64,000 bases of DNA from Actinophytocola gossypii (lineage in GTDB: Bacteria > Actinomycetota > Actinomycetes > Mycobacteriales > Pseudonocardiaceae), in the NCBI RefSeq assembly GCF_025165815.1, contig NZ_JAFFZE010000017.1, positions 1 through 64,000 of the forward strand, read 5' to 3'. Below the pieces are notes generated by a model. It ran no database searches, was not told the DNA's origin, and worked only from the letters and a program-made list of their open reading frames with translations. Positions within the stretch are counted from its first letter, which is position 1, and every line of letters begins with the position of its first letter. Of the stretch, positions 1 to 64,000 are shown piece by piece. The position numbers were made by a program, and so were the translations under genes.

Positions 1-155
<155 letters not shown>

Positions 156-342
156 GAACGGCCAGCGAGTCAACGCGTTGTGGGGCCGGGCGCTGGTGTA
201 GCGTCCGGCCCCACAACGGTCTGTGGCTCGGGGGGAACCATCCGGGACCCGCGGTCGTCGGAGGGTCGCGTGGAGCTGGCTCTGTCGCCGGCTCGACCGT
301 GTCCACATCTATCGCGTCGAGTGAGTCGAGGAGAGCAACGCG

Positions 343-1047
343 ATGACGTTCCCAGGCGGTCAGCCGGGTGGTTACCCGGGTCAGGGCCCGCAGCAGCCGC
401 TACAAGGTCCCGGCGGCTACGGCCCCCCGCCGGGGCCCGGGATGAAGCTCGGCCTCCCGCAGATCGCGCACCTGATCGTCGCCGGCCTGGGCGTGCTGAT
501 CCTCTTCCTCGCGTTCGCGAGCGTCGGGGACGGGCTGGACGCGTCCTTCTACGAGTACCGGATCGGCTGGGTGCCGGCGCTGCTCCTGGTCGGCGGCCTG
601 CTCAGTCTGAAGGTCATCCTTCCCGGTGAGGACAAGAAGCCGGGCCTGATCCCGCCGGTCATCGTCTTCTCGACGGTCTGGGCGTACCTGTTCACGGTCT
701 TCACCGCCGACGGCGACCTCGGCACCGGCGGCATCATGGTGATGATCTTCGGCATCCTGCAGATGCTCGCCGCGATCGCCGCGCTCCTGCTCGACCTCGG
801 CATCATCAAGCCGCCCGCGCCGAACCCGTACGGCCAGCAGCCCGGCATGTACCCGCCGTCCGGCGCGTTCCCGCAGCAGCAGCAGCCCGGCCAGCCGCAG
901 CCCGGCCAGTACGGCCAGCAGCCGCCGGCGCCGCCCCCGCAGCCGGGGCAGCAGACGACGTTCGCCCCGCAGCAGGGCCAGTTCGGCCAGCAGCCGACGC
1001 AGCAGCAGCCCCCGGGCACGCCGCCCGGCGGCTACCCGCAGCAGTAG
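343..1047 (+). CDS. DUF5336-type proline/glutamine-rich membrane protein (34 kDa antigen family)
   Basis: A 234-residue protein. It has a short Gly/Pro-rich N terminus, four predicted membrane helices (about residues 43-64, 78-98, 103-123 and 131-156), and a Pro/Gln/Gly-rich tail from about 165 to the end with repeated GQQPG-like units. This architecture and its place between sucD and perM match the mycobacterial 34 kDa antigenic protein (Rv0954 type), whose biochemical role is unknown. An AGGAG sequence lies 9 bases before the ATG. A strong hairpin directly after the stop suggests that transcription ends here. It is likely an envelope protein with its tail in the cytoplasm or wall zone; I infer no enzymatic function. 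Confidence 0.85.
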   Translation: MTFPGGQPGGYPGQGPQQPLQGPGGYGPPPGPGMKLGLPQIAHLIVAGLGVLILFLAFASVGDGLDASFYEYRIGWVPALLLVGGLLSLKVILPGEDKKPGLIPPVIVFSTVWAYLFTVFTADGDLGTGGIMVMIFGILQMLAAIAALLLDLGIIKPPAPNPYGQQPGMYPPSGAFPQQQQPGQPQPGQYGQQPPAPPPQPGQQTTFAPQQGQFGQQPTQQQPPGTPPGGYPQQ

Positions 1048-1055
1048 CGGACATC

Positions 1056-1098
1056 CGGCGGGGGTGGCATCGGATTTTCTCCGGTGCCACCCCCGCCG
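1056..1098 (+). terminator. Hairpin terminator after the DUF5336 gene
   Basis: An 18-base stem (1056-1073 with 1081-1098, one G-U pair) and a 7-base AT-rich loop start 8 bases after the stop codon. There is no T-run, which is usual for high-GC actinobacterial terminators. It also argues that the next gene does not start at the ATG inside the second arm (1084). Confidence 0.75.
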
Positions 1099-1173
1099 TC
1101 GTTATCACCTGATCGGGTGGGTGGCGGCGTGCCCCGCCCGGTCCGGCGCTGTCCACATGTGACAGTGGAGCGC

Positions 1174-2781
1174 ATGCTCGACCTCGATGCCGTCGAACGT
1201 TCGCAGCGTGACGTCGACGAGTCGGCCGTGTCGCGGCTGACCAGGTTCCGGGTACTCGCCCTCGCCGCGACCGCCCCGCTGGTCACCGGCTACGCGGCGG
1301 TGGCCGCGGTGCTCGCGCTGGTGACCGCCGTCGCGCCGCTCACGCACTTCTCCACCGCCGGTGTGCTCGGCGCGGCGCTGCCGGGCTGGCTCGCCGCGCA
1401 TCAGGTGCCGGTGGGCATCGGCGGGTTCGAGTTCGGCGCGCTGCCGCTGCTGCCGACCCTGCTCGTGCTGTTCCTCGCCGCGCGGGCCGCGGCAGGCGCC
1501 GCCGACCGGCTCGGGTACACGAGCCCGCGCGAAGCCGGCCACCTGATCGGCGCGATCGCGCTCACGCACGGCGTGTGCGCCCTGGTGGTCGCGCTGGTGT
1601 ACACCGGCCGGAACGTGGACGTGGACCCGCTGGCGGCGTTCTACTACCCGGCACTGCTCGCCGTGATCGGCGCTACCGCGGGGGTGCCGTGGCGCTGCGG
1701 CCTGGTCGACGCGCTGGCCCGGCGGGCGGACGCGGTCGCCGTCCGCGGCCTGGCGGCCGGGGCGGTCGCGGTCGCGCTGCTGCTGGTCGCGGGGGCGGCG
1801 GTGTTCACGTTCGGGCTGCTGACCTCGACCGGGACCGCGCGTGACCTGTTCGCCACGGCCGCGCCAGGGGCCGGTAGCGGGCTCGGCATGCTGCTGCTGT
1901 GCCTCGGTTACCTGCCGAACGCGGTGATCGCCGGCACGTCGTTCGTCGCCGGTCCGGGGTTCGCCCTGGGTGAGGTGGCGTTCTCCCCGGTGGAACTCGA
2001 GGCGGGCCCGGTGCCCGCGCTGCCGCTGCTCGCCGCGCTGCCGGAGGAACAGGCGTCGTGGTGGCCCGCGCTGTGCCTGCTGCCCCTCGCCGTCGGCGTA
2101 CTGGTCGGCCGGCGACTGCGGTACGTGGCTGACGACCCGGTGACCAGGATGCGCGCGGTCGCGGTGGCGGCCGGCGCGGTGGCACTCACGTTCGCCGTGC
2201 TGGCGGGCAGCGCGGGCGGCCGCCTCGGCGTGGGCCCGTTCGACCCGGTCACCATGCGCGCGGCGGCGGTGTCGGTCGCCCTGGTCCTGTGGATCGGCGT
2301 CCCGGCCGCCGCGGTCGCCTGGTTCACCGGCCCCCGCCCCCTCCACGACCCGATCCCCGGCCTCATCCCCGCCGACGAGGACGACGAGGGAGAGGAGGAC
2401 GAGGAGAGCGAGGGAGAGACGCGCGCGGGGGAGCGCGCGGACGGAGGAGAGACGAGCGAGGACGCGAGCGCGGTCACGGGCACGGAAGAACGCGTGGACG
2501 GGGGTGACGGCGAGGGCATGGTCACGGGCGCGGGGGAGCGCGCGGACGTGGGCATGGGTGCGGGCGAGGGCAGGGCCGACGGCGTGGATGCGGGCGTGGC
2601 CGAGAGAGCCGGCGAGGGTACGGACGTGCGTGGTGGGGCCGGCACTGGCGAGGGCCAGGGCAGGGACGAGAACGCGGGCGAGGGCGTGGACGTGCGCAAG
2701 GACCCCGGTATGGGCGAGAAGCCGGCCCCGGACGAACCCGGCCCCACCCGGAACGAGGCCGCCGGCCCCGAGGGCGGTTGA
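1174..2781 (+). CDS. PerM-like cell division membrane protein (DUF6350)
   Basis: About 535 residues, with nine or ten predicted membrane helices in the first 390. It lies between the 34 kDa antigen gene and purN, exactly where mycobacteria carry perM (Rv0955), an integral membrane protein linked to division and persistence. The reading frame is open from 1084, but that ATG sits inside the terminator hairpin. I therefore prefer ATG 1174, which gives MLDLDAVERSQ; GTG 1165 is possible. The last 135 residues are hydrophilic, first acidic (about 2375-2420) and then a degenerate Gly/Glu/Arg/Asp-rich repeat, an unusual low-complexity tail. Function is inferred from family and gene order only. Confidence 0.75.
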   Translation: MLDLDAVERSQRDVDESAVSRLTRFRVLALAATAPLVTGYAAVAAVLALVTAVAPLTHFSTAGVLGAALPGWLAAHQVPVGIGGFEFGALPLLPTLLVLFLAARAAAGAADRLGYTSPREAGHLIGAIALTHGVCALVVALVYTGRNVDVDPLAAFYYPALLAVIGATAGVPWRCGLVDALARRADAVAVRGLAAGAVAVALLLVAGAAVFTFGLLTSTGTARDLFATAAPGAGSGLGMLLLCLGYLPNAVIAGTSFVAGPGFALGEVAFSPVELEAGPVPALPLLAALPEEQASWWPALCLLPLAVGVLVGRRLRYVADDPVTRMRAVAVAAGAVALTFAVLAGSAGGRLGVGPFDPVTMRAAAVSVALVLWIGVPAAAVAWFTGPRPLHDPIPGLIPADEDDEGEEDEESEGETRAGERADGGETSEDASAVTGTEERVDGGDGEGMVTGAGERADVGMGAGEGRADGVDAGVAERAGEGTDVRGGAGTGEGQGRDENAGEGVDVRKDPGMGEKPAPDEPGPTRNEAAGPEGG

Positions 2782-2782
2782 G

Positions 2783-2837
2783 TGCGATGAAGGGCGCCTC
2801 CGTTGCGTCCAGTGCGACGAAGGTGCCCTTCATCGCA
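2783..2837 (+). terminator. Palindromic repeat / terminator between perM-like gene and purN
   Basis: Arms 2783-2798 (TGCGATGAAGGGCGCC) and 2822-2837 (GGTGCCCTTCATCGCA) pair over 16 bases with one G-U, around a 23-base loop. It begins just after the perM-like stop codon at 2779-2781. Short palindromes of this ATGAAGGGNNC...GNNCCCTTCAT type are, from memory, common between genes in Pseudonocardiaceae. Confidence 0.6.
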
Positions 2838-2880
2838 TCGCATAGGGTGCGGGTATGGGTTGTTGGAGTTTGCGCTGAGT

Positions 2881-3516
2881 GTGGGGGGCTCGGTGCGGCC
2901 GGGCGTGCCCGCGCGGGTCGTCGTGTTGGTTTCCGGGTCGGGGACGCTGTTGCAGGCCGTTCTCGACGCTGGGGCGGAGCCTGGCTTTCCCGTGCGGGTG
3001 GTCGCGGTCGGTGCTGATCGGGGCGGGATCGAGGGGCTCGCGCGCGCGGAGCGGGCGGGGGTACCGCGGTTCACCGTGCGGCTCCGGGATCACGTCGATC
3101 GGGAGGCTTGGGACCTGGCGCTCGCGGACGCGGTGGCCGAGTACGAACCCGACCTCGTGGTCTCGGCCGGGTTCATGAAGATCCTGGGGCCCGCGTTCCT
3201 GGAACGGTTCGCCGGCCGGGTGCTCAACACCCATCCCGCGTTGCTGCCCGCCTTCCCCGGCGCGCACGCGGTCGACGACGCCATCGCGCACGGCGTTCAG
3301 GTCACCGGGTGCACCGTGCACCTGGTCGACGCGGGCGTCGACACCGGGCCGATCGTGGCCCAGGAAGCCGTGCGGGTGGAACCTGGCGACGACGCCGGCA
3401 CGCTGCACGAGCGGATCAAGGTCGTGGAACGTCGCCTGCTGGTCGACGTGATCGCGCTGATGGCCCGGAAGGGCTACACGGTGCACGGACGAAAGGTGAG
3501 CATCGCAAGTGACTGA
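2881..3516 (+). CDS. purN: Phosphoribosylglycinamide formyltransferase
   Basis: About 211 residues. The enzyme transfers the formyl group of 10-formyltetrahydrofolate to GAR in step 3 of purine synthesis. The N terminus reads [13 protein letters not shown], the GART nucleotide-fold motif. The catalytic Asn and His lie in LNTHPALLP and the Asp in [10 protein letters not shown], all present. The frame is open from 2803, but that part overlaps the preceding palindrome, so I chose GTG 2881; GTG 2893 is also possible. The stop overlaps the purH start by 8 bases, so the two genes are probably translated together. Confidence 0.92.
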
Positions 3517-5062
3517 CGAGCGGCGCCCGGTTCGCCGGGCCCTCATCGGTGTATCGGACAAGGCCGGTCTGCTCGAACTCGCCACCGGCCTGCACGCCAA
3601 CGGCGTGGAGATCGTCTCCACCGGCGGCACCGCCCGCACGATCGCCGACGCGGGCGTGCCGGTCACGCCGGTCGAGCAGGTCACCGGCTTCCCCGAGTCC
3701 CTGGACGGCCGGGTCAAGACCCTCCACCCCCGCGTGCACGCCGGCCTACTGGCCGACCTGCGCAAACCCGAGCACGTCGCCCAGCTCGACTCGCTCGGCA
3801 TCGCGCCGTTCGACCTGCTCGTGGTGAACCTGTACCCGTTCGAGCAGACCGTGGCCTCCGGCGCGGCCCCGGACGAGTGCGTCGAGCAGATCGACATCGG
3901 GGGCCCGGCGATGGTGCGCGCCGCCGCGAAGAACCACGCCTCCGTCGCCGTGGTCGTCGACCCGAGCCGGTACGACTGGGTGCTCGAACGGGTCCGCGAC
4001 GGCGGGTTCGGCCTCGACGACCGGCGGCGGCTCGCGGTCGACGCGTACCGGCACACCGCCTCCTACGACATCGCGGTCGCCTCCTGGATGGGCAACGTGC
4101 TCGCGCCGGAGGAGGACGCCTTCCCGAGCTGGGTCGGCGCGAGCTGGCGGCGGCGCAGCGTCCTGCGGTACGGGGAGAACCCGCACCAGCACGCCGCCCT
4201 CTACGTCTCCGGCGCCGCCGGCCTCGCCACGGCCGAGCAACTGCACGGCAAGTCGATGTCGTACAACAACTACACCGACGCCGACGCCGCCTGGCGGGCC
4301 GCGTACGACCACACCGAACCCTGCGTGGCGATCATCAAGCACGCCAACCCGTGCGGTATCGCGGTGTCCCATGTAGACATCGCGGACGCGCATCGCAAGG
4401 CGCACGCCTGTGACCCGCTGTCGGCGTTCGGCGGGGTGATCGCGGCCAACCGCGAGGTCACCGTCGCCATGGCCGAGCAGGTCGCCGAGGTGTTCACCGA
4501 GGTCGTCGTCGCTCCCTCCTATGCGGACGGTGCGGTGGACGTGTTGGCACGCAAGAAGAACGTGCGCATCCTGGTCGCGCCCCCGCCCGCTCGCGGCGGC
4601 GCCGAGCTGCGGCCGGTGTCCGGCGGCCTGCTGATGCAGTCGGTCGACCTCGTCGACGCCGACGGCGACGACCCGGCCGCCTGGACGCTCGCCACCGGCA
4701 AGCCGGTCGACGACGCCACGCTCGCCGACCTGGCGTTCGCCTGGCGCACCTGCCGCGCGGTCAAGTCCAACGCGATCGTGCTCGCCGCGGGTGGCGCCAC
4801 GGTCGGGGTCGGCATGGGCCAGGTCAACCGGGTCGACGCGGCGAAGCTGGCCATCGAACGCGCCGGTGACCGGGTCGCCGGCGCGGTGGCGGCCTCGGAC
4901 GCGTTCTTCCCGTTCCCGGACGGCCCGCGGCTGCTGCTCGACGCCGGCGTGCGCGCCATCGTGCAGCCGGGCGGCTCGGTGCGGGACGCCGAGGTGATCG
5001 CCACCGCGGAGGCCGCGGGCGCGTCCCTGTACCTGACCGGGACACGCCACTTCGCCCACTGA
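3509..5062 (+). CDS. purH: Bifunctional AICAR formyltransferase / IMP cyclohydrolase
   Basis: A 517-residue protein of normal family length. It catalyses the last two steps of IMP synthesis: formylation of AICAR and ring closure. The first 190 or so residues form the MGS-like cyclohydrolase domain ([30 protein letters not shown]). The rest is the formyltransferase with the KHANPCGIA and SAFGGVIA motifs. It starts at GTG 3509 inside the end of purN, an overlap typical of a coupled purNH operon. Confidence 0.96.
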
Positions 5063-5108
5063 TGAAAACGGTTGCCAACTACTGTCGCGACGACGTACTG
5101 TCGCGCAG

Positions 5109-5912
5109 GTGACCACACCTGACCTCGGCGCCGTGTTCGACGCCGCCCACGCGGAGTTCGCCGTCCTGTCCCCGCTGCTGTGGGAGCCGATCGGCGCGGA
5201 GACGACCGCCCGATCGGCCCCGCGGCCGGGCGACCGCGTCCTCGACGTCTGCTGCGGTGCCGGCTCCTCGGCGTTCCCGGCCGCCCGCGCGGTCGGTCCC
5301 ACCGGCCGGGTCGACGGCATCGACCTGGCCGACCGCCTGCTCGACCAGGGTCGCGCCCGCGCCGTCGCCGAGGGTCTGGACCAGCTGCGCTTCACCGCCG
5401 CCGACGCCACCACCTGGCCGGGCGTCGACGGCGGCTACGACGTGGTGCAGTGCGTGTTCGGCGTCTTCTTCTTCCCGGACATGAACATCGGCGGCGCGCA
5501 CCTGGTGGGCCTGCTGCGTCCCGGCGGCCGGTTCACCGCGACCACCTGGGACCGCACCGCGATCGCCCCCGTCCCGGAGATCCTGATGGACGCCATCCGC
5601 GACGTCACCGGCGAGACGCCCCGGCGCGACGGGCCCGCGCCGACGGAGCGGATCAACACCCCCGAACTGCTCACCGAGTGGCTCACCTCCCTCGGCCTGC
5701 GCGACGTCGAGGTGACCACCTACCCGCACCGCATGCGGCTGGACGACGACGCCGCCTGGGCGCTGGTGATGGGTGCCGCCATGCGGGCCATGCTGATGAA
5801 GCTGGACGCCGAGACGGTCGAGCGGGTCCGCGCCCGGTTCACCGCACTGCTCGCCGACCGAGGGGTGGACGAGCTGAACGCCACCACCCTCATCGGCACC
5901 GGCCGCACGTGA
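5109..5912 (+). CDS. Class I SAM-dependent methyltransferase
   Basis: 267 residues. A Rossmann-type methyltransferase fold is clear from motif I (VLDVCCGAGSSAFPAA, about residue 41) and the acidic residue after beta-2 (VDGIDLADRLL). A typical post-motif region follows (VVQCVFGVFFFPDM, LRPGGRFTATTWD). The substrate cannot be told; the sequence resembles the UbiE/MenG-like and small-molecule methyltransferases common in actinomycetes. GTG 5109 lies 46 bases after purH. An inverted repeat follows the gene (5927-5953). Confidence 0.8.
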   Translation: MTTPDLGAVFDAAHAEFAVLSPLLWEPIGAETTARSAPRPGDRVLDVCCGAGSSAFPAARAVGPTGRVDGIDLADRLLDQGRARAVAEGLDQLRFTAADATTWPGVDGGYDVVQCVFGVFFFPDMNIGGAHLVGLLRPGGRFTATTWDRTAIAPVPEILMDAIRDVTGETPRRDGPAPTERINTPELLTEWLTSLGLRDVEVTTYPHRMRLDDDAAWALVMGAAMRAMLMKLDAETVERVRARFTALLADRGVDELNATTLIGTGRT

Positions 5913-5926
5913 TTCTTGCGCATCGA

Positions 5927-5953
5927 TGACAACTCCCCGGGTGGGAATTGTCA
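5927..5953. other. Inverted repeat, terminator or operator, between methyltransferase and mce operon
   Basis: Arms TGACAACTCCC (5927-5937) and GGGAATTGTCA (5943-5953) match in 10 of 11 positions around a 5-base loop. It starts 15 bases after the methyltransferase stop, so it may end that transcript. It could also be a protein-binding site upstream of the mce operon. Confidence 0.5.
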
Positions 5954-6032
5954 GCGTGGATCAATAATTCGAGCGTTGTCGTCTCGTTCTTGCCACCCTG
6001 AATGAGACGTAGCTAACCTACTCCGCGGTAAT

Positions 6033-6046
6033 AAACGCCGGCGTTT
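6033..6046. promoter_or_regulatory. Perfect 14-base palindrome upstream of the mce operon (candidate operator)
   Basis: AAACGCCGGCGTTT is an exact palindrome about 70 bases before the mce operon start, in an AT-richer stretch that probably holds the promoter. Mce operons in mycobacteria are controlled by GntR or TetR repressors that bind such dyads. No regulator gene is adjacent, so the partner is unknown. Confidence 0.45.
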
Positions 6047-6115
6047 GTTCGATGTGGCGTAATTTCTCCGCCATATCGCGTTGACGCCTGCGTTAACACC
6101 GTGGAGGTGCGGATT

Positions 6116-7096
6116 TTGGGCGTCGAGGTCGCCGTCGAAGGACTGGGCAAGTCCTTCGGGCGCCAGCGAATCTGGCAGGACGTCACGTTGACGCTGCCAG
6201 CCGGCGAGGTCAGCGTGCTGCTCGGCCCGTCCGGCACCGGGAAGTCGGTGTTCCTGAAATGTCTCATCGGGCTCCTGAAGCCCGATGCGGGACGAATCCT
6301 CATCAATGACACCGACCTCGTCCGCTGTTCGGAGCACACACTCTACGGCATTCGGAAGCTGTTCGGTGTGCTGTTCCAGGACGGCGCCCTGTTCGGCTCG
6401 ATGAACCTCTACGACAACGTCGCGTTCCCGCTGCGTGAGCACACGCGCAAGTCCGAGACCGAGATCCGCTCGATCGTGTCCGAGAAGATGGGCATGGTCG
6501 GCCTGTCCGGCGCCGAGCGCAAGCTCCCCGGCGAGATCTCCGGCGGCATGCGCAAACGCGCCGGCCTGGCCCGCGCCCTGGTCCTCGACCCGCAGATCAT
6601 CCTGGTCGACGAGCCGGACTCCGGCCTGGACCCGGTCCGCACCGCCTACATCTCCCAGCTCCTGCTGGACCTGAACGCACAGCTCGACGCCACCATCCTG
6701 ATCGTCACGCACAACATCAACGTCGCCCGCACGGTCCCGGACAACATCGGCATGCTGTTCCGCCGCGAACTGGTCATGTTCGGCCCCCGCGAGGTGCTCC
6801 TGACCAGCGAGGAACCGGCCGTCAAGCAGTTCCTCAACGGCAGCCGGATCGGCCCGATCGGCATGTCCGAGGAGAAGGACGAGGCCACGATGGCCGCCGA
6901 GCTGGCCGCCGGCGCCACCATGGTCGACGAGATCCGCGGCGTCCCGCCCCAGCTCGAACCCACTCCCGGCCTACCGGACCGCCAGGCCGTGCACCGGCGC
7001 CGCGCCAGGGTCATGCGGATCCTGCACACCCTCCCGCCCGCCGCCCGGCACAGCATCCTGGCCAGCCTGGACAGCACGGACAGGTTCGCGCGATGA
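6116..7096 (+). CDS. mkl: Mce transporter ATPase (Mkl/MlaF family)
   Basis: About 326 residues. It is the cytoplasmic ATPase that powers Mce lipid import with the YrbE permeases. Walker A is GPSGTGKS, the signature is SGGMRKR, Walker B runs IILVDEPDSGLDP and the H-loop is VTHN. The stretch after it (FNLGSR-like region NGSRIGPIGMSEEKDEA) is characteristic of actinobacterial Mkl. The start is probably TTG 6116, with GGAGG (6103-6107) 8 bases before it; this gives the N terminus LGVEVAVEGLGKSFG, which lines up with Mkl of mycobacteria. The upstream GTG codons (6101, 6107) overlap the Shine-Dalgarno sequence. In mycobacteria mkl is unlinked to mce; here it leads the operon. The stop overlaps yrbE1A (ATGA). 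Confidence 0.9.
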   Translation: MGVEVAVEGLGKSFGRQRIWQDVTLTLPAGEVSVLLGPSGTGKSVFLKCLIGLLKPDAGRILINDTDLVRCSEHTLYGIRKLFGVLFQDGALFGSMNLYDNVAFPLREHTRKSETEIRSIVSEKMGMVGLSGAERKLPGEISGGMRKRAGLARALVLDPQIILVDEPDSGLDPVRTAYISQLLLDLNAQLDATILIVTHNINVARTVPDNIGMLFRRELVMFGPREVLLTSEEPAVKQFLNGSRIGPIGMSEEKDEATMAAELAAGATMVDEIRGVPPQLEPTPGLPDRQAVHRRRARVMRILHTLPPAARHSILASLDSTDRFAR

Positions 7097-7878
7097 CGGT
7101 CAAACAGGCGTTCCCCGGCCAGGCGGCACTGCGGCAGACCGGCCGGCTCTACGCGCTCGGGCTCGACGTCATCCGCTGCACGTTCAAGCGGCCGTTCCAG
7201 TTCCGCGAGTTCATCGGCCAGTTCTGGTTCATCGCCAGCGTCTCGCTGCTGCCCGCCGCCCTGGTCGCGATCCCGTTCGGCGCGGTGATCGCGCTGCACC
7301 TCGGATCGCTCACCGAGCAGATCGGCGCTCAGTCGTTCACCGGCGCGGCCAGCGTGCTGGCGATCATCCAGCAGGCCAGCCCGGTGGTGACCGCGCTGCT
7401 GATCGCCGGCGCCGGCGGCTCCGCGATGTGCGCGGACCTCGGCTCCCGCACCATCCGCGAGGAGATCGACGCGATGGAGGTGCTGGGGGTCAACCCGGTG
7501 CAGCGCCTGATCGTGCCGCGGGTGCTGGCCGCGATGGGCGTCGCCGCGTTCCTCAACGGGCTGGTGTCGGTGGTCGGCGTGCTCGGCGGGTACTTCTTCA
7601 ACGTCGTCATGCAGAACGGCACGCCCGGCGCCTACCTGGCCAGCTTCTCCGCGCTCGCGCAGCTGCCGGACCTGTGGATCAGCGAGATCAAGGCGGTGAT
7701 CTTCGGGTTCGTCGCGGGGGTCGTCGCCGCCTACCGCGGGCTCAACCCCGGCCGAGGACCGAAGGGCGTCGGCGACGCGGTGAACCAGTCGGTGGTGATC
7801 ACCTTCCTGTTGCTTTTCCTGCTGAACCTGATCCTCACCACGCTGTACGTGCAAGTCGTGCCGCCGAAGGGGGCATGA
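7093..7878 (+). CDS. yrbE1A: MlaE-family permease YrbE, first copy
   Basis: 261 residues with five or six membrane helices. It shows the MlaE family signature EEIDAMEVLGVNPVQRLIVPR at about 132-152, the amphipathic segment that contacts the ATPase. It is one of the two permease subunits of the Mce lipid importer in the inner membrane. It overlaps mkl by 4 bases, and yrbE1B starts 1 base after its stop, so the genes form one transcript. Confidence 0.93.
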   Translation: MTVKQAFPGQAALRQTGRLYALGLDVIRCTFKRPFQFREFIGQFWFIASVSLLPAALVAIPFGAVIALHLGSLTEQIGAQSFTGAASVLAIIQQASPVVTALLIAGAGGSAMCADLGSRTIREEIDAMEVLGVNPVQRLIVPRVLAAMGVAAFLNGLVSVVGVLGGYFFNVVMQNGTPGAYLASFSALAQLPDLWISEIKAVIFGFVAGVVAAYRGLNPGRGPKGVGDAVNQSVVITFLLLFLLNLILTTLYVQVVPPKGA

Positions 7879-7879
7879 C

Positions 7880-8749
7880 ATGGCCGTCATCGACAACAGA
7901 GCGGAGGAGAAGCCGAAGCTCCAGCGCCGCGTCGTCGAGTCCGTCGACCGCCGGTTCACGTTCCTGGACGTCCTCGGCGACCAGATCTTCTTCTTCGTCC
8001 GCGCCCTGCTCTGGGTGCCGCGCGCGATCGCCCGGTACGGCCGGGAGATCGTCCGCCTGCTCGCCGAGGTCAGCTTCGGTTCCGGCGCGCTCGCCGTCAT
8101 CGGCGGCACGATCGGCGTGATGGTCGGCATGACCGCGTTCACCGGCACGGTCGTCGGCATCCAGGGCTACTCGGCGCTGAACCAGGTCGGCACGTCCGCG
8201 CTCGCCGGGTTCATCTCCGCGTACTTCAACACCCGCGAGATCGCGCCGCTGGTCGCCGGGATCGCGCTGTCGGCCACGGTCGGCTGCGGGTTCACCGCGC
8301 AGCTCGGCGCGATGCGGATCTCCGAGGAGATCGACGCGCTAGAGGTGATGGGCGTGCCGAGCATCCCGTACCTGGTGACCACCAGGATCATCGCCGGGTT
8401 CGTGGCGATCATCCCGCTGTACGCGATCGGCCTGCTCACCTCCTACATCGCGTCCAGACAGGTCACGGTCTGGTTCTTCGGCCAGTCCGCCGGCACCTAC
8501 GACCACTACTTCCACCTGTTCCTACCGCCGATCGACGTCCTGTACTCGTTCGGCAAGGTGCTGGTGTTCAGCGTGGTCGTGGTGCTCGCGCACTGCTACT
8601 ACGGCTACCGCGCCTCGGGCGGCCCGGCCGGGGTTGGCGTCGCGGTGGGCCGGTCGGTGCGCACCTCGATCGTCGCCATCAACGTCATCGACCTGTTCCT
8701 CAGCCTCGCGATCTGGGGCACCACGACGACGGTGCAGGTGGCGGGATGA
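7880..8749 (+). CDS. yrbE1B: MlaE-family permease YrbE, second copy
   Basis: 289 residues with about six membrane segments. The conserved MlaE segment EEIDALEVMGVPSIPYLV is present at about 151-168. It has a longer charged N terminus (about 60 residues) than YrbE1A, as is usual for B-type subunits. It pairs with YrbE1A as the heterodimeric permease of the Mce complex. The stop overlaps the mceA start by 4 bases (ATGA). Confidence 0.93.
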   Translation: MAVIDNRAEEKPKLQRRVVESVDRRFTFLDVLGDQIFFFVRALLWVPRAIARYGREIVRLLAEVSFGSGALAVIGGTIGVMVGMTAFTGTVVGIQGYSALNQVGTSALAGFISAYFNTREIAPLVAGIALSATVGCGFTAQLGAMRISEEIDALEVMGVPSIPYLVTTRIIAGFVAIIPLYAIGLLTSYIASRQVTVWFFGQSAGTYDHYFHLFLPPIDVLYSFGKVLVFSVVVVLAHCYYGYRASGGPAGVGVAVGRSVRTSIVAINVIDLFLSLAIWGTTTTVQVAG

Positions 8750-9990
8750 TCGGCAGCAAGCTGCTCCGGCGCGGCGCGGGCGTGGTGTTCCTGGTGGTGC
8801 TGGCACTGCTGGCGACGCTGGCGATCCAGGTGTACCGGCAGGCGTTCACCGACGCGGTGCTGGTGACCCTGCGCGCCGACCGGATCGGCAACCAGCTCAC
8901 CGAGGCCAGCGAGGTCAAGGCACGCGGCGTGGTCGTCGGGGAGGTGCGCTCGATCGGCCGCACCCAGCGGGGCGCCGCGATCGAGCTGGCGCTGGAACCG
9001 GACAAGGTCGAGCGGATCCCCAAGGACGTCAGCGCGCTGCTGGTGCCCAAGACCCTGTTCGGCGAGCGGTACGTCCAACTGTCCATCCCGGACTCCACGG
9101 CGTTCGGCCCGATCGAGGCGGGCGACGTGATCCGGCAGGACCGCTCGGCCAACGCGATCGAGCTGGAGCGGGTGTTCGACGACCTGCTCCCGGTGCTCAA
9201 GGCCGTGCAGCCGCACAAGCTCTCCGCCACCCTCACCGCGATCGCGACCGCGCTGGACGACCGGGGCGAGCGGATCGGCGAGGCCATGGTCACCACGGCC
9301 GCGTACCTGGAGGAGCTGAACCCGAACCTGCCGACGCTCACCGCCGACCTGCGTGACCTGGCCGACGTCAGCGAGCTGTACGGGGACATCGCGCCGGACC
9401 TGCTGGACGCGCTGACCGAGTCCACCACGACCCTCAACACCGTCGTCGACCAGCGCACCGAGCTGACCGACCTGTACTCGACGGTCACCGACTCGGCCCG
9501 GGACGTGACCATCTTCCTGCGCAACAACAAGGAGAACCTCATCCGCCTCGCCGCCGCGAGCCGCGAGCCGCTGGAGGTCGCGGCCCGCTACTCGCCGAGC
9601 TTCCCCTGCACCCTCAAGGCGATGACCGACCTCAAGCCGGCGATGGACCGGGCGCTCGGCGCCGGCACCGACGAGCCGGGCCTGCACATCGAGGCGACCG
9701 TGACGAAGTCCCGAGGCAAGTACGTCCCCGGCGTGAACGACCCGGTGTACGACCAGGACACCGGCCCGCGCTGCTATCCGAGCGGGCTCACGCCCACCAC
9801 CGGCACCGTCGCCGCACCGCTCGGCGACCCCGGCCACCCGCTGCTCCCGGGCGGTAACGGTGACCTCGGCCTGCCGAACTCCGCGCAGGAGCAGGAACTC
9901 ATCGCCACCCTCCTCGGCCCGGGCACGCCCGACTGGGGCAGCGTGCTGGTCGGCCCGCTCTACCGGGGCACGGAGGTGACCCTCAGGTGA
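8746..9990 (+). CDS. mceA: MCE family protein, position A
   Basis: 414 residues. It has one N-terminal membrane anchor (about 9-28), an MCE/MlaD domain (about 38-125, including VLVTLRADRIG and KARGVVVGEVRSIG), a long helical region (about 130-265) and a Pro-rich C terminus. MceA-F proteins are thought to assemble into the periplasmic needle that carries hydrophobic substrates to the YrbE permeases. It is the first of six such genes. A 169-base gap holding inverted repeats separates it from mceB, the only large break in an otherwise tight operon. Confidence 0.9.
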   Translation: MIGSKLLRRGAGVVFLVVLALLATLAIQVYRQAFTDAVLVTLRADRIGNQLTEASEVKARGVVVGEVRSIGRTQRGAAIELALEPDKVERIPKDVSALLVPKTLFGERYVQLSIPDSTAFGPIEAGDVIRQDRSANAIELERVFDDLLPVLKAVQPHKLSATLTAIATALDDRGERIGEAMVTTAAYLEELNPNLPTLTADLRDLADVSELYGDIAPDLLDALTESTTTLNTVVDQRTELTDLYSTVTDSARDVTIFLRNNKENLIRLAAASREPLEVAARYSPSFPCTLKAMTDLKPAMDRALGAGTDEPGLHIEATVTKSRGKYVPGVNDPVYDQDTGPRCYPSGLTPTTGTVAAPLGDPGHPLLPGGNGDLGLPNSAQEQELIATLLGPGTPDWGSVLVGPLYRGTEVTLR

Positions 9991-10012
9991 GCGAGAGCGT
10001 AGCCGCGTGCTT

Positions 10013-10092
10013 CGAGGACAGTTCGAGCCCTCGCCGACGAGGGCTTCACGAGCTGAGGCGGTTCGCAGCCGGCTCGTCTCGAACTGTCCTCG
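10013..10092. repeat. Inverted-repeat structure in the mceA-mceB gap
   Basis: Two perfect 15-base arms (10013-10027 and 10078-10092) enclose a second perfect hairpin, GCCCTCG (10027-10033) with CGAGGGC (10038-10044). The whole resembles a small non-coding palindromic insertion. It could attenuate transcription between mceA and mceB or protect an RNA end. Confidence 0.6.
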
Positions 10093-10095
10093 CCG

Positions 10096-10195
10096 ACTGG
10101 ACTGACGAGCAGCGCAGCCGTGAGGGACGAACGGCGAGCAGCGCAGGAGGGAAGACGGCGTGCTAGCGGCGGAGCGAAGCGAACGATCGGCAGGG
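10096..10195 (+). repeat. Dispersed repeat element, copy 1 (supplies mceB ribosome binding site and start)
   Basis: It contains CTGGACTGACGAGCAGCGCAG, then (10141-10195) an AGGAGG box, GTG CTA GCG and GGAGCGAAGCGAAC. Nearly the same sequence occurs at 60862-60920 before an unrelated sugar transporter gene. Relative to that copy it carries about 25 extra bases (partly a duplication of GAGCAGCGCAG). The AGGAGG at 10145-10150 and GTG at 10160 are the mceB translation start, so the first eight or so codons of mceB come from the element. Confidence 0.7.
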
Positions 10196-11197
10196 CGGAA
10201 GCTCGCGGGTCCGCTGATCAAGGCGCTGGTGTTCGTCGTCGTCACCGGGGTGGCGACGGCCGTGCTGGCGATGTCGATCAGCAACACCGGGCTCGGCGAC
10301 GCCGTCGGCTACGCGGCCCGCTTCACCGACGTCACCTCGCTCAACCCCGGGGACGACGTGCGGATCTCCGGCGTCCGGGTCGGCCAGGTCGACGAGCTGT
10401 CCATCGTGGACGGGAACCTGGCGCGGGTGACGTTCTCGGTGGACCGCTCGATGCCGCTGCCGTCCGACGTCCGGGCCGTCATCAAGTACCGCAACATGGT
10501 CGGCCAGCGCTACATCGCCCTCGAACGCGGCGACACCTCCACCGCCGAACGCCTGCCGGCCGGCGCCGAGATCCCGCTCGACCGCACCAGCCCGGCACTC
10601 GACCTCACCGACCTGTTCAACGGGTTCAAGCCGCTGTTCCAGGCACTGTCCCCGGACGAGGTGAACAAGCTCTCCGGCGAGATCGTCCAGGTGCTGCAGG
10701 GGGAGGGCGGCACGGTCGACAGCCTGCTCGCGCACACCGGCTCGCTCACCGCGACCCTCGCCGACCGGGACCGGGTGATCGGCCAGGTGATCGACAATCT
10801 CAATCACGTGCTCGACACCATCAACGGCCAGGGCGACGCACTGTCCACTCTGGTCGGCACGCTCCAACGGCTGGTGACCGGCCTCGCCGGCGACCGCACC
10901 GCGATCGGCGAGTCCATCGAGGGCATCGCCGCGCTCACCGACGCCACCGCCGGCCTGCTCACCCAGGCCCGCCAGCCGCTCAAGGACAGCATCGCCGGCC
11001 TGGGCCGGGTGTCGGCGAACCTGGCCACCGGGCAGGAGGACCTGAGCCGGTTCCTCACCGTGCTGCCGGACAAGTTCGAGGCGGTCGGCGCCACCGCGAG
11101 CTACGGCTCCTGGCTCAACTTCTACCTGTGCGAGGCAATCGTGCTGACCGACCCGCCACAGGGCATCGAGTCCGATGCCGCGAGGTGTGACCGATGA
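10160..11197 (+). CDS. mceB: MCE family protein, position B
   Basis: 345 residues. It has a membrane anchor at about 23-43 and an MCE domain at about 50-130 (RFTDVTSLNPGDDVRISGVRVGQV, MVGQRYIALERG). A coiled helical region runs to about 300, and the end has the conserved Cys in WLNFYLCEA. It is a subunit of the lipid-import needle. The start is GTG 10160 with AGGAGG 9 bases upstream; both lie in a dispersed repeat, so the N terminus VLAAERSERSAGR is repeat-derived and probably not conserved. It overlaps mceC by 4 bases. Confidence 0.9.
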   Translation: MLAAERSERSAGRKLAGPLIKALVFVVVTGVATAVLAMSISNTGLGDAVGYAARFTDVTSLNPGDDVRISGVRVGQVDELSIVDGNLARVTFSVDRSMPLPSDVRAVIKYRNMVGQRYIALERGDTSTAERLPAGAEIPLDRTSPALDLTDLFNGFKPLFQALSPDEVNKLSGEIVQVLQGEGGTVDSLLAHTGSLTATLADRDRVIGQVIDNLNHVLDTINGQGDALSTLVGTLQRLVTGLAGDRTAIGESIEGIAALTDATAGLLTQARQPLKDSIAGLGRVSANLATGQEDLSRFLTVLPDKFEAVGATASYGSWLNFYLCEAIVLTDPPQGIESDAARCDR

Positions 11198-12198
11198 AGT
11201 CCTTCCGTGAACGCAACCCGGTGCCGATCGGTGTCATCGGCACGATCGTGCTCGCCCTGGTCACCGCGGGTGTGTACTTCTACCAGGACCTCCCGCTGAT
11301 CGGCGGCGGCACCACCTACCAGGCCGAGTTCAGCGAGGCCGCCGGCATCCGCCCGGACGACGAGGTGCGGGTGGCCGGCATCAAGGTCGGCGAGGTCACC
11401 GACGTCGAGCTGGAACAGGACGGGGCGAGCGGCCGGGTCGTGGTCAGCTTCCGGGTCGAGGACGCCTGGGTCGGCGACGCCACCACCGCCGCGATCAAGC
11501 TGAAGACGTTGCTGGGCCGCAAGTTCCTCGCTCTGCACCCCACCGGCGGGTCCGACCTGGACCCGGACACGCCGATCCCGCTGGACCGCACGGTCACCCC
11601 CTACGACGTCACCGAGGCCTTCGAGGACCTCGCCAGCACCGCGGGCGCGATCGACACCGACCAGCTCGCGGCGAGCTTCCGCACGATCTCCGACACCTTC
11701 GCCGACTCGCCCCGGCACGTGCGCACCGCGCTCGACGGCCTCACCGACCTGTCCAGGACGATCCACTCCCGGGACGCCCAGCTCGCGAAGCTGCTCGCGA
11801 ACACCAGGGACGTCACCAGCACGCTGTCCGGCTCCAACGACGAGTTCGACAAGCTCATCGAGGACGGCGACCTGCTGCTCACCGAGCTGGCGAACCGCCG
11901 CGACGCCATCCACGACCTGCTCGTCGGCACCAACGACCTCGCCGCGCAGCTCTCCGGCGTGGTCGCCGACAACCAGCGCCAGCTCGCCCCCGCACTGGCC
12001 AGGCTGGACACCGTGACCGACGTGCTCACCCGGCACGCGGACAACCTCGACCGGAGCCTGGAGCTGGCCGGCCCGTACTTCCGGCTGGTCAACAACGCCA
12101 CCGGCAGCGGCCGCTGGATCGACAACTACCTGTGCGGCCTGATCAAGCCGGAACCCGACCCCGGCTACTGCCGGCCGCCGCCGGGAGGAAGCAAGTGA
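11194..12198 (+). CDS. mceC: MCE family protein, position C
   Basis: 334 residues. It has an N-terminal anchor (about 11-28), an MCE domain (about 38-118, FSEAAGIRPDDEVRVAGIKVGEV) and a helical region. The end, IDNYLCGLIKPEP, has the Cys common to B/C/D-type Mce proteins. The ATGA overlap with mceB indicates coupling. It is followed by 127 bases before mceD that hold a 44-codon open frame overlapping both neighbours. Confidence 0.9.
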   Translation: MKSFRERNPVPIGVIGTIVLALVTAGVYFYQDLPLIGGGTTYQAEFSEAAGIRPDDEVRVAGIKVGEVTDVELEQDGASGRVVVSFRVEDAWVGDATTAAIKLKTLLGRKFLALHPTGGSDLDPDTPIPLDRTVTPYDVTEAFEDLASTAGAIDTDQLAASFRTISDTFADSPRHVRTALDGLTDLSRTIHSRDAQLAKLLANTRDVTSTLSGSNDEFDKLIEDGDLLLTELANRRDAIHDLLVGTNDLAAQLSGVVADNQRQLAPALARLDTVTDVLTRHADNLDRSLELAGPYFRLVNNATGSGRWIDNYLCGLIKPEPDPGYCRPPPGGSK

Positions 12199-12329
12199 GA
12201 CACCTCCTGTCGACCTCCAAAACCGTCACCTCAGGGGAACGTGACGCAACCCAGCCACAAGTACGTGACCAGGCCGAACATGCCTCCCCCAACGTGACCA
12301 ACAGGCAAAAATCCGGGGAGGCGGAATGA
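12195..12329 (+). CDS. Doubtful 44-codon ORF between mceC and mceD
   Basis: An open frame starts at GTG 12195, overlapping the mceC stop (GTGA), and ends with TGA overlapping the mceD ATG. It would encode a 44-residue hydrophilic peptide with no recognised motif. The overlaps at both ends look like a real operon member. However, codon third positions are far less G/C-rich than in the neighbours, so it may be decayed coding sequence or a spacer that only keeps the ribosome moving. Confidence 0.3.
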   Translation: MRHLLSTSKTVTSGERDATQPQVRDQAEHASPNVTNRQKSGEAE

Positions 12330-13336
12330 GACGACTGGCCGCCGTCGGAGCGGTGCTCGCGCTGGTCACCGTGGGCGCGCTGTGGTGGATCTTCTCCGGG
12401 ACCGGGGTCATCCGGGTCACCGCGTTCTTCGGCCGCACCGTCGGCGTCTACGCCGGCTCGGACGTCCAGGTGCTCGGGGTGCGGGTCGGCGCGGTCGAGT
12501 CGGTGACCCCGCGCGGCGAACGCGTCGAGGTGGTGTTCACCGTGGACACCGACGAGGTGCGGGTGGCCGAGGACACCGCGGCCGTGGTGATCGCGCCCAG
12601 CGTCGTCTCCGACCGGTACGTGCAGCTCACCGATCTCACCGGTGGCGAGAACGCGCTGCGCGACGGCGCGGTGATCCCTCGGGAGCGCACCGCCACCCCG
12701 ATCGAGCTGGACGAGCTGTACGCGAGCCTGGACACGCTGGTCAGCGCGCTCGGCCCGGACGGCGCCAACTCCGACGGCGCGCTGTCCGAGCTGCTCGACA
12801 CCGGAGCGGAGAACCTGCGCGGCAACGGGGAGGCGTTCAACGAGAGCGTGCGCAACTTCGCCGACGCGGCCAGGACGCTCTCCGGCTCCGCGGACGACCT
12901 GTTCGCCACCGTCGACGAGCTGGGCAGGTTCACCGCCATGCTGGCCGGCAACGACCGGCAGGTCGCCAGCGTGAACCGCCAGCTCGACCTGGTGTGGCGC
13001 ACCCTCGCCGCCGACCGCGACGAGCTGTCCACCGCCCTGGACGCCCTGGGTGGCGCGCTCGCCGACGTGCAGGCGTTCGTCCGGGACAACCGGGCCGCCA
13101 TCAAGTCCAACGTGGACAAACTGGCCCGCACCACGCAGCTGCTGGTGGACAACCGGGCGTCGCTCGCCGAGGCCCTCGACGTCGCCCCGCTCGCGGTCAC
13201 CAACGTGGTCAACTCGTTCGACCCGGCGTCGGGATCCCTGCAGGGCCGCACGAATCTCCTCGAGTACGTGTCCGGCGGAACCGACGCCGAGGACGCGCCG
13301 CCGCTGCCGTTGCCGTTGGTCGGGGGTGCGGGGTGA
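12326..13336 (+). CDS. mceD: MCE family protein, position D
   Basis: 336 residues. It has an N-terminal anchor (about 5-22), an MCE domain (about 30-110, FFGRTVGVYAGSDVQVLGVRVGAV, VVSDRYVQLTDL) and a long predicted helix to about 290. A short Asp/Pro-rich tail follows. It has a good GGGGAGG Shine-Dalgarno before ATG 12326. Its stop overlaps the mceE start (GTGA). It is a subunit of the Mce needle. Confidence 0.9.
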   Translation: MRRLAAVGAVLALVTVGALWWIFSGTGVIRVTAFFGRTVGVYAGSDVQVLGVRVGAVESVTPRGERVEVVFTVDTDEVRVAEDTAAVVIAPSVVSDRYVQLTDLTGGENALRDGAVIPRERTATPIELDELYASLDTLVSALGPDGANSDGALSELLDTGAENLRGNGEAFNESVRNFADAARTLSGSADDLFATVDELGRFTAMLAGNDRQVASVNRQLDLVWRTLAADRDELSTALDALGGALADVQAFVRDNRAAIKSNVDKLARTTQLLVDNRASLAEALDVAPLAVTNVVNSFDPASGSLQGRTNLLEYVSGGTDAEDAPPLPLPLVGGAG

Positions 13337-14373
13337 TCCGCCGGCTCGCGGCCGCCGCCGCGCTCGTGCTCGCCACCGGCTGCTCGACGGTCGGTGCGGA
13401 CGGCATCTACGACCTGCCGCTGCCCGGCGGCGCCGACCTCGGCGACCACCCGTACCGGGTCACCGTGCACTTCGCCGACGTACTCGACCTGGTGCCGCAG
13501 GCCGCGGTGAAGGTCAACGACGTGGTGGTCGGGGAGGTCGACTCGATCGGCCTGGCCGGCCCGGACGACTGGACCGCCGAGGTCGTGCTGGCGATCAACG
13601 GCGACGTCCGGCTGCCCGCCGACGCGACCGCCAGCCTGCGCCAGTCGAGTCTGCTCGGCGAGAAGTTCGTCGAGCTGGCCGAGCCGTCCCGGCCGTCGGA
13701 CGAGCCGGAGCCGACCGACCGGCTCGCCGACGGCGCGCTGATCACCGCCGACCGGACCAACCGGCACACCGAGGTCGAGGAGGTCTTCGGCGCCCTGTCG
13801 CTGCTGCTCAACGGCGGCGGCATCGGCCAGCTGCAGACGATCAACCGGGAGCTGTCGAACGTGCTCGGCGGCAACGAGACCGAGATCAAGGCGTTCCTGG
13901 CCAACGTCGACCAGCTGGTGACCAACCTGGACGACCACCGCGCCGACATCACCGCCGCGCTCGACGGGCTCAACCACCTGTCCACCACGCTCGCCGCCCG
14001 CGACGACCAGATCGAGGGCGCGCTCACCGACCTCACCCCCGGCCTGCGCGCGCTCAGCCAGCAACGCGGCTCCCTGGTCGCCATGCTCCAGTCGCTCGAC
14101 CAGCTCTCCGACGTCGCGGTGGAGACCATCGACCGCAGCCGCGCGGACATGGTCGCCGACCTCACCGCGCTCGCGCCGATCCTCGACCGGCTCGCCGACG
14201 CCGGCCAGAACCTGCCGCGCGCGCTGGAGATCCTGCCGACGTTCCCGTTCACCGACGAGGTGCTGGCGGGCTCGCAGGGCGACTACCTCAACGTGTTCGT
14301 CACCCTCGACCCGCCGCCGGACTTCACCCAGCCACTGCCGCCGCTGCCGCTGGCCGAGAACGGAGGCAGCTGA
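13333..14373 (+). CDS. mceE: MCE family lipoprotein, position E
   Basis: 346 residues from GTG 13333. The N terminus MIRRLAAAAALVLATGCSTVG is a lipoprotein signal peptide with lipobox LATGC, and the mature protein would begin at the lipid-modified Cys at about 19. This fits position E, which is the lipoprotein (LprK-like) in mycobacterial mce operons. The MCE domain (about 44-130) and helical region follow; the C terminus is Pro-rich. It overlaps mceD (GTGA) and mceF (TGATG). Confidence 0.9.
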   Translation: MIRRLAAAAALVLATGCSTVGADGIYDLPLPGGADLGDHPYRVTVHFADVLDLVPQAAVKVNDVVVGEVDSIGLAGPDDWTAEVVLAINGDVRLPADATASLRQSSLLGEKFVELAEPSRPSDEPEPTDRLADGALITADRTNRHTEVEEVFGALSLLLNGGGIGQLQTINRELSNVLGGNETEIKAFLANVDQLVTNLDDHRADITAALDGLNHLSTTLAARDDQIEGALTDLTPGLRALSQQRGSLVAMLQSLDQLSDVAVETIDRSRADMVADLTALAPILDRLADAGQNLPRALEILPTFPFTDEVLAGSQGDYLNVFVTLDPPPDFTQPLPPLPLAENGGS

Positions 14374-15581
14374 TGCTCACCCGTGCCGTGCGGATCCAGG
14401 TCGTCGCGTTCGTCGTGCTGGCGCTGGCGGCGGTCGCGTTCGTCGGCGCCAGGTACGCGGGCCTGGACCGGCTGTTCGGCACCGACTCCTACGTGGTGAG
14501 CCTGCGGCTCGAGGACGGCGGCGGCGTGTTCACCAACGGCGAGGTGACCTACCGGGGGGTCGCCGTCGGCCGGGTCGGCGAGTTGCGGCTGACCGACGAC
14601 GGCATGGAGGCCGACCTGCACATCGACGACGGCGCGCCGCCGATCCCGGCCGACACGAAGGCCGTGGTGGCCAACCGGTCGGCGATCGGGGAGCAGTACG
14701 TCGACCTGCGGCCGCGCACCGACGCCGCCCCGTTCCTGGCCGAGGGCTCGGTGATCCAGCGCTCGGACACGAAGGTTCCGCCGCCGGTGACCGACCTGCT
14801 CGGCAACCTGTCCGACTTCAGCTCGTCGGTGCCGACCGAGTCGCTGCGCACGGTCGTCGACGAGCTGTACACCGCGATGCGCGGCACCGGCCCGCACCTG
14901 CAGGTGCTGATCGACTCGTCGATCTCGTTCACCGAGACCGCGGCCGAGCACCTGCCGCAGACGGTGTCGCTGATCGACGACGGCGCGGTGGTGCTGCGCA
15001 CCCAGTTGGACTCGTCCGGCGCGTGGCGCTCGTTCTCCAGCAATGCCAAGGCGTTCGCCGCCGAGCTGGCCGACGCGGACGGCGACCTGCGGGAGCTGAT
15101 CGGCACCGCGCCGAAGGCCGCGACCCAGCTCTCCGAACTGCTGAGCGACACCAACCCCGGCCTGTCCGTGCTGGTCGCGAACCTGCTGACCACGGCGGAG
15201 GTCTTCGAGGTGCGCACCGACGGGATGGCGCAGTTGTTCGTGATGATGCCCAAGGCCGTCGCGGCCACGGCGACCGCGATCACCCCGACGTCGAGCAACC
15301 TGTCGCTCGCGTTGACGTTCTTCGACCCGCCGCCGTGCGAGTACGAGTCCACCGTGCGCCGGGCGGGCGAGGACACCACCGAGCGCCCGTTCAACACGAA
15401 GGCCCGGTGCACGGCGCCGGCCGGGGATCCCCGCCTGGTGCGCGGGTCCCAGCACGCACCGAGCGGCGGGGTGCCCGACCCGGCGGTTCCGGGCGGCGGC
15501 ACCCGGCTGCCCGGACCGCTCGGCGCACCCGACCTGCCCGGCACCGACGGCCTGGAGGAGCTGCTGTGGCTGACAAGGTGA
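14373..15581 (+). CDS. mceF: MCE family protein, position F
   Basis: 402 residues from ATG 14373, overlapping the mceE stop by one base. It has an anchor at about 8-27, an MCE domain at about 38-115 (LEDGGGVFTNGEVTYRGVAVGRV, EQYVDLRP), a helical region to about 310 and a Pro/Gly-rich tail. As the last of the six Mce proteins it completes the A-F set expected for one needle. The tail overlaps the start of the next gene. Confidence 0.9.
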   Translation: MLTRAVRIQVVAFVVLALAAVAFVGARYAGLDRLFGTDSYVVSLRLEDGGGVFTNGEVTYRGVAVGRVGELRLTDDGMEADLHIDDGAPPIPADTKAVVANRSAIGEQYVDLRPRTDAAPFLAEGSVIQRSDTKVPPPVTDLLGNLSDFSSSVPTESLRTVVDELYTAMRGTGPHLQVLIDSSISFTETAAEHLPQTVSLIDDGAVVLRTQLDSSGAWRSFSSNAKAFAAELADADGDLRELIGTAPKAATQLSELLSDTNPGLSVLVANLLTTAEVFEVRTDGMAQLFVMMPKAVAATATAITPTSSNLSLALTFFDPPPCEYESTVRRAGEDTTERPFNTKARCTAPAGDPRLVRGSQHAPSGGVPDPAVPGGGTRLPGPLGAPDLPGTDGLEELLWLTR

Positions 15582-16075
15582 GGTTCCGCGCGGCGCTCGC
15601 GCTGGCGGTGGCGGCGCTCGCGTTCGCGGTGTGGGGCGGCTGGACCTGGTGGCAGGCGAGCACCGACGAGTCCGTCGAGTTCGCGCGGACCCGCGACGAG
15701 GTGCTCGCCACCGGCCGCTCGCACGTGACCCTGCTGACCACCCTGGACTCGTCCGATGTGGACGCCGGGATCGACCGATGGTTGGACGTGTCCACCGGCG
15801 CGCTGCGCGACGAGCTGGAGTCCACCGACCGGAAGACGCGCGAGACGCTCGCCAAGGGCGGCACGGTCGCCACCGGCCGGGTGCTCGACGCGGCGGTCAG
15901 CGAGCTGAACACGCGGGCCGGTACCGCGCAGCTGCTGGTGTCGGTGGAGATCGCCACCAGCACGGCGGGCGGGCCGGAGACGACCAAGCGCAACCGGTTC
16001 GTCGCCGGGCTCACCCGCACCGACCACGGCTGGCTGCTGTCCGCCCTCGACCAGGTGCCGCTGGGCACCCGCTGA
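15566..16075 (+). CDS. Mce-associated membrane protein, first copy
   Basis: 169 residues. It has a membrane helix at about 9-29 and an extracytoplasmic alpha/beta domain of the kind found in Mce-associated (Mas) proteins, which stabilise the Mce complex in mycobacteria. Start GTG 15566 lies inside mceF and has GGAGGAG 6 bases before it. GTG 15578, which overlaps the mceF stop, lacks such a site. Ends WLLSALDQVPLGTR. Confidence 0.8.
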   Translation: MADKVRFRAALALAVAALAFAVWGGWTWWQASTDESVEFARTRDEVLATGRSHVTLLTTLDSSDVDAGIDRWLDVSTGALRDELESTDRKTRETLAKGGTVATGRVLDAAVSELNTRAGTAQLLVSVEIATSTAGGPETTKRNRFVAGLTRTDHGWLLSALDQVPLGTR

Positions 16076-16086
16076 AGGAGCGTGCG

Positions 16087-16668
16087 ATGACCGCCCAGAT
16101 CGAGGATGTGGATCTCGACGAGGACGTGGATCTCGACGAGGTCGACGAGGATCCGCCGCCGGGCCGGCGCCGGTGGGGCTGGCTGGTGCTGCTCGTGGTG
16201 GCCGCGCTGCTCGCCGGGCTCGGCGGCTGGTTCCTGCTGCGCGCCGACGAGCTGCGGTCCTCGCCGGCCGCGGCCAACGCGGCGCTGGTGGACACCGGCC
16301 GCACCGCCGAGGTGAGCGCGGCGGTGAGCACCGCGCTGAACCGGATCTTCTCCTACTCCTACGACCGCACCGGGGAGACCGAGCGCGCCGCGGCCGAGGT
16401 GCTGCGCGGCGAGGCGCTGGACACCTACGACCGGCTGTTCGCCCAGGTCCGCGCGCACGCGCCGGAGCAGAAGCTGGTGCTCACCACCCGGGTGGTCAGC
16501 TCCGCGGTGCAGGAGCTGACCGACGACACCGCGCGGCTGCTGGTCTTCCTCGACCAGTCGGCCACCCGGGCCGACAAGGGCACCAGCAACGCGGCCGCCG
16601 CGCAGCTGTCGGTCACCGCACGGCTCGAGGGCGACCGCTGGGTCGTCACCGGACTGGAACCGCGATGA
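16087..16668 (+). CDS. Mce-associated membrane protein, second copy
   Basis: 193 residues. The N terminus is acidic with a repeated DVDLDE unit, followed by an Arg cluster, a membrane helix at about 31-53 and an extracytoplasmic domain of the Mas/VirB8-like type (ending ARLEGDRWVVTGLEPR). The AAGGAG at 16075-16080 fits ATG 16087. It is the last gene of the mce operon; the gap to the next gene is 154 bases and lower in GC, so a new promoter is likely there. Confidence 0.8.
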   Translation: MTAQIEDVDLDEDVDLDEVDEDPPPGRRRWGWLVLLVVAALLAGLGGWFLLRADELRSSPAAANAALVDTGRTAEVSAAVSTALNRIFSYSYDRTGETERAAAEVLRGEALDTYDRLFAQVRAHAPEQKLVLTTRVVSSAVQELTDDTARLLVFLDQSATRADKGTSNAAAAQLSVTARLEGDRWVVTGLEPR

Positions 16669-16822
16669 AAGGCTGTGCCGGAATGACAAATTCGGCAATC
16701 GCGACTGTATGCGGGAGCAGAATTATGAATAGGTGATTGTGAAAGGGGTTACTGGTAGGTAACGTCTATTTTGCGTCAGAAATTGATCGACATTTCCAAA
16801 TCGGGGAAAGGAAAGATCGAAA

Positions 16823-17437
16823 ATGCGCAGAAGTGTGATGGGAAGCCTGGTAGCCGGTCTCGCACTGGCCGCGTCGGCCACCCTGGCCGGCACCGCGTCG
16901 GCCCAGCAGGCCACCTGGACGATCACGCCGGGCGGCGACTTCGACGGCCTCGCCGGCGAGACGATCCTGACCATCCAGGAGACGGGGATCCAGCTGTTCT
17001 GCTCGTCGTCGACCGCGGGCGGCACCGCCAAGTCCGGCTCCGGGCAGACCAACCCGCTGGCCACGATCCCGGAGACCGGTGGCATCGACTTCATCGACTG
17101 CCAGGGCCCGTTCGGCCTGACCTTCGAGGTCGAGCAGGTCGGTGACTGGACGCTGAACGGCTCCGGCTACGACGCCGGCACCGGCGTCACCACCGGCACG
17201 ATCGACGGCATCACCGCGAACATCGTCGGCCCGTCCTGCAACGCGACGGTCACCGGGTTCGTCGACGCCACCTACACCAACGGCAGCGCCGAGCTCGCGG
17301 TCACCCCGAACCCCACGCTGGACATCAGCTACGTGGACCCGAACAACACGTGCCTCGGGCTCATCAGTGAGGGCCAGCACGCCACGTTCGACGGCACCTA
17401 CGAGATCGACCCGGCGCTGACCGTCACCTCGCCCTGA
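16823..17437 (+). CDS. Secreted protein of unknown function, first of three after mce
   Basis: 204 residues. A Sec signal peptide (about 1-27, ending TASAQQA) is followed by a beta-rich, Gly/Thr-rich domain. Four Cys (in LFCSSS, IDCQGP, PSCNAT and NTCLGL) probably form two disulfides. I do not recognise the family. A GGGGAAAGGAAAG purine stretch precedes the ATG. A perfect 16-base hairpin follows. The location directly after the mce operon suggests a wall or secreted partner of lipid handling, but that is inference. Confidence 0.75.
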   Translation: MRRSVMGSLVAGLALAASATLAGTASAQQATWTITPGGDFDGLAGETILTIQETGIQLFCSSSTAGGTAKSGSGQTNPLATIPETGGIDFIDCQGPFGLTFEVEQVGDWTLNGSGYDAGTGVTTGTIDGITANIVGPSCNATVTGFVDATYTNGSAELAVTPNPTLDISYVDPNNTCLGLISEGQHATFDGTYEIDPALTVTSP

Positions 17438-17445
17438 CCCCTGTC

Positions 17446-17480
17446 GGCCCGCCCGGCCGGAGCGTCCGGCCGGGCGGGCC
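17446..17480 (+). terminator. Perfect 16-base hairpin terminator
   Basis: Arms 17446-17461 and 17465-17480 are exact complements around a GCG loop, 9 bases after the stop of the secreted-protein gene. It lies 26 bases before the next start, so it may act as a partial terminator inside the cluster. Confidence 0.75.
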
Positions 17481-17505
17481 ACCCGAACGAAAGGCGTCCG
17501 CGCGG

Positions 17506-18924
17506 ATGGACGGGATCCGACCGGTCAGGCGGCTCGGTGCGGCCTGCGCCGCCGCCGTGCTGGCCTGCCTCGCCACCCCGGTGCCGGCGGGTGCCCAGGA
17601 CGAGCCGGCCGGGGTCACGGCCGAACTCGCCTACACCTGCCTGTTCCCGTCCGGCGAGCAGCCGGTCGCGCTCGACGTCACCGCGTCGTACCCGGAGGGT
17701 GTCGTCGGCGAGCCGGTCCGGCCGGTGGACCCGGTGCTGCTGGTGACCCTGCCGCCCACCGCGCTCGCCGACCTCACCGCCGCCGGTGCCGCCGCGGTGA
17801 CGGCCGTGGTCCGCCTGGACACCACCGTCACCCGGCCGGGTGGCGAGGTGCCGGGGGCCTGGGCCGGCGCGCACCTCACGCCCGCGCCGCTGCCGGCCGA
17901 GGGTGACCTGGTGCTCTCGGCGCCGGCCGAGGTGGAGCGGATCATGCCGGCGGCCGAGGGGGAGGTCACCTACACGGCGGGCGCGCTGTCGGTGGAGTTC
18001 ACCGGCTACCGGGCCGACGGCACCGCGACCGAGCCCCCGGTGATCGGCGTGGACTGCACGGCCGACCCGTCGCAGGACACCGTGCTGGCGACCGTGCCGG
18101 TGTCCGCGGCCCCCTCGGACACCCCCGGTTCGTCGTCGGCGGCGCCACCGCCGGTGCCCGAACTTCCCGGCGGGATCCCGAGCCGGGAGCCCCGGGTGGC
18201 CCAGGAGGACGGCGACGTGCCGCCGGAGTGTCACCTGATCGAGGGCGTGGAGTCGACGTACAAGAACCCGTTCTGCGCCTACCTCACCGGCTTCACCACG
18301 GTCAAGAAGCTGAACGCGTCTGCGTTCCAGCCGGCCGGGATCCAGAACATCGCGGTCTCCGACTTCGTCGTTCCCTGCGACGCGGGCGAAGGCGGCCTCG
18401 TCATCTGCCAGTACGCGCGGACCCAGCCGGACTTCGGTGGCGAGCCGAAGCTGCCGCCCGCGCCGAACTGGTTCCTGAACTTCGGCTTCGTCCCGGTCCA
18501 CGCCACCATGCAGCTGACCCAGGACGGCCTCGCCGAGGTGGACCAGTGGTCGACGTTCGTCCCCGGGTCCCCGCCACGCTACGACGGGCTCACCACCGTG
18601 GAGGTCGACCTGTGGGCGCGCATCTACGACGTCGAGGTCAACGGCGTCCCGCTCGACGTCGGGCCCAACTGCCGCACCGAGGCGGCGATCGACGCCACGC
18701 TGACCGCCACCTACGACAGCTACTCGATCAATGAGGGCGGTCTGCTGGAGGGCGAGGTGACCATTCCGGCGTTCGACGGCTGCGGGGTGACCGAGGATCT
18801 CGACCCGTTGTTCACCGGCGCCATTTCCGGTCCCAACAACTATGTGCGCATGACGCAGGGTGTGGTCTGCGCGTTCGCCACGAACAAGCGGGGCTGCCCG
18901 CCGCAGATTCCGGAACCGCTCTGA
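17506..18924 (+). CDS. Secreted DUF6801-like protein, second of three after mce
   Basis: 472 residues. A signal peptide (about 1-30, ending VPAGAQD) is followed by a domain resembling DUF6801 (about 35-200, beginning AELAYTCLFPSGEQPVALDV). A Ser/Pro linker (about 205-230) then leads to a second Cys-containing domain (about 240-472). The two-domain layout looks like a wall-exposed or secreted protein. The DUF6801 assignment is from memory of the family pattern and is moderately sure; no activity is known. A 39-base stretch at 17761-17799 is identical to intergenic DNA at 30167-30205. Confidence 0.65.
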   Translation: MDGIRPVRRLGAACAAAVLACLATPVPAGAQDEPAGVTAELAYTCLFPSGEQPVALDVTASYPEGVVGEPVRPVDPVLLVTLPPTALADLTAAGAAAVTAVVRLDTTVTRPGGEVPGAWAGAHLTPAPLPAEGDLVLSAPAEVERIMPAAEGEVTYTAGALSVEFTGYRADGTATEPPVIGVDCTADPSQDTVLATVPVSAAPSDTPGSSSAAPPPVPELPGGIPSREPRVAQEDGDVPPECHLIEGVESTYKNPFCAYLTGFTTVKKLNASAFQPAGIQNIAVSDFVVPCDAGEGGLVICQYARTQPDFGGEPKLPPAPNWFLNFGFVPVHATMQLTQDGLAEVDQWSTFVPGSPPRYDGLTTVEVDLWARIYDVEVNGVPLDVGPNCRTEAAIDATLTATYDSYSINEGGLLEGEVTIPAFDGCGVTEDLDPLFTGAISGPNNYVRMTQGVVCAFATNKRGCPPQIPEPL

Positions 18925-18970
18925 CTTTTCTTTCTCGGTCCAATTGTCGAAACCGCCCGAGGAGACAAGC

Positions 18971-19906
18971 ATGTCCATTTTCAGAAAGTCCGCGTTGCTC
19001 ACCGCCGCGCTGGCCACCGCTCTGCTCGGCGTCACCGCACCCGTCGCCGCGGCGACCGACCCGCCGACGCTGGCCGGCGCGTGGGCCCCGCTGAACCGCT
19101 GCGCGGTCGACGACCCGGCGATGCTCGCCGCGGACGGCGTCGCGGTGGTCGCGGCCTGCCTGTCGTCCAGCTCGGCCGGCGGCTCGATCACCATCGGCGA
19201 GACCACGCTCACCACCGGCGCCAACGACCTGCAGGCCGGCGTGCTCAACCGCGGTGGCGACTACACCCTCGTCGCGCCGGACGGCGGCGCGGTGGTCGGC
19301 GATCCGGTCCAGGTCCCCGGTGGTCTGCTGGGCCTGATGTGCCCCAGCGACATCCCGTTCATCTCCGACATCTGCGAGCGGGTGGTCGGCAGTCCGCTCA
19401 ACCGGGTGACCGCCACCATCGAGGCCGCCGGCACGCCGACGGACTTCAACCTCGGCGCCGGCCTCGGCGTCGGCGAGCCGATCGTGACGCTGCCGGTGAA
19501 GATCCGCCTGGACAACCCGTTCCTCGGCTCGAACTGCCACATCGGCTCCGACGACGACCCGATCCTGCTGCGTCCCGCGAACCTGACCCGCCCCACCGGC
19601 GGCATGGTCCGCTTCGACGCCGACGGCACTCCGAACCCCACCGGCGAGATGGGCTACATCTCCCTGTCCGGCGCCGACCAGGGCGACAGCACGTTCGCCG
19701 TCCCCGGCGCCGACGGCTGCGGATTCCTCGGCCTGCTCAACGGCGCCGTCAACCTCCAACAAGGGCTCCCGTCCCCCGCCGGCGAGAACAGCCTCACCCT
19801 CACCAACGCCACCACCAACCTCGGCGGCTTCCAGATCCCCCGCAACTTCGCCCCCACCCAGGGCGAACAACTCTCCACCCGCTGGCACGCCGCCATCACC
19901 AACTGA
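18971..19906 (+). CDS. Secreted protein of unknown function, third of three after mce
   Basis: 311 residues from ATG 18971, with GGAG 6 bases before it. A signal peptide (about 1-28, ending PVAAATD) is followed by a beta-rich domain with several Cys (NRCAVD, AACLSS, LMCPSDIP, DICERV, SNCHIG, DGCGFL). It is similar in style to the two preceding secreted proteins. I do not recognise the family. It is the last gene of the mce-linked cluster and runs into an array of palindromic repeats. Confidence 0.75.
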   Translation: MSIFRKSALLTAALATALLGVTAPVAAATDPPTLAGAWAPLNRCAVDDPAMLAADGVAVVAACLSSSSAGGSITIGETTLTTGANDLQAGVLNRGGDYTLVAPDGGAVVGDPVQVPGGLLGLMCPSDIPFISDICERVVGSPLNRVTATIEAAGTPTDFNLGAGLGVGEPIVTLPVKIRLDNPFLGSNCHIGSDDDPILLRPANLTRPTGGMVRFDADGTPNPTGEMGYISLSGADQGDSTFAVPGADGCGFLGLLNGAVNLQQGLPSPAGENSLTLTNATTNLGGFQIPRNFAPTQGEQLSTRWHAAITN

Positions 19907-19910
19907 CCCC

Positions 19911-20010
19911 GCGAGTCGTACCTTCCCGGAACGTACGACTCACCGCCCCGGAACGTACGACTCGCGACCTCCGCGAGTCGTACGTTCCCGTCGCGCGAGT
20001 CGTACGTTCC
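19911..20010. repeat. Array of five GCGAGTCGTACGTTCC-type repeats between convergent genes
   Basis: Five copies of a 14-16 base unit: forward at 19911-19926 (one mismatch), reverse at 19928-19941 and 19950-19964, forward at 19973-19988 and 19995-20010. Forward and reverse copies can pair into alternative hairpins. It fills the whole gap between the convergent secreted-protein and PucR genes, so it probably acts as a two-way terminator. Confidence 0.75.
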
Positions 20011-20018
20011 GGCGGGTC

Positions 20019-21266
20019 TTACCGGCGTTCCCTCGGCGTTGGCAGCACCACGTCGGCGGTCGGTGTGCGGGGCAGTGGGCGGCCGGGTGGGGCCGCCCGC
20101 AGCACCAGTTCGAGTTCGAACCGCTGGTCCGGGTCGTGCAGCAGGTCGCCGAACGACAGGTCCAGCTGTCGCATTCGGTACCGCACCGTCTGCGGGTGCA
20201 CCCCGAGCTGCCCGGCCATGTCCTGCACGCTGCCCCGGGTGTCGAGCCACGCGCGCAGCGTCTCCAGCGTGCGTTCCCGCTGCTTGACCGTCAGCCCGCG
20301 CAGCGGCGCCATCAGCCGGTCCCGCAACGTTTCCAGCAGCCGGTCGTCGGAGTGCACCAGCACCGTCGACAGGTGCTGCTCGCACCGGACGACCTGCCGG
20401 TCGGCGATCACCCCGTGCTGCGCGAGCGACAGCGCCTTGCGTGCCCAGCGCAGCGCGTGCGCCACCGCGTCGAGCCGCACGCACGGGCCGACGGACAGCC
20501 GGCAGGCGGGCAGCGCGGCGCGGATGCGGGCGAGCCGGGCCTCGGTGACCACGCCGGGTACCAGCAGGCGCGGCTCGATCCCGTCCAGGTCGGCCAGCAC
20601 GTCGCCGTCGAGGGTGGGTTTGCGCTGGTTGTGCCCGGTGCCGGGGAGGGTCTGCACCGCGATCGGGGAGGCGTGCTCCGGCACGGTCCACCCGATCAGC
20701 TGCGCCAGCTCCGCGATCGCGACGGTCGGGGCTGGCGGGGTCTGCAGGATCATCCCGAGCAGGCGGCGGCGCCAGGTCTCCAACGCGCCGGCCGAGGTGG
20801 CCTTGGCCTCCAGGTACCCGTCGAGGGCGACCGAGGCGAGCTTGTCCATGTACGCGAACACCGCGTCGGCCAGCTGCGACATGACGGACGAGGAAAGCCC
20901 GTTCCGCTTGCCGACTCGCATCATCCTGCGCCAGGAGACGCGGGCGCCGACCCGGTAGGCGGCCTGGAGGTCGTCGAGGGAACGGCCCTCGCGCATCTCG
21001 TTCTGGCCCAGCTTGTGGTGCACCTCGTAGCACTTCTGCGCGGAGGTGTCCGGGTTGGCGATCTGCTCGATGAACAGGTTGAGGGCGTGCTGCACGCCGG
21101 CGCGGATGGACTTGCCGTACGGGCCGTCCAGCGGGCGCGCGTAGGCGGGGATCTTGGCCCGGATCTCGTCGACGATCTCGGTGGCGAGGCTCGCCAGCTC
21201 CGGCCGGAGGACGTCGGCGAGCCTCCGGGGTAAGACGCCTCCATCGACCCGGTACTCGACCGTCAT
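20019..21266 (-). CDS. PucR-type helix-turn-helix regulator with RsbT co-antagonist-like domain
   Basis: 415 residues. The N-terminal 170 residues resemble the RsbT co-antagonist domain (EIRAKIPAYARPLDGPYG, HHKLGQNEMREGRS). A GGDEF-like central region follows. The C terminus is a PucR/CdaR HTH (DTRGSVQDMAGQLGVHPQTVRYRMRQL). The start is set at ATG 21266, which has GAGGAG 7 bases upstream; the open frame extends 21 bases further to an unlikely start. It is transcribed away from the AHSA1 gene, with a 203-base AT-rich region between. The target genes are unknown. Confidence 0.85.
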   Translation of the reverse strand: MTVEYRVDGGVLPRRLADVLRPELASLATEIVDEIRAKIPAYARPLDGPYGKSIRAGVQHALNLFIEQIANPDTSAQKCYEVHHKLGQNEMREGRSLDDLQAAYRVGARVSWRRMMRVGKRNGLSSSVMSQLADAVFAYMDKLASVALDGYLEAKATSAGALETWRRRLLGMILQTPPAPTVAIAELAQLIGWTVPEHASPIAVQTLPGTGHNQRKPTLDGDVLADLDGIEPRLLVPGVVTEARLARIRAALPACRLSVGPCVRLDAVAHALRWARKALSLAQHGVIADRQVVRCEQHLSTVLVHSDDRLLETLRDRLMAPLRGLTVKQRERTLETLRAWLDTRGSVQDMAGQLGVHPQTVRYRMRQLDLSFGDLLHDPDQRFELELVLRAAPPGRPLPRTPTADVVLPTPRERR

Positions 21267-21361
21267 ACGCAGTCTCCTCGCCGCCACCGCGCGTCGTTGA
21301 GGGGTGGCACCGTACGTATCGGTCCGATGACGCGATCTGTGACATCTGGATGGAACAAACC

Positions 21362-21376
21362 GACTGATTCTCAGTC
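21362..21376. promoter_or_regulatory. Short palindrome in the divergent PucR/AHSA1 promoter region
   Basis: GACTGA-TTC-TCAGTC is a perfect 6-base dyad in the AT-richer 203-base gap. A TATATT -10-like hexamer at 21430-21435 lies 35 bases before the AHSA1 start. It may be the binding site of the PucR or ArsR regulator encoded on either side. Confidence 0.35.
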
Positions 21377-21469
21377 TGGTGACAAAACCACGGCGGAAAA
21401 CTGTGCGTCCATGACAACTGGCCGCAGTGTATATTCACGCCGGGAAATATTGCTGATTGGAGATGCGGG

Positions 21470-21901
21470 ATGCTGGAGACGATGGAGTCGCTACCGGACG
21501 GCCGGGTCGCGCTGCGGTTCACGCGCCGGCTCGCCCACCCGCGCGAGCTGGTGTGGCGTGCGCTGACCGAGCGTGAACACCTGCGCGCCTGGTTCGTCGA
21601 CATCCTCGACTACGAGCGCTCTCGGCTGGACTTCGCACCCGGTGCCGACCTGGCGTTCGTGGTCGGCGACCTGCCGACGGGTCGAGGCCGGGTCACCGCC
21701 CACGACCCGCCCGTGCTGCTCGAGTACACCTGGGACGCCGAGGTCCTGCGCTTCGAACTCGCCGAGGACGGCGACGGCTGCCTGCTCACGTTCACCAACA
21801 TCGTCGACGGGCCCGAGACCGCGACCGCGGTGGCCACCGGCTGGGACACCGGTCTCGACCGACTGGTCACGTACCTGGGTGGACTGGATGCGGTCGGGTA
21901 G
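21470..21901 (+). CDS. AHSA1/SRPBCC-domain protein
   Basis: 143 residues covering one START/SRPBCC fold: FTRRLAHPRELVWRALTEREHLRAWF is the typical first helix pair, and a C-terminal helix ends WDTGLDRLVTYLGGL. Such proteins bind small hydrophobic ligands. The gene overlaps the following ArsR repressor by 14 bases. This AHSA1-ArsR pairing is widespread in actinobacteria, usually as a self-controlled unit. GGAG lies shortly before ATG 21470. Confidence 0.85.
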   Translation: MLETMESLPDGRVALRFTRRLAHPRELVWRALTEREHLRAWFVDILDYERSRLDFAPGADLAFVVGDLPTGRGRVTAHDPPVLLEYTWDAEVLRFELAEDGDGCLLTFTNIVDGPETATAVATGWDTGLDRLVTYLGGLDAVG

Positions 21902-22229
21902 CCCGTCGGTGTTCGACCTGCTGGCGGAGCCGAACCGCAGGCGGATCCTCGACCTCCTGTGCGCCGGCGAGCGCAGTGCCGGCGAGTTCGTCGACCACCT
22001 GCCGCTCGCTCAGCCCACGGTGTCCAAGCACCTCAAGCTCCTGCGTGACGCCGGCCTGGTCGAGGTCCGGCAGGATGCCCAGCGCCGCGTCTACCGGCTG
22101 CGTCCGGCCCCGCTGGCCGAGGTCGACGCCTGGCTGGAGCCGTACCGCGCGCACTGGCGCGCTCGTATCGACGCCCTTGAGCGACACCTCGACACGGTGG
22201 TGGAAGCCGATCGGGGTCCGAGGTCGTGA
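21888..22229 (+). CDS. ArsR-family winged-helix repressor
   Basis: 113 residues. The winged helix (VFDLLAEPNRRRILDLLCAGERSAGEFVDHL, then PTVSKHLKLLRDAGLVEVRQ) matches ArsR repressors that lack a metal site and accompany AHSA1 proteins. The C terminus is a helix of the SdpR/YczG style (ALERHLDTVV). ATG 21888 overlaps the AHSA1 gene; GTG 21909 is an alternative start. It likely represses its own two-gene operon. Confidence 0.85.
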   Translation: MRSGSPSVFDLLAEPNRRRILDLLCAGERSAGEFVDHLPLAQPTVSKHLKLLRDAGLVEVRQDAQRRVYRLRPAPLAEVDAWLEPYRAHWRARIDALERHLDTVVEADRGPRS

Positions 22230-22246
22230 ATCCAGCGGGCCCGTGC

Positions 22247-22267
22247 TAGTATCGAACAGGCGTTCGA
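22247..22267 (+). promoter_or_regulatory. Perfect LexA (SOS) box and -10 element before imuA'
   Basis: TCGAACAGGCGTTCGA (22252-22267) matches the actinobacterial/mycobacterial SOS consensus TCGAAC-N4-GTTCGA with no mismatch. A -10-like TAGTAT (22247-22252) overlaps its left edge, so LexA would block the polymerase. A 5' leader of about 60 bases with GGGGAGG follows. Confidence 0.9.
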
Positions 22268-22318
22268 GTTGTGTGCTGCCTTCCCCGCGGCGCGTGCGGA
22301 GTCGTAGGGGAGGCAGGT

Positions 22319-23314
22319 ATGCGGATGCCGGCGTTGGGTGCGTCGCTGGCCACTTCCGGTGCGGTCGGGGTGGCCAGCGACCTGACGACGGCGCCGTCCG
22401 GTCGGGTGCGGATGCTACCCGTGCATCCCGACCTGGCGGCTCTGTTCCCGTGGGGCGGTCTGCGCCGGGGGAGCACGGTGTCCGTGCGCGGCTCCACGTC
22501 GTTGCTGCTGGCTCTGCTGGCCGAGGCCACCGCGGGTGACTCCTGGGCCGCCGTGGTCGGCCTGCCCGACGTGGGCATGGTCGCCGCGGCGGAGCTGGGG
22601 GTGGCGGTCGACCGGGTGGCCCTGGTGCGTAATCCCGGCGCCGAACATCCCAGGGTGGTGGCGGCGCTCCTGGACGGCATGGACCTGGTGGTCACCGCCC
22701 GCGGCCGCCTGACGGATGCGCAGGCGCGTCGCCTGTCGGCCCGTGCCCGCCACAGAGGTGCCGTCCTCCTGACCACCGACCCCTGGCCCACCACCGACGT
22801 GGACCTGTACCGCACCACCACCCACTGGTCCGGCCTGGGCGAAGGTCACGGCCACCTCACCCACCGCGAGACCACGATCCGATCCCAGGGTCGAGGCGCC
22901 GCCACCCGCCCGGTCCACGTCGCTCTGCAACTTCCCGGCCGTGCCGGTGCCGTCGCTCCCGTCCCGGCGCCCCACCTCCACCGAGTCCGCGCCGCGAGTC
23001 CCCGCGTGATCCCCCGCACGGCGCCCGTTCCCAACCCGCGAGTCCCCCGCTCGCAACGCCGAACCCGCCGAACCGGAACATCGGAATCACCGGACGGCAG
23101 CGCGTCTCTCGTCGGACGGCAGTGTGGGGCTCGCGGAGTTCGCGAGCCCGTACACGTGCGAGTCCCACGTCGCGTCGCGCGAGTGTCCACGTCGTGCGTT
23201 CCCGGTGCGCGAGTTCGGCGTTCGTGGGTCGTGTCGGGGCGTGTGCGGGTGCTGTCGCAAGGGCTCCGCGCCTCTCCGGTGAAGGCGTTTGACACCCTCC
23301 CTGATCGAACGTAA
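22319..23314 (+). CDS. imuA': ImuA'-like mutasome protein (RecA-fold) with unusual C-terminal extension
   Basis: 331 residues from ATG 22319, with GGGGAGG 5 bases before it. The first 220 or so residues resemble actinobacterial ImuA' (Rv3395c type): LFPWGGLRRGSTVSVRGSTSLLLALLAEA is a RecA-like P-loop region without a canonical Walker A, and PWPTTDVDLYRTTTHWSG follows. In mycobacteria it works with ImuB and DnaE2 in damage-induced mutagenesis. Residues beyond about 225 are Arg/Pro/Val-rich, look non-homologous and read through palindromic DNA (hairpin 23127-23149). The native stop may have been lost. A perfect SOS box lies upstream. Confidence 0.8.
   Translation: MRMPALGASLATSGAVGVASDLTTAPSGRVRMLPVHPDLAALFPWGGLRRGSTVSVRGSTSLLLALLAEATAGDSWAAVVGLPDVGMVAAAELGVAVDRVALVRNPGAEHPRVVAALLDGMDLVVTARGRLTDAQARRLSARARHRGAVLLTTDPWPTTDVDLYRTTTHWSGLGEGHGHLTHRETTIRSQGRGAATRPVHVALQLPGRAGAVAPVPAPHLHRVRAASPRVIPRTAPVPNPRVPRSQRRTRRTGTSESPDGSASLVGRQCGARGVREPVHVRVPRRVARVSTSCVPGARVRRSWVVSGRVRVLSQGLRASPVKAFDTLPDRT
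23127..23149. other. Hairpin inside the imuA' 3' extension
   Basis: GGGCTCGCG (23127-23135) and CGCGAGCCC (23141-23149) form a perfect 9-base stem with a 5-base loop. It lies in the part of the reading frame with no family match, together with degenerate GCGAGT/GTTCC motifs like those at 19911-20010. It looks more like intergenic repeat DNA than coding DNA. Confidence 0.5.
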
Positions 23315-23323
23315 GTTCGAAAC
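23289..23323 (+). promoter_or_regulatory. imuB promoter with second perfect SOS box; predicted leaderless start
   Basis: The -35 TTGACA (23289-23294), a 17-base spacer and the -10 TAAGTT (23312-23317) form a near-consensus promoter. LexA box TCGAACGTAAGTTCGA (23305-23320) overlaps the -10 and has no mismatch. The start of transcription should fall about 7 bases after the -10, at or next to the A of the imuB ATG (23324). No Shine-Dalgarno can fit, so the mRNA is probably leaderless. Confidence 0.85.
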
Positions 23324-24898
23324 ATGAACAGCAACCGGGCACCGCATCGCATGCTCGTCGTGTGGTGTCCGGACTGGCCGGTGACCGCCGCGAGCGCGGC
23401 GGCCGCGGCACTCCCACAGCGGCCTGTCGCAGTGGTCACCGGCACCCTCGTCGTCGCGGCGAACGCGTTGGCCAGGTTCGAGGGCGTCCGCCGCGGGATG
23501 CGGCGGCGTGAGGCGCAGGGCCGTTGTCCCGAACTCACCGTCCTCCCCGACGACCCCGACCGCGACGCCCGGCTGTTCGAACCCGTCGCCGCCGCGGTGG
23601 AGGAACTCGCGGTCGGCGTCGAGATCGTCCGGCCCGGCATCGTCGCCGTGCCGGCGCGTGGTCCGGCCGGTTACTTCGGCGGTGAGGAGGTCGCCGCCGA
23701 GCGCATCATCGACCAGGTCGCCACCCGCACCGGCGCGGAGTGCCAGGTCGGCGTGGCCGACGGCCTGTTCGCCGCCGTCCTCGCCGCCCGGCGCGGCCTG
23801 GTCATCGCCCCCGGCGCGACCCCGGAGTTCCTCGCCCCGCTGAGCATCCGCGAGCTGCACCGCCCCGCCGAGGCCCAGGACCGCGCCGAACTGGTCGACC
23901 TGCTCCGCCGCCTCGGCCTGCGCACGCTGGGCGCGTTCGCCGAGATCCCCGAACGCGACATCTCCGCCCGCTTCGGCGCCGACGCCGTCCAGGCGCACCG
24001 ACTGGCCGCCGGCCGCGAGGAACGCCCACCCGCCCGTCGCGCCCCACCGCCCGAGCTGACCGTCACCGAACCCCTCGACCCCCCGGTCGAACGGGTCGAC
24101 GCCGCCGCGTTCGTCGCCCGCCACCTGGCCGAACGCCTGCACACCGTCCTCGCCCGGCACGGCCTGGCCTGCACCCGCCTCGCCATCCACGCCGCCACCC
24201 CCGCCGGCGAGGAACGCGAACGCGTCTGGCGCTGCGCCGAGCCCCTGACCCCGAACGGCATCGCCGACCGGGTGCGCTGGCAACTCGACGGCTGGCTCCG
24301 CGACACCAGGCTCTCCGCCGGCATCACCAAGCTGACCCTCACCCCCGTCGAGGTCATCGAGGGCACCACCCTCCAACTGGACCTGTGGCGCGGCGAAGGC
24401 CGAGCCGAGGCCGACGAACGCGCCGCCCGAGCGATGGTCCACGTCCAGGGCCTGCTGGGCCCCGAATCCGTGGTCACCCCCGTCCTCGGCGGCGGCCGCA
24501 CCCCCGCCGAACGGGTCCACCACGTCCCCTGGGGCGACGAACGCGTCCCCGCCGCCACCCCGAACGCGCCCTGGCCAGGTCGCGTACCCCCGCCAACCCC
24601 CGCCACGGTTCCTCCGGTTCCGTTACCCGCCACCCTCACCGACCCAGGCGGGCGCCCCGTCTCCGTCACCGCTCGCGCCGAGCTGACCGCGCCCCCCGCG
24701 CACCTGTCCTGGAACGGCCGTCGACGCCCGGTGGTCGCCTGGTCCACCCCCTGGCCCGCGGACGAACGCTGGTGGACCGAGCCCATTCACCGCACGCGCC
24801 TCCAACTGGTGGTAGCCGAGTCCGAAAAGGACAGCCAAACCGCGCTCCTCCTCACCCTCACCGGCGAAAAGTGGACAGTAGAAGGGATGTACGACTGA
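23324..24898 (+). CDS. imuB: ImuB: Y-family polymerase homologue of the SOS mutasome
   Basis: 524 residues. It is a Y-family DNA polymerase relative (LVVWCPDWPV at the start, little-finger region at about 250-350). The acidic active-site residues of true Y-family enzymes are not where expected, as in mycobacterial ImuB, which acts as an adaptor rather than a polymerase. QLDLW at about 351-355 fits a beta-clamp-binding motif (mycobacterial form QLPLW). It bridges the clamp, ImuA' and DnaE2. It has its own SOS promoter 3 bases upstream and overlaps the next small ORF by one base. Confidence 0.92.
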   Translation: MNSNRAPHRMLVVWCPDWPVTAASAAAAALPQRPVAVVTGTLVVAANALARFEGVRRGMRRREAQGRCPELTVLPDDPDRDARLFEPVAAAVEELAVGVEIVRPGIVAVPARGPAGYFGGEEVAAERIIDQVATRTGAECQVGVADGLFAAVLAARRGLVIAPGATPEFLAPLSIRELHRPAEAQDRAELVDLLRRLGLRTLGAFAEIPERDISARFGADAVQAHRLAAGREERPPARRAPPPELTVTEPLDPPVERVDAAAFVARHLAERLHTVLARHGLACTRLAIHAATPAGEERERVWRCAEPLTPNGIADRVRWQLDGWLRDTRLSAGITKLTLTPVEVIEGTTLQLDLWRGEGRAEADERAARAMVHVQGLLGPESVVTPVLGGGRTPAERVHHVPWGDERVPAATPNAPWPGRVPPPTPATVPPVPLPATLTDPGGRPVSVTARAELTAPPAHLSWNGRRRPVVAWSTPWPADERWWTEPIHRTRLQLVVAESEKDSQTALLLTLTGEKWTVEGMYD

Positions 24899-25098
24899 TG
24901 CCAAGGGACCCCCGATCCTGCCGCGAATGCCGAACCCTGGACGGAAGCTGCAGACAGTTCGTCATCGGCCACCCCGACCCGGTGTGCGTCGCCGGCTACC
25001 CCAGCCACCGGCGGCAACCGGTCAACCCCGACCTGTTCGGCCTCGACCTGCTGATCCCAGCCCCACGCCGTTCCCCGGAGAACGCCCGCACCCACTGA
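24898..25098 (+). CDS. Small Cys-rich protein between imuB and dnaE2 (unknown)
   Basis: 66 residues from ATG 24898, which shares one base with the imuB stop. Cys8, Cys11, Cys18, His25 and Cys30 could bind a zinc ion (C-x2-C-x6-C-x6-H-x4-C). The C terminus contains NPDLFGLDLLIP, whose DLFGLDLL part resembles a hydrophobic docking or clamp-binding peptide. I know no named family. Its position in an SOS-induced transcript with imuB and dnaE2 suggests a mutasome accessory factor; this is inference. Third codon positions are mostly G or C, in line with a real gene. Confidence 0.65.
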   Translation: MPRDPRSCRECRTLDGSCRQFVIGHPDPVCVAGYPSHRRQPVNPDLFGLDLLIPAPRRSPENARTH

Positions 25099-25106
25099 AG
25101 GCGCCC

Positions 25107-25859
25107 ATGAACCATCCCCCCGCCGAGACGGTCCACAACGGACAAAGCGACGTACCGTTCCCGCACCTCCCCACACCGCGCTCCGCGCCACCCACACCGC
25201 GAGCAGCGCCACCGCCGCGAGCAGCGCCACCCACACCGCGAGCAGCGCCACCACCCGCACGCCCGCCCGCACCGCGATCCGCCTCATCACAACCCGCGCG
25301 CCCGCCCGCGTTGCGACCCGTGCCACCACCGCCGCGACCCACGCGACCACTCACACCGCGACCCACATCGCGAGCTGAGCGGCCGTCCGTCCCGCCACCA
25401 CCCGCTCCGCACCCACCCGCGCCACCGCCGCGAGCTGTGCCGCCGCTCGCGCCGTCCTCCGCGCACCATTCCGCATCGCGGTCCGTGCCGTCCCCTTCCG
25501 TGTCGGAAACGGCGCCATCGTCGCGACCTGTGCCGTCCTCCCCGTCCGCGCGCCCTTCCGCGTCCCGACCCGCAGCGCCGCGATCCGTGCCACCGTCCGC
25601 ACCTTCTACCGCGCCTCCTTCCGCGTCGCTGCCCGTGCCGCCGTTCGCGCCCGCGCCCGTGCGTCCTCCCGCGTCGCGATCCGCGCCGCCGCCTGTGCCG
25701 TCCTCCGCGCCTCCGCTCCCGCCCGCGTCGCCTTCCGCGGTCCCAGCCAGGCCGGAACCAGCCCCGGGCTCCTGGCCCCGCTCCGCCATCACCACCCACC
25801 GGGCCATGATCCAGGCCGCCATCTGCGCCGCCATCCGCCCGCCGACCGGAACCCCCTGA
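25107..25859 (+). CDS. Proline/alanine/serine-rich ORF between imuB and dnaE2
   Basis: 250 residues, almost wholly Pro, Ala, Ser and Arg, with repeated PPTPRAAPP- and PSA-like units. Only the first 20 and the last 30 residues (from about 220, with the helix-like ITTHRAMIQAAICAAI) look ordinary. It begins 8 bases after the small Cys-rich ORF and ends with TGA sharing its A with the dnaE2 ATG, so it sits in the operon. The DNA is a simple CCGCGA/GCGCCACC repeat, and other frames are open too. It could be a disordered linker protein or an expanded non-coding spacer. Confidence 0.4.
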   Translation: MNHPPAETVHNGQSDVPFPHLPTPRSAPPTPRAAPPPRAAPPTPRAAPPPARPPAPRSASSQPARPPALRPVPPPPRPTRPLTPRPTSRAERPSVPPPPAPHPPAPPPRAVPPLAPSSAHHSASRSVPSPSVSETAPSSRPVPSSPSARPSASRPAAPRSVPPSAPSTAPPSASLPVPPFAPAPVRPPASRSAPPPVPSSAPPLPPASPSAVPARPEPAPGSWPRSAITTHRAMIQAAICAAIRPPTGTP

Positions 25860-28800
25860 TGGGCTGGAACAACCCCCCGGTCACCTGGTCCGAACTGGAA
25901 CGCATCCTCTCCGGCCGCCCACCCGACCCGCCCGGCGACGGCGGCGACAGCCCCGCATGGACCAGACGCCGCGAGCGCTACACCGCCCCCGCCGGCGGCG
26001 GCGCCCCCGAACCCACCGACCTCGCCGGCGCCGACACCCGCGTCCCCTACGCCGAACTCCACTGCCACTCCAACTTCAGCTTCCTCGACGGCGCCAGCCA
26101 CCCCGAGGAACTCGTCGAGTCCGCCGCCCTGCTCGGTCTCGACGCGCTCGCCATCACCGACCACGACGGCATGTACGGCGTCGTCCGCTTCGCCGAGGCC
26201 GCCCGGGAGCTCGGCGTGCGCACGGTCTTCGGCACCGAACTCTCCCTCGGGCTCAGCCAACCCCAGAACGGCGTCGCCGACCCGGAAGGCGAGCACCTCC
26301 TCCTGCTCGCCACCGGCACCACCGGGTACGGCCGCCTCTGCCGCGCCATCACCTCCGGCCAGCTCGCCGACCACAGCGAGAAAGGCCGCCCGGTGTACGA
26401 CCTCGCCGAGGTCGCCGAGGAGACCCGGGGCGAGTGCGTCGTCCTGACCGGGTGTCGCAAGGGCGCGGTCCGAACAGCACTGACCCAGGGACCACAGGCG
26501 GCCTTCGAGGAACTCAACAAGCTCGTCGACCTCTTCGGCCACGACCACGTCTTCGTCGAGCTGATCGACCACAACCTCCCGCTCGACACCGCGCACAACG
26601 ACCTGCTCGCCGAGCTGGCCCTCGAACTCCACCTCCCGCTCGTCGCCTCCAACGCCGTGCACTACGCCCAGCCCAACCGGGGCGACCTGGCCGCCGCGGT
26701 GGCCGCCGTGCGTGCCCGCCGGTCGCTCGACGAGCTGGACGGGTGGCTCCCGCCCGCTCCCACCGCCTACCTGCGCTCCGGCGCCGAGATGGGCCGCCGC
26801 TTCGCCCGCTACCCGGGCGCGGTGCACCGGGCCGCCATGCTCGGCCTCGAACTGGCCTTCGACCTCAAGCTCGTCGCGCCCGAGCTACCGCTGTTCGAAC
26901 GACCCGGCCACACCGAGATCAGCTACCTGCGCGAACAGACCTACGCCGGCGCCCGCCTGCGCTACGGCACCGAGGACCAGAACCCGAAGGCCTACGCCCA
27001 ACTCGCGCACGAGCTGAAGGTCATCGAGGAGCTCAACTTCCCCGGCTACTTCCTGATCGTCGCCGACATCGTCGACTTCTGCCGCCGCAACGGGATCTAC
27101 TGCCAGGGTCGCGGCTCGGCCGCCAACTCCGCGGTCTGTTACGCGCTGGGCATCACCAAGGTCGACGCGGTCCGCTGGGAGCTGCTGTTCGAACGCTTCC
27201 TCGCCCCCGCCCGCGACGGCCCGCCCGACATCGACATCGACATCGAGTCCGACCGCCGTGAGGAGGTCATCCAGTACGTCTACGACCGCTACGACCGCCG
27301 GCACGCCGCCCAGGTCGCCAACGTCATCACCTACCGTGCCAAGTCCGCGGTGCGCGACATGGCCCGCGCGCTCGGCTACTCGCCCGGCCAGCAGGACGCG
27401 TGGAGCAAGCAGATCGACCGCTGGGGCCCGCTGAAGTCCACAGTGGACGACAATGACCACGACGTGCCGGTGCAGGTGCTGGAACTCGCCGGGCAGCTGG
27501 AGCAGTTCCCCCGGCACCTCGGCATCCACTCCGGCGGCATGGTCATCTGCGACCGCCCGGTCAGCGAGGTCTGCCCGGTCGAACGGGCCAAGATGGACAA
27601 CCGCACGGTCCTGCAGTGGGACAAGGACGACTGCGCCGCCGCCGGCCTGGTCAAGTTCGACCTGCTCGGCCTCGGCATGCTCTCCGCGCTGCGGTACATG
27701 GTCGAGCTCGTCGCCGCGCACCACCGCACCGACGTGCGCATCGACGATCTCGACCTCGGTGACCCGCGCGTCTACGAGATGCTCGCCCGCGCCGACGCGA
27801 TCGGGGTGTTCCAGGTGGAGAGCCGGGCGCAGCTGGCCACCCTGCCCCGGATGAGGCCGAAGGAGTTCTACGACCTCGTGGTCGAGGTCGCGCTGATCCG
27901 CCCCGGCCCGATCCAGGGCGGCTCGGTGCACCCCTACATCCGCCGCCGCAACGGGCAGGAGCCGGTCACCTACGACCACCCGCTGCTGGAACGGGCGCTG
28001 GCCAAGACCCTCGGCGTGCCGCTGTTCCAGGAACAGCTGATGCAGATGGCCGTCGACGTCGCCGACTTCACCCCGGGCGAGGCCGACGAGCTGCGCCGCG
28101 CGATGGGCGCAAAACGGTCCACCTTCCGGATGGAGCGGCTGCGCGAGCGGTTCTACGACGGCGCGGCCGCGCACGGCATCGACGCCGAACTGGCCGAGCG
28201 GATCTACGAGAAGCTGATGGCGTTCGCCAACTTCGGCTTCCCGGAGAGCCACGCGCTGAGCTTCGCCTACCTGGTGTTCGCCAGCGCCTGGTTCAAGCTC
28301 TACTACCCGGCCGCCTTCTGCGCCGCACTGCTGCGCGCCCAGCCGATGGGCTTCTACTCGCCGCAGTCGCTGGTCGCCGACGCTCGCCGGCACGGGGTCA
28401 CCGTGCTCGGCCCGGACATCAACGCGAGCCTGCCGCACGCCACCCTCGAGGGGTCGGGGCCAGCGGTGCGCCTCGGTCTCGGCTCGGTCCGCACCCTCGG
28501 CGACGACCTCGCCGAGCGCCTGGTCGCCGAACGCGACACGCACGGCCCGTACCGGGACATGGTCGACCTGACCCGGCGAATCACCCTGACCAGGCCGCAG
28601 GTGGAGGCCCTGTCGACGGCCGGCGCGTTCGACTGCTTCGGCATCGGGCGCCGCGCGGCGCTGTGGTCCGCCGGCGCGGTCGCCGCCGAACGCCCCGGCC
28701 GGCTGCCCGGCACGACGGTCGGCGCGAGCGCGCCCGCGCTGCCCGGCATGAGCCCGCTGGAGCTGGCGGTCGCCGACGTGTGGGCGACCGGCCTGTCGCC

Positions 28801-29161
28801 GAACACGTTCCCCACCGAGTTCGTCCGCGAGCGCCTGGACGAGCTCGGCGCCGTCCCGATCGTCAAGTTGTCCGAAGTGGACGGCGGCACCCGGGTCCTG
28901 GTCGGCGGCGCGGTGACCCACCGCCAGCGCCCGGCGACCGCCGGCGGCGTGACGTTCCTGAACCTGGAGGACGAGACCGGGATGGTGAACGTGGTCTGCT
29001 CGCGCGGCCTGTGGTCGCGCTACAGCCGGATCGCGCGGAACTCCTCGGCGCTGCTGGTCCGCGGCCTGCTGGAACGCGCGGAAGGGGTGACGAGCCTGCT
29101 CGCCGACCACCTTGAGCCGCTGAACCTGAGCATCGCCGCCAAGTCCCGCGACTTCCGCTGA
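25859..29161 (+). CDS. dnaE2: Error-prone DNA polymerase III alpha subunit DnaE2
   Basis: 1100 residues, the normal size for DnaE2. The N-terminal PHP domain (about 60-330) has ELHCHSNFSFLDGAS and ITDHDGMYG. The polymerase active site includes PDIDID (456-461). Helix-hairpin-helix and OB-fold regions lie near the C terminus (GGAVTHRQRPATAGGVTFLNLEDETG). DnaE2 is the catalytic enzyme of damage-induced mutagenesis and needs ImuA' and ImuB. No separate SOS box was seen upstream, so it is probably transcribed from the imuB promoter. Start ATG 25859 overlaps the previous ORF by one base. Confidence 0.95.
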   Translation: MGWNNPPVTWSELERILSGRPPDPPGDGGDSPAWTRRRERYTAPAGGGAPEPTDLAGADTRVPYAELHCHSNFSFLDGASHPEELVESAALLGLDALAITDHDGMYGVVRFAEAARELGVRTVFGTELSLGLSQPQNGVADPEGEHLLLLATGTTGYGRLCRAITSGQLADHSEKGRPVYDLAEVAEETRGECVVLTGCRKGAVRTALTQGPQAAFEELNKLVDLFGHDHVFVELIDHNLPLDTAHNDLLAELALELHLPLVASNAVHYAQPNRGDLAAAVAAVRARRSLDELDGWLPPAPTAYLRSGAEMGRRFARYPGAVHRAAMLGLELAFDLKLVAPELPLFERPGHTEISYLREQTYAGARLRYGTEDQNPKAYAQLAHELKVIEELNFPGYFLIVADIVDFCRRNGIYCQGRGSAANSAVCYALGITKVDAVRWELLFERFLAPARDGPPDIDIDIESDRREEVIQYVYDRYDRRHAAQVANVITYRAKSAVRDMARALGYSPGQQDAWSKQIDRWGPLKSTVDDNDHDVPVQVLELAGQLEQFPRHLGIHSGGMVICDRPVSEVCPVERAKMDNRTVLQWDKDDCAAAGLVKFDLLGLGMLSALRYMVELVAAHHRTDVRIDDLDLGDPRVYEMLARADAIGVFQVESRAQLATLPRMRPKEFYDLVVEVALIRPGPIQGGSVHPYIRRRNGQEPVTYDHPLLERALAKTLGVPLFQEQLMQMAVDVADFTPGEADELRRAMGAKRSTFRMERLRERFYDGAAAHGIDAELAERIYEKLMAFANFGFPESHALSFAYLVFASAWFKLYYPAAFCAALLRAQPMGFYSPQSLVADARRHGVTVLGPDINASLPHATLEGSGPAVRLGLGSVRTLGDDLAERLVAERDTHGPYRDMVDLTRRITLTRPQVEALSTAGAFDCFGIGRRAALWSAGAVAAERPGRLPGTTVGASAPALPGMSPLELAVADVWATGLSPNTFPTEFVRERLDELGAVPIVKLSEVDGGTRVLVGGAVTHRQRPATAGGVTFLNLEDETGMVNVVCSRGLWSRYSRIARNSSALLVRGLLERAEGVTSLLADHLEPLNLSIAAKSRDFR

Positions 29162-29268
29162 TCGACTTTCGTCGACGCGAAAGCCCGGTGAAAGCACGGC
29201 GGAGAACCTGGTGGAGTCGGTTCTGGGGACCGACGAAAAACCGAAAAACTCAAGAGGGTGGGTACGAA

Positions 29269-29631
29269 ATGATCAAGAAGGCAGCGATCACGCTCGGCGC
29301 GTCGCTCGCGCTCGCCGCCGGCGGTGCCATGTTCACCGCACCGGTCGCGCACGCGGACAGCAGCGCCAGTACAACCGGCGCCAGGGCGACCTTCACCTCG
29401 TACGGTGAGGTCTTCCGGCTGTACGACACCAAGTGCGACGGCAACCCCGTGTACCTCGTCTACTCGGTCAACAACGGCACCGAGAACCGGCACAACTTCA
29501 GTGGCGGGTGCGGCGAGAGCGCGAAGTACAACAAGTCGTTCGCCGAGGGTGCCTACGTCGAGTACAAGGCATGCGTGGACATCCGGCCCGGCATCGACAA
29601 GTGCTCGGGCTGGTCGGACGACAACGCCTGA
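29269..29631 (+). CDS. Small secreted protein of unknown function
   Basis: 120 residues. A Sec signal peptide with Lys-rich start (MIKKAAITLG, cleavage near VAHADS) is followed by a compact domain of about 90 residues with four Cys (TKCDG, GGCGE, KACVD, DKCSG). That pattern suggests two disulfides and an exported, stable beta fold. I do not recognise the family. GAGGGTGGG lies about 8 bases before ATG 29269. A hairpin with a 9-base stem follows the gene. Confidence 0.7.
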   Translation: MIKKAAITLGASLALAAGGAMFTAPVAHADSSASTTGARATFTSYGEVFRLYDTKCDGNPVYLVYSVNNGTENRHNFSGGCGESAKYNKSFAEGAYVEYKACVDIRPGIDKCSGWSDDNA

Positions 29632-29644
29632 CGCGGGTCGACCG

Positions 29645-29682
29645 AGGACGGCCTACCGGGAACCTTCCTGCTGGGCCGTCCT
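29645..29682 (+). terminator. Probable terminator after the small secreted protein
   Basis: AGGACGGCC (29645-29653) pairs perfectly with GGCCGTCCT (29674-29682) across a 20-base loop, 13 bases after the stop. The long loop makes it a moderate candidate. Confidence 0.45.
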
Positions 29683-29701
29683 TCGGGCGTAAGATCCTGG
29701 A

Positions 29702-30121
29702 ATGCCCGGTTTCGAGATCGGCAAGGACGGGCTTGCCGTCATCGTGGTCGGTGTCGACGGCGGCGAGCGCGCGCAGAACGCCGCCGCCTGGGCGACCGGG
29801 CTCGCTCGGCGGGAGCGCGCCCGGCTGGTGCTCGTCTACGTCGAGCCGCTGACCAGCCCCGCCTACTGGTCGCCGATCGGCATGGCCACGGCGGCCGAGG
29901 CCGCGTCGGAGTTCGTCCAGGAGCTGCGGGAGTCCGCCGAGCGCTACCTCGACGCGGTCGGCGTCCGCTGGGAGCTGGTGCACTACCGGGGGGATCCGGC
30001 GCACGGGCTGGAGGCCGTCGCCGAGGACCGGCGGGCCGACTGCATCGTGGTCGGCCGGGGTGGCGGCGTGCCGAAGACCCTCGTCACCGAGGCTCGCCGG
30101 CCCGTCGTGATCGTTCCCTGA
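29702..30121 (+). CDS. Universal stress protein family (UspA), short phosphate loop
   Basis: 139 residues of Usp fold: VIVVGVDGGERAQNAAAWA at the first strand and helix, LVLVYVEPL next, and CIVVGRGGG...RRPVVIVP at the end. The usual ATP-phosphate loop G-x2-G-x9-G-S/T is shortened here by about eight residues (GRGGGVPKTLVTEARRPV). ATP binding may be lost or altered. Upstream hairpin 29645-29682 suggests an independent transcript. Confidence 0.75.
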   Translation: MPGFEIGKDGLAVIVVGVDGGERAQNAAAWATGLARRERARLVLVYVEPLTSPAYWSPIGMATAAEAASEFVQELRESAERYLDAVGVRWELVHYRGDPAHGLEAVAEDRRADCIVVGRGGGVPKTLVTEARRPVVIVP

Positions 30122-30166
30122 CGCCGTGCGGCCGGGGGCGGTCGGGTAGTCCTTGAGCACCTCCAG

Positions 30167-30205
30167 GCGCTCGCCGACCTCACCGCCGCCGGTGCCGCCG
30201 CGGTG
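30167..30205. repeat. 39-base sequence identical to part of the DUF6801-like gene
   Basis: The 39 bases at 30167-30205, between the Usp and pentapeptide genes, are identical to 17761-17799 inside the DUF6801-like gene, where they encode ALADLTAAGAAAV. The stretch is GC-rich with GCC triplets, but an exact 39-base match over 12 kb is unusual. No transposon ends were seen. Confidence 0.6.
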
Positions 30206-30242
30206 GGGCACTGTGTCCCTGGTGGCGCCTAGGGTGCGACGC

Positions 30243-30833
30243 ATGACCGAACGCGACGAGGACTACCGGGACGCCGTGCTGCCCGGCATGGTGTGGACCG
30301 ACCGGCACTTCGAGCGGTGCACGTTCGTGGAGGCCGACCTGCGCGGGATGGTCACCAAGGGCTGCACGTTCACCGACTGCGACTTCACCCGCACCGACCT
30401 CGGCGAGTCGAAGCACAGCTCGACCGCGTTCCGCAACTGCACGTTCCGCCGCACCACGCTGACCGAGAGCGAGTTCGCGGCGTGCAGTCTGATCGGGTCC
30501 ACGTTCGTGGAGTGCCGGTTCCGGCCGTGGAAGATCGCCGACACCGACCTGACGTTGGCCAGCCTCACCGAGGCCGCCCTGCGGAAGACCACGCTCGCCG
30601 GCCTGCGCCTGCGCGAGACCAACCTCATCGGCGCCGACCTGCGGGACGCCGACCTGCGCGGCACCGACCTGCGCGGTGCCCGCCTGCACGAGACCAAGCT
30701 CGACGGCGCCGACCTGCGTGGCGCCAAGCTCGACGCCACCGGCCTGACCCACGCCAAGCTCGCCGGCGCCCTGGTCGACCTGGACACCGCCGTCGCGTTC
30801 GCCGCCGCCCACGGGCTCCGCATAGAGCCGTGA
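30243..30833 (+). CDS. Pentapeptide-repeat protein
   Basis: 196 residues. From about residue 25 it is built of A(D/N)LxX-type five-residue repeats (for example CTFTDCDFTRTDLG, then NLIGADLRDADLRGTDLRGARL). These fold into a right-handed quadrilateral beta helix. Some such proteins mimic DNA and protect gyrase (MfpA/Qnr type); others have unknown roles, and the sequence alone does not decide. The stop codon lies inside a 17-base hairpin shared with the convergent gene. Confidence 0.88.
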   Translation: MTERDEDYRDAVLPGMVWTDRHFERCTFVEADLRGMVTKGCTFTDCDFTRTDLGESKHSSTAFRNCTFRRTTLTESEFAACSLIGSTFVECRFRPWKIADTDLTLASLTEAALRKTTLAGLRLRETNLIGADLRDADLRGTDLRGARLHETKLDGADLRGAKLDATGLTHAKLAGALVDLDTAVAFAAAHGLRIEP

Positions 30834-30867
30834 GGGTGACCTTCGGGACTCGAAGGTCACCCTCACG
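30829..30867. terminator. Two-way terminator, perfect 17-base hairpin
   Basis: Arms 30829-30845 and 30851-30867 are exact complements around GGACT. It covers the pentapeptide gene stop and ends 4 bases before the stop of the convergent TNT-domain gene. It is of the GGGTGACCTTC palindrome type, related in style to 2783-2837. Confidence 0.85.
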
Positions 30868-30870
30868 GCA

Positions 30871-33783
30871 TCAGGCCGGGCGCTCCCGGCCGGGGAGCTC
30901 GACGATGTGGCCGGCGGAGACGAGCTCGCCGATGGCTTCGGGGAGCAGGTAGGCGGTGCCGCCGCCGGGCTGGTCGAACCACGGGATCGCGGAGCCGGTC
31001 AGCACCTGCACCGGCTGACGGACCCGGTACGCGTGGTACGGCCGGTCGATCCACTCCGGCGGCAGCGAGCGCTCGGCGAACGGAGTGCTCAGCACGTAGA
31101 CCAGGTTCCCGTCGTCGTCGCCGAAGCGGTCGAACTCCATGCCCGGTTCGAGCTCCACCAGACGCTTGCCGCGGAACAGGGTCAGCGGCGGCTCACCGGG
31201 CAGCGGGCCGATCGGCCACTCCTGGTTGCCGCCGGCGGACGCCGCGCCGCCGCCCGAACCCGAGCCCGAACCCGCTGCCGAAGCCGGCCGGGCGATCGTG
31301 GTCGCGGGCTCCGGCAGCCGCTCGCCCCGGGGCGGGGAGTCGGTGTGGAACTCCGGCCGGGACGGGACGAACGGCGAGTCCACCCGCGTGGCGTCGGCAC
31401 CCACCGGCTCCCGGTCGACCCGGGTCGGCTCGGAGCGCATGGGGTCACGCTGGATCTGGGTGGCCTCGGCGTGCATGGGGTCACGCGGGGCGTCCTGGCG
31501 CATCGGGTCGCGGTGCGGTGCGCCGAACGGGGAGTCCGGCCGCGGGTCGAAGCCCAGGTCGGGGCGTTCCGAGCGCGGGTCGAGCCCCGGTTCCGGGCGT
31601 TCCGAGCGCGGGTCGAACCCCGATCCCGGACGTTCCATGCGCGGGTCGAACCCTGGAGCTGAACGGTCCATGTGGGGGTCGAGCCCTGGTCGTTCCGAGC
31701 GTTGGTCGGGTCCTGGTTCTGGACGGTCCATGCGTGGGTCGAATCCCGGGCGTTCTGACCGCGGGTCGAACCCTGGTTCGGGACGGTCCATGTGGGGGTC
31801 GAGCCCTGGGCGTTCCGACCGTGGGTCGAACCCTGGTTCGGGACGGTCCATGTGGGGGTCGAATCCTGGTCGTTCCGAGCGTTGGTCGGGTCCTGGTTCT
31901 GGACGGTCCATGCGTGGGTCGAACCCCGGGCGTTCCGAACGTGGATCAAGCCCTGGTTCCGGGCGTTCCATGCGGGGGTCGAGTCCCGCATCGGGGCGTT
32001 CCATGCGTGGATCGAGTCCCGGTTCGGGACGCTCCATGCGCGGGTCGAATCCCGGTTCCGGGCGTTCCATGCGCGGGTCGAAGCCCGGTTCGGGACGCTC
32101 CATGCGCGGGTCGAAACCAGGTTCGGAGCGGTCGCCGAACGGGTCGAAGCCCGGTTCCGGGCGGTCCGACCGGGTGGGGTCGTACGCGCCGTTCTGCCGG
32201 TCGGGGAGTGGGGGCTCGAAGCCGCCGTCCCGGTTCGGGCGGTCGAAGTCGTCCTGGTGGGGGTCGAACCGGCCGCCGCCGTCGAACGCGGGGTCGAACT
32301 GGTTGGCACCGGAGCCGAACGGCGAGTCCGGGCGCTCCATCATCGTCGGCGGGTCGAAACCGCGGTCGACCGGCGGGCTGAGCTGCGTCTCCGCCAGGTC
32401 CGGCGTCGGCTCGGGACGGTCGAAGCCGCGCGGAGAGTCGGGTCTGCGCGGTGGCTCGGGCGCCCGGCGGTCGGGCGGTGTGAACCCCGGCGCCATCCCG
32501 TTCGACAGGGCGAAGTCGCCCGGGTCGTCACTCGGCGGCGGCACCGGGCCGGGCATCGCGGGCGGCGGGGGCGGCGCGCCGGCGGACTGCCACCGGTCGG
32601 CGTCCAGCAGCAGCTTGCCCAGCAGGAACGCCGACGCGTCCGCGACGTCCTCGAACATCGCGGGCGCCACGAACTCGCGGTCGAACCAGCCGACCCGCCA
32701 GCCGTCCTCGGTCTGGTCCATCGTCCACGCCCGGCCGGTCGGCGGACCGATCCGGTACGCCGTCCCCGGGATCCCCAGCTCGTCCAGCCGCGTCCGCAAC
32801 GCGTCCACGGTCCGCCCGGGCGGACCCTGCGACGGCAACGCCGCCGGCGGCGGTCCACCAGGCCCACCAGGCCCACCCGGTCCGCCAGGAACCGGCAGCG
32901 CCCGCGTCGGCGCGGGCGGCGGTGGCGGTGCCGGCGGCGGCTGCTGCACCCGTGGCCCGCCAGGTCCCGGCCCGGCCCCCAGGAACGCCGCGGCCGCCGA
33001 GCGCGTCGCGTCGTCCACCATCGGCACCTGGAAGTGCCCGCGCACGATGTGCTCCACCAGCTCCGGCTCCGGTGCCACGTCGTGCTCACGCAAGTAGTAG
33101 TTCACCGCCGCCGGCCAGATCCACGTGCCGTCGGTGTGGAACGCCACCGGCACGGCCGGCCGTCCGTCCGGGTCGAACCGGTCGATGTCGTACCCGCGCG
33201 CCGGCCCGACGACCGGCGCCGAGTCCAGGTACCGCAGCACGTCGCCCAGGTCGTCGTGGTCCACCGGCGGCCGGTTCACCGAGGGCCGCCCGTCCTCACC
33301 CGGCGGACCGTCGAAGATCCGCGCCACCCGGAACCTCGGCGCGGGCGCCGACGAGAGCCGCCGACGCAGCCACGCCGGCACGTTGTCCTCCGTACGGGGG
33401 AACAGCCGCATGTCGTCCGGGTAGGCCTGCGGCGGGGGCGGGTTGTCCCACGCCGGCTCCTCCCGGTCGTACTCCAGGTTGTAGCTGGACGGGTGGTCGA
33501 GCCGGTACCTGGCGTTGAACCAGGTCCCGCGCCCCTCGCGGTACATGCCCCCGCGCAGGCGGGCGAACAGGCCCTGCAGGTCGGCGGGCATCGTCCACGG
33601 CTCGGTGCCGCCGTCGGAGAAGACGACCTGCCCGGTCGCCTCCGAGTAGCGGCCGACCGCCCGGTAGTCGATGGTCAGCCGCTCCCAGTCGTCGGGGGCG
33701 ACCCGCAGCATGGCCAGCCCGATCTGCTTGACCAGGGCGTCCTGCTCAGTGGGGGTTAGCTGGGTCGGTTGTGCCACGCTCAC
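30871..33783 (-). CDS. TNT (NAD+ glycohydrolase toxin) domain protein with long tandem repeats
   Basis: 970 residues from GTG 33783 (GGGA 6 bases upstream). Residues about 1-130 resemble immunity-type YezG-like folds (GTWFNARYRLDHPSSYNLEYD); a second region runs to about 220. A Pro-rich linker, another small domain (about 328-395) and about 230 residues of ERPEPGFDPRM-type tandem repeats (about 535-760) follow. The C-terminal 105 residues match the TNT domain of mycobacterial CpnT, an NAD+-cleaving toxin: LFRGKRLVELEPGMEFDRFG, then WFDQPGGGTAYLLPEAI, with the catalytic-type Gln at 938. No signal peptide or WXG100 partner is seen, so the secretion route is unknown. No separate immunity gene is adjacent. 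Confidence 0.8.
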   Translation of the reverse strand: MSVAQPTQLTPTEQDALVKQIGLAMLRVAPDDWERLTIDYRAVGRYSEATGQVVFSDGGTEPWTMPADLQGLFARLRGGMYREGRGTWFNARYRLDHPSSYNLEYDREEPAWDNPPPPQAYPDDMRLFPRTEDNVPAWLRRRLSSAPAPRFRVARIFDGPPGEDGRPSVNRPPVDHDDLGDVLRYLDSAPVVGPARGYDIDRFDPDGRPAVPVAFHTDGTWIWPAAVNYYLREHDVAPEPELVEHIVRGHFQVPMVDDATRSAAAAFLGAGPGPGGPRVQQPPPAPPPPPAPTRALPVPGGPGGPGGPGGPPPAALPSQGPPGRTVDALRTRLDELGIPGTAYRIGPPTGRAWTMDQTEDGWRVGWFDREFVAPAMFEDVADASAFLLGKLLLDADRWQSAGAPPPPPAMPGPVPPPSDDPGDFALSNGMAPGFTPPDRRAPEPPRRPDSPRGFDRPEPTPDLAETQLSPPVDRGFDPPTMMERPDSPFGSGANQFDPAFDGGGRFDPHQDDFDRPNRDGGFEPPLPDRQNGAYDPTRSDRPEPGFDPFGDRSEPGFDPRMERPEPGFDPRMERPEPGFDPRMERPEPGLDPRMERPDAGLDPRMERPEPGLDPRSERPGFDPRMDRPEPGPDQRSERPGFDPHMDRPEPGFDPRSERPGLDPHMDRPEPGFDPRSERPGFDPRMDRPEPGPDQRSERPGLDPHMDRSAPGFDPRMERPGSGFDPRSERPEPGLDPRSERPDLGFDPRPDSPFGAPHRDPMRQDAPRDPMHAEATQIQRDPMRSEPTRVDREPVGADATRVDSPFVPSRPEFHTDSPPRGERLPEPATTIARPASAAGSGSGSGGGAASAGGNQEWPIGPLPGEPPLTLFRGKRLVELEPGMEFDRFGDDDGNLVYVLSTPFAERSLPPEWIDRPYHAYRVRQPVQVLTGSAIPWFDQPGGGTAYLLPEAIGELVSAGHIVELPGRERPA
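31500..32180 (-). repeat. Coding tandem repeats (42-60 base periods, 180-base duplication)
   Basis: Units encode variants of DRPEPGFDPRSERPG. Periods of about 42-45 and 60 bases are visible. The 57 bases from 31685 recur exactly 180 bases later (31865 onward), which shows a recent higher-order duplication. The region lies in the linker of the TNT-domain protein. Confidence 0.85.
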
Positions 33784-33869
33784 ATCTTCCCTTGTCGCTC
33801 CGCCAGCGGCTCGGTACGCACCTGAGCCGCTGTCCACCTTCGCAGAACCGTGGGCGAGGATGTCGACAC

Positions 33870-34814
33870 GTGATCTCCTCACCGCACCATCCGCCCGCAC
33901 GTGCACGGGTCGCGGGCGCCGCCCTCGCCGCGCTCGGCGGGGTGGCACTCGCTGTTCAGGGCCGCGTCAACGGCCAACTCGGACAGCTCATGGACGACGG
34001 GGTCTTCGCCGCTCTCATCTCCTTCGGCGTCGGCGCCGTGCTGCTGGCGGTGGCCGTCTCCTTGACCCCGTCAGCCCGCGCCGGTCTGCTCCGGCTCCGA
34101 AACAGCGTACGTGGTGGACGGCTCCGTGTCTGGCAGTGCCTTGGCGGCGCCTGCGGTGCGTGGTTGGTCACCACCCAGGGCCTCACGGTCTCGATCCTGG
34201 GTGTGGCGGTGTTCACGGTGGCCGTCGTCGCGGGGCAGACGGTGGCGGGGCTGGTGGTGGACCGCCGGGGCGTCGGCCCGGGGGAGGCCCGGCCGATCAC
34301 CCTCTCGAGAGCGGCCGGGGCCGGGATCGCGGTGGTCGCCGTGGTCGTCGCGGTGTCCGACCGGATCGCGCTCGGCGGTAGCGGCCTCTGGTGGGCGGTG
34401 CTGCCCGCGGTGGCCGGAGTGGGCCTGGCCTGGCAGCTCGCCGTGAACGGGCTGGTGCGGGTCGAGTCGGCGAACGTCGTGGTGCCGACCCTGGTCAACT
34501 TCGGCGTCGGCACCGTGGTGCTGGTCCTCGCCGCCGCCGTCGACCTGGCCGTTCGCGGCCTGCCGCGGCCTCCGCCGGATGACTGGTGGCTCTACATCGG
34601 CGGCGTGCTCGGCATCGTCACGGTGCTCACGGCGGTGGTGGCGGTGCGCTTCACCGGGGTGCTGCTGCTCGGCCTCGGCTCGGTCGCCGGGCAGCTCGCC
34701 GGGGCCGTGGTGCTCGACCTGGTGGCGCCCACGGCTGGTGGCCTGTCGACGACCAGCGTCGTCGGCGCCGCGCTCACCATGGTGGCGGTGGCCGTGGCCG
34801 CCGTCCGCCGGTGA
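33870..34814 (+). CDS. YdcZ/DUF606-type DMT-family membrane transporter
   Basis: 314 residues with about ten membrane helices in two inverted halves (first half NGQLGQLMDDGVFAALISFGVGAVLL, second half NGLVRVESANVVVPTLVNFGVGTVVL). The repeated N-G ... FGVGA/T pattern is typical of DUF606 (YdcZ) transporters of the drug/metabolite superfamily. The substrate is unknown. Start GTG 33870 has GAGGA about 10 bases before it. It is divergent from the TNT gene across 86 bases, and folD begins 12 bases after its stop. Confidence 0.85.
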   Translation: MISSPHHPPARARVAGAALAALGGVALAVQGRVNGQLGQLMDDGVFAALISFGVGAVLLAVAVSLTPSARAGLLRLRNSVRGGRLRVWQCLGGACGAWLVTTQGLTVSILGVAVFTVAVVAGQTVAGLVVDRRGVGPGEARPITLSRAAGAGIAVVAVVVAVSDRIALGGSGLWWAVLPAVAGVGLAWQLAVNGLVRVESANVVVPTLVNFGVGTVVLVLAAAVDLAVRGLPRPPPDDWWLYIGGVLGIVTVLTAVVAVRFTGVLLLGLGSVAGQLAGAVVLDLVAPTAGGLSTTSVVGAALTMVAVAVAAVRR

Positions 34815-34826
34815 TTCAATGGCAGC

Positions 34827-35678
34827 GTGAGCGCGACGATCCTGGACGGCAAGGCCACCCGCGAGAAGATCTTCGACGACCTGCGGCTGCGCGTGCGCGC
34901 GCTGGCCGAGCGGGGCGTCGTCCCCGGCCTCGGCACGGTCCTCGTGGGTGACGACCCGGGTTCGCACTCCTACGTCCGGGGCAAGCACCGCGCGTGCGAG
35001 AAGGTCGGCATCACCTCGATCCGCCGCGACCTGCCCGCCGACACCACCCAGGCCCAGCTGCACGCCGTGATCGACGAGCTGAACGCCGACCCGGCCTGCA
35101 CCGGCTACCTGATCCAGCTGCCGCTACCCGGTCACCTCGACGCAGGCGCCGCCCTGGAACGAGTCGACCCGGCCAAGGACTCCGACGGCCTGCACCCCAC
35201 GAACCTCGGCAAGCTCGTCCTCGGCGAGACGGGTCCGCTCCCGTGCACGCCGAGGGGCATCGTCGAGCTGCTCACCCGCTACGACGTGCCGATCGCCGGC
35301 GCCCGCGCGACGGTCGTCGGCCGAGGCGTGACGGTGGGTCGCCCCCTGGGCCTCCTGCTCACGCGTCGTAGCGAGAACGCCACGGTGACCCTGTGCCACA
35401 CCGGTACGAAGGACCTGGCCGCCGAGGTCGGCCGAGCCGACATCGTGGTAGCGGCGGCCGGCAACCCGGCGCTGATCACCCCCGAGATGGTCAAGCCCGG
35501 CGCCGCCGTGCTGGATGTGGGCATCACCCGAACGGACCAGGGCCTGGTCGGCGATGTTCACCCGGACGTGCGAAATGTGGCCGCGTACCTGGCCCCGATC
35601 CCCGGCGGAGTGGGCCCGATGACCGTGGCGATGCTGTTGGAGAACACGGTGAGCGCGGCGGAGCGGAGCCTGGCATGA
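34827..35678 (+). CDS. folD: Methylenetetrahydrofolate dehydrogenase / cyclohydrolase
   Basis: 283 residues, normal for FolD. It interconverts 5,10-methylene-, methenyl- and 10-formyltetrahydrofolate and so feeds the purN and purH reactions. Motifs are [15 protein letters not shown] with the catalytic Lys, [25 protein letters not shown] for NADP binding, and [18 protein letters not shown] near the end. It starts at GTG 34827. It overlaps the DUF3017 gene by 4 bases (ATGA), a neighbourhood conserved in actinobacteria. Confidence 0.96.
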
Positions 35679-35956
35679 CGACCCCGCAGCGCAGGCGCCA
35701 CCCGGTGCTGGCGCACCTGCCGTTCGGCCTGGTGATGGGGGTCGTCGCGCTCGGGTTGGTGCGGATCATCATGTACCACTGGCGCGAGGGCACCGTGTTG
35801 ATGGGCGGCGCGCTGATCCTGGCGGCGGGCCTGCGGGTGCTGCTGTCGGACGAGCAGGCGGGACTGATCGCGATCCGCAGCCGAGCCGTGGACGTGCTGA
35901 CCTACACCGGCTTCGGCGTCTGCATGATGGCCGTCGCCCTCACCATCGAGAACTGA
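35675..35956 (+). CDS. DUF3017 small membrane protein
   Basis: 93 residues with three membrane helices (about 14-30, 38-56 and 71-90). Its size, the RRHP start and the position directly after folD match DUF3017, a conserved actinobacterial family of unknown function. It is translationally coupled to folD by ATGA. Confidence 0.8.
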
Positions 35957-36101
35957 TCGACGACGAGCATCGGCCCATCGGGGTTCTTGGAGTCCCGCAC
36001 CGCGAGCTTGCCTGGAAGATGGGCGAGTTCGACGCAGACTCGACGCGGTTTTCGTCCATTCCACCGCTGAAACTGCTCTTACGCCAGACCGGTGAGGTCA
36101 T
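35957..36101 (-). pseudogene. DUF397 protein remnant
   Basis: The start MTSPVWRKSSFSGGMDENRVE is the classic DUF397 N terminus. The rest, CVELAHLPGKLAVRDSKNPDGPM, lies in another frame; a 1-2 base change at about 36036-36040 (GAGTCTGCG where GAGTGCG is expected) broke it. No stop follows at the usual place; the frame runs antisense into the DUF3017 gene. DUF397 genes normally sit beside DUF5753 regulators, and the relic of one is directly upstream. Confidence 0.75.
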
Positions 36102-36751
36102 GCGGTCACTCCCAGGATTGCCGCCGGCAGCGAACGGCACCACCCGCAGCGTCACGTTGACGCGCTCGGCCACCTCAGCCAGGTACCGCAGCTGATCGCG
36201 GATGACCTCCCGCCCACCCACGTGATAGCGCAGAACCGGCTCGGCAACGATCGCGATGAGCTTCGGCCCACCGAACTTCCGAAGCACCCGCTGACGCTGG
36301 ACCCCTGCCGACCCCCCGCTCGTCGATCGCCCTTCGGTCCGCCAGCATCCCGACCTCGGCGAAGAGAGCTTCCATGTACGGCACGGTCTGCAGCAGTCCC
36401 GGGATCAGCAGCGGCTGGTACTCGACGATCGCGGTCGCCCGAGATTCGAGGATCCGCACCGCGGCGATTCGGGACTCGTATGTCCCCTGGCGTTGCCACA
36501 GGCCGGGTTGGCCCGCCCTCCTCGCCAGCGCCAGCAACTCGTGGCGCTCCTCACCCCGCACCCCGTAGCGTGACCAGCGACGCCACGTCCTCCACGCCCT
36601 GCGCCCGCTTCCCCGTCCCCATCTTCGACAGGTGCCCCTGGCCCACCCCGACCCGGTCCGCCACCTGCGCCAGCGTCAGCCCACACGCCTCCCGCAACCG
36701 CCGCAGCTCCTCGCCCAGTACCTCTGATCCCGTCTCCCATGTCGCGCACAT
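36102..36751 (-). pseudogene. XRE-family regulator with DUF5753 domain, broken by frameshifts
   Basis: Residues 1-60 form a good XRE HTH (LGEELRRLREACGLTLAQVA, VGQGHLSKMGTGKR). At about 36570 the frame changes: VTLRGAG-stop replaces the expected VTRYGVRGEERHELL. DUF5753 then runs in a second frame (QPLLIPGLLQTVPYMEALF). Near 36302-36316, in runs of C on the plus strand, it moves to a third frame (QRVLRKFGGPKLIAIVAEPVLRYHVGG). The final third of DUF5753 is deleted so that VVPFAAGGNPGSDR runs straight into the DUF397 start. The normal function would be a regulator paired with DUF397. Confidence 0.8.
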
Positions 36752-36818
36752 GATTCCGCGCGAAACCGCAGGATTTCGGCATCGGCGCCGGAGACCACCC
36801 GAAGGGCGGCGACCCTAG

Positions 36819-37877
<1,059 letters not shown>

Positions 37878-38021
37878 TCCCGCGGGTCCGGCGTTACGGG
37901 TGTGGCGCCGGTGACACCGGATCGCGTGAACCTCGGTTCAGCTCACGTCACGAGGGAAATCCCTGGTCATCTCACTTCCGACCGAACCGCGAGGAGCGGA
38001 TCGAAGGAGGAGGGCCAGGAA

Positions 38022-38423
38022 ATGACTACCGATGCCATTCACGCCGAGTTCGTGGCGCTGTACGACGGCGCCACCCCGGTTCGTTCGCGCTGGTCCTACC
38101 GTGCCGACCAGCCGTTCACGGTGACCGCCGCGTTCCAGACCGAGCGCGACCGCTGGGTCGAGTGGGTGTTCTCCCGCGAGCTGCTCGTCGCGGGCCTCGC
38201 CGCCGCCGCCGGCATGGGCGACGTGCGGCTGCGGCCCGAGTCGGAGCGCGGGCTGAACATGCTGGTCGTGGAGATCGAGTCGCCGGAGGGCTACGCCAAG
38301 CTGGAACTCGACCACGAGAGCGTCTCGGGCTTCCTGGCCGCGACCGAGGAGGCCGTGCCGCTCGGCGAGGAGTCGGCGCACTTCGACGTCGACGCGCTGA
38401 TCGACGAGCTGACCCGGGTCTGA
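38022..38423 (+). CDS. SsgA/SsgB-like sporulation and cell division regulator
   Basis: 133 residues. It matches the SALP family along its length: PFTVTAAFQTERDRWVEWVFSRELLVAGL, then GDVRLRP, IESPEGYAKLEL, FLAATEEAVPLGEESAHFDVDALIDEL. In Streptomyces SsgA and SsgB position FtsZ for sporulation septation. This suggests a mycelial, possibly sporulating, organism. AAGGAGGAGGG lies 10 or so bases before ATG 38022. Which SALP it is cannot be told. Confidence 0.85.
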   Translation: MTTDAIHAEFVALYDGATPVRSRWSYRADQPFTVTAAFQTERDRWVEWVFSRELLVAGLAAAAGMGDVRLRPESERGLNMLVVEIESPEGYAKLELDHESVSGFLAATEEAVPLGEESAHFDVDALIDELTRV

Positions 38424-38428
38424 CCGGG

Positions 38429-38611
38429 TCAGCCTCTCTCGACGACCGCGTCCGGGCCGGGGAACACCAGGGTTTCCCGGCCGTCGGGGAAGCGGACCAC
38501 GTAGGGCGGAGCGCCGTCCTGGCCTCTGACCTCGACGATCTCCGCGAGCTGGTCGGGGTTGCCGACGTTGCGACCGTGGACGTGGAGCCGGTCGCCGACC
38601 TGCGCGTGCAT
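38429..38611 (-). CDS. DUF1918 small protein
   Basis: 60 residues covering one SH3-like DUF1918 domain (MHAQVGDRLHVHGRNVG, AEIVEVRGQDGAPPYVVRFPDGRETLVFPGPD). ATG 38611 has GGAGG 8 bases before it; GTG 38620 is a weaker start. It is convergent with the SsgA-like gene, 5 bases between stops. Function is unknown. Confidence 0.85.
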   Translation of the reverse strand: MHAQVGDRLHVHGRNVGNPDQLAEIVEVRGQDGAPPYVVRFPDGRETLVFPGPDAVVERG

Positions 38612-38658
38612 GAAAACCACCTCCGCTCGCTCAGCGTAGCGCCATAGGCTGGTCGGCG

Positions 38659-39315
38659 ATGAGCGAAGAAAGTCCGGTCGTGCTCGACCGGGTGAACGGC
38701 GAGTGCGGTGAACTGGTGTTGCGCCGCGTCGGCGAGCACCACGAGATCATCGCGAACGGCGTGTTCCTGATGGACACCCGCAACGGCGAGTCCGAGCGCC
38801 TGATGGTCGACGCGGCCGCCGCGCGGATGCCCGTGGGCGGCACCCTGCTGGTCGGCGGGCTCGGTGTCGGCTTCTCCCTGCGCGCCGCACTGGACCACCC
38901 GCGCGTGGGCGAGGTCGTGGTGGTCGAGCGCGAGCGCGCGGTGATCGACTGGAACCGAGGGCCCCTGCGCGAGGTCCACGGTGACGCCCTCGCCGACCCG
39001 CGGGTGGCCTGCGCCGAGGCCGACCTGCTCACCTGGCTGCCCGGGCGCCGGTTCGCCGCGCTCTGCCTGGACGTCGACAACGGTCCGGATTGGACGGTCA
39101 CCGAGGGGAACGCGGTGCTGTACCAGGAATCCGGGCTCGACCTGCTGGCCGCCGCGCTGGTGCCCGACGGGGTCCTCGCGGTCTGGAGCGCCGCCGCCAG
39201 CCCGGCGTTCGAGGCCCGGCTGGCCGAGCGGTTCGGCCCGGTCGAGACGCTGCCGGTGCCCGTACCACGCGGCGAGCCGGACGTGGTCTACATCACCCGA
39301 AACGGTGCTCTCTGA
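38659..39315 (+). CDS. Spermidine synthase-like protein
   Basis: 218 residues with a Rossmann fold: GGTLLVGGLGVGFSLRAALDHP is the SAM-binding loop and VVVVERERAVIDWNRG the acidic strand that follows. Then come a D-strand (ALCLDVDNGPDW) and VLAVWSAAASPAFEARL. This is the pattern of spermine/spermidine synthase homologues lacking the N-terminal tetramerisation domain. Polyamine synthesis is possible, but such short forms have no proven substrate. It is divergent from the DUF1918 gene with 47 bases between. Confidence 0.75.
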   Translation: MSEESPVVLDRVNGECGELVLRRVGEHHEIIANGVFLMDTRNGESERLMVDAAAARMPVGGTLLVGGLGVGFSLRAALDHPRVGEVVVVERERAVIDWNRGPLREVHGDALADPRVACAEADLLTWLPGRRFAALCLDVDNGPDWTVTEGNAVLYQESGLDLLAAALVPDGVLAVWSAAASPAFEARLAERFGPVETLPVPVPRGEPDVVYITRNGAL

Positions 39316-39424
39316 TCGGGTGATCGGATCGATATCCCTTGGCGGTAACTCGTTTCCGGCGTGTCGCGACACCACTTCGGTAACGAACGTGATGACGGGG
39401 GTCGTCGAAGGGGAGGTGCGATCG

Positions 39425-39640
39425 ATGTTGCGACACCGACCGCACCGGCGCGGGCGTGGGGTGGTGCTGCACCCGGCCGCGGGTTGGCTGGCGCTGTCCG
39501 TGCTGTACCTCGCCGCGGTCGTGCTCAACGTGCTGCTCGCGGCGAGCACCGAGGAGTTCTGGCCACTCGCCCTCGCCGTGGTCCTCGGCGCCGGCGCGCT
39601 CGCCTGCGCCGCCGTCGCCGGCCGCAACCTCCACCGCTGA
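39425..39640 (+). CDS. Small two-helix membrane protein
   Basis: 71 residues. An Arg/His-rich start (MLRHRPHRRGRG) is followed by two membrane helices (about 18-35 and 42-62) and a short basic end. GGGGAGG (39410-39416) sits 8 bases before ATG 39425. I know no family. Codon third positions fit the genome. Confidence 0.6.
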   Translation: MLRHRPHRRGRGVVLHPAAGWLALSVLYLAAVVLNVLLAASTEEFWPLALAVVLGAGALACAAVAGRNLHR

Positions 39641-39686
39641 CGTGACATGCCACGAACGCGCTCCCCGCAGGGATGCTCCACCGGGT

Positions 39687-41387
39687 TCAGTCGTGGCAGT
39701 GCAGGTGGAGTTGGCCGTCCTTGCCGATGCACGGGGTGAACCCGCTGGTCCGCAGTTCGGCCCGGGCCGTGCTGCTGCGCAGGAAGTCCAGGTACGCGTC
39801 GAGCAGTGAGCCCTCGGTCGGGTCGCGCTTGGTGTACAGGTACTCGACAGTCCACAGTGGATACCCAGCCGAGATGCCGCTCACCCCGGGCTCGCGGTCG
39901 TCGAGCCGGAGCACGGTCACCGCGCGCCCGGCCTCCTCCGCCTCGCGCGCGGTCGGCAGGTCCGCGTAGCCGATCGCGCCCGGCGTGACCGCGATCTCGT
40001 CGAGCAGCTGCGCCTCCGTACTGCGCTCGCAACGGATCGTCGGCGCGTCCGGGATCCGGTCCGTCCGCTCGCACGAGTCCGACGTGAGCGCGCCCTCCGC
40101 CGCGCCGAGCACGGTCTGCTCGAACGTGCGCCGCGAGCCGGACTCCTGACCCCGCCCGACGATCCGGATCGGCAGTGACGGGCCGGGCCGCAGCTCGTTC
40201 CAGTCGCGGTACCGGCCCTGGTAGATGTCGCGGAGCTGCGCGCGGGTGAGGCCCTCGACGTTGACCGAGTCGTTGACCACCACGGTGTAGACGATCACCG
40301 CGACGGGGTGCCGTTCCAGCTCGCTGGTCGCCTCGCCGACCACGCCGTCGGACAGCGCGGCGACCGTCTCGCGCTCGGCCGGTTCGAGCGAGTTGAGCTG
40401 GCGCACCCCGCTGATGCTCCCGGTCGGGGTCACCGTGATCCTGGCCTCGTCACAGGCCGCGCGGTACTGGTCGGCGATGCCGCTCATGGTCGGCGTGAAC
40501 GCGCTGGAGCCGACGATGGTGAGCTCGCCGGTCGCGCACTCGACGTTCGGGTCGGTCGCCACGGCGTTGTCCGGGATCAGCAGGTTGATCGCGACCAGCG
40601 CGCCGGCCAGCAGCACGCCGAAGCCCGCGGTGACCAGTGGCCACGCGGTGCGGCGCACGGTGCGTTCGTCCTTGATCCGGCGTCCGCTCGGTCCGTCGAC
40701 GCCCTTGGTGAGCGCGCCCTTCATGTTGGTCACCGGCTCGCGCAGGACCACGACCAGCTTGAACTTCTCCTTCGGCGCCAGGGTCAGGTCGCGCTTGAGG
40801 CGGACGCCGTGCCACTCCGGCGGCGCGGACTGGGGTGGCGGCGGGGGCGCGTCGCTGACCGGCGTGGGGCGGAGGATCTCCAACATCCTCGGGAGCATGG
40901 CGCGGCGGACCTTGGGCAGCTCGGCGGGCGGGGCGGGCCGGTCCGACTCGGGTGCGGTGGAGAAGAACTCGAGGTGCTTGACCAGGTCCTCGCGGTGTGT
41001 GCGCTCGCTGGGGTCGGAGATGCGGGCGTTCCAGATCACCCGGTCCCGGAAGGTGAACTCGACCGGTTCGTCCAGATCGCGCAGGGCGACCTCGCCGCCG
41101 GTGTTGCGGATCCGGATGACCACGAAGCTCAGCCGGCCGACCAGTTCGGCGACGGCGATCAGCCGGCCGTCGGCGTGCTCCTCGCCGTCGTCGCCGTCGT
41201 GCAGGTCGACGTCCAGGCCGATCTTGGAGTCGCTCTGCACGCGGAAGTACACCCGCTTCCGGGTGGCCAGGTAGCGCTGGGCGAACGGGGACAGGATGCC
41301 GATGGCCGCCGCGATGCCCAGAACGAGAGAGCCTTCACCCGAAAGCAGCAATTCCGAGATGGTCTGCAGAAGCTGCCCGATGCCCAC
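39687..41387 (-). CDS. Membrane-anchored phosphate-binding-like (PstS-type) protein with cytosolic domain
   Basis: 566 residues. Helix 1 (about 18-35) is followed by RYLATRKR; a soluble region (about 45-235) is probably cytosolic, with a beta-rich first half. An Arg-rich stretch then precedes helix 2 (about 248-270). The last 290 residues form a PstS-like binding fold (ELTIVGSSAFTPTMSGIADQY, ITVTPTGSISGVRQL, GRGQESGSRRTFEQ) on the outside. The phosphate-loop-like SGSRRTFE segment suggests an anion ligand. No ABC transporter genes are adjacent, so sensing is as likely as uptake. Confidence 0.7.
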   Translation of the reverse strand: MGIGQLLQTISELLLSGEGSLVLGIAAAIGILSPFAQRYLATRKRVYFRVQSDSKIGLDVDLHDGDDGEEHADGRLIAVAELVGRLSFVVIRIRNTGGEVALRDLDEPVEFTFRDRVIWNARISDPSERTHREDLVKHLEFFSTAPESDRPAPPAELPKVRRAMLPRMLEILRPTPVSDAPPPPPQSAPPEWHGVRLKRDLTLAPKEKFKLVVVLREPVTNMKGALTKGVDGPSGRRIKDERTVRRTAWPLVTAGFGVLLAGALVAINLLIPDNAVATDPNVECATGELTIVGSSAFTPTMSGIADQYRAACDEARITVTPTGSISGVRQLNSLEPAERETVAALSDGVVGEATSELERHPVAVIVYTVVVNDSVNVEGLTRAQLRDIYQGRYRDWNELRPGPSLPIRIVGRGQESGSRRTFEQTVLGAAEGALTSDSCERTDRIPDAPTIRCERSTEAQLLDEIAVTPGAIGYADLPTAREAEEAGRAVTVLRLDDREPGVSGISAGYPLWTVEYLYTKRDPTEGSLLDAYLDFLRSSTARAELRTSGFTPCIGKDGQLHLHCHD

Positions 41388-41651
41388 CTGATCAACGGTA
41401 TGCCGGTCGGTTCGGTGACCGGCCGGAATGGCCAGCTGTTTACCACAGGTTCAGCAACTGGTTGACACTAGACCGTTCGGGTGACTTTGCCAGATCCGTC
41501 GAGTAGTGGCCACAAGCGCGCTACCAGCGCATGTGCAGATGCATGGGCATTCGAGGGTCCACCGACCCGCTAATGGGTGCGTTTACCAGCTCACTCGCCG
41601 TCGCTAGGCTTGGCCGGTCCCTCGGAAGCTCGACCGGTTGTGAGGTTCGCT

Positions 41652-42509
41652 ATGTCCGATTCCGCGACGAAGTACGAGGCACCGAGCTCGGTGCCGGTCG
41701 GGGTCGACCCGAGCCGGGCGAGCATCGCCCGGGTGTACGACGCGGCGTTGGGCGGCAAGGACAACTACGAGATCGACCGCGAGGTCCTCGACCAGGTGCG
41801 GCGGGTCGCGCCGGAGGTGAACGACCTCGCGTGGTCCAACCGGAACTTCCTGACCAGGGCGGTGCGGTTCCTGTCCGACCAGGGCGGGATCCGGCAGTTC
41901 CTCGACTGCGGCTCCGGGTTGCCGACCGCGGAGAACACCCACCAGATCGCGCAGCGGATCGACCCGGAAACCCGGGTCGTGTACGTCGACAACGACCCGG
42001 TCGTGATCGCCCACGGGCAGGCACTGCTGACCGACAACGACTACACGCATTTCGTCTCCGCCGACATTTTCCGCCCGGACGAGGTGCTCAACTCCGAACT
42101 CGTGCGCAAGCACATCGACCTGACCCAGCCGGTCGGTTTACTGCACGTCGGAACGTTGCACCACTACACGAAGGACAACGGCCGCGACCTGATGAAGGAG
42201 TACGTCGACGCATTGCCGTCGGGCAGTTTCGTCGCCATCTCGCATTTCTTCGACCCGGAGACGCCGGAGCACAGCGCGCTCGCCAGGAAGATGGAGGACA
42301 TCTTCGTGCACAGCCCGATGGGCTCCGGCATGTTCCGCACCCGCGCGCAGCTGATGGAGTTCATGCCCGGCCTCGAGCTGATCCCCCCGGGCCCCAACAA
42401 GCCCGCCGACTGGGAGCTGTCCGACATGTGGTGGCCGGACGGCCCGAAGCTGCGCCCCCTCAGCCAGGTCGAGCAGTGCAGCGCCGCCGCCGTGGGCCGA
42501 AAGCCCTGA
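41652..42509 (+). CDS. S-adenosyl methyltransferase of the DUF574 family
   Basis: 285 residues. The start PSRASIARVYDAALGGKDNYEIDREV, then FLDCGSGLPTAENTHQIAQ, VVYVDNDPVVIAHGQALL and VGLLHVGTLHHY, are hallmarks of the actinobacterial DUF574 methyltransferases. These occur in many copies per genome, often near regulators; their substrates are not known. ATG 41652 was chosen because the family starts there. A lower-GC stretch of 264 bases lies upstream. Confidence 0.88.
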   Translation: MSDSATKYEAPSSVPVGVDPSRASIARVYDAALGGKDNYEIDREVLDQVRRVAPEVNDLAWSNRNFLTRAVRFLSDQGGIRQFLDCGSGLPTAENTHQIAQRIDPETRVVYVDNDPVVIAHGQALLTDNDYTHFVSADIFRPDEVLNSELVRKHIDLTQPVGLLHVGTLHHYTKDNGRDLMKEYVDALPSGSFVAISHFFDPETPEHSALARKMEDIFVHSPMGSGMFRTRAQLMEFMPGLELIPPGPNKPADWELSDMWWPDGPKLRPLSQVEQCSAAAVGRKP

Positions 42510-42537
42510 CCTGGGTGAGCCCGATACGGTCATCCGC

Positions 42538-44223
42538 ATGACCGGACTCGTCGCACTTCTCCAGCAACGTCTCGGTGCCGCGTTCGCCGCGGTCGCCGGC
42601 GGCCACGCGGAGCCCGCGGTGCGGCGATCCCAGCGCGCCGACTTCCAGGCCGACGGTGCCCTCGCGCTCGCCCGCAAGCTCGGCCGCCCCCCGCGCGACG
42701 TCGCCGCCGACGTGCTGGCGCAGGACCCGCTCGACGACCTCTGCGCGACCACCGAGATCGCCGGGCCTGGCTTCGTCAACCTCACCCTGCGCGCCGACGT
42801 CCTGGGCGACCTGGTCACCACCATGGCCGCCGACCAGCGCCTCGGCGTCCCACCCGCCGACGCCCCGGACACCGTCGTCATCGACTACTCCGCGCCCAAC
42901 GCGGCGAAGGAGATGCACGTCGGCCACCTGCGCTCGACGATCATCGGGGACGCCGCCGCCCGCGTGCTCGGCTGGCTCGGGCACCGGGTGATCCGGCAGA
43001 ACCACGTCGGCGACTGGGGCACCCCGTTCGGCATGCTCGTGGAGCAACTGCTCGACCAGGACGACGCGGAACACTCGATCGGCGACCTCAACGCGTTCTA
43101 CCGCCAGGCCCGCGAGAAGTTCGACACCGACGACGGCTTCCGCGAGCGCTCCCGCGCCCGGGTGGTCGCCCTCCAACGCGGCGACGAGCCGACCCTGCGG
43201 CTGTGGCGGACCATCGTCGACCTGTCCGCGCGCCACTACGCCGAGGTCTACACCCGCCTCGGCGTCCTGCTGACCGACGCCGACCTGGCCGGCGAGAGCC
43301 GCTACCAGCCGATGCTCGACGACGTCGCCAAGGAGCTGGACCGCCTCGGGCTCCTGCGCGAGAGCGACGGCGCCAGCTGTGTGTTCCCCGCCGGCTTCAC
43401 CAACCGCGACGGCGACCCGCTGCCGCTGATCGTCCGCAAGGCCGACGGCGGCTACGGCTACGACACCACCGACCTCGCCGCCATCCGGTACCGCATCGCC
43501 GACCTGGGCGCGACCCGCCTGCTGTACGTCGTCGGCAGCCCGCAGCGCGAGCACTTCCAGCTGATCTTCCAGGCCGCCCGCGAGGCCGGCTGGCTCACCG
43601 AGGGCGTCCGCGCCGAGCACATCGCCTTCGGCTCGGTACTCGGCACCGACGGCCGCATGCTCCGCACCCGCGCCGGCCACACCATCCGCCTCACCGACCT
43701 GCTCGACGAGGCGGTGACCAGGGCCGCCGACAAGATCCGCGACCGCGACGTGGACACCGACACGGTCGCCCGCGCGGTCGGCATCGGCGCGGTGAAGTAC
43801 GCGGACCTGTCCACCGACCGCACGAAGGACTACACGTTCGACTACGACCGGATGCTCGCCTTCGACGGCAACACCGGCCCGTACCTGCAGTACGCGCACG
43901 CCCGCGTCCAGTCGATCCTGCGCCGCGCCGACGAGCCCCCAGGGCAGGTCACCGTGGCCGAACCGGCCGAACGCGACCTGGCCATCGCCCTGCTCGGCTT
44001 CCCCGACACCATCGCCGACCTGGCCGAGACCCTCGAACCGCATCGGCTGTGCGCCTACCTGTACGCGCTCGCCACCACGTTCACCACGTTCTACGAGAGC
44101 TGCCCGGTCCTCCGCGCCGACCCCACGACGCGGGCGAGCCGCCTCGCCCTGTGCGCGCTGACCGCCCGCGTCCTCGCGCACGGCCTCGACCTGCTCGGCA
44201 TCGAGGCACCGGACCGGATGTGA
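42538..44223 (+). CDS. argS: Arginine-tRNA ligase
   Basis: 561 residues, normal for ArgRS. It has an N-terminal ADD1-like domain, class I HIGH-type motif in NAAKEMHVGHLRSTIIGD (about 121-138), the KMSKS-equivalent GTDGRMLRTRAG, and a C-terminal anticodon-binding domain (DYDRMLAFDGNTGPYLQYAHAR onward). It charges tRNA-Arg. It starts 28 bases after the methyltransferase stop. Confidence 0.96.
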   Translation: MTGLVALLQQRLGAAFAAVAGGHAEPAVRRSQRADFQADGALALARKLGRPPRDVAADVLAQDPLDDLCATTEIAGPGFVNLTLRADVLGDLVTTMAADQRLGVPPADAPDTVVIDYSAPNAAKEMHVGHLRSTIIGDAAARVLGWLGHRVIRQNHVGDWGTPFGMLVEQLLDQDDAEHSIGDLNAFYRQAREKFDTDDGFRERSRARVVALQRGDEPTLRLWRTIVDLSARHYAEVYTRLGVLLTDADLAGESRYQPMLDDVAKELDRLGLLRESDGASCVFPAGFTNRDGDPLPLIVRKADGGYGYDTTDLAAIRYRIADLGATRLLYVVGSPQREHFQLIFQAAREAGWLTEGVRAEHIAFGSVLGTDGRMLRTRAGHTIRLTDLLDEAVTRAADKIRDRDVDTDTVARAVGIGAVKYADLSTDRTKDYTFDYDRMLAFDGNTGPYLQYAHARVQSILRRADEPPGQVTVAEPAERDLAIALLGFPDTIADLAETLEPHRLCAYLYALATTFTTFYESCPVLRADPTTRASRLALCALTARVLAHGLDLLGIEAPDRM

Positions 44224-44598
44224 TCAGTCGGCCTGGATGACCGACAGGACGTTGCCGGCGGGGTCGCGGAACCAGGCGATGGTCGGGCCGACCTCGCGGA
44301 AGATGCCCTTGTCGTCGGTGCCGTCGTAGTGTTCGAACTCGACGCCGGCCGCGGTCAGGGCGTCGACGGCGGCCTCGACGTCCTCGACGGCGAAGTTCAG
44401 GGTCGTGTACGCGGCCGGGGTGTGGTCGGGCTTCGGGTAGATCAGGGTGTCGCGGCCGCCCGGCAGGTGCAGGGTCAGCATGCCGTTCTCCTCGGACACC
44501 CGGACGCCGAGCGTCTCGCCGTAGAAGCGTTTCGCGGCGTCCGTGTCGTCGACGGAGAAGCCGCTGAACGCCGAGGTGAAGGTGAACATGGCCGCCAT
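44224..44598 (-). CDS. VOC-family (glyoxalase-like) protein
   Basis: 124 residues of one glyoxalase/bleomycin-resistance fold: FSGFSVDDTDAAKRFYGETLGVRV, LHLPGGRDTLIYPKP, LNFAVEDVEAAVDALTAAGVEFE, WFRDPAGNVLSVIQ. These are typically metal-dependent lyases or dioxygenases, but the reaction cannot be told. ATG 44598 or 44589 could start it; neither has a clear ribosome site. It is convergent with argS, stop codons adjacent. Confidence 0.82.
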   Translation of the reverse strand: MAAMFTFTSAFSGFSVDDTDAAKRFYGETLGVRVSEENGMLTLHLPGGRDTLIYPKPDHTPAAYTTLNFAVEDVEAAVDALTAAGVEFEHYDGTDDKGIFREVGPTIAWFRDPAGNVLSVIQAD

Positions 44599-44609
44599 TC
44601 TGGCCGCGC

Positions 44610-45191
44610 TCAGTGTGCTCCCGCCATACGCGCCTGTGCCATCACGTGCCCCATCAGGGTGACCAGCACGGTCTTCGTCGATTCCCGGTCCCGCGCGTCG
44701 CACAGCAGCAGCGGCACGTGCGGGTCCAGGTCCAGCGCGCCACGCACCTCGTCGTCGGTGTAGTGGTAGGCGTCGTCGAAGCAGTTCACCGCCACCACGA
44801 ACGGCAGGCCGCGGCGCTCGAAGAAGTCGACCGCCGGGAAACACGAGTCCAGGCGGCGGGTGTCGGCCAGCACCACCGCGCCCAGCGCGCCCCGGGCCAG
44901 CTCGTCCCACATGAACCAGAACCGGTTCTGGCCCGGCGTGCCGAACAGGTACAGGATCAGCTCGGGGTTGATCGTGATGCGGCCGAAGTCCAGCGCGACC
45001 GTCGTCGTGTGCTTGGCCTCCACGCCGGACAGGTCGTCCACGCCCGCCGACGCCTCGGTGATCAGCTCCTCGGTGCGCAACGGCGGCACCTCGCTGACCG
45101 AGCCGACCATCGTGGTCTTGCCGACGCCGAAACCGCCGGCGACCACGATCTTCACCGCCGAGGCGAGGCGTTCAGAGTTTCCGGATGCCAT
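44610..45191 (-). CDS. Conservon GTP-binding protein (CvnD-like)
   Basis: 193 residues. Small GTPase-like fold with Walker A GGFGVGKTT, a G3-like LFGTPGQNRFWFMWDEL and a NCFD-type specificity loop (VAVNCFDDAYHY). It is the last gene of a histidine kinase - roadblock - DUF742 - GTPase set (conservon) that acts like a G-protein switch at the membrane in Streptomyces. It overlaps the DUF742 gene by 20 bases. Confidence 0.9.
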   Translation of the reverse strand: MASGNSERLASAVKIVVAGGFGVGKTTMVGSVSEVPPLRTEELITEASAGVDDLSGVEAKHTTTVALDFGRITINPELILYLFGTPGQNRFWFMWDELARGALGAVVLADTRRLDSCFPAVDFFERRGLPFVVAVNCFDDAYHYTDDEVRGALDLDPHVPLLLCDARDRESTKTVLVTLMGHVMAQARMAGAH

Positions 45192-45537
45192 CGAGAACCG
45201 CCTGGAGTACGTGTTGGCTCGGTGCGTCGGTGACCTGCACGGCCGACCGGTGGATCATCAGGTTCTGCGTGATCAGGTCGCTGAGCAGCACCTTCACCAC
45301 CTGCAGCGGCAGGTCCACCTGCGCGGCCGCCTCGACGACCGAGATCGGCTGCTGGCACACCCGCAGCAGCTGGAGCGACTCGGGCTCCAGGTGGTCGGCG
45401 TGCTCCCGCAGCGCGACGACCAGCGTGATCAGGTCGAGGCCGATCGTGTCCGACTTCGTGCGCCCGCCGGTCACCGCGTACGGCCGGACCAGCGGGCCGG
45501 CGGCCTCGTCGAACCACGCCTCGTGGTCCACGCTCAT
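45172..45537 (-). CDS. Conservon DUF742 protein (CvnC-like)
   Basis: 121 residues. LVRPYAVTGGRT at the start, a winged-helix-like centre (QQPISVVEAAAQVDLPLQVVKVLLSDLI) and a short tail are typical of DUF742. It sits between the roadblock and GTPase genes and overlaps both, so the set is translated as a unit. Its role in the signalling complex is not clear. Confidence 0.9.
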   Translation of the reverse strand: MSVDHEAWFDEAAGPLVRPYAVTGGRTKSDTIGLDLITLVVALREHADHLEPESLQLLRVCQQPISVVEAAAQVDLPLQVVKVLLSDLITQNLMIHRSAVQVTDAPSQHVLQAVLDGIRKL

Positions 45538-45947
45538 GGCACCGGACGGCCCATGGTCTCGCGTGGCTTCGCCGACAGCGCCGCCCCGACCCGCTTGACC
45601 ATCAGGTTCATCTCGTACGCGACCATCCCGACGTCGGCCGACTCCTCGGCCAGCAGCGCCAGGCACGCGCCCTGGCCGGCGGCGGTCACGAACAGGAACG
45701 CGTGATCCATCTCGACCAGGGTCTGGCGCACCCGGCCGCCGCCGAAGTGCCGGCCGGTGCCGCGGGCCAGGCTCTGGAAGGCCGACGCCACCGCCGACAG
45801 GTGTTCGGCGTCGGCCTCGTCGAGGTTGTCCGACTTGCCGATGAGCAGCCCGTCGGCGGAGAGCACGACCGCTCTCTCCACCCCGGCCACCCGCTTGACC
45901 AGGTCGTTGAGCAACCAGTCCAGCTCATTCAGCGCGGTGTTGGCCAT
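45534..45947 (-). CDS. Conservon roadblock/LC7 protein (CvnB-like)
   Basis: 137 residues covering one roadblock fold: NELDWLLNDLVKRVAGVERAVVLSADGLLIGKSDNL, then HLSAVASAFQSLARGTGRHFGGGRV. Such proteins act as GTPase-activating or scaffolding partners of the CvnD GTPase. It overlaps the kinase gene upstream by 23 bases and the DUF742 gene by 4. Confidence 0.9.
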   Translation of the reverse strand: MANTALNELDWLLNDLVKRVAGVERAVVLSADGLLIGKSDNLDEADAEHLSAVASAFQSLARGTGRHFGGGRVRQTLVEMDHAFLFVTAAGQGACLALLAEESADVGMVAYEMNLMVKRVGAALSAKPRETMGRPVP

Positions 45948-48387
45948 TGCGCACGCTCCCCACGGTGTTCTCGCCGTTCCCGTTACCCATGTCCGGCTCC
46001 TCCCGGCCCCGCCTCGTGCCCTGCACGAACGCCGACAGCCTGCTGCGCGCCGCGTCCGGGCTGTTCTCGACCTCCTCGGTGTCCGCCGGGGGCCACGCCG
46101 TCGCCGACGGGTCCTCCCGCAGCTGCGGAGCCAGGTTCTGCTGGCGCCTGCGCTGGGGCAGCGGCGGTCGGCCCGCCGGTCGCTCGGGTCCCGTCGGGGA
46201 TGTCGGCCGCTCGGGGGCCGGCGTTTCCGCGAAGGTCTCCTCGAACGTCTCCTCGACCGGGAGCTGCGGGCGGAACAGGTCCTCGCCCGGCTTGGCCGCC
46301 ACCACCGGGAACTCCGGCAGCGGCTGCAGGAACGACGCGGGCAGCGGCAACACGGTCGGCTGCTCGACCGGGGGCGTCTTCACCGTCGGCGTGACGTCCT
46401 CGGCCGACGGCACCTCGGTGAGCAGCTCCGCGCGCAGCAGCACGATCGCGCGGGTGCCGCCGTAGGCCGACTCGCGCAGCGTCACGGAGATCCCGTGCCG
46501 GGCGGCGAGCCTGGCCACCACGAACAGGCCGAGGCGGGGCTCGGTGGACAGCGCCATGATGCCGAAGTCCGGCGGCCGGTGGAGCATCCCGTTGAGCCGC
46601 TCCACCAGGTCGGCCTCGATGCCGAGGCCCTGGTCCTCGATCTCCAGCGCGACCCCGCGCCCGACGACGTTGCCCCGGACCTCCACCCGCGACTCCGGCG
46701 GCGAGAACGAGGTGGCGTTGTCGATCAGCTCGGCGAGCAGGTGCACCAGGTCGCCGACGACCGGCCCGTTCACCGCGACCGCAGGCAGCTTGGCGATCTT
46801 GACCCGGGCGAAGTCCTCGGTCTCGGCCGCGGCGCCGCGGGCCAGCTCGGTGAGGCTGACCGGGTTCCGCCAGCGCCGGCCCGGCTGGCCGCCGCCGAGG
46901 ATGATCAGGTTCTCCGCGTTGCGCCTGGCCCGGGTGGACAGGTGGTCGAGCTGGAACAGCATCTCCAGCTGCTCGGGGTCCTCCTGCTTGCGCTCGGCCT
47001 CGTCGAGCACCTTGAGCTGGCGGTGCACGATGACCTGGCTGCGGTGGGCGATGTTGAGGAACACCGTCTTGGTGCCCTCCCTGGTCTTCGCCTCCTGCAC
47101 GGCGGCGGCCACCGCGGTCCGCTGGGCCGAGTTGAACGCGTCCGCGACCTCGCCGATCTCGTCGGTGCCGTGCCCGGCTAGGCGCACGTCGTCGACGGTG
47201 ACGTCCGCGCCGGTCCGGACGCTCTCCACCAGCGCCGGCAGCTTCTGCTCGGCCAGCTCCAGGGTCTCCGCGCGCAGCCGGGTGAGGCGTTCGATGAGCC
47301 GCCGGGACAGCCGGATGGCGAACACGAACACGGCGGCGGCGAGCAGCAGCACCACCACGCCGGCGACGATCGCCTGGGTGAGCGTGGTGTCGATCCGGTC
47401 CACCGCGTCCGCGATCGTCGCGCGGGCCTGGGTCTGCAGCAGGGCCACCAGTGCGATGGATACCTCCTGGGTGGCGCCGCGCCACAGGTCCTCGCTGAGC
47501 GGGATGTTCCGGCCGCCGTCGAGCAGGGCCTGCTCGACCGACAGCAGCCGCTCCCAGCCGGTGGTGTCCTTGAGCGCCTCGTACCGTTGCTGCACCTCGG
47601 GCACGGCTACTCGCATGCTCTGCTCGAGCTGCAGGTGGTACGCGCTGACCAGGCCCTGGTACAGCCGGAAGTCGGCCGGGTCGAGGCCGCCCGCGGTGTT
47701 GGCCGAGGCGAGCGCGTCCGCGCGGAGCATCTGGTCGACGGCGGTGAGCAGCGGGCCTACGCCGACCCCGAGCGCGTACACCGACTCGGCGTCCGGGCCG
47801 AACTGCGCGAGGCCCTGGGTGCCCTCGATGAACTGGTCGATGATCCGGTTGTAGAAGGTGAACGAGTCGTTGACGGTGACCTGGGCGCCGTCGACGCGGA
47901 TGCGGGTCGACGGCAGCTCGCCCATCAGCGTGGTGAACTCGCCGACGTCGCGCTGGACCGACGCGGGGGCGACGTCGGCCAGCTCACCCAGCTTCGTGGT
48001 GACGTCGTCGACCAGGGCGTCGGTCTGCTCGCGCTGCCGGAGCAGGTCGGACTCGAAGGAGCCCAGGCTGGCCAGCCGGCGCAGGGTGAGGCGGCGTTCC
48101 TCCTGGAGCGCGACGATCAGCGGGAGCGCGGCACGCTGGGCGTCGCTGGCCAGGGAGAAGTAGTTCCGCGTCGAGGCGGCGTCGTAGATCAGGTACCCGG
48201 TGCCGCCCGCGCCGGCGAGCAGGAACACGATGCACGGCACGAGCGCGATCGCGAGCACCCGGGTACGGATGGACAACCTTCGGGTAGGCAGAGCCCGGTC
48301 ACGCCGGATGGAGGTCTTCTTCACCGCGTTCCGCTTTCGTTCTGGCTGGGTTTTCCGCACCCGGACTCGTCGCCGAACGGTAAACAC
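45925..48387 (-). CDS. Conservon sensor histidine kinase-like protein (CvnA) with nitrate/nitrite-sensing-type domain
   Basis: 820 residues. Two membrane helices (about 49-70 and 337-357) enclose an outer domain resembling the NIT nitrate-sensing fold (LIVALQEERRLTLRRLASLG). A HAMP-like linker, a helical region without a clear phospho-His box, and an ATPase domain follow (ELIDNATSFSPPESRVEV, EDQGLGIEADLVERLNGML, GLFVVARLAARHGISVTL). The last 170 residues are Pro/Glu-rich. Start GTG 48387 has AGGTGA 6 bases before it; GTG 48360 or 48324 are possible. It probably tells the downstream GTPase about an outside signal. Confidence 0.88.
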   Translation of the reverse strand: MFTVRRRVRVRKTQPERKRNAVKKTSIRRDRALPTRRLSIRTRVLAIALVPCIVFLLAGAGGTGYLIYDAASTRNYFSLASDAQRAALPLIVALQEERRLTLRRLASLGSFESDLLRQREQTDALVDDVTTKLGELADVAPASVQRDVGEFTTLMGELPSTRIRVDGAQVTVNDSFTFYNRIIDQFIEGTQGLAQFGPDAESVYALGVGVGPLLTAVDQMLRADALASANTAGGLDPADFRLYQGLVSAYHLQLEQSMRVAVPEVQQRYEALKDTTGWERLLSVEQALLDGGRNIPLSEDLWRGATQEVSIALVALLQTQARATIADAVDRIDTTLTQAIVAGVVVLLLAAAVFVFAIRLSRRLIERLTRLRAETLELAEQKLPALVESVRTGADVTVDDVRLAGHGTDEIGEVADAFNSAQRTAVAAAVQEAKTREGTKTVFLNIAHRSQVIVHRQLKVLDEAERKQEDPEQLEMLFQLDHLSTRARRNAENLIILGGGQPGRRWRNPVSLTELARGAAAETEDFARVKIAKLPAVAVNGPVVGDLVHLLAELIDNATSFSPPESRVEVRGNVVGRGVALEIEDQGLGIEADLVERLNGMLHRPPDFGIMALSTEPRLGLFVVARLAARHGISVTLRESAYGGTRAIVLLRAELLTEVPSAEDVTPTVKTPPVEQPTVLPLPASFLQPLPEFPVVAAKPGEDLFRPQLPVEETFEETFAETPAPERPTSPTGPERPAGRPPLPQRRRQQNLAPQLREDPSATAWPPADTEEVENSPDAARSRLSAFVQGTRRGREEPDMGNGNGENTVGSVRNGQHRAE

Positions 48388-48521
48388 CGTCGGTCACCTA
48401 GTCAAACGCCAGTTTCGGTGAATTACTGGCCGAATATCGGCCGAGTTGGAAAACGCACCATCCATGCCCAGGAATTCGGTGAACCCTGGGTGTCCGCGCC
48501 CACGCCCAACGTAGCAGCTGC

Positions 48522-49097
48522 TCAGGCCTTCTTGGCCTTTGCCGCGGCCTTCATTTCCTTCTTGTAGGCGCGGACCTCGAGCAGCGACGCCTCGTCCACG
48601 ATGTCGGCGACGGACAGGAACGAGCCCTTCTTCGCGTAGTCGCCGGCGGCCTTTCGCCAACCCGTCGCGGTGAGCCCGCGCTGTTTGCCGAGCAGCGCGA
48701 GAAAGATCTTGGCCTTCCCCTCGCCGAAACCGGGCAGGGCCTTGAGCCGCTTGAGCACCTCGGCGCCGTTCGGGTTCCCGGCGGTCCAGACCCCCTCGGC
48801 GCGGCCGTCGTAGGTGTCGACGAGCTCCTGGCACATCGCCTGGATGCGCTTGGCCATCGAGCCGGGGAAGCGGTGGATGGCCGGCGGCGTCGAGCACAGC
48901 TCGGCGAACCGCTGCGGGTCGTACTCGGCGATCACGCGAGCGTCCAGCGAGCCGACGCGCTCGAGGATCTTCTTCGGCCCGGCGAACGCGGTCTCGATGG
49001 TCACCTGCTGGTCCAGCAGCATGCCGGTGAGCAGCGCCAACGGCTCGCGGTCGAGCAGCTCGTTCGCCTCGGAGTCCGTGGTCAGCCAGGTCGCCAT
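48522..49097 (-). CDS. HhH-GPD-type base excision repair protein
   Basis: 191 residues. It resembles the actinobacterial HhH-GPD-type repair family: LTGMLLDQQVTIETAFAGPKKILERVGSLDARVIAEYDP, then LKALPGFGEGKAKIFLALLGKQRG, the helix-hairpin-helix-like section. A basic Ala/Lys tail (KKEMKAAAKAKKA) ends it. It would remove a damaged base, but its substrate is unknown. The likely start is ATG 49097; in-frame ATGs at 49106 and 49109 are alternatives. Confidence 0.75.
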   Translation of the reverse strand: MATWLTTDSEANELLDREPLALLTGMLLDQQVTIETAFAGPKKILERVGSLDARVIAEYDPQRFAELCSTPPAIHRFPGSMAKRIQAMCQELVDTYDGRAEGVWTAGNPNGAEVLKRLKALPGFGEGKAKIFLALLGKQRGLTATGWRKAAGDYAKKGSFLSVADIVDEASLLEVRAYKKEMKAAAKAKKA

Positions 49098-49227
49098 GAG
49101 CCTCATCATGGCACGGCGGCTACCACGGGGAGAGTAGCCGGGCCGCGGCCGGTACGCCGGTCGGCGCAGCGCGGTTGTCGCGCTCGGTTTGACGACTTCG
49201 TCAGCGCCCGTGCTCATCCTGAGGTGT

Positions 49228-49335
49228 ATGAAACTGGTGCTGTCCCTGCTGCTCGGTTCGCTGTCGATCCGCGTCACCCGCAACGTCCTGCGCCGCAACC
49301 GCCGGCTGCGCCGCCTGCTCTACCTGCCGCGCTAG
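49228..49335 (+). CDS. 35-residue basic amphipathic peptide
   Basis: ATG 49228 to TAG 49335. The N-terminal 12 residues (MKLVLSLLLGSL) are hydrophobic. The remainder is very Arg-rich (RVTRNVLRRNRRLRRLLYLPR, nine Arg). Nearly every codon ends in G or C, as in real genes here, and GAGGTG lies just before the ATG. It could be a membrane-bound micropeptide. It ends 9 bases before the GNAT gene and may be co-transcribed with it. No known family. Confidence 0.55.
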   Translation: MKLVLSLLLGSLSIRVTRNVLRRNRRLRRLLYLPR

Positions 49336-49344
49336 CGTGGTGGG

Positions 49345-49908
49345 GTGCTGCGACCCGAGTACCCGATCGAGACCGCCCGCCTGACCCTGCGCCCCTTCGC
49401 CGAGACCGACTTCGACGCCCTGCACGCGTACCAGAAGCTGCCCGAGGTGGCCCGCTACCTGTACGAAGGTCCCCGCGAGCCGGCGGAGACGGCCGAGGCG
49501 CTCGAGCGCCGGATCGCGAGGACGTCGCTGGAGAAGGCCGGGGACGTGCTGGTGCTGGCGGTCGTGCTGCGGGAGACCGGGGAGCTGCTCGGGGAGGTCA
49601 ACCTGTGCTGGCTGTCCGAGTCGAACCGGCAGGGCGAGTTCGGGTTCGTGTTCAACCCCGCGTTCCACGGCAACGGCTATGCCGGCGAGGCCGCGGTGGA
49701 GATGCTGCGCCTCGGGTTCGACGGTCTCGGCCTGCACCGGATCATCGGCCGCTGCGAGGCCCGCAACACCGCGTCGGCCAGGCTGATGGCCCGGCTCGGC
49801 CTGCGCCGCGAGGCCCACTTCGTGCAGAACGAGTTCGTCAAGGGCGAGTGGAACGACGAGGTCGTGTTCGCCATGCTCGCCACCGAGTGGGCCGACGCCC
49901 GGCCCTGA
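49345..49908 (+). CDS. GNAT acetyltransferase, RimJ/RimL type
   Basis: 187 residues. YPIETARLTLRPFAETDFDALHAYQ is the usual start of RimJ/L-type N-acetyltransferases. GEFGFVFNPAFHGNGYAGEAAVEMLRLGF is the acetyl-CoA-binding region, and RCEARNTASARLMARLGLRREAHF the last helix. The substrate, a protein N terminus or a small amine, is unknown. GTG 49345 starts it. Confidence 0.88.
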   Translation: MLRPEYPIETARLTLRPFAETDFDALHAYQKLPEVARYLYEGPREPAETAEALERRIARTSLEKAGDVLVLAVVLRETGELLGEVNLCWLSESNRQGEFGFVFNPAFHGNGYAGEAAVEMLRLGFDGLGLHRIIGRCEARNTASARLMARLGLRREAHFVQNEFVKGEWNDEVVFAMLATEWADARP

Positions 49909-49911
49909 CGC

Positions 49912-50118
49912 TCACTCCGGCTCCCAGCGCAGCAGGTCGCCCGGCTGGCACTCCAGCGCCTCGCAGAGCGCGGCGAGCGTCGCGAACCGCACCGCCTTGG
50001 CGCGGCCGTTCTTGAGCACCGCCAGGTTGGCCGGCGTGATCCCGACCCGCTCGGCGAGCTCGCCGACGGACATCTTCCGCCTGGCCAGCATGACGTCGAT
50101 GTCGACCACGATCGGCAT
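49912..50118 (-). CDS. Small XRE-family HTH regulator
   Basis: 68 residues, just one HTH: MLARRKMSVGELAERVGITPANLAVLKNGRAKAVRFATLAALCEALECQPGDLL. This YozG-like type regularly follows a DUF2975 membrane protein gene. The start ATG overlaps the DUF2975 stop (ATGA). It probably controls its own operon through the dyads at 50614-50640. Confidence 0.9.
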   Translation of the reverse strand: MPIVVDIDVMLARRKMSVGELAERVGITPANLAVLKNGRAKAVRFATLAALCEALECQPGDLLRWEPE

Positions 50119-50591
50119 CAGATGACCTCGTCCAGCTCGGCCCGCATCCGCGTGGCCTGGCCGAGCAGCATCCGCAGCACGAGCACGACGAGCGCGACCC
50201 CCAGGATCGCCACCACCACCCCGCAGATCAGCAGGACGATCCCCGGCGCGACCGCCTCGCCCGGCGCCAGGACGACCGCGAGCGCGAACGTCACCAGCGC
50301 GGCCGCCACGAACGCGCCGATCACGACGTCCACGTAGCGGAACGCGGCCGGGGAGAACACCGTGCCGCGGCCGACCATCGTCACCAGCCGCCACACGCAG
50401 ACCAGGACGACCTGCATCGCCACGAAGCCCAGGATCACGATCACGACGATCGGGACGCGCCGGGACGTGAGGCCGAAGTCCTCCTCCAGGTCGACGGCCA
50501 GCAGCGGCACCATCACCGCCTGCACGAACAGCGAGCCCGCGAGCAACGCCACGAGCACGGCCCGCAGCGCGAGCAGCGTCAGCTTTCCCAT
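50118..50591 (-). CDS. DUF2975 membrane protein
   Basis: 157 residues with four membrane helices (about 8-27, 46-68, 87-107 and 118-140). Its size, topology and coupling to a small XRE regulator gene match DUF2975. The role of these pairs is unknown; a membrane sensor that feeds the regulator is a plausible inference. Confidence 0.85.
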   Translation of the reverse strand: MGKLTLLALRAVLVALLAGSLFVQAVMVPLLAVDLEEDFGLTSRRVPIVVIVILGFVAMQVVLVCVWRLVTMVGRGTVFSPAAFRYVDVVIGAFVAAALVTFALAVVLAPGEAVAPGIVLLICGVVVAILGVALVVLVLRMLLGQATRMRAELDEVI

Positions 50592-50613
50592 GATCTCTCC
50601 CTCGATTGCCTAA

Positions 50614-50640
50614 CGATAGAAAGCTATCGAAAGTCGATAG
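50614..50640. promoter_or_regulatory. Triple CGATAG half-site dyad, candidate operator of DUF2975/XRE operon
   Basis: CGATAG (50614-50619), CTATCG (50624-50629) and CGATAG (50635-50640) form two overlapping palindromes in an AT-rich stretch 23 bases upstream of the DUF2975 start. It is well placed for autorepression by the XRE protein. It could also affect icd on the other strand. Confidence 0.6.
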
Positions 50641-50748
50641 GTAGAGCAAGTGTCCGGGGTGACCCGGAACGCATCGTTAGCAGTACGCGTGTACCGTTTG
50701 GCGCGAGACCACGCGCGCGACGGAGACGTGAGAGGAGCATCCCGGCAC

Positions 50749-51963
50749 ATGGCCAAGATCAAGGTCCAGGGGACGGTCGTCGAGCTTGACGGCGACGAGA
50801 TGACCCGCATCATCTGGCAGTTCATCAAGGACAAGCTGATCCACCCGTACCTGGACGTCAACCTGGACTACTACGACCTGGGTATCGAGCACCGGGACGC
50901 CACCGACGACCAGGTCACCGTCGACGCGGCGAACGCGATCGCCAAGCACGGGGTCGGCGTCAAGTGCGCCACCATCACCCCGGACGAGGCGCGGGTCGAG
51001 GAGTTCGGCCTGAAGAAGATGTGGCGCAGCCCCAACGGCACCATCCGCAACATCCTCGGCGGCGTGATCTTCCGCGAGCCGATCGTCATCTCCAACATCC
51101 CGCGGCTGGTGCCCGGCTGGACCAAGCCGATCATCATCGGCCGTCACGCGCACGGCGACCAGTACAAGGCCACCGACTTCAAGGTCCCCGGCCCCGGCAC
51201 CCTGACCGTCAGCTACACCCCGGCCGACGGCGGCGAGCCGATGGAGTTCGAGGTCGCGAACTTCCCGGAGGGCGGCGGCGTCGCGGTCGGGATGTACAAC
51301 TACCGCAAGTCCATCGAGGACTTCGCGCGCGCGTCCTTCCGGTACGGACTCGAGCGCGGCTACCCGGTCTACATGTCGACCAAGAACACGATCCTCAAGG
51401 CCTACGACGGCATGTTCAAGGACGTGTTCGCGGAGATCTTCGAGGCCGAGTTCAAGTCCGACTTCGACGCCAAGGGCATCACCTACGAGCACCGGCTCAT
51501 CGACGACATGGTCGCCGCGGCGCTCAAGTGGGAGGGCGGCTACGTCTGGGCCTGCAAGAACTACGACGGTGACGTGCAGTCCGACACCGTCGCGCAGGGC
51601 TTCGGCTCGCTGGGCCTGATGACCTCGGTGCTGATGACCCCGGACGGCAAGGTCGAGGCCGAGGCCGCGCACGGCACGGTGACCAGGCACTACCGCCAGC
51701 ACCAGGCCGGCAAGCCGACGTCGACGAACCCGATCGCGTCGATCTTCGCCTGGACCCGCGGCCTGGACGCGCGCGGCAAGCAGGACTCGACGCCCGAGGT
51801 GTCCGGCTTCGCGCACACCCTGGAGCAGGTGATCATCGAGACCGTCGAGAGCGGCAGGATGACCAAGGACCTGGCGCTGCTGGTCGGCAAGGACCAGGAG
51901 TTCCAGACCACCGAGGAGTTCCTCGCCACCCTGGACGAGAACCTGCGCGAGAAGATGGCCTGA
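50749..51963 (+). CDS. icd: Isocitrate dehydrogenase (NADP-dependent, dimeric eukaryote-like type)
   Basis: 404 residues from ATG 50749 (GAGAGGAG about 11 bases before). [23 protein letters not shown] and [19 protein letters not shown] are diagnostic of the dimeric NADP enzyme; the substrate-binding region [13 protein letters not shown] and the coenzyme end [12 protein letters not shown] are complete. It converts isocitrate to 2-oxoglutarate in the TCA cycle. The upstream frame is open to 50650 but lacks a convincing start. Confidence 0.96.
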
Positions 51964-51972
51964 TCGTCTCCT

Positions 51973-52006
51973 CGGACGGCGCCCGCCACCCGGTGGGCGC
52001 CGTCCG
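51973..52006 (+). terminator. Hairpin terminator after icd
   Basis: CGGACGGCGCCC (51973-51984) and GGGCGCCGTCCG (51995-52006) are perfect complements around a 10-base loop, 10 bases after the icd stop. Confidence 0.8.
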
Positions 52007-52147
52007 TGCGTCTGCACGTGCGGTGACGGAACGTGGTGTCCCGTTGGGACGTGCGAGTGGTTCCCGGCCCGGCTCGTTTCCAACTCGAGCCGGCTGGGTT
52101 ATATCTGAGAGGCAGGCGCTGACGGCACCCCGTTGGGAGCGATTTCG

Positions 52148-52489
52148 ATGAAGCTGCTGAACGTGAAGTGGAGCCTCAAGCGCACGGTGATCGCCCTGGG
52201 TGTCGCCGTCGGGATCTACGTCATCTACGTCCAGGGCTCCGCCCAGCGCGGGACCGAGAGCGGCGGCGACGCCGAGCCGGCGTCGAGCACCCCGCAGTGC
52301 CAGGTGGAGTCCACCGTGGACGGGCTGAACGTGCGCTCGGCGCCCGAGATCGACCCGGCCAACATCGTCGACCAACTGTCCCAGGGCGAACAGTCCGACG
52401 CGGACACCGAGGTGCGCAACGGCTTCCGCAAGCTCGCCGAGGGCCGCTGGGTCTCGACCGAGTACCTCCAGCCGAGCGAGGGCTGTTAG
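52148..52489 (+). CDS. Membrane-anchored or exported SH3-like domain protein
   Basis: 113 residues. A basic start (MKLLNVKWSLKR), one membrane helix (about 13-31), a flexible linker and a bacterial SH3-type domain (about 50-113; STVDGLNVRSAPEIDPANIVDQL, GRWVSTEYL). Two Cys (at 51 and 113) may pair. Such domains often bind cell wall material. It overlaps the convergent MBL gene by 4 bases. The CGGCTCG/CGAGCCG dyad at 52070-52092 lies upstream. Confidence 0.75.
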   Translation: MKLLNVKWSLKRTVIALGVAVGIYVIYVQGSAQRGTESGGDAEPASSTPQCQVESTVDGLNVRSAPEIDPANIVDQLSQGEQSDADTEVRNGFRKLAEGRWVSTEYLQPSEGC

Positions 52490-53214
52490 AGCTCGACCAC
52501 GAGCCCTTCGTCGGCGACCAGGATCTCCCCGTCGAACGTCTCCCCGGCCTCTTCGCGGGAGACCGCCCGGTCCGCCCCCGGCCAGAAGTGGGTGAGCATC
52601 AGCCGCCGCGCGCGGGCTCTGGTAGCCCACCGGCCGGCCTCCCGCGCGCACAGCAGGTGCTCACTGGTCTGCTCGCCCTGGTGCGTGGCCTCGACCACGA
52701 ACAGATCCGCCCGGTCCCCGAGCACCGCCAGGTTCTCGTGCGGCCCCGTGTCACCCGTGTAGGCGACGGTCAACCCCGGCGCGAGGAGCCGAACCCCGAC
52801 GGCCGGCACGTGGTGCGGCAACGTCAACGCGTGGACCAGGAACGGCCCCACCCGGTACTCGCCGGGCAGGGCGCGGACGTCGAACAGGTCGGCCAGCCGC
52901 GGCTCCGGCTCCATCGAGTCGACGAGCCGCGCGACGTCGTCCGGGCAGAGCAGCGGAACGGGTTCGAACGCGGCGTCCCCGTAGTGCCTGACGCGGAGCA
53001 GCCCGTTGAGGTCGACGCAGTGGTCGCTGTGCGCGTGCGTGACCACGACGGCGTCCACGTCCCCGCTGGGGCGGAGTTCGAGCAGCCGGGGCAACGTCCC
53101 GAACCCGAGATCGAGCACGACCCGGAACCCGTCGTACTCCACCAGGAACCCGCTGCACGCCCGGCCGGGCTCCGGCCACGCCGCGCAGCTCCCGAGCACC
53201 GTCACCCGCCGCAT
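52486..53214 (-). CDS. MBL-fold metallo-hydrolase
   Basis: 242 residues. It has a metallo-beta-lactamase fold with the metal motif THAHSDH (H-x-H-x-D-H, about 79-85), a further Asp in YTGDTGPH, and His in LTHFWPG. The start MRRVTVLGSCAAWP and size resemble RNase Z/phosphodiesterase-like single-domain hydrolases. The substrate is unknown; a cyclic nucleotide or RNA end is possible. Confidence 0.85.
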   Translation of the reverse strand: MRRVTVLGSCAAWPEPGRACSGFLVEYDGFRVVLDLGFGTLPRLLELRPSGDVDAVVVTHAHSDHCVDLNGLLRVRHYGDAAFEPVPLLCPDDVARLVDSMEPEPRLADLFDVRALPGEYRVGPFLVHALTLPHHVPAVGVRLLAPGLTVAYTGDTGPHENLAVLGDRADLFVVEATHQGEQTSEHLLCAREAGRWATRARARRLMLTHFWPGADRAVSREEAGETFDGEILVADEGLVVEL

Positions 53215-53270
53215 GCCGGGCGAGGGTAATCACCTTGCTCCGGCGGTGGTGCCGCTGAGAGGGTCCGGGC

Positions 53271-53909
53271 GTGGACGACGTGCTGCTGACCGACAAGAAC
53301 CCGCTGCCCGACGTGCTTCCCGAGCGGCTCGCCGCGCAGCTTCGGTTCGTGGTCGAGGTGGATCGGCTCAAGACGGTGGTGCGGCAGTCGCCGTTGGTGG
53401 CGGCGGAGCGGCGGGAGAACGACGCCGAGCACTCCTGGCACCTCGCGCTCATGGTGATCCTGCTCGCCGAGTACGCCGACGAGCCGATCGACGTGGGGCG
53501 GACCGTCCAGCTCGTCGTCGTGCACGATCTGATCGAGATCCATGCCGGGGACACGCCGCTCTACGACACCGTCGGCGCGGAGACCCAGGTCGAGCGGGAG
53601 CAGGCCGCCGCCGATCGGCTGTTCGGGCTGCTGCCCGCGGACCAGGCGAAACGGTTCCGCGACCTGTGGGACGAGTTCGAGGCCCGGCAGACCCCCGAAG
53701 CGCGCTTCGCCAAGGCCATGGACCGGCTCGAGCCGCTGCTGCTCAACTGGATGAGCCGCGGCGGCACCTGGCACACCCCGGGCGTCACGGCCGACGTCGT
53801 GCGGGCCAGGAAGTCGGTCATCGCGGACGCGTCGGCGGCGCTCGGCGAGGCGGCGCGGGCGGTCATCGACGAGGGGGAGCGGCGCGGGTGGCTCCGCCCG
53901 TCCCCCTGA
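53271..53909 (+). CDS. HD-domain hydrolase (YfbR/HDDC2-like 5'-nucleotidase type)
   Basis: 212 residues. The metal motifs are NDAEHSWHLALM, VVHDLIEIHAGDT and a C-terminal Asp in AMDRLEPLL. This spacing is that of YfbR-like deoxynucleoside 5'-monophosphatases. It starts at GTG 53271 with GAGAGG before it and runs away from the MBL gene. It may help nucleotide pool balance. Confidence 0.85.
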   Translation: MDDVLLTDKNPLPDVLPERLAAQLRFVVEVDRLKTVVRQSPLVAAERRENDAEHSWHLALMVILLAEYADEPIDVGRTVQLVVVHDLIEIHAGDTPLYDTVGAETQVEREQAAADRLFGLLPADQAKRFRDLWDEFEARQTPEARFAKAMDRLEPLLLNWMSRGGTWHTPGVTADVVRARKSVIADASAALGEAARAVIDEGERRGWLRPSP

Positions 53910-53965
53910 CCAGCGGTTGTGTCACAGCCGTCCGGCGATTGGATCAAACCTGCGCCCCCGGGTGA

Positions 53966-55516
<1,551 letters not shown>

Positions 55517-55553
55517 TCATGCGGGTGTAGATCATCCGGGCTAGCGTTTGGCT

Positions 55554-56576
55554 GTGGGAGACAACGAGTCGTTCCTGACCAGACAGCGGGCGAAGCGGCC
55601 GTGGCTCGACCACCTGGTGCGCGCGAAGGACGCGTTCACCGAGCGTTATGGCAACCACTACGCCGCGGCCATCACGTACTTCAGCGTGCTGTCGCTGTTT
55701 CCCCTGCTGATGATCGCGTTCGCGGTCGCCGGTTTCGTGCTGGCCGGCAACGCGGCCCTGCTCGACGAGATGAAGACCGGCATCACCGAGGCCGCGCCGT
55801 CCGGCCTCGGCTCGACGATCAACGAGGTCGTCGACACCTCCATCGAGGAACGCAACACGATCGGGGTACTGGGCCTGCTGGCGGCCCTGTACTCCGGGTT
55901 GGGCTGGATGAGCAACCTGCGCGACGCGCTGACCGCGCAGTGGGGGCAGGAGTACCAGCAGCGGCCGTTCCTGAAGAAGACGGTGTCGGACCTGCTGTCC
56001 CTGCTCGGCCTGGGGCTCGCGCTGGCGGTGTCGTTCGGCCTGACGGCCGCGGGGACCGGGCTCGGCGACCTGCTGCTCGGCTGGGTCGGCCTGAACGACG
56101 ACGCCTGGGCGCAGTTCCTGCTGACGGTGGCGACGATCGTGCTGTCCCTGGTGGCGAACTGGGTGGTGTTCCTGTGGGTGATCTCCCGGCTGCCGAGGGA
56201 GCGGGTGAGCGTCCGCTCGGCCGTGCGCGGCGCGGCGGCCGCGGCGGTCGGGTTCGAGATCCTCAAGCAGGTGTTCACCATCTACCTGGGGTCGGTGATG
56301 GACTCGCCCGCGGGATCGGTGTTCGGCCCGATCATCGGTCTGCTGGTGTTCGCGAACCTGGTGTCGAGGTTCCTCCTGTTCATCACCGCCTGGACGGCGA
56401 CGGCCAGGGAGAACGTGCGGCCCACGGTCCCGCCACCCCCACCGCCGGCGGTGATCCGCCCGGTGACCGTCGTACGCAAGGGCCCAAGCGCCCGCGACGC
56501 GGCAACCCTCGTCGGCGCCGGCACCGTCCTCGGCCTTCTCTGGCGCCGCTCCCGCCGCCCCGCACCGCCGCCCTGA
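55554..56576 (+). CDS. YihY/BrkB-family inner membrane protein
   Basis: 340 residues with six main membrane helices. HYAAAITYFSVLSLFPLLMIAFAVAGFVL, then LGLLAALYSGLGWMSNLRDALTAQWG and LPRERVSVRSAVRGAAAAAVGFEILKQVF are the family signatures. It is named after an RNase BN mistake and is now taken as an envelope integrity protein. The end is Pro/Arg-rich. GTG 55554 is the likely start; TTG 55548 is in frame. Confidence 0.85.
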   Translation: MGDNESFLTRQRAKRPWLDHLVRAKDAFTERYGNHYAAAITYFSVLSLFPLLMIAFAVAGFVLAGNAALLDEMKTGITEAAPSGLGSTINEVVDTSIEERNTIGVLGLLAALYSGLGWMSNLRDALTAQWGQEYQQRPFLKKTVSDLLSLLGLGLALAVSFGLTAAGTGLGDLLLGWVGLNDDAWAQFLLTVATIVLSLVANWVVFLWVISRLPRERVSVRSAVRGAAAAAVGFEILKQVFTIYLGSVMDSPAGSVFGPIIGLLVFANLVSRFLLFITAWTATARENVRPTVPPPPPPAVIRPVTVVRKGPSARDAATLVGAGTVLGLLWRRSRRPAPPP

Positions 56577-56703
56577 CCAGCCACGCCGGAACTGTCGGTG
56601 CCCACTGCTAGCGTGAAAACAGGGGTCCCCCAGGGCGATGGCGCATCCGCGCACCGGTGGGGATTTGCTATCGCACCCGCCGTGTCGAGGGGGCCGTGAG
56701 GTG

Positions 56704-58011
56704 CTAGGCCGAGGTGCGGTTCGCGCGGGCGATGCGGGCTCGGCGGCGGCGCAGCCACATGCCGACGGTCACCAGCACGGCCACGGCGGCCAGGGCGACC
56801 AGCGGCAGACCCACGTTCCCGAACGCCGAGCGTTCCGTGTCCGCCTGGGCGGTCGACGACGACGCCTCGTCCACCGGCTTGCGGACGCCCTCGACGTCGC
56901 CGGCGTCCTGCTTGGGCTGGGCCTCCGGCGCCTTGTCGACGAGCTGGCCCACCGGGCGGTAGTCGTCCGCCGCCAGTTCGAAGCCGTAGTCCAGCAGCTT
57001 CCTGCCCTGCTCGGACAGTGGGTCCGGGTTCCGCTCGCCCCGGAGCAGCACCACCGACAGCCGACGATCGTCCTGCTCGGCCGCCCCGACGTAGGTGTGT
57101 CGCGAGTCGTCGGTGAAGCCCGTCTTGCCGCCGAGGAAACCCTCGTAGTCCTCCAGCAGCCCGTTGTCGTTGTAGATCTGGAAGGTCCCGCTGCCGTCGT
57201 GCCCGGGGAACTCCATCGAGTCCCTGGCGGCCGCGTCGGCGAACTCCTCGTACCGCATGGCCGCGCGGAAGATCAGGCTCTGGTCGTACGCCGACGTCGT
57301 CATCCCCGGACCGTCCAGGCCGGACGGGGTCGCGGCCCGCGTGTCCAGCGCGCCGATCTCCTTCGCCAACGCGTTCATCTTGTCCAGCGCCACGTCCACG
57401 CCGCCGAGCGCGCGCGCCAGCGCCCACGCGGCGTCGTTCCCGGACTCCATCACCAGCGCGTGCAGCAGCTGGTCGACGGTGTACTCGCCGCCCGGCCCGA
57501 TGCCGACCTTCGTGCCCTCCTGGTTGGCGTCCTCCTGCGTCCCGCGCACGACCTTGTCCGGGCTCAGTTCGCGGATCACCACGATGGCCAGCAGGTTCTT
57601 GATCAGCGACGCGGGGCGCTCGCGGGCGTGCGGGTCCTTCGCGGCCAGCACCTCGCCGGAGTCGAGGTCGGAGACGACCCACGTGGCCGCGTTGATGCCA
57701 CCGGGCGGGGCCGGCGCGTCGTCCGGCTTCACGATGCCGCAGTCACCCATCCGTGGTCCCCCGACCGGGTCGTCGGGGATCGGCAGCGGCTCGGGGCTCG
57801 GGCTGCCGGGAGGGGGCTCCTCGGAGGTGTCGATGGGCGGAGGCGGAAGCTGTCGGGCCTGGCAGGCTCCCTGCTCCTCGGTCTCCGACTGGGCCTTGCG
57901 GGCCTGCTTCGGCCCGGCCGATGCCCCCGGAGCGGACACCAGCGCCGCGACGACCAGGGCCAGCAGCGACACGACGAAAGCGGGGACGAACCTGGCGGTT
58001 GCGTGACGCAC
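56704..58011 (-). CDS. dacB: D-alanyl-D-alanine carboxypeptidase (DacB type)
   Basis: 435 residues from GTG 58011. A signal peptide (about 1-33), a Pro-rich stretch, then the penicillin-binding-protein fold with all three active-site motifs: SLIK in RPASLIKNLL, SGN in MESGNDAAWAL and KTG in LGGKTGFTDDSRHTYVGA. A C-terminal membrane helix (about 405-425) followed by Arg residues anchors it. It trims peptidoglycan stem peptides outside the membrane. The frame is open upstream of 58011, overlapping the divergent ROK gene promoter. Confidence 0.92.
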   Translation of the reverse strand: MRHATARFVPAFVVSLLALVVAALVSAPGASAGPKQARKAQSETEEQGACQARQLPPPPIDTSEEPPPGSPSPEPLPIPDDPVGGPRMGDCGIVKPDDAPAPPGGINAATWVVSDLDSGEVLAAKDPHARERPASLIKNLLAIVVIRELSPDKVVRGTQEDANQEGTKVGIGPGGEYTVDQLLHALVMESGNDAAWALARALGGVDVALDKMNALAKEIGALDTRAATPSGLDGPGMTTSAYDQSLIFRAAMRYEEFADAAARDSMEFPGHDGSGTFQIYNDNGLLEDYEGFLGGKTGFTDDSRHTYVGAAEQDDRRLSVVLLRGERNPDPLSEQGRKLLDYGFELAADDYRPVGQLVDKAPEAQPKQDAGDVEGVRKPVDEASSSTAQADTERSAFGNVGLPLVALAAVAVLVTVGMWLRRRRARIARANRTSA

Positions 58012-58144
58012 GGAAGTCAGCCTAGAGCCAGACGTCACTCTTCTCGCGCCGACCCTCCACCCGGGTACCGATCCCGCCATCGCCCCCGGTCCCATGGCCG
58101 GAGGGGATAAATTGGACGGGATAACACACTTCACGGGAGACGGC

Positions 58145-59344
58145 ATGAGTGCGCAGACAGCCGGTCAGCAGCAGGGAGCGCGCTCCCGCCAACAGTCCCG
58201 GCTGCTGGCGTTGCTCCGCGACGAGGGTCCGATGTCGCGGGTCGCGCTCGGTGAGCGGCTGGACCTGCCGCGCGCCAAGCTCGCGGGCGAGCTCACCCGA
58301 CTGGTCGACACCGGATTGGTGGAGATCGGCGGCCCGGCCGCGAGCCGGGGCGGGCGCCGGTCGACCCTCGTGCACCTGGCCGACGACCTGCGGTTCGTCG
58401 CCGCCGACGTCGGGGCGACGTCGATCAACGTCGCGGTCACCGACGGGCGGTGCGAGGTGCTGGCGAGCCAGAGCGAGGAGTGCGAGGTGCGGCTCGGGCC
58501 CACCCCGGTGCTCGGGCTGGTGGTCGAGCTGGCCGCGCGCGTGTTGGACAAGGTGCCGGGCCGGCTCGTCGGCGCCGGGATCGGGCTGCCCGGCCCGGTC
58601 AGCTTCCGCGACGGCATGCCGGTGGCGCCGCCGATCATGCCGGGCTGGGACCGCTACCCGGTGCGCGACGAGCTCGCCGGGAAGTGGGGTTGCCCGGTCA
58701 CCGTCGACAACGACGTGAACGTGATGGCGCTCGGCGAGCGGCACGCCGGCGTCGCCCGGTCGCTCGACGACCTGATCTTCGTCAAGGTCGGCACCGGCAT
58801 CGGCTGCGGGATCGTGCTCGGCGGCAAGGTCTACCGGGGCGTCGCCGGCACCGCGGGCGACATCGGGCACATCCGGCTCGACGACTACGGCCCCGCCTGC
58901 GCGTGCGGGGAGGTCGGCTGCCTCGAGGCGTACTTCGGCGGCGGCGCGCTGGCCCGCGACGCGCTGACCCTCGCCCGCTCCGGGCGGTCGACGATGCTGG
59001 CCGAGGCGCTGGAGCAGCGCGGGCGGCTGACCGCGCAGGACGTCGGCGACGCGGCCGTGGCAGGCGACTTCGCCGCGGCGAACCTGGTCCGCGAGGGCGG
59101 CCGGCGGCTCGGGCACGTGGTGGCCTCGCTGGTGAGCTTCCTCAACCCCGGGATGGTCGTGATCGGCGGCGGGGTGTCGCGGCTGGGGCACCCGCTGCTG
59201 GCCGAGGTGCGCAGCTCGGTGTACCGGCGCTCGCTGCCGCTGGCCACCGGGAACCTGCCGATCGTGCTCTCCGAGCTGGGCGAGTTCGCCGGCGTGACCG
59301 GCGCCGCGTGGTCGGCGACCGACCGGGCCTTCGCCGGTAGCTGA
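58145..59344 (+). CDS. ROK-family transcriptional regulator, first copy
   Basis: 399 residues. An N-terminal winged helix (SRLLALLRDEGPMSRVALGERLDLPRAKLAGEL) is followed by the ROK sugar-kinase-like domain. VAADVGATSINVAV is the phosphate loop, GAGIGLPGPV follows, and CACGEVGCLEAY is the zinc-binding stretch. ROK regulators bind sugars or sugar phosphates and usually control adjacent transport genes. ATG 58145 has GGGAGA 6 bases before it. The second ROK gene and a sugar ABC operon follow. Confidence 0.9.
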   Translation: MSAQTAGQQQGARSRQQSRLLALLRDEGPMSRVALGERLDLPRAKLAGELTRLVDTGLVEIGGPAASRGGRRSTLVHLADDLRFVAADVGATSINVAVTDGRCEVLASQSEECEVRLGPTPVLGLVVELAARVLDKVPGRLVGAGIGLPGPVSFRDGMPVAPPIMPGWDRYPVRDELAGKWGCPVTVDNDVNVMALGERHAGVARSLDDLIFVKVGTGIGCGIVLGGKVYRGVAGTAGDIGHIRLDDYGPACACGEVGCLEAYFGGGALARDALTLARSGRSTMLAEALEQRGRLTAQDVGDAAVAGDFAAANLVREGGRRLGHVVASLVSFLNPGMVVIGGGVSRLGHPLLAEVRSSVYRRSLPLATGNLPIVLSELGEFAGVTGAAWSATDRAFAGS

Positions 59345-59443
59345 GCCGGTAGCTGAGCAGGCGGTAGACCCTTCGGTGTCAGCGTGTGACGACGCTTTCA
59401 CGCAGACGGTTCTAGGCCTTCACTTCGTCTCGAATCAGCAACA

Positions 59444-59466
59444 CTTTTGACGGTTTGATTCAAAAG
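59444..59466. promoter_or_regulatory. CTTTTGA dyad upstream of the second ROK gene (candidate operator)
   Basis: CTTTTGA (59444-59450) and TCAAAAG (59460-59466) are perfect complements with a 9-base gap, in an AT-rich island 117 bases before the start at 59583. ROK regulators bind AT-rich dyads, so one or both ROK proteins may act here. Confidence 0.5.
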
Positions 59467-59582
59467 ATCGATCCAGATGTTGCGCCGAACGGGGTATTGC
59501 GTCTCTTATGGGCCCTAGGAGACGCTCTCCTGTGAGTTGGAGCACCGACTTTCGATCGGGCCCTCAACGAAGTGGAGCACCG

Positions 59583-60836
59583 GTGGGCCATAGCCGCCCC
59601 GTCGATCAGGCGGGTCTGCGTCGAGGGAACCTCGCGCTGCTCGTGCACACCCTCCGGGAGCGCGGGGCGCTCTCGCGTGCCCAGCTCGCGGTGCGCTCCG
59701 GACTGTCCAAGGCCACCGTCTCCAGCCTGGTCACCGACCTCGAACTACGCGGCCTCGTGCACTCCGCCGGCGTCTCCGCTGGCGGGCAGGGCCGGCCGGG
59801 TCAGCTGGTCGACCTGCGGCCGACGAGCGTGTGCGGGATCGGGCTGGACATCCACGTCGGGCACGTCGGCGTCGTGGTCACCGACCTCGCCGGCGAGCTG
59901 ATCCACACCCGCCGGGTGGCCTGCGACGTGCCGGGCATCGGGCCGGAGCGCGCCATCGACCAACTGGCCGAGCTCGCCGTCACCGCGCTCCGCGAGGTCG
60001 CGGGCACCGTCGGTCCGCCGGTCGGCGTCACCGTCTCCGTGCCGGGGCTCGTCGACACCGCCGCCGGCACCGTCACCCTCGCGCCCCGGCTGCGCTGGCG
60101 CGACGTCGCGATCGCCGACGGCCTGGCCGCCCGCACCGGCCTGCCGCTGGACCGGATCGCCGTCGACAACGACGCCAACCTCGGCGCGATGGCCGAGCTG
60201 GCCGCGATGAACACCGGCTCGGTACCCGTGTCCGACCTGGTCTACCTCACCGGCGACTTCGGCATCGGCGGCGGCGTGATCTCCGGCGGGCGACTGGTGC
60301 GCGGGTCGATCGGGTTCGCCGGCGAGATCGGGCACATGGCGATGGACCCGCTCGGGCCGTACTGCTCGTGCGGCCGGCGCGGCTGCTGGGAGACCCAGGT
60401 CGGGCTCGGCGCGCTGCTGCACGCCTGCGCCGACACCGACGACCCGGTCCGCGACCCCACCCTCGACCTGGACCAGCGGATGCGGATCGTGCGCGCCAGG
60501 GCGGCGCGGGACGACCAGCGGACCCTGGACGCGCTGCACCAGATCGGCTCTGCGCTCGGGGTGGGCGTGTCGATCCTGGTGAACCTGCTGAACCCGGCCG
60601 TCGTGGTGCTCGGCGGCTACTTCGCGGCACTGCCCGAGTGGCTCGTGGAGCCGATCCGCAACCAGGTCGTCGCCGGGGTCCTGGCCCCCGGCGCGGGCGG
60701 AGCGAAGGTCGTCGGCTCCCGCCTCGGCTTCACCGCGGCCACCACCGGCGGGGCGCTCGCAGCCCTCCGGCGCGTCCTCGACGACCCGACCGTCGTACCG
60801 CCGATGGCGCAGCAGGACGAGGAGGCACCGGCGTGA
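59583..60836 (+). CDS. ROK-family transcriptional regulator, second copy
   Basis: 417 residues from GTG 59583, with GGAG 5 bases upstream. It has a winged helix (ALLVHTLRERGALSRAQLAVRSGLSKATVSSLVTDLE) and a ROK domain (GIGLDIHVGHVGVVV, GEIGHMAMDPLGPYCSCGRRGCWET with the zinc site). It is more likely than the first to control the sugar ABC operon that begins 86 bases downstream. It differs from the first copy in the N terminus and the sugar-binding face, so the two probably sense different ligands. Confidence 0.9.
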   Translation: MGHSRPVDQAGLRRGNLALLVHTLRERGALSRAQLAVRSGLSKATVSSLVTDLELRGLVHSAGVSAGGQGRPGQLVDLRPTSVCGIGLDIHVGHVGVVVTDLAGELIHTRRVACDVPGIGPERAIDQLAELAVTALREVAGTVGPPVGVTVSVPGLVDTAAGTVTLAPRLRWRDVAIADGLAARTGLPLDRIAVDNDANLGAMAELAAMNTGSVPVSDLVYLTGDFGIGGGVISGGRLVRGSIGFAGEIGHMAMDPLGPYCSCGRRGCWETQVGLGALLHACADTDDPVRDPTLDLDQRMRIVRARAARDDQRTLDALHQIGSALGVGVSILVNLLNPAVVVLGGYFAALPEWLVEPIRNQVVAGVLAPGAGGAKVVGSRLGFTAATTGGALAALRRVLDDPTVVPPMAQQDEEAPA

Positions 60837-60861
60837 GCGGCAGCGGAGGAGCGTGCGCCGT

Positions 60862-60925
60862 CTGGACTGACGAGCAGCGCAGGAGGGAAGACGGCGTGCT
60901 AGCGAGGGAGCGAAGCGAACCATGA
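60862..60925 (+). repeat. Dispersed repeat element, copy 2 (Shine-Dalgarno plus 9-codon leader ORF)
   Basis: It shares CTGGACTGACGAGCAGCGCAG, AGGAGG and GTGCTAGCG with 10096-10195. AGGAGG (60881-60886) serves GTG 60896, which opens a 9-codon frame (V-L-A-R-E-R-S-E-P) whose TGA (60923-60925) overlaps the ATG of the ABC ATPase (60922). The gene itself has no other ribosome site close by, so it is probably translated through the leader. Confidence 0.65.
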
Positions 60926-62451
60926 GCACTGAGACCGAACCTGGCGACGTGTTGTTGACCATGTCGGGGATCGTGAAGACGTTCCCCGGGGTGCGGGCGC
61001 TCGACGGCGTGGACCTGGAGGTGCGCGCCGGGGAGGTGCACTGCCTGCTCGGCCAGAACGGCGCGGGCAAGTCGACGCTGATCAAGGTGCTCGCCGGTGC
61101 GCACCAGCCGGACGGCGGGGAGATCGTCTGGCAGGGCAAGCCGACCACGCTCGGCTCGCCGGTCGCCGCGTTGCGGATCGGGGTCGCCACGATGTACCAG
61201 GAGCTCGACCTGGTCGACGGGCTCTCGGTCGCCGAGAACATCTTCCTCGGGCACGAGCCGAACGCGTTCGGGTTCACCCGCCGAGGGCACATGCGGGCCG
61301 AGGCGCGCAAGCTCATGCGGCGGCTCGGCCACCCGGAGATCCCGGTCGGCCGCGAGGTCGGGCTGCTGTCCGCCGCCGGCCAGCAGCTGGTCTCGATGGC
61401 CCGCGCGCTCGCCCACGACGCCCGCCTGATCGTCATGGACGAGCCCACCGCCGCGCTCGCCGCCGACGAGGTGGACAACCTGTTCCGCGTGGTCGCCGAC
61501 CTCACCGCCGAGGGCGTCGCGATCGTCTACATCTCCCACCGGCTCGAGGAGATCCGCCGCATCGGCAACCGGGTGACGGTGATCAAGGACGGGCGCACGG
61601 TCGCGTCCAACCTGGACTCGCACACCCCCACCGCCGAGCTGGTCAACCTGATGTCCGGGCGCAACGTCGAGACCGTGTTCCCGCACCGCGAGGCGAACAC
61701 GACCGACAGCTCGCACGAGGTGCTGGTCGTCGAGGGGTTGACCAGGGCAAGCGAGTTCGCCGACGTCAGCTTCACGGTCAACGCCGGCGAGATCGTCGGC
61801 ATCGCCGGGCTGGTCGGCGCCGGGCGCAGTGAGGTGCTGGAGACCGTCTACGGCGCGCGCAAGGCCGACTCCGGCACGGTCGTCGTCGACGGCAAGCGCT
61901 TGCGGCCGGGCAACGTCCCCGCCGCGGTCGCCGCCGGGGTCGGGCTCGCGCCGGAGGAGCGCAAGAGCCAGGCGCTGCTGCTGGACCAGTCGGTGGCCAA
62001 CAACGTGGTCCTGGCCAGCCTGCCCGAGTACAGCCGGGCCGGGTTCAGCGACATCCGCCGGGAGCTGCGGGACGCGCGGGCCACGCTGGAGCGGCTGGAC
62101 CTGCGGCCGGCCGATCCGCGCCGGGAGGTGCGCACGCTGTCCGGCGGCAACCAGCAGAAGGCCGTGGTCGCCCGCTGGCTGGTCCGCGACTGCAAGGTGC
62201 TGCTGCTGGACGAGCCGACCCGCGGCGTCGACGTCGGCGCGCGGGCCGAGCTGTACCGGCTGATCCACGAGCTGGCCGCGAGCGGGGTTGCCGTGCTGCT
62301 GGTGTCCAGCGAGGTTCCGGAGGTGCTCGGTCTGTCCGACCGGGTGCTCGTGATGCGTGAGGGCCGCCTGCTCACCGAGGCGCCGGCGAGTGAACTCACC
62401 GAGGCGGCCGTGCTCGACATGGTCATGGAAGGTAGCGAGGTGATGGCGTGA
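60922..62451 (+). CDS. Sugar ABC transporter ATPase, two ABC domains (RbsA/XylG/MglA type)
   Basis: 509 residues with two fused ATPase domains, as in the CUT2 family. Domain 1 has Walker A GQNGAGKS, VGLLSAAGQQLVSMARAL and DEPTAALAADEV. Domain 2 has a degenerate Walker A GLVGAGRSE, LSGGNQQKAVVARWL and DEPTRGVDVGAR. Which pentose or hexose is carried cannot be read from the sequence. It starts with ATG overlapping a leader ORF stop, and the permease lies 37 bases downstream. Confidence 0.94.
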   Translation: MSTETEPGDVLLTMSGIVKTFPGVRALDGVDLEVRAGEVHCLLGQNGAGKSTLIKVLAGAHQPDGGEIVWQGKPTTLGSPVAALRIGVATMYQELDLVDGLSVAENIFLGHEPNAFGFTRRGHMRAEARKLMRRLGHPEIPVGREVGLLSAAGQQLVSMARALAHDARLIVMDEPTAALAADEVDNLFRVVADLTAEGVAIVYISHRLEEIRRIGNRVTVIKDGRTVASNLDSHTPTAELVNLMSGRNVETVFPHREANTTDSSHEVLVVEGLTRASEFADVSFTVNAGEIVGIAGLVGAGRSEVLETVYGARKADSGTVVVDGKRLRPGNVPAAVAAGVGLAPEERKSQALLLDQSVANNVVLASLPEYSRAGFSDIRRELRDARATLERLDLRPADPRREVRTLSGGNQQKAVVARWLVRDCKVLLLDEPTRGVDVGARAELYRLIHELAASGVAVLLVSSEVPEVLGLSDRVLVMREGRLLTEAPASELTEAAVLDMVMEGSEVMA

Positions 62452-62488
62452 GTGACTGGGTGCGGAGCGAACGGGAGGGAGGCACACG

Positions 62489-63544
62489 GTGAGTGACGTG
62501 GGCGAGAAGTCCTCTGTGGACAAGCCGGGCGCCGCGCCCGGCGGTCCGCTGGCGGGCGAGGAGCCGGTGCGCACCGGTCCGACCACCGGCGTGCGCACGC
62601 CGAGCGGACTGCGGCTGGACCTGCGGCTGACGATCCTGACCGGCGTGCTGGTCGCGCTCTGCGTGACCGGCTACGTGCTGCAGCCGGACAGCTTCCTCTC
62701 CGAGAGCAACGTCTCCACGATGCTCCGCCTCGCCGCGGCGATCGGCGTGGTCAGCGTCGGCATGACGTTCGTGATCATCTCCGGCGGCATCGACCTGTCC
62801 GTCGGGTCGATGGTCGCGCTGTCCAGCGTGTGGATGACCACGCTGGCGACCCAGTCCTACGGGCCGTGGGTGATGGTCCTGTGCGCGCTCGTGGTCGGCC
62901 TCGGTGCGGGGTTGATCAACGGTGTGCTGATCGCCTACGGGCGGCTGGTGCCGTTCATCGCGACGCTCGCCATGTACGCGTCGGCGCGCGGCCTGGCCGA
63001 GCGGCTGTCCGACGGCCGCACCCAGGTGGTCGAGCAGCAGGGCTACCTGGACTTCTTCCGTGGTGACCTGTTCGGCATCCCGACCCTGATCTGGATGCTC
63101 GCCGTGGTGTACGTCGTCGGCTGGGTCCTGCTCAACCGGACCACGTTCGGCCGCCGCACGTTCGCCATCGGCGGCAACGAGGAGGCGGCCCGGCTGGCGG
63201 GCATCAACGTCAAGCGGCACACCGCGATGGTGTACGGCATCGCGGGCCTGTGCTGCGGCATCGCCGCCCTCATGGTGGTCGCCCGCACGACATCGGGCTC
63301 GTCCACCAACGGCATGTACTACGAGCTGGACGCGATCGCCGCGGTCGTCATCGGCGGCACGCTGCTCTCCGGTGGCCGGGGCACGCTCATCGGCACCCTG
63401 ATCGGCGGGCTGATCTTCACCGTGGTGAACAGCATCTTCACCCAGAACAACCTGGAGTCCGACATCCAGAACATCGCCAAGGGCGTGATCATCGTCGTGG
63501 CGGTGCTCCTGCAGTACGGAACCGCGCGCAACCGCAAGACATAG
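62489..63544 (+). CDS. Sugar ABC transporter permease (RbsC/XylH type)
   Basis: 351 residues. A Pro/Gly-rich start of about 45 residues precedes eight to ten membrane helices. GVVSVGMTFVIISGGIDLSVGSMVAL and GRRTFAIGGNEEAARLAGINVKR are CUT2 permease signatures; the latter is the coupling loop for the ATPase. It starts at GTG 62489 with GGGAGG upstream. It works with the ATPase before and the binding protein after it. Confidence 0.94.
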   Translation: MSDVGEKSSVDKPGAAPGGPLAGEEPVRTGPTTGVRTPSGLRLDLRLTILTGVLVALCVTGYVLQPDSFLSESNVSTMLRLAAAIGVVSVGMTFVIISGGIDLSVGSMVALSSVWMTTLATQSYGPWVMVLCALVVGLGAGLINGVLIAYGRLVPFIATLAMYASARGLAERLSDGRTQVVEQQGYLDFFRGDLFGIPTLIWMLAVVYVVGWVLLNRTTFGRRTFAIGGNEEAARLAGINVKRHTAMVYGIAGLCCGIAALMVVARTTSGSSTNGMYYELDAIAAVVIGGTLLSGGRGTLIGTLIGGLIFTVVNSIFTQNNLESDIQNIAKGVIIVVAVLLQYGTARNRKT

Positions 63545-63590
63545 CACCGACTCTCAACCCACCCCGACCCATGTACAAGGGAGTACCCCA

Positions 63591-64000
63591 ATGACCGACC
63601 CGTCCCTGGCCCGCCGCCGGTTCCTCTTCGGTGCCTCCGCCATCGGCGCGAGCGCCCTCGTCGTCGGCTGCACGTCCAACGAGCCGGCAGGCGGCAGCGA
63701 GAACAACGCCCAGCAGGTCGCCGCCGGCGGCGACAACGCCGAGCCCGGCAAGGAGGTCACGATCGGCTTCTCCGCGCCGGCCGCCGACCACGGCTGGATG
63801 GCCGCGATGACCAGCAACGCCCAGGCGCAGGCGGATGCGTTCGAGGACGTCACGCTGAACGCCACCGAGGGCACCAACGACGTCAGCCAGCAGATCGCGC
63901 AGGTCGAGACGCTGATCAACAGCGGCCCCGACGTGCTGGTGATCCTGCCGTTCGACGGCAAGGCGCTGACCTCGGCCGGGCAGAAGGCGATGGACGCCGG
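63591..64000 (+). CDS. Sugar-binding lipoprotein of the CUT2 transporter (partial)
   Basis: Begins at ATG 63591 and is cut by the window end after 136 residues. The N terminus RRRFLFGASAIGASALVVGCTS has a twin-arginine motif and a lipobox (VVGC), so it is likely a Tat-exported lipoprotein. EVTIGFSAPAADHGWMAAMTSNAQAQAD and VSQQIAQVETLINSGPDVLVILPFD are the typical start of periplasmic-binding-protein family 4 (ribose/xylose-like). AAGGGAG lies upstream. Confidence 0.9.
   Translation, partial: MTDPSLARRRFLFGASAIGASALVVGCTSNEPAGGSENNAQQVAAGGDNAEPGKEVTIGFSAPAADHGWMAAMTSNAQAQADAFEDVTLNATEGTNDVSQQIAQVETLINSGPDVLVILPFDGKALTSAGQKAMDA

Follow-up and report, generated by a model that had tools for sequence, protein, structure and literature searches.

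A small gene at the imuB 3' end in Pseudonocardiaceae is a candidate accessory member of the imuA'-imuB-dnaE2 mutasome cassette

A small ORF that begins on or next to the imuB stop codon is, at a probability that we put at roughly 60%, an accessory fourth gene of the imuA'-imuB-dnaE2 cassette of Pseudonocardiaceae, encoding an SOS-co-expressed microprotein that would dock through its C-terminal tail, probably on ImuB. Genome comparison shows the ORF to be tied to the imuB-dnaE2 locus, placed behind an SOS box and marked by an invariant C-terminal motif. Its relatives form a previously undescribed small-protein family of Pseudonocardiaceae. The mutasome drives stress-induced mutation in actinobacteria and is described as ImuA', ImuB and DnaE2 plus the clamp; a conserved fourth gene placed with them would give the complex a regulator in a large soil-bacterial family. 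The tiny size of such a gene, and its variability everywhere but in a ten-residue tail, make it easy to miss.

Layout of the locus and its SOS boxes

In the window, by which we mean the whole 64,000-nucleotide stretch of Actinophytocola gossypii DNA analyzed here, imuA', imuB and dnaE2 all lie in the same orientation (Table 1). The earlier note had proposed a 66-residue ORF overlapping the imuB stop, and we confirm it: the two genes share one base (TGATG). Both imuA' and imuB are preceded by perfect SOS boxes, scored against what we take to be the mycobacterial-type LexA consensus. Between the imuB box and the dnaE2 start there is no further SOS box with at most one mismatch, so transcription of the small ORF and of dnaE2 probably starts from the imuB promoter, and the box at 23305 would mark a promoter common to all three genes. 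With this box ahead of its transcription unit the small ORF is a putative member of the SOS regulon, its induction being predicted.

Table 1. Features of the mutasome locus, in coordinates of the window
Feature	Position	Strand	Basis or remark
SOS (LexA) box, TCGAAC-N4-GTTCGA	22252..22267	.	5' of imuA'; 0/12 mismatches, perfect
imuA' ORF	22271..23314	+	residues 58-208 match NF058630 ImuA', NCBIfam E 1.1e-52
SOS (LexA) box, perfect	23305..23320	.	5' of imuB; 0/12 mismatches
imuB, inactive Y-family polymerase homologue	23324..24898	+	Pfam IMS E 3.7e-16
putative mutasome microprotein gene, 66 aa, ATG start	24898..25098	+	homologues and selection
Cys module, residues 8-30, CRECRTLDGSCRQFVIGHPDPVC	24919..24987	+	lineage-specific; four Cys in 4/5 readable congeners
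tail motif LIPAPRRSPE, residues 52-61, conserved family-wide	25051..25080	+	alignment and position counts
760-base insert, small ORF to dnaE2, with short degenerate tandem arrays	25099..25858	+	arrays found in sequence
dnaE2, error-prone polymerase	25859..29161	+	NCBIfam NF004225 (PRK05672) error-prone DNA polymerase, 1487 bits

The small ORF and dnaE2 are 760 bases apart in the window; among the remaining four readable congeners the distances are -1, -1, 1 and 173 bases. Inserts of 760, 900, 467 and 173 bases are found at this site in four genomes (window; L048, L045, L036), and the site seems prone to expansion. A long frame that spans the insert (24927-25859) is not kept in relatives and was rejected. 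Downstream in the window, a long ORF on the minus strand (30871-33948) is rich in RPEPGFDPRME-type repeats; several one-mismatch SOS-like boxes inside it (e.g. 31766, 31826) are probably by-products.

Distribution in the family

Of the 200 family genomes searched, 176 have an ImuB match at E <= 1e-30; 127 of these were inspected at the imuB 3' end, giving 130 places. ORFs were called by script when they carried the motif [VIL]P.[PQ]R and started -4 to +9 from the imuB stop. The ORF is present at 79 of the 130 places (78 called by script, G166 added by eye), or at 87 when the eight displaced copies of genus g28 described below are added. Relative to the imuB stop, the 78 called ORFs start between -4 and +2, and an overlap with the last base of the stop is seen in 57. 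They encode 21 to 185 residues (mostly 21-92 aa, with three of the 78 longer). Where dnaE2 lies in the same stretch, the ORF stop falls within -14 to +5 bases of the start of dnaE2 in 62 of 72 ORFs. In the proposed check of homologues and their gene neighborhood, homologues at the same place, the imuB 3' end, recur across many genera.

The 43 places that lack the ORF divide into 27 in genera outside the ORF clade and 16 inside it (g17, 5; g4, 3; g9, 1; g25, 4; second imuB copies, 3). The ingroup absence rate is 16/103 places, and the small ORF is dispensable. A direct overlap of imuB with dnaE2 (gap -1 or -4) is found in the genomes examined from g17, g4, g9, g14 and g46, as well as in one of the four from g42.

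A profile of 53 sequences (A1), to which many of the 200 searched genomes contributed rows, gave 65 matches with E <= 1e-4 in the same genomes, 63 at an imuB 3' end and two at imuB relics. All 65 lie behind imuB or a relic of it, in agreement with the expectation that orthologues sit beside imuB or dnaE2. Among the weaker matches (E > 1e-4), some are g8 members located at imuB and others are probably due to chance. Outside Pseudonocardiaceae, the motif was found in 0 of 40 imuB loci (three same-strand frames, mostly about 0.85 kb downstream). A profile search of 296 class genomes returned 15 with E <= 0.01. Two of these are family members; the other 13 have E-values of 2.6e-4 to 0.009 (about 3 expected), and in the 6 of them with a known imuB place the match is not near imuB.

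In group g16 (L182:187-690, L195:141-695) the small ORF extends about 85 to 90 residues past the motif. This extension contains repeats of a unit like MSEAEARSRWNHP(T/S)NWHRR, which to the eye resembles WNNPPV at the start of DnaE2.

A conserved tail under purifying selection

The family-wide C-terminal motif is [LV][IV]PxPRR(S/A)P[E/D]. The N-terminal half is usually acidic and so variable that a single common fold is unlikely. Tails from other genera, in proteins that have no Cys module, include DLAELIPEQRRSPEN, LIPLPRRAPDEL, VIPLPRTSPENLG and WDLLETLIPLPRK. P54 and R57 are invariant in 53 of 53 aligned sequences. In the 78 ORFs, where the positions I/V/L, P, P/Q and R are fixed by the search pattern itself, I is found in 65, and the fourth place is P in 73 and Q in 5. 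Beyond the searched pattern, the next residue is R or K in 57 of 78, with P two positions further along in 44 of 78; E or D occupies the fourth position after the motif R in 75 of 77. Residues 2-6 include two or more acidic ones in 62 of the 78 ORFs, versus 23% expected from composition.

At about 70% GC, an open frame of such size carries little weight alone. The motif appears 0, 0, 1, 0 and 1 times in the other five frames of the 78 ORF stretches and in 63 of 3900 mononucleotide shuffles of them; by these controls its conservation is well beyond chance.

To measure selection we calculated pN/pS in 11 genus groups, which together hold 57 of the 78 ORFs; small, very long and odd ones were excluded, including the Cys-less G115. 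Whole-ORF values by group are 0.40, 0.66, 0.20, 0.18, 0.48, 0.72, 0.58, 0.14, 0.64, 0.57 and 1.28, the last from g44, where two sequences with 10 differences are compared and the +1-frame control is 0.39. The motif itself gives 0.00-0.45 in ten groups (that of g44 has no differences), and the +1 frame gives 0.93-5.1 in the same ten. Since pN/pS of the ORF is low relative to the +1 frame, the gene codes for protein, and in 10 of 11 groups it is under purifying selection; by this measure the ORF is genuine. In most groups constraint is strongest in the tail, an exception being g16, where the rest is more constrained; outside the motif, values of up to 0.92 (g8) and 0.85 (g33) point to weak constraint.

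A fast-decaying or de novo ORF without function, held open by GC-richness and few stops, would fit the wide range of lengths, the poorly conserved N-terminal half, the several losses on the ImuB tree and the one group with pN/pS >1. Purifying selection in the other groups, the invariant P and R and the near absence of the motif from other frames stand against this reading, which we find barely credible and which the pN/pS values largely refute.

A lineage-specific cysteine module in Actinophytocola

Six genomes of Actinophytocola (g1) were searched and five are readable; G132 was left out, its dnaE2 reaching the contig end with no imuB found. All five have a small ORF that starts at the imuB stop or directly beside it, so the frame is kept in close relatives. 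Two named relatives turned up, Actinophytocola xanthii at 86% and A. algeriensis at 65%, and they are the ground for calling g1 Actinophytocola. The window ORF carries exactly the pattern C8-x2-C11-x6-C18-x6-H25-x4-C30 that had been reported for it. Conservation of the cysteines, proposed as support for a new subunit, holds in four of the five readable Actinophytocola genomes and hardly elsewhere in the family: at least three Cys are found in 6 of 78 family ORFs, 4 of those 6 in g1. Three of the five keep four Cys and the His, one has four Cys without H25 as the result of an in-frame deletion that changes the spacing of the last Cys, and one (G115) has no Cys. Among three Actinophytocola species the module shows pS of 0.39-0.50 and pN of 0.02-0.10 (27 codons), and on these values it is conserved at the protein level.

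As a hallmark of the family the Cys pattern was rejected, since homologues in other genera are without the module. Derivation of the module from another gene was likewise rejected on the matches away from imuB that were taken up as loci; when realigned, these look like chance and have no conserved Cys. The window's own genome contains a second weak match to the ORF (E 0.026). The N-terminal half could have been replaced in Actinophytocola by the four-Cys module, a candidate zinc or Fe-S cluster binder.

The segment DLFGLDLL, which had been read as a hydrophobic protein end that might dock on a clamp, is present but is not the end: it occupies residues 45-52 and is followed by 14 more residues, which hold the most conserved part, IPAPRRSPE. 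Docking on the clamp through DLFGLDLL does not hold up. The segment occurs in two of five congeners and so is no conserved clamp motif that would place the family among beta-clamp binders, and the segment conserved family-wide is instead [LV][IV]PxPRRSP[E/D], which we take to be unlike the beta-clamp-binding consensus. A Cys-rich mutasome subunit that docks on the clamp in this way is very improbable. The four cysteines of most readable congeners and the low pN of the module among three species speak for it; the scarcity of cysteines elsewhere in the family and the patchy occurrence of DLFGLDLL speak against it.

Copies parted from dnaE2 or from imuB

In two genera the cassette is broken up. 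In g20, 6 of 6 genomes have the ORF behind their main imuB copy, and dnaE2 lies 1.9-15.3 kb off in the five measured, behind its own SOS box (0-1 mismatches). In g28 the imuB-dnaE2 interval is 2.7-9.1 kb, and a perfect SOS box is located 0.9-1.0 kb before dnaE2 in 8 of 8 genomes. From an ATG inside that box runs, in all eight, an ORF of 55-59 aa that begins MFENFSSLSRSDRDMAQDLLAELIPRQRPPMDD and variants and carries LLAELIPRQRPPMDD or a close variant. Its pN/pS is 0.23, and 0.09 in DLLAELIPRQR, compared with 1.26 in the +1 frame and 0.85 in the 90 bases upstream. When 872 frames from the g28 intervals were scored with A1, this ORF took ranks 1-6 and, in a seventh genome, rank ten; that of the eighth genome is not among the best 22 of the 872. 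In the genome-wide A1 search, one of the eight copies reached E 0.1 (E 0.019). We regard the SOS-box ORF of g28, with moderate certainty, as a displaced homologue of the small ORF; the displaced copies lie nearer dnaE2 than imuB. A remnant directly behind imuB in one of the eight g28 loci (L038) ranked seven of 872 and was judged a coincidence, because the corresponding stretch of L041 does not encode it.

These arrangements bear on whether the ORF might only pass ribosomes from imuB to dnaE2, its CCGGAG-containing tail serving as the dnaE2 ribosome-binding site and its peptide being inert. Such a coupler would account for the start that overlaps imuB and for the position of the stop relative to dnaE2, and SPE codons can contain GGAG, as they do in the window. 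However, synonymous changes in the motif are many and non-synonymous ones few, and its IPxPRR part lies upstream of the possible Shine-Dalgarno sequence; the ORF is kept 1.9-15.3 kb from dnaE2 in g20 and has a gene of its own behind an SOS box in g28, and the long insert separates it from dnaE2 in the window. Because the ORF stays with imuB throughout g20 and has its own SOS box throughout g28, it appears to be more than a translational spacer, and we hold pure coupling to be quite unlikely.

Two related genomes retain relics of the locus (G021, L303:8700-9200; G059, L304:8700-9250). About 100 ImuB-C residues and the small ORF remain in them, most of imuB is gone, and the search left no DnaE2-like match (best 34-35% identical). 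By eye, these decayed mutasomes also hold a possible piece of imuA'. Between the two genomes the ORF has one synonymous difference and ImuB-C has 8 synonymous and 11 non-synonymous ones, too few to separate selection from recent decay.

Alternatively, the ORF might encode a small SOS-induced regulator that acts elsewhere than on the mutasome (e.g. on cell division or replication) and is a mere passenger of the operon. SOS-induced division inhibitors are known, and a regulator of this kind would suit the stand-alone SOS-box copy of g28 and the many genomes that have imuB beside dnaE2 and no ORF. Against it, by eye no membrane segment is present in the family sequences, and the ORF is between imuB and dnaE2 wherever both are placed, g20 and g28 included. 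The ORF beside an ImuB-C relic in G021 and G059, where dnaE2 is missing, is compatible with a mutasome role or with an outside target. We judge the latter unlikely.

Gain and loss on the ImuB tree, and a candidate contact in ImuB

In a tree of 70 ImuB rows (67 from the family, 3 from outside), the 37 rows with the ORF are all on one side of a 96/88 branch and the 3 outside rows on the other. ORF presence requires six changes if g28 is scored as lacking the ORF (0 of 500 shuffles as low) and five if it is scored as ORF-bearing. In a plain reading, one gain and about four losses fit this tree, parsimony by itself giving no polarity of gain and loss. The second imuB copies in L225, L226 and L227 (G126, G193 and G141; two genera) form one clade (100/100) and are without the small ORF; they are perhaps a transferred second mutasome.

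ImuB residue 310 (window 24251-24253) is P in 44 of 45 ingroup rows that have the ORF and in none of the 9 that lack it; of these nine, eight have A and one has E. The difference for this column is 0.98, the next best column reaching 0.64; it was picked post hoc from about 500 columns, with 4 independent pairs giving a sign test p of 0.125, and in outgroup ImuB, P occupies position 310 without the ORF in 11 of 16 rows. P310 is within CAEPLTPNGIADR, upstream of LQLDLW, the probable clamp-binding segment of ImuB, and should be in the Little Finger region. In an exploratory sense, this residue is a possible docking site for the tail.

A model for the microprotein

We propose that release of LexA would induce imuB, the small ORF and dnaE2 as a single message, and that re-initiation at TGATG would let the microprotein be made in step with ImuB. 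Its proline-arginine tail would then dock on a mutasome protein, most likely ImuB. By analogy with the small subunits of other Y-family polymerases, the peptide may tune the assembly or activity of ImuB-DnaE2; we favor a tuning role because the gene can be lost. Against the model stand the ingroup places that lack the ORF, the weak constraint outside the motif in some groups together with the very variable N-terminal half, the pN/pS values of g44, and the position and low A1 scores of the g28 copies.

A more specific and decidedly tentative version makes the peptide a fourth subunit of the actinobacterial mutasome. It would be disordered and SOS-made, with the PxPRR tail sitting on the ImuB Little Finger near P310 and gating access of DnaE2, similar to UmuD' or YolD and independently invented in one family; modules such as the Cys4 sensor of Actinophytocola would be grafted on its free end.

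The family illustrates how a single short motif can fix a small protein whose remainder is freely replaced, and the natural peptide would be a ready probe of ImuB and DnaE2 assembly.

Comparison with known systems

The ORF and its 53 aligned members have no meaningful match in Pfam or NCBIfam (best stray E 0.0053, one member), the PDB gives none at E <= 10, and five members searched against PHROGs and PADLOC gave none. No curated model assigns the small protein to the ImuA', ImuB, ImuB-C or DnaE2 families, and by sequence and profile similarity it belongs to neither UmuD nor YqjX-YolD. We found the ORF described nowhere in the open-licence literature, and the suggestion that it was undescribed stands on this and on the lack of a convincing family match. 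In the passages covered of a 2013 survey of SOS operons, which found SRAP and ImuB-C (PMC3765255), and of a 2026 survey that distinguishes 11 types of error-prone complexes (PMC12926913), the small ORF is not mentioned.

As portrayed in the portions consulted of PMC10421592, ImuB is a hub protein of the mycobacterial mutasome, and the window locus resembles this ImuA'-ImuB-DnaE2 type in its operon genes and SOS boxes; by taxonomy it would be of the ImuA2/ImuB2 type in the part of PMC12926913 that treats it. The mutasome described there comprises three proteins plus the clamp (PMC10421592, in the same portions), to which the window locus adds a fourth small coding gene. Like stand-alone ImuB-C and SRAP in the passages cited above (PMC3765255), the microprotein is an accessory found by its neighborhood with mutagenic polymerases. 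Those proteins are globular, with about 80 residues in ImuB-C and 220-260 in SRAP in the same passages (PMC3765255), whereas the microprotein is a peptide of mostly 21-92 aa with no similarity to them.

UmuD', YqjX/YolD and others are presented, in the passages covered of PMC12926913, as small subunits of Y-family polymerases whose unstructured arm, it is proposed, inserts into the polymerase, in the case of UmuD' between Palm and Little Finger. Our microprotein has no detectable sequence similarity to them, and no protease or YolD domain was found in it. It is like them, so far as those passages go (PMC12926913), in being a small protein encoded beside a Y-family polymerase, here an inactive one, and linked to SOS. 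The conserved element of the microprotein is C-terminal, whereas the arm of UmuD' and YqjX/YolD is N-terminal in the account given in these passages (PMC12926913).
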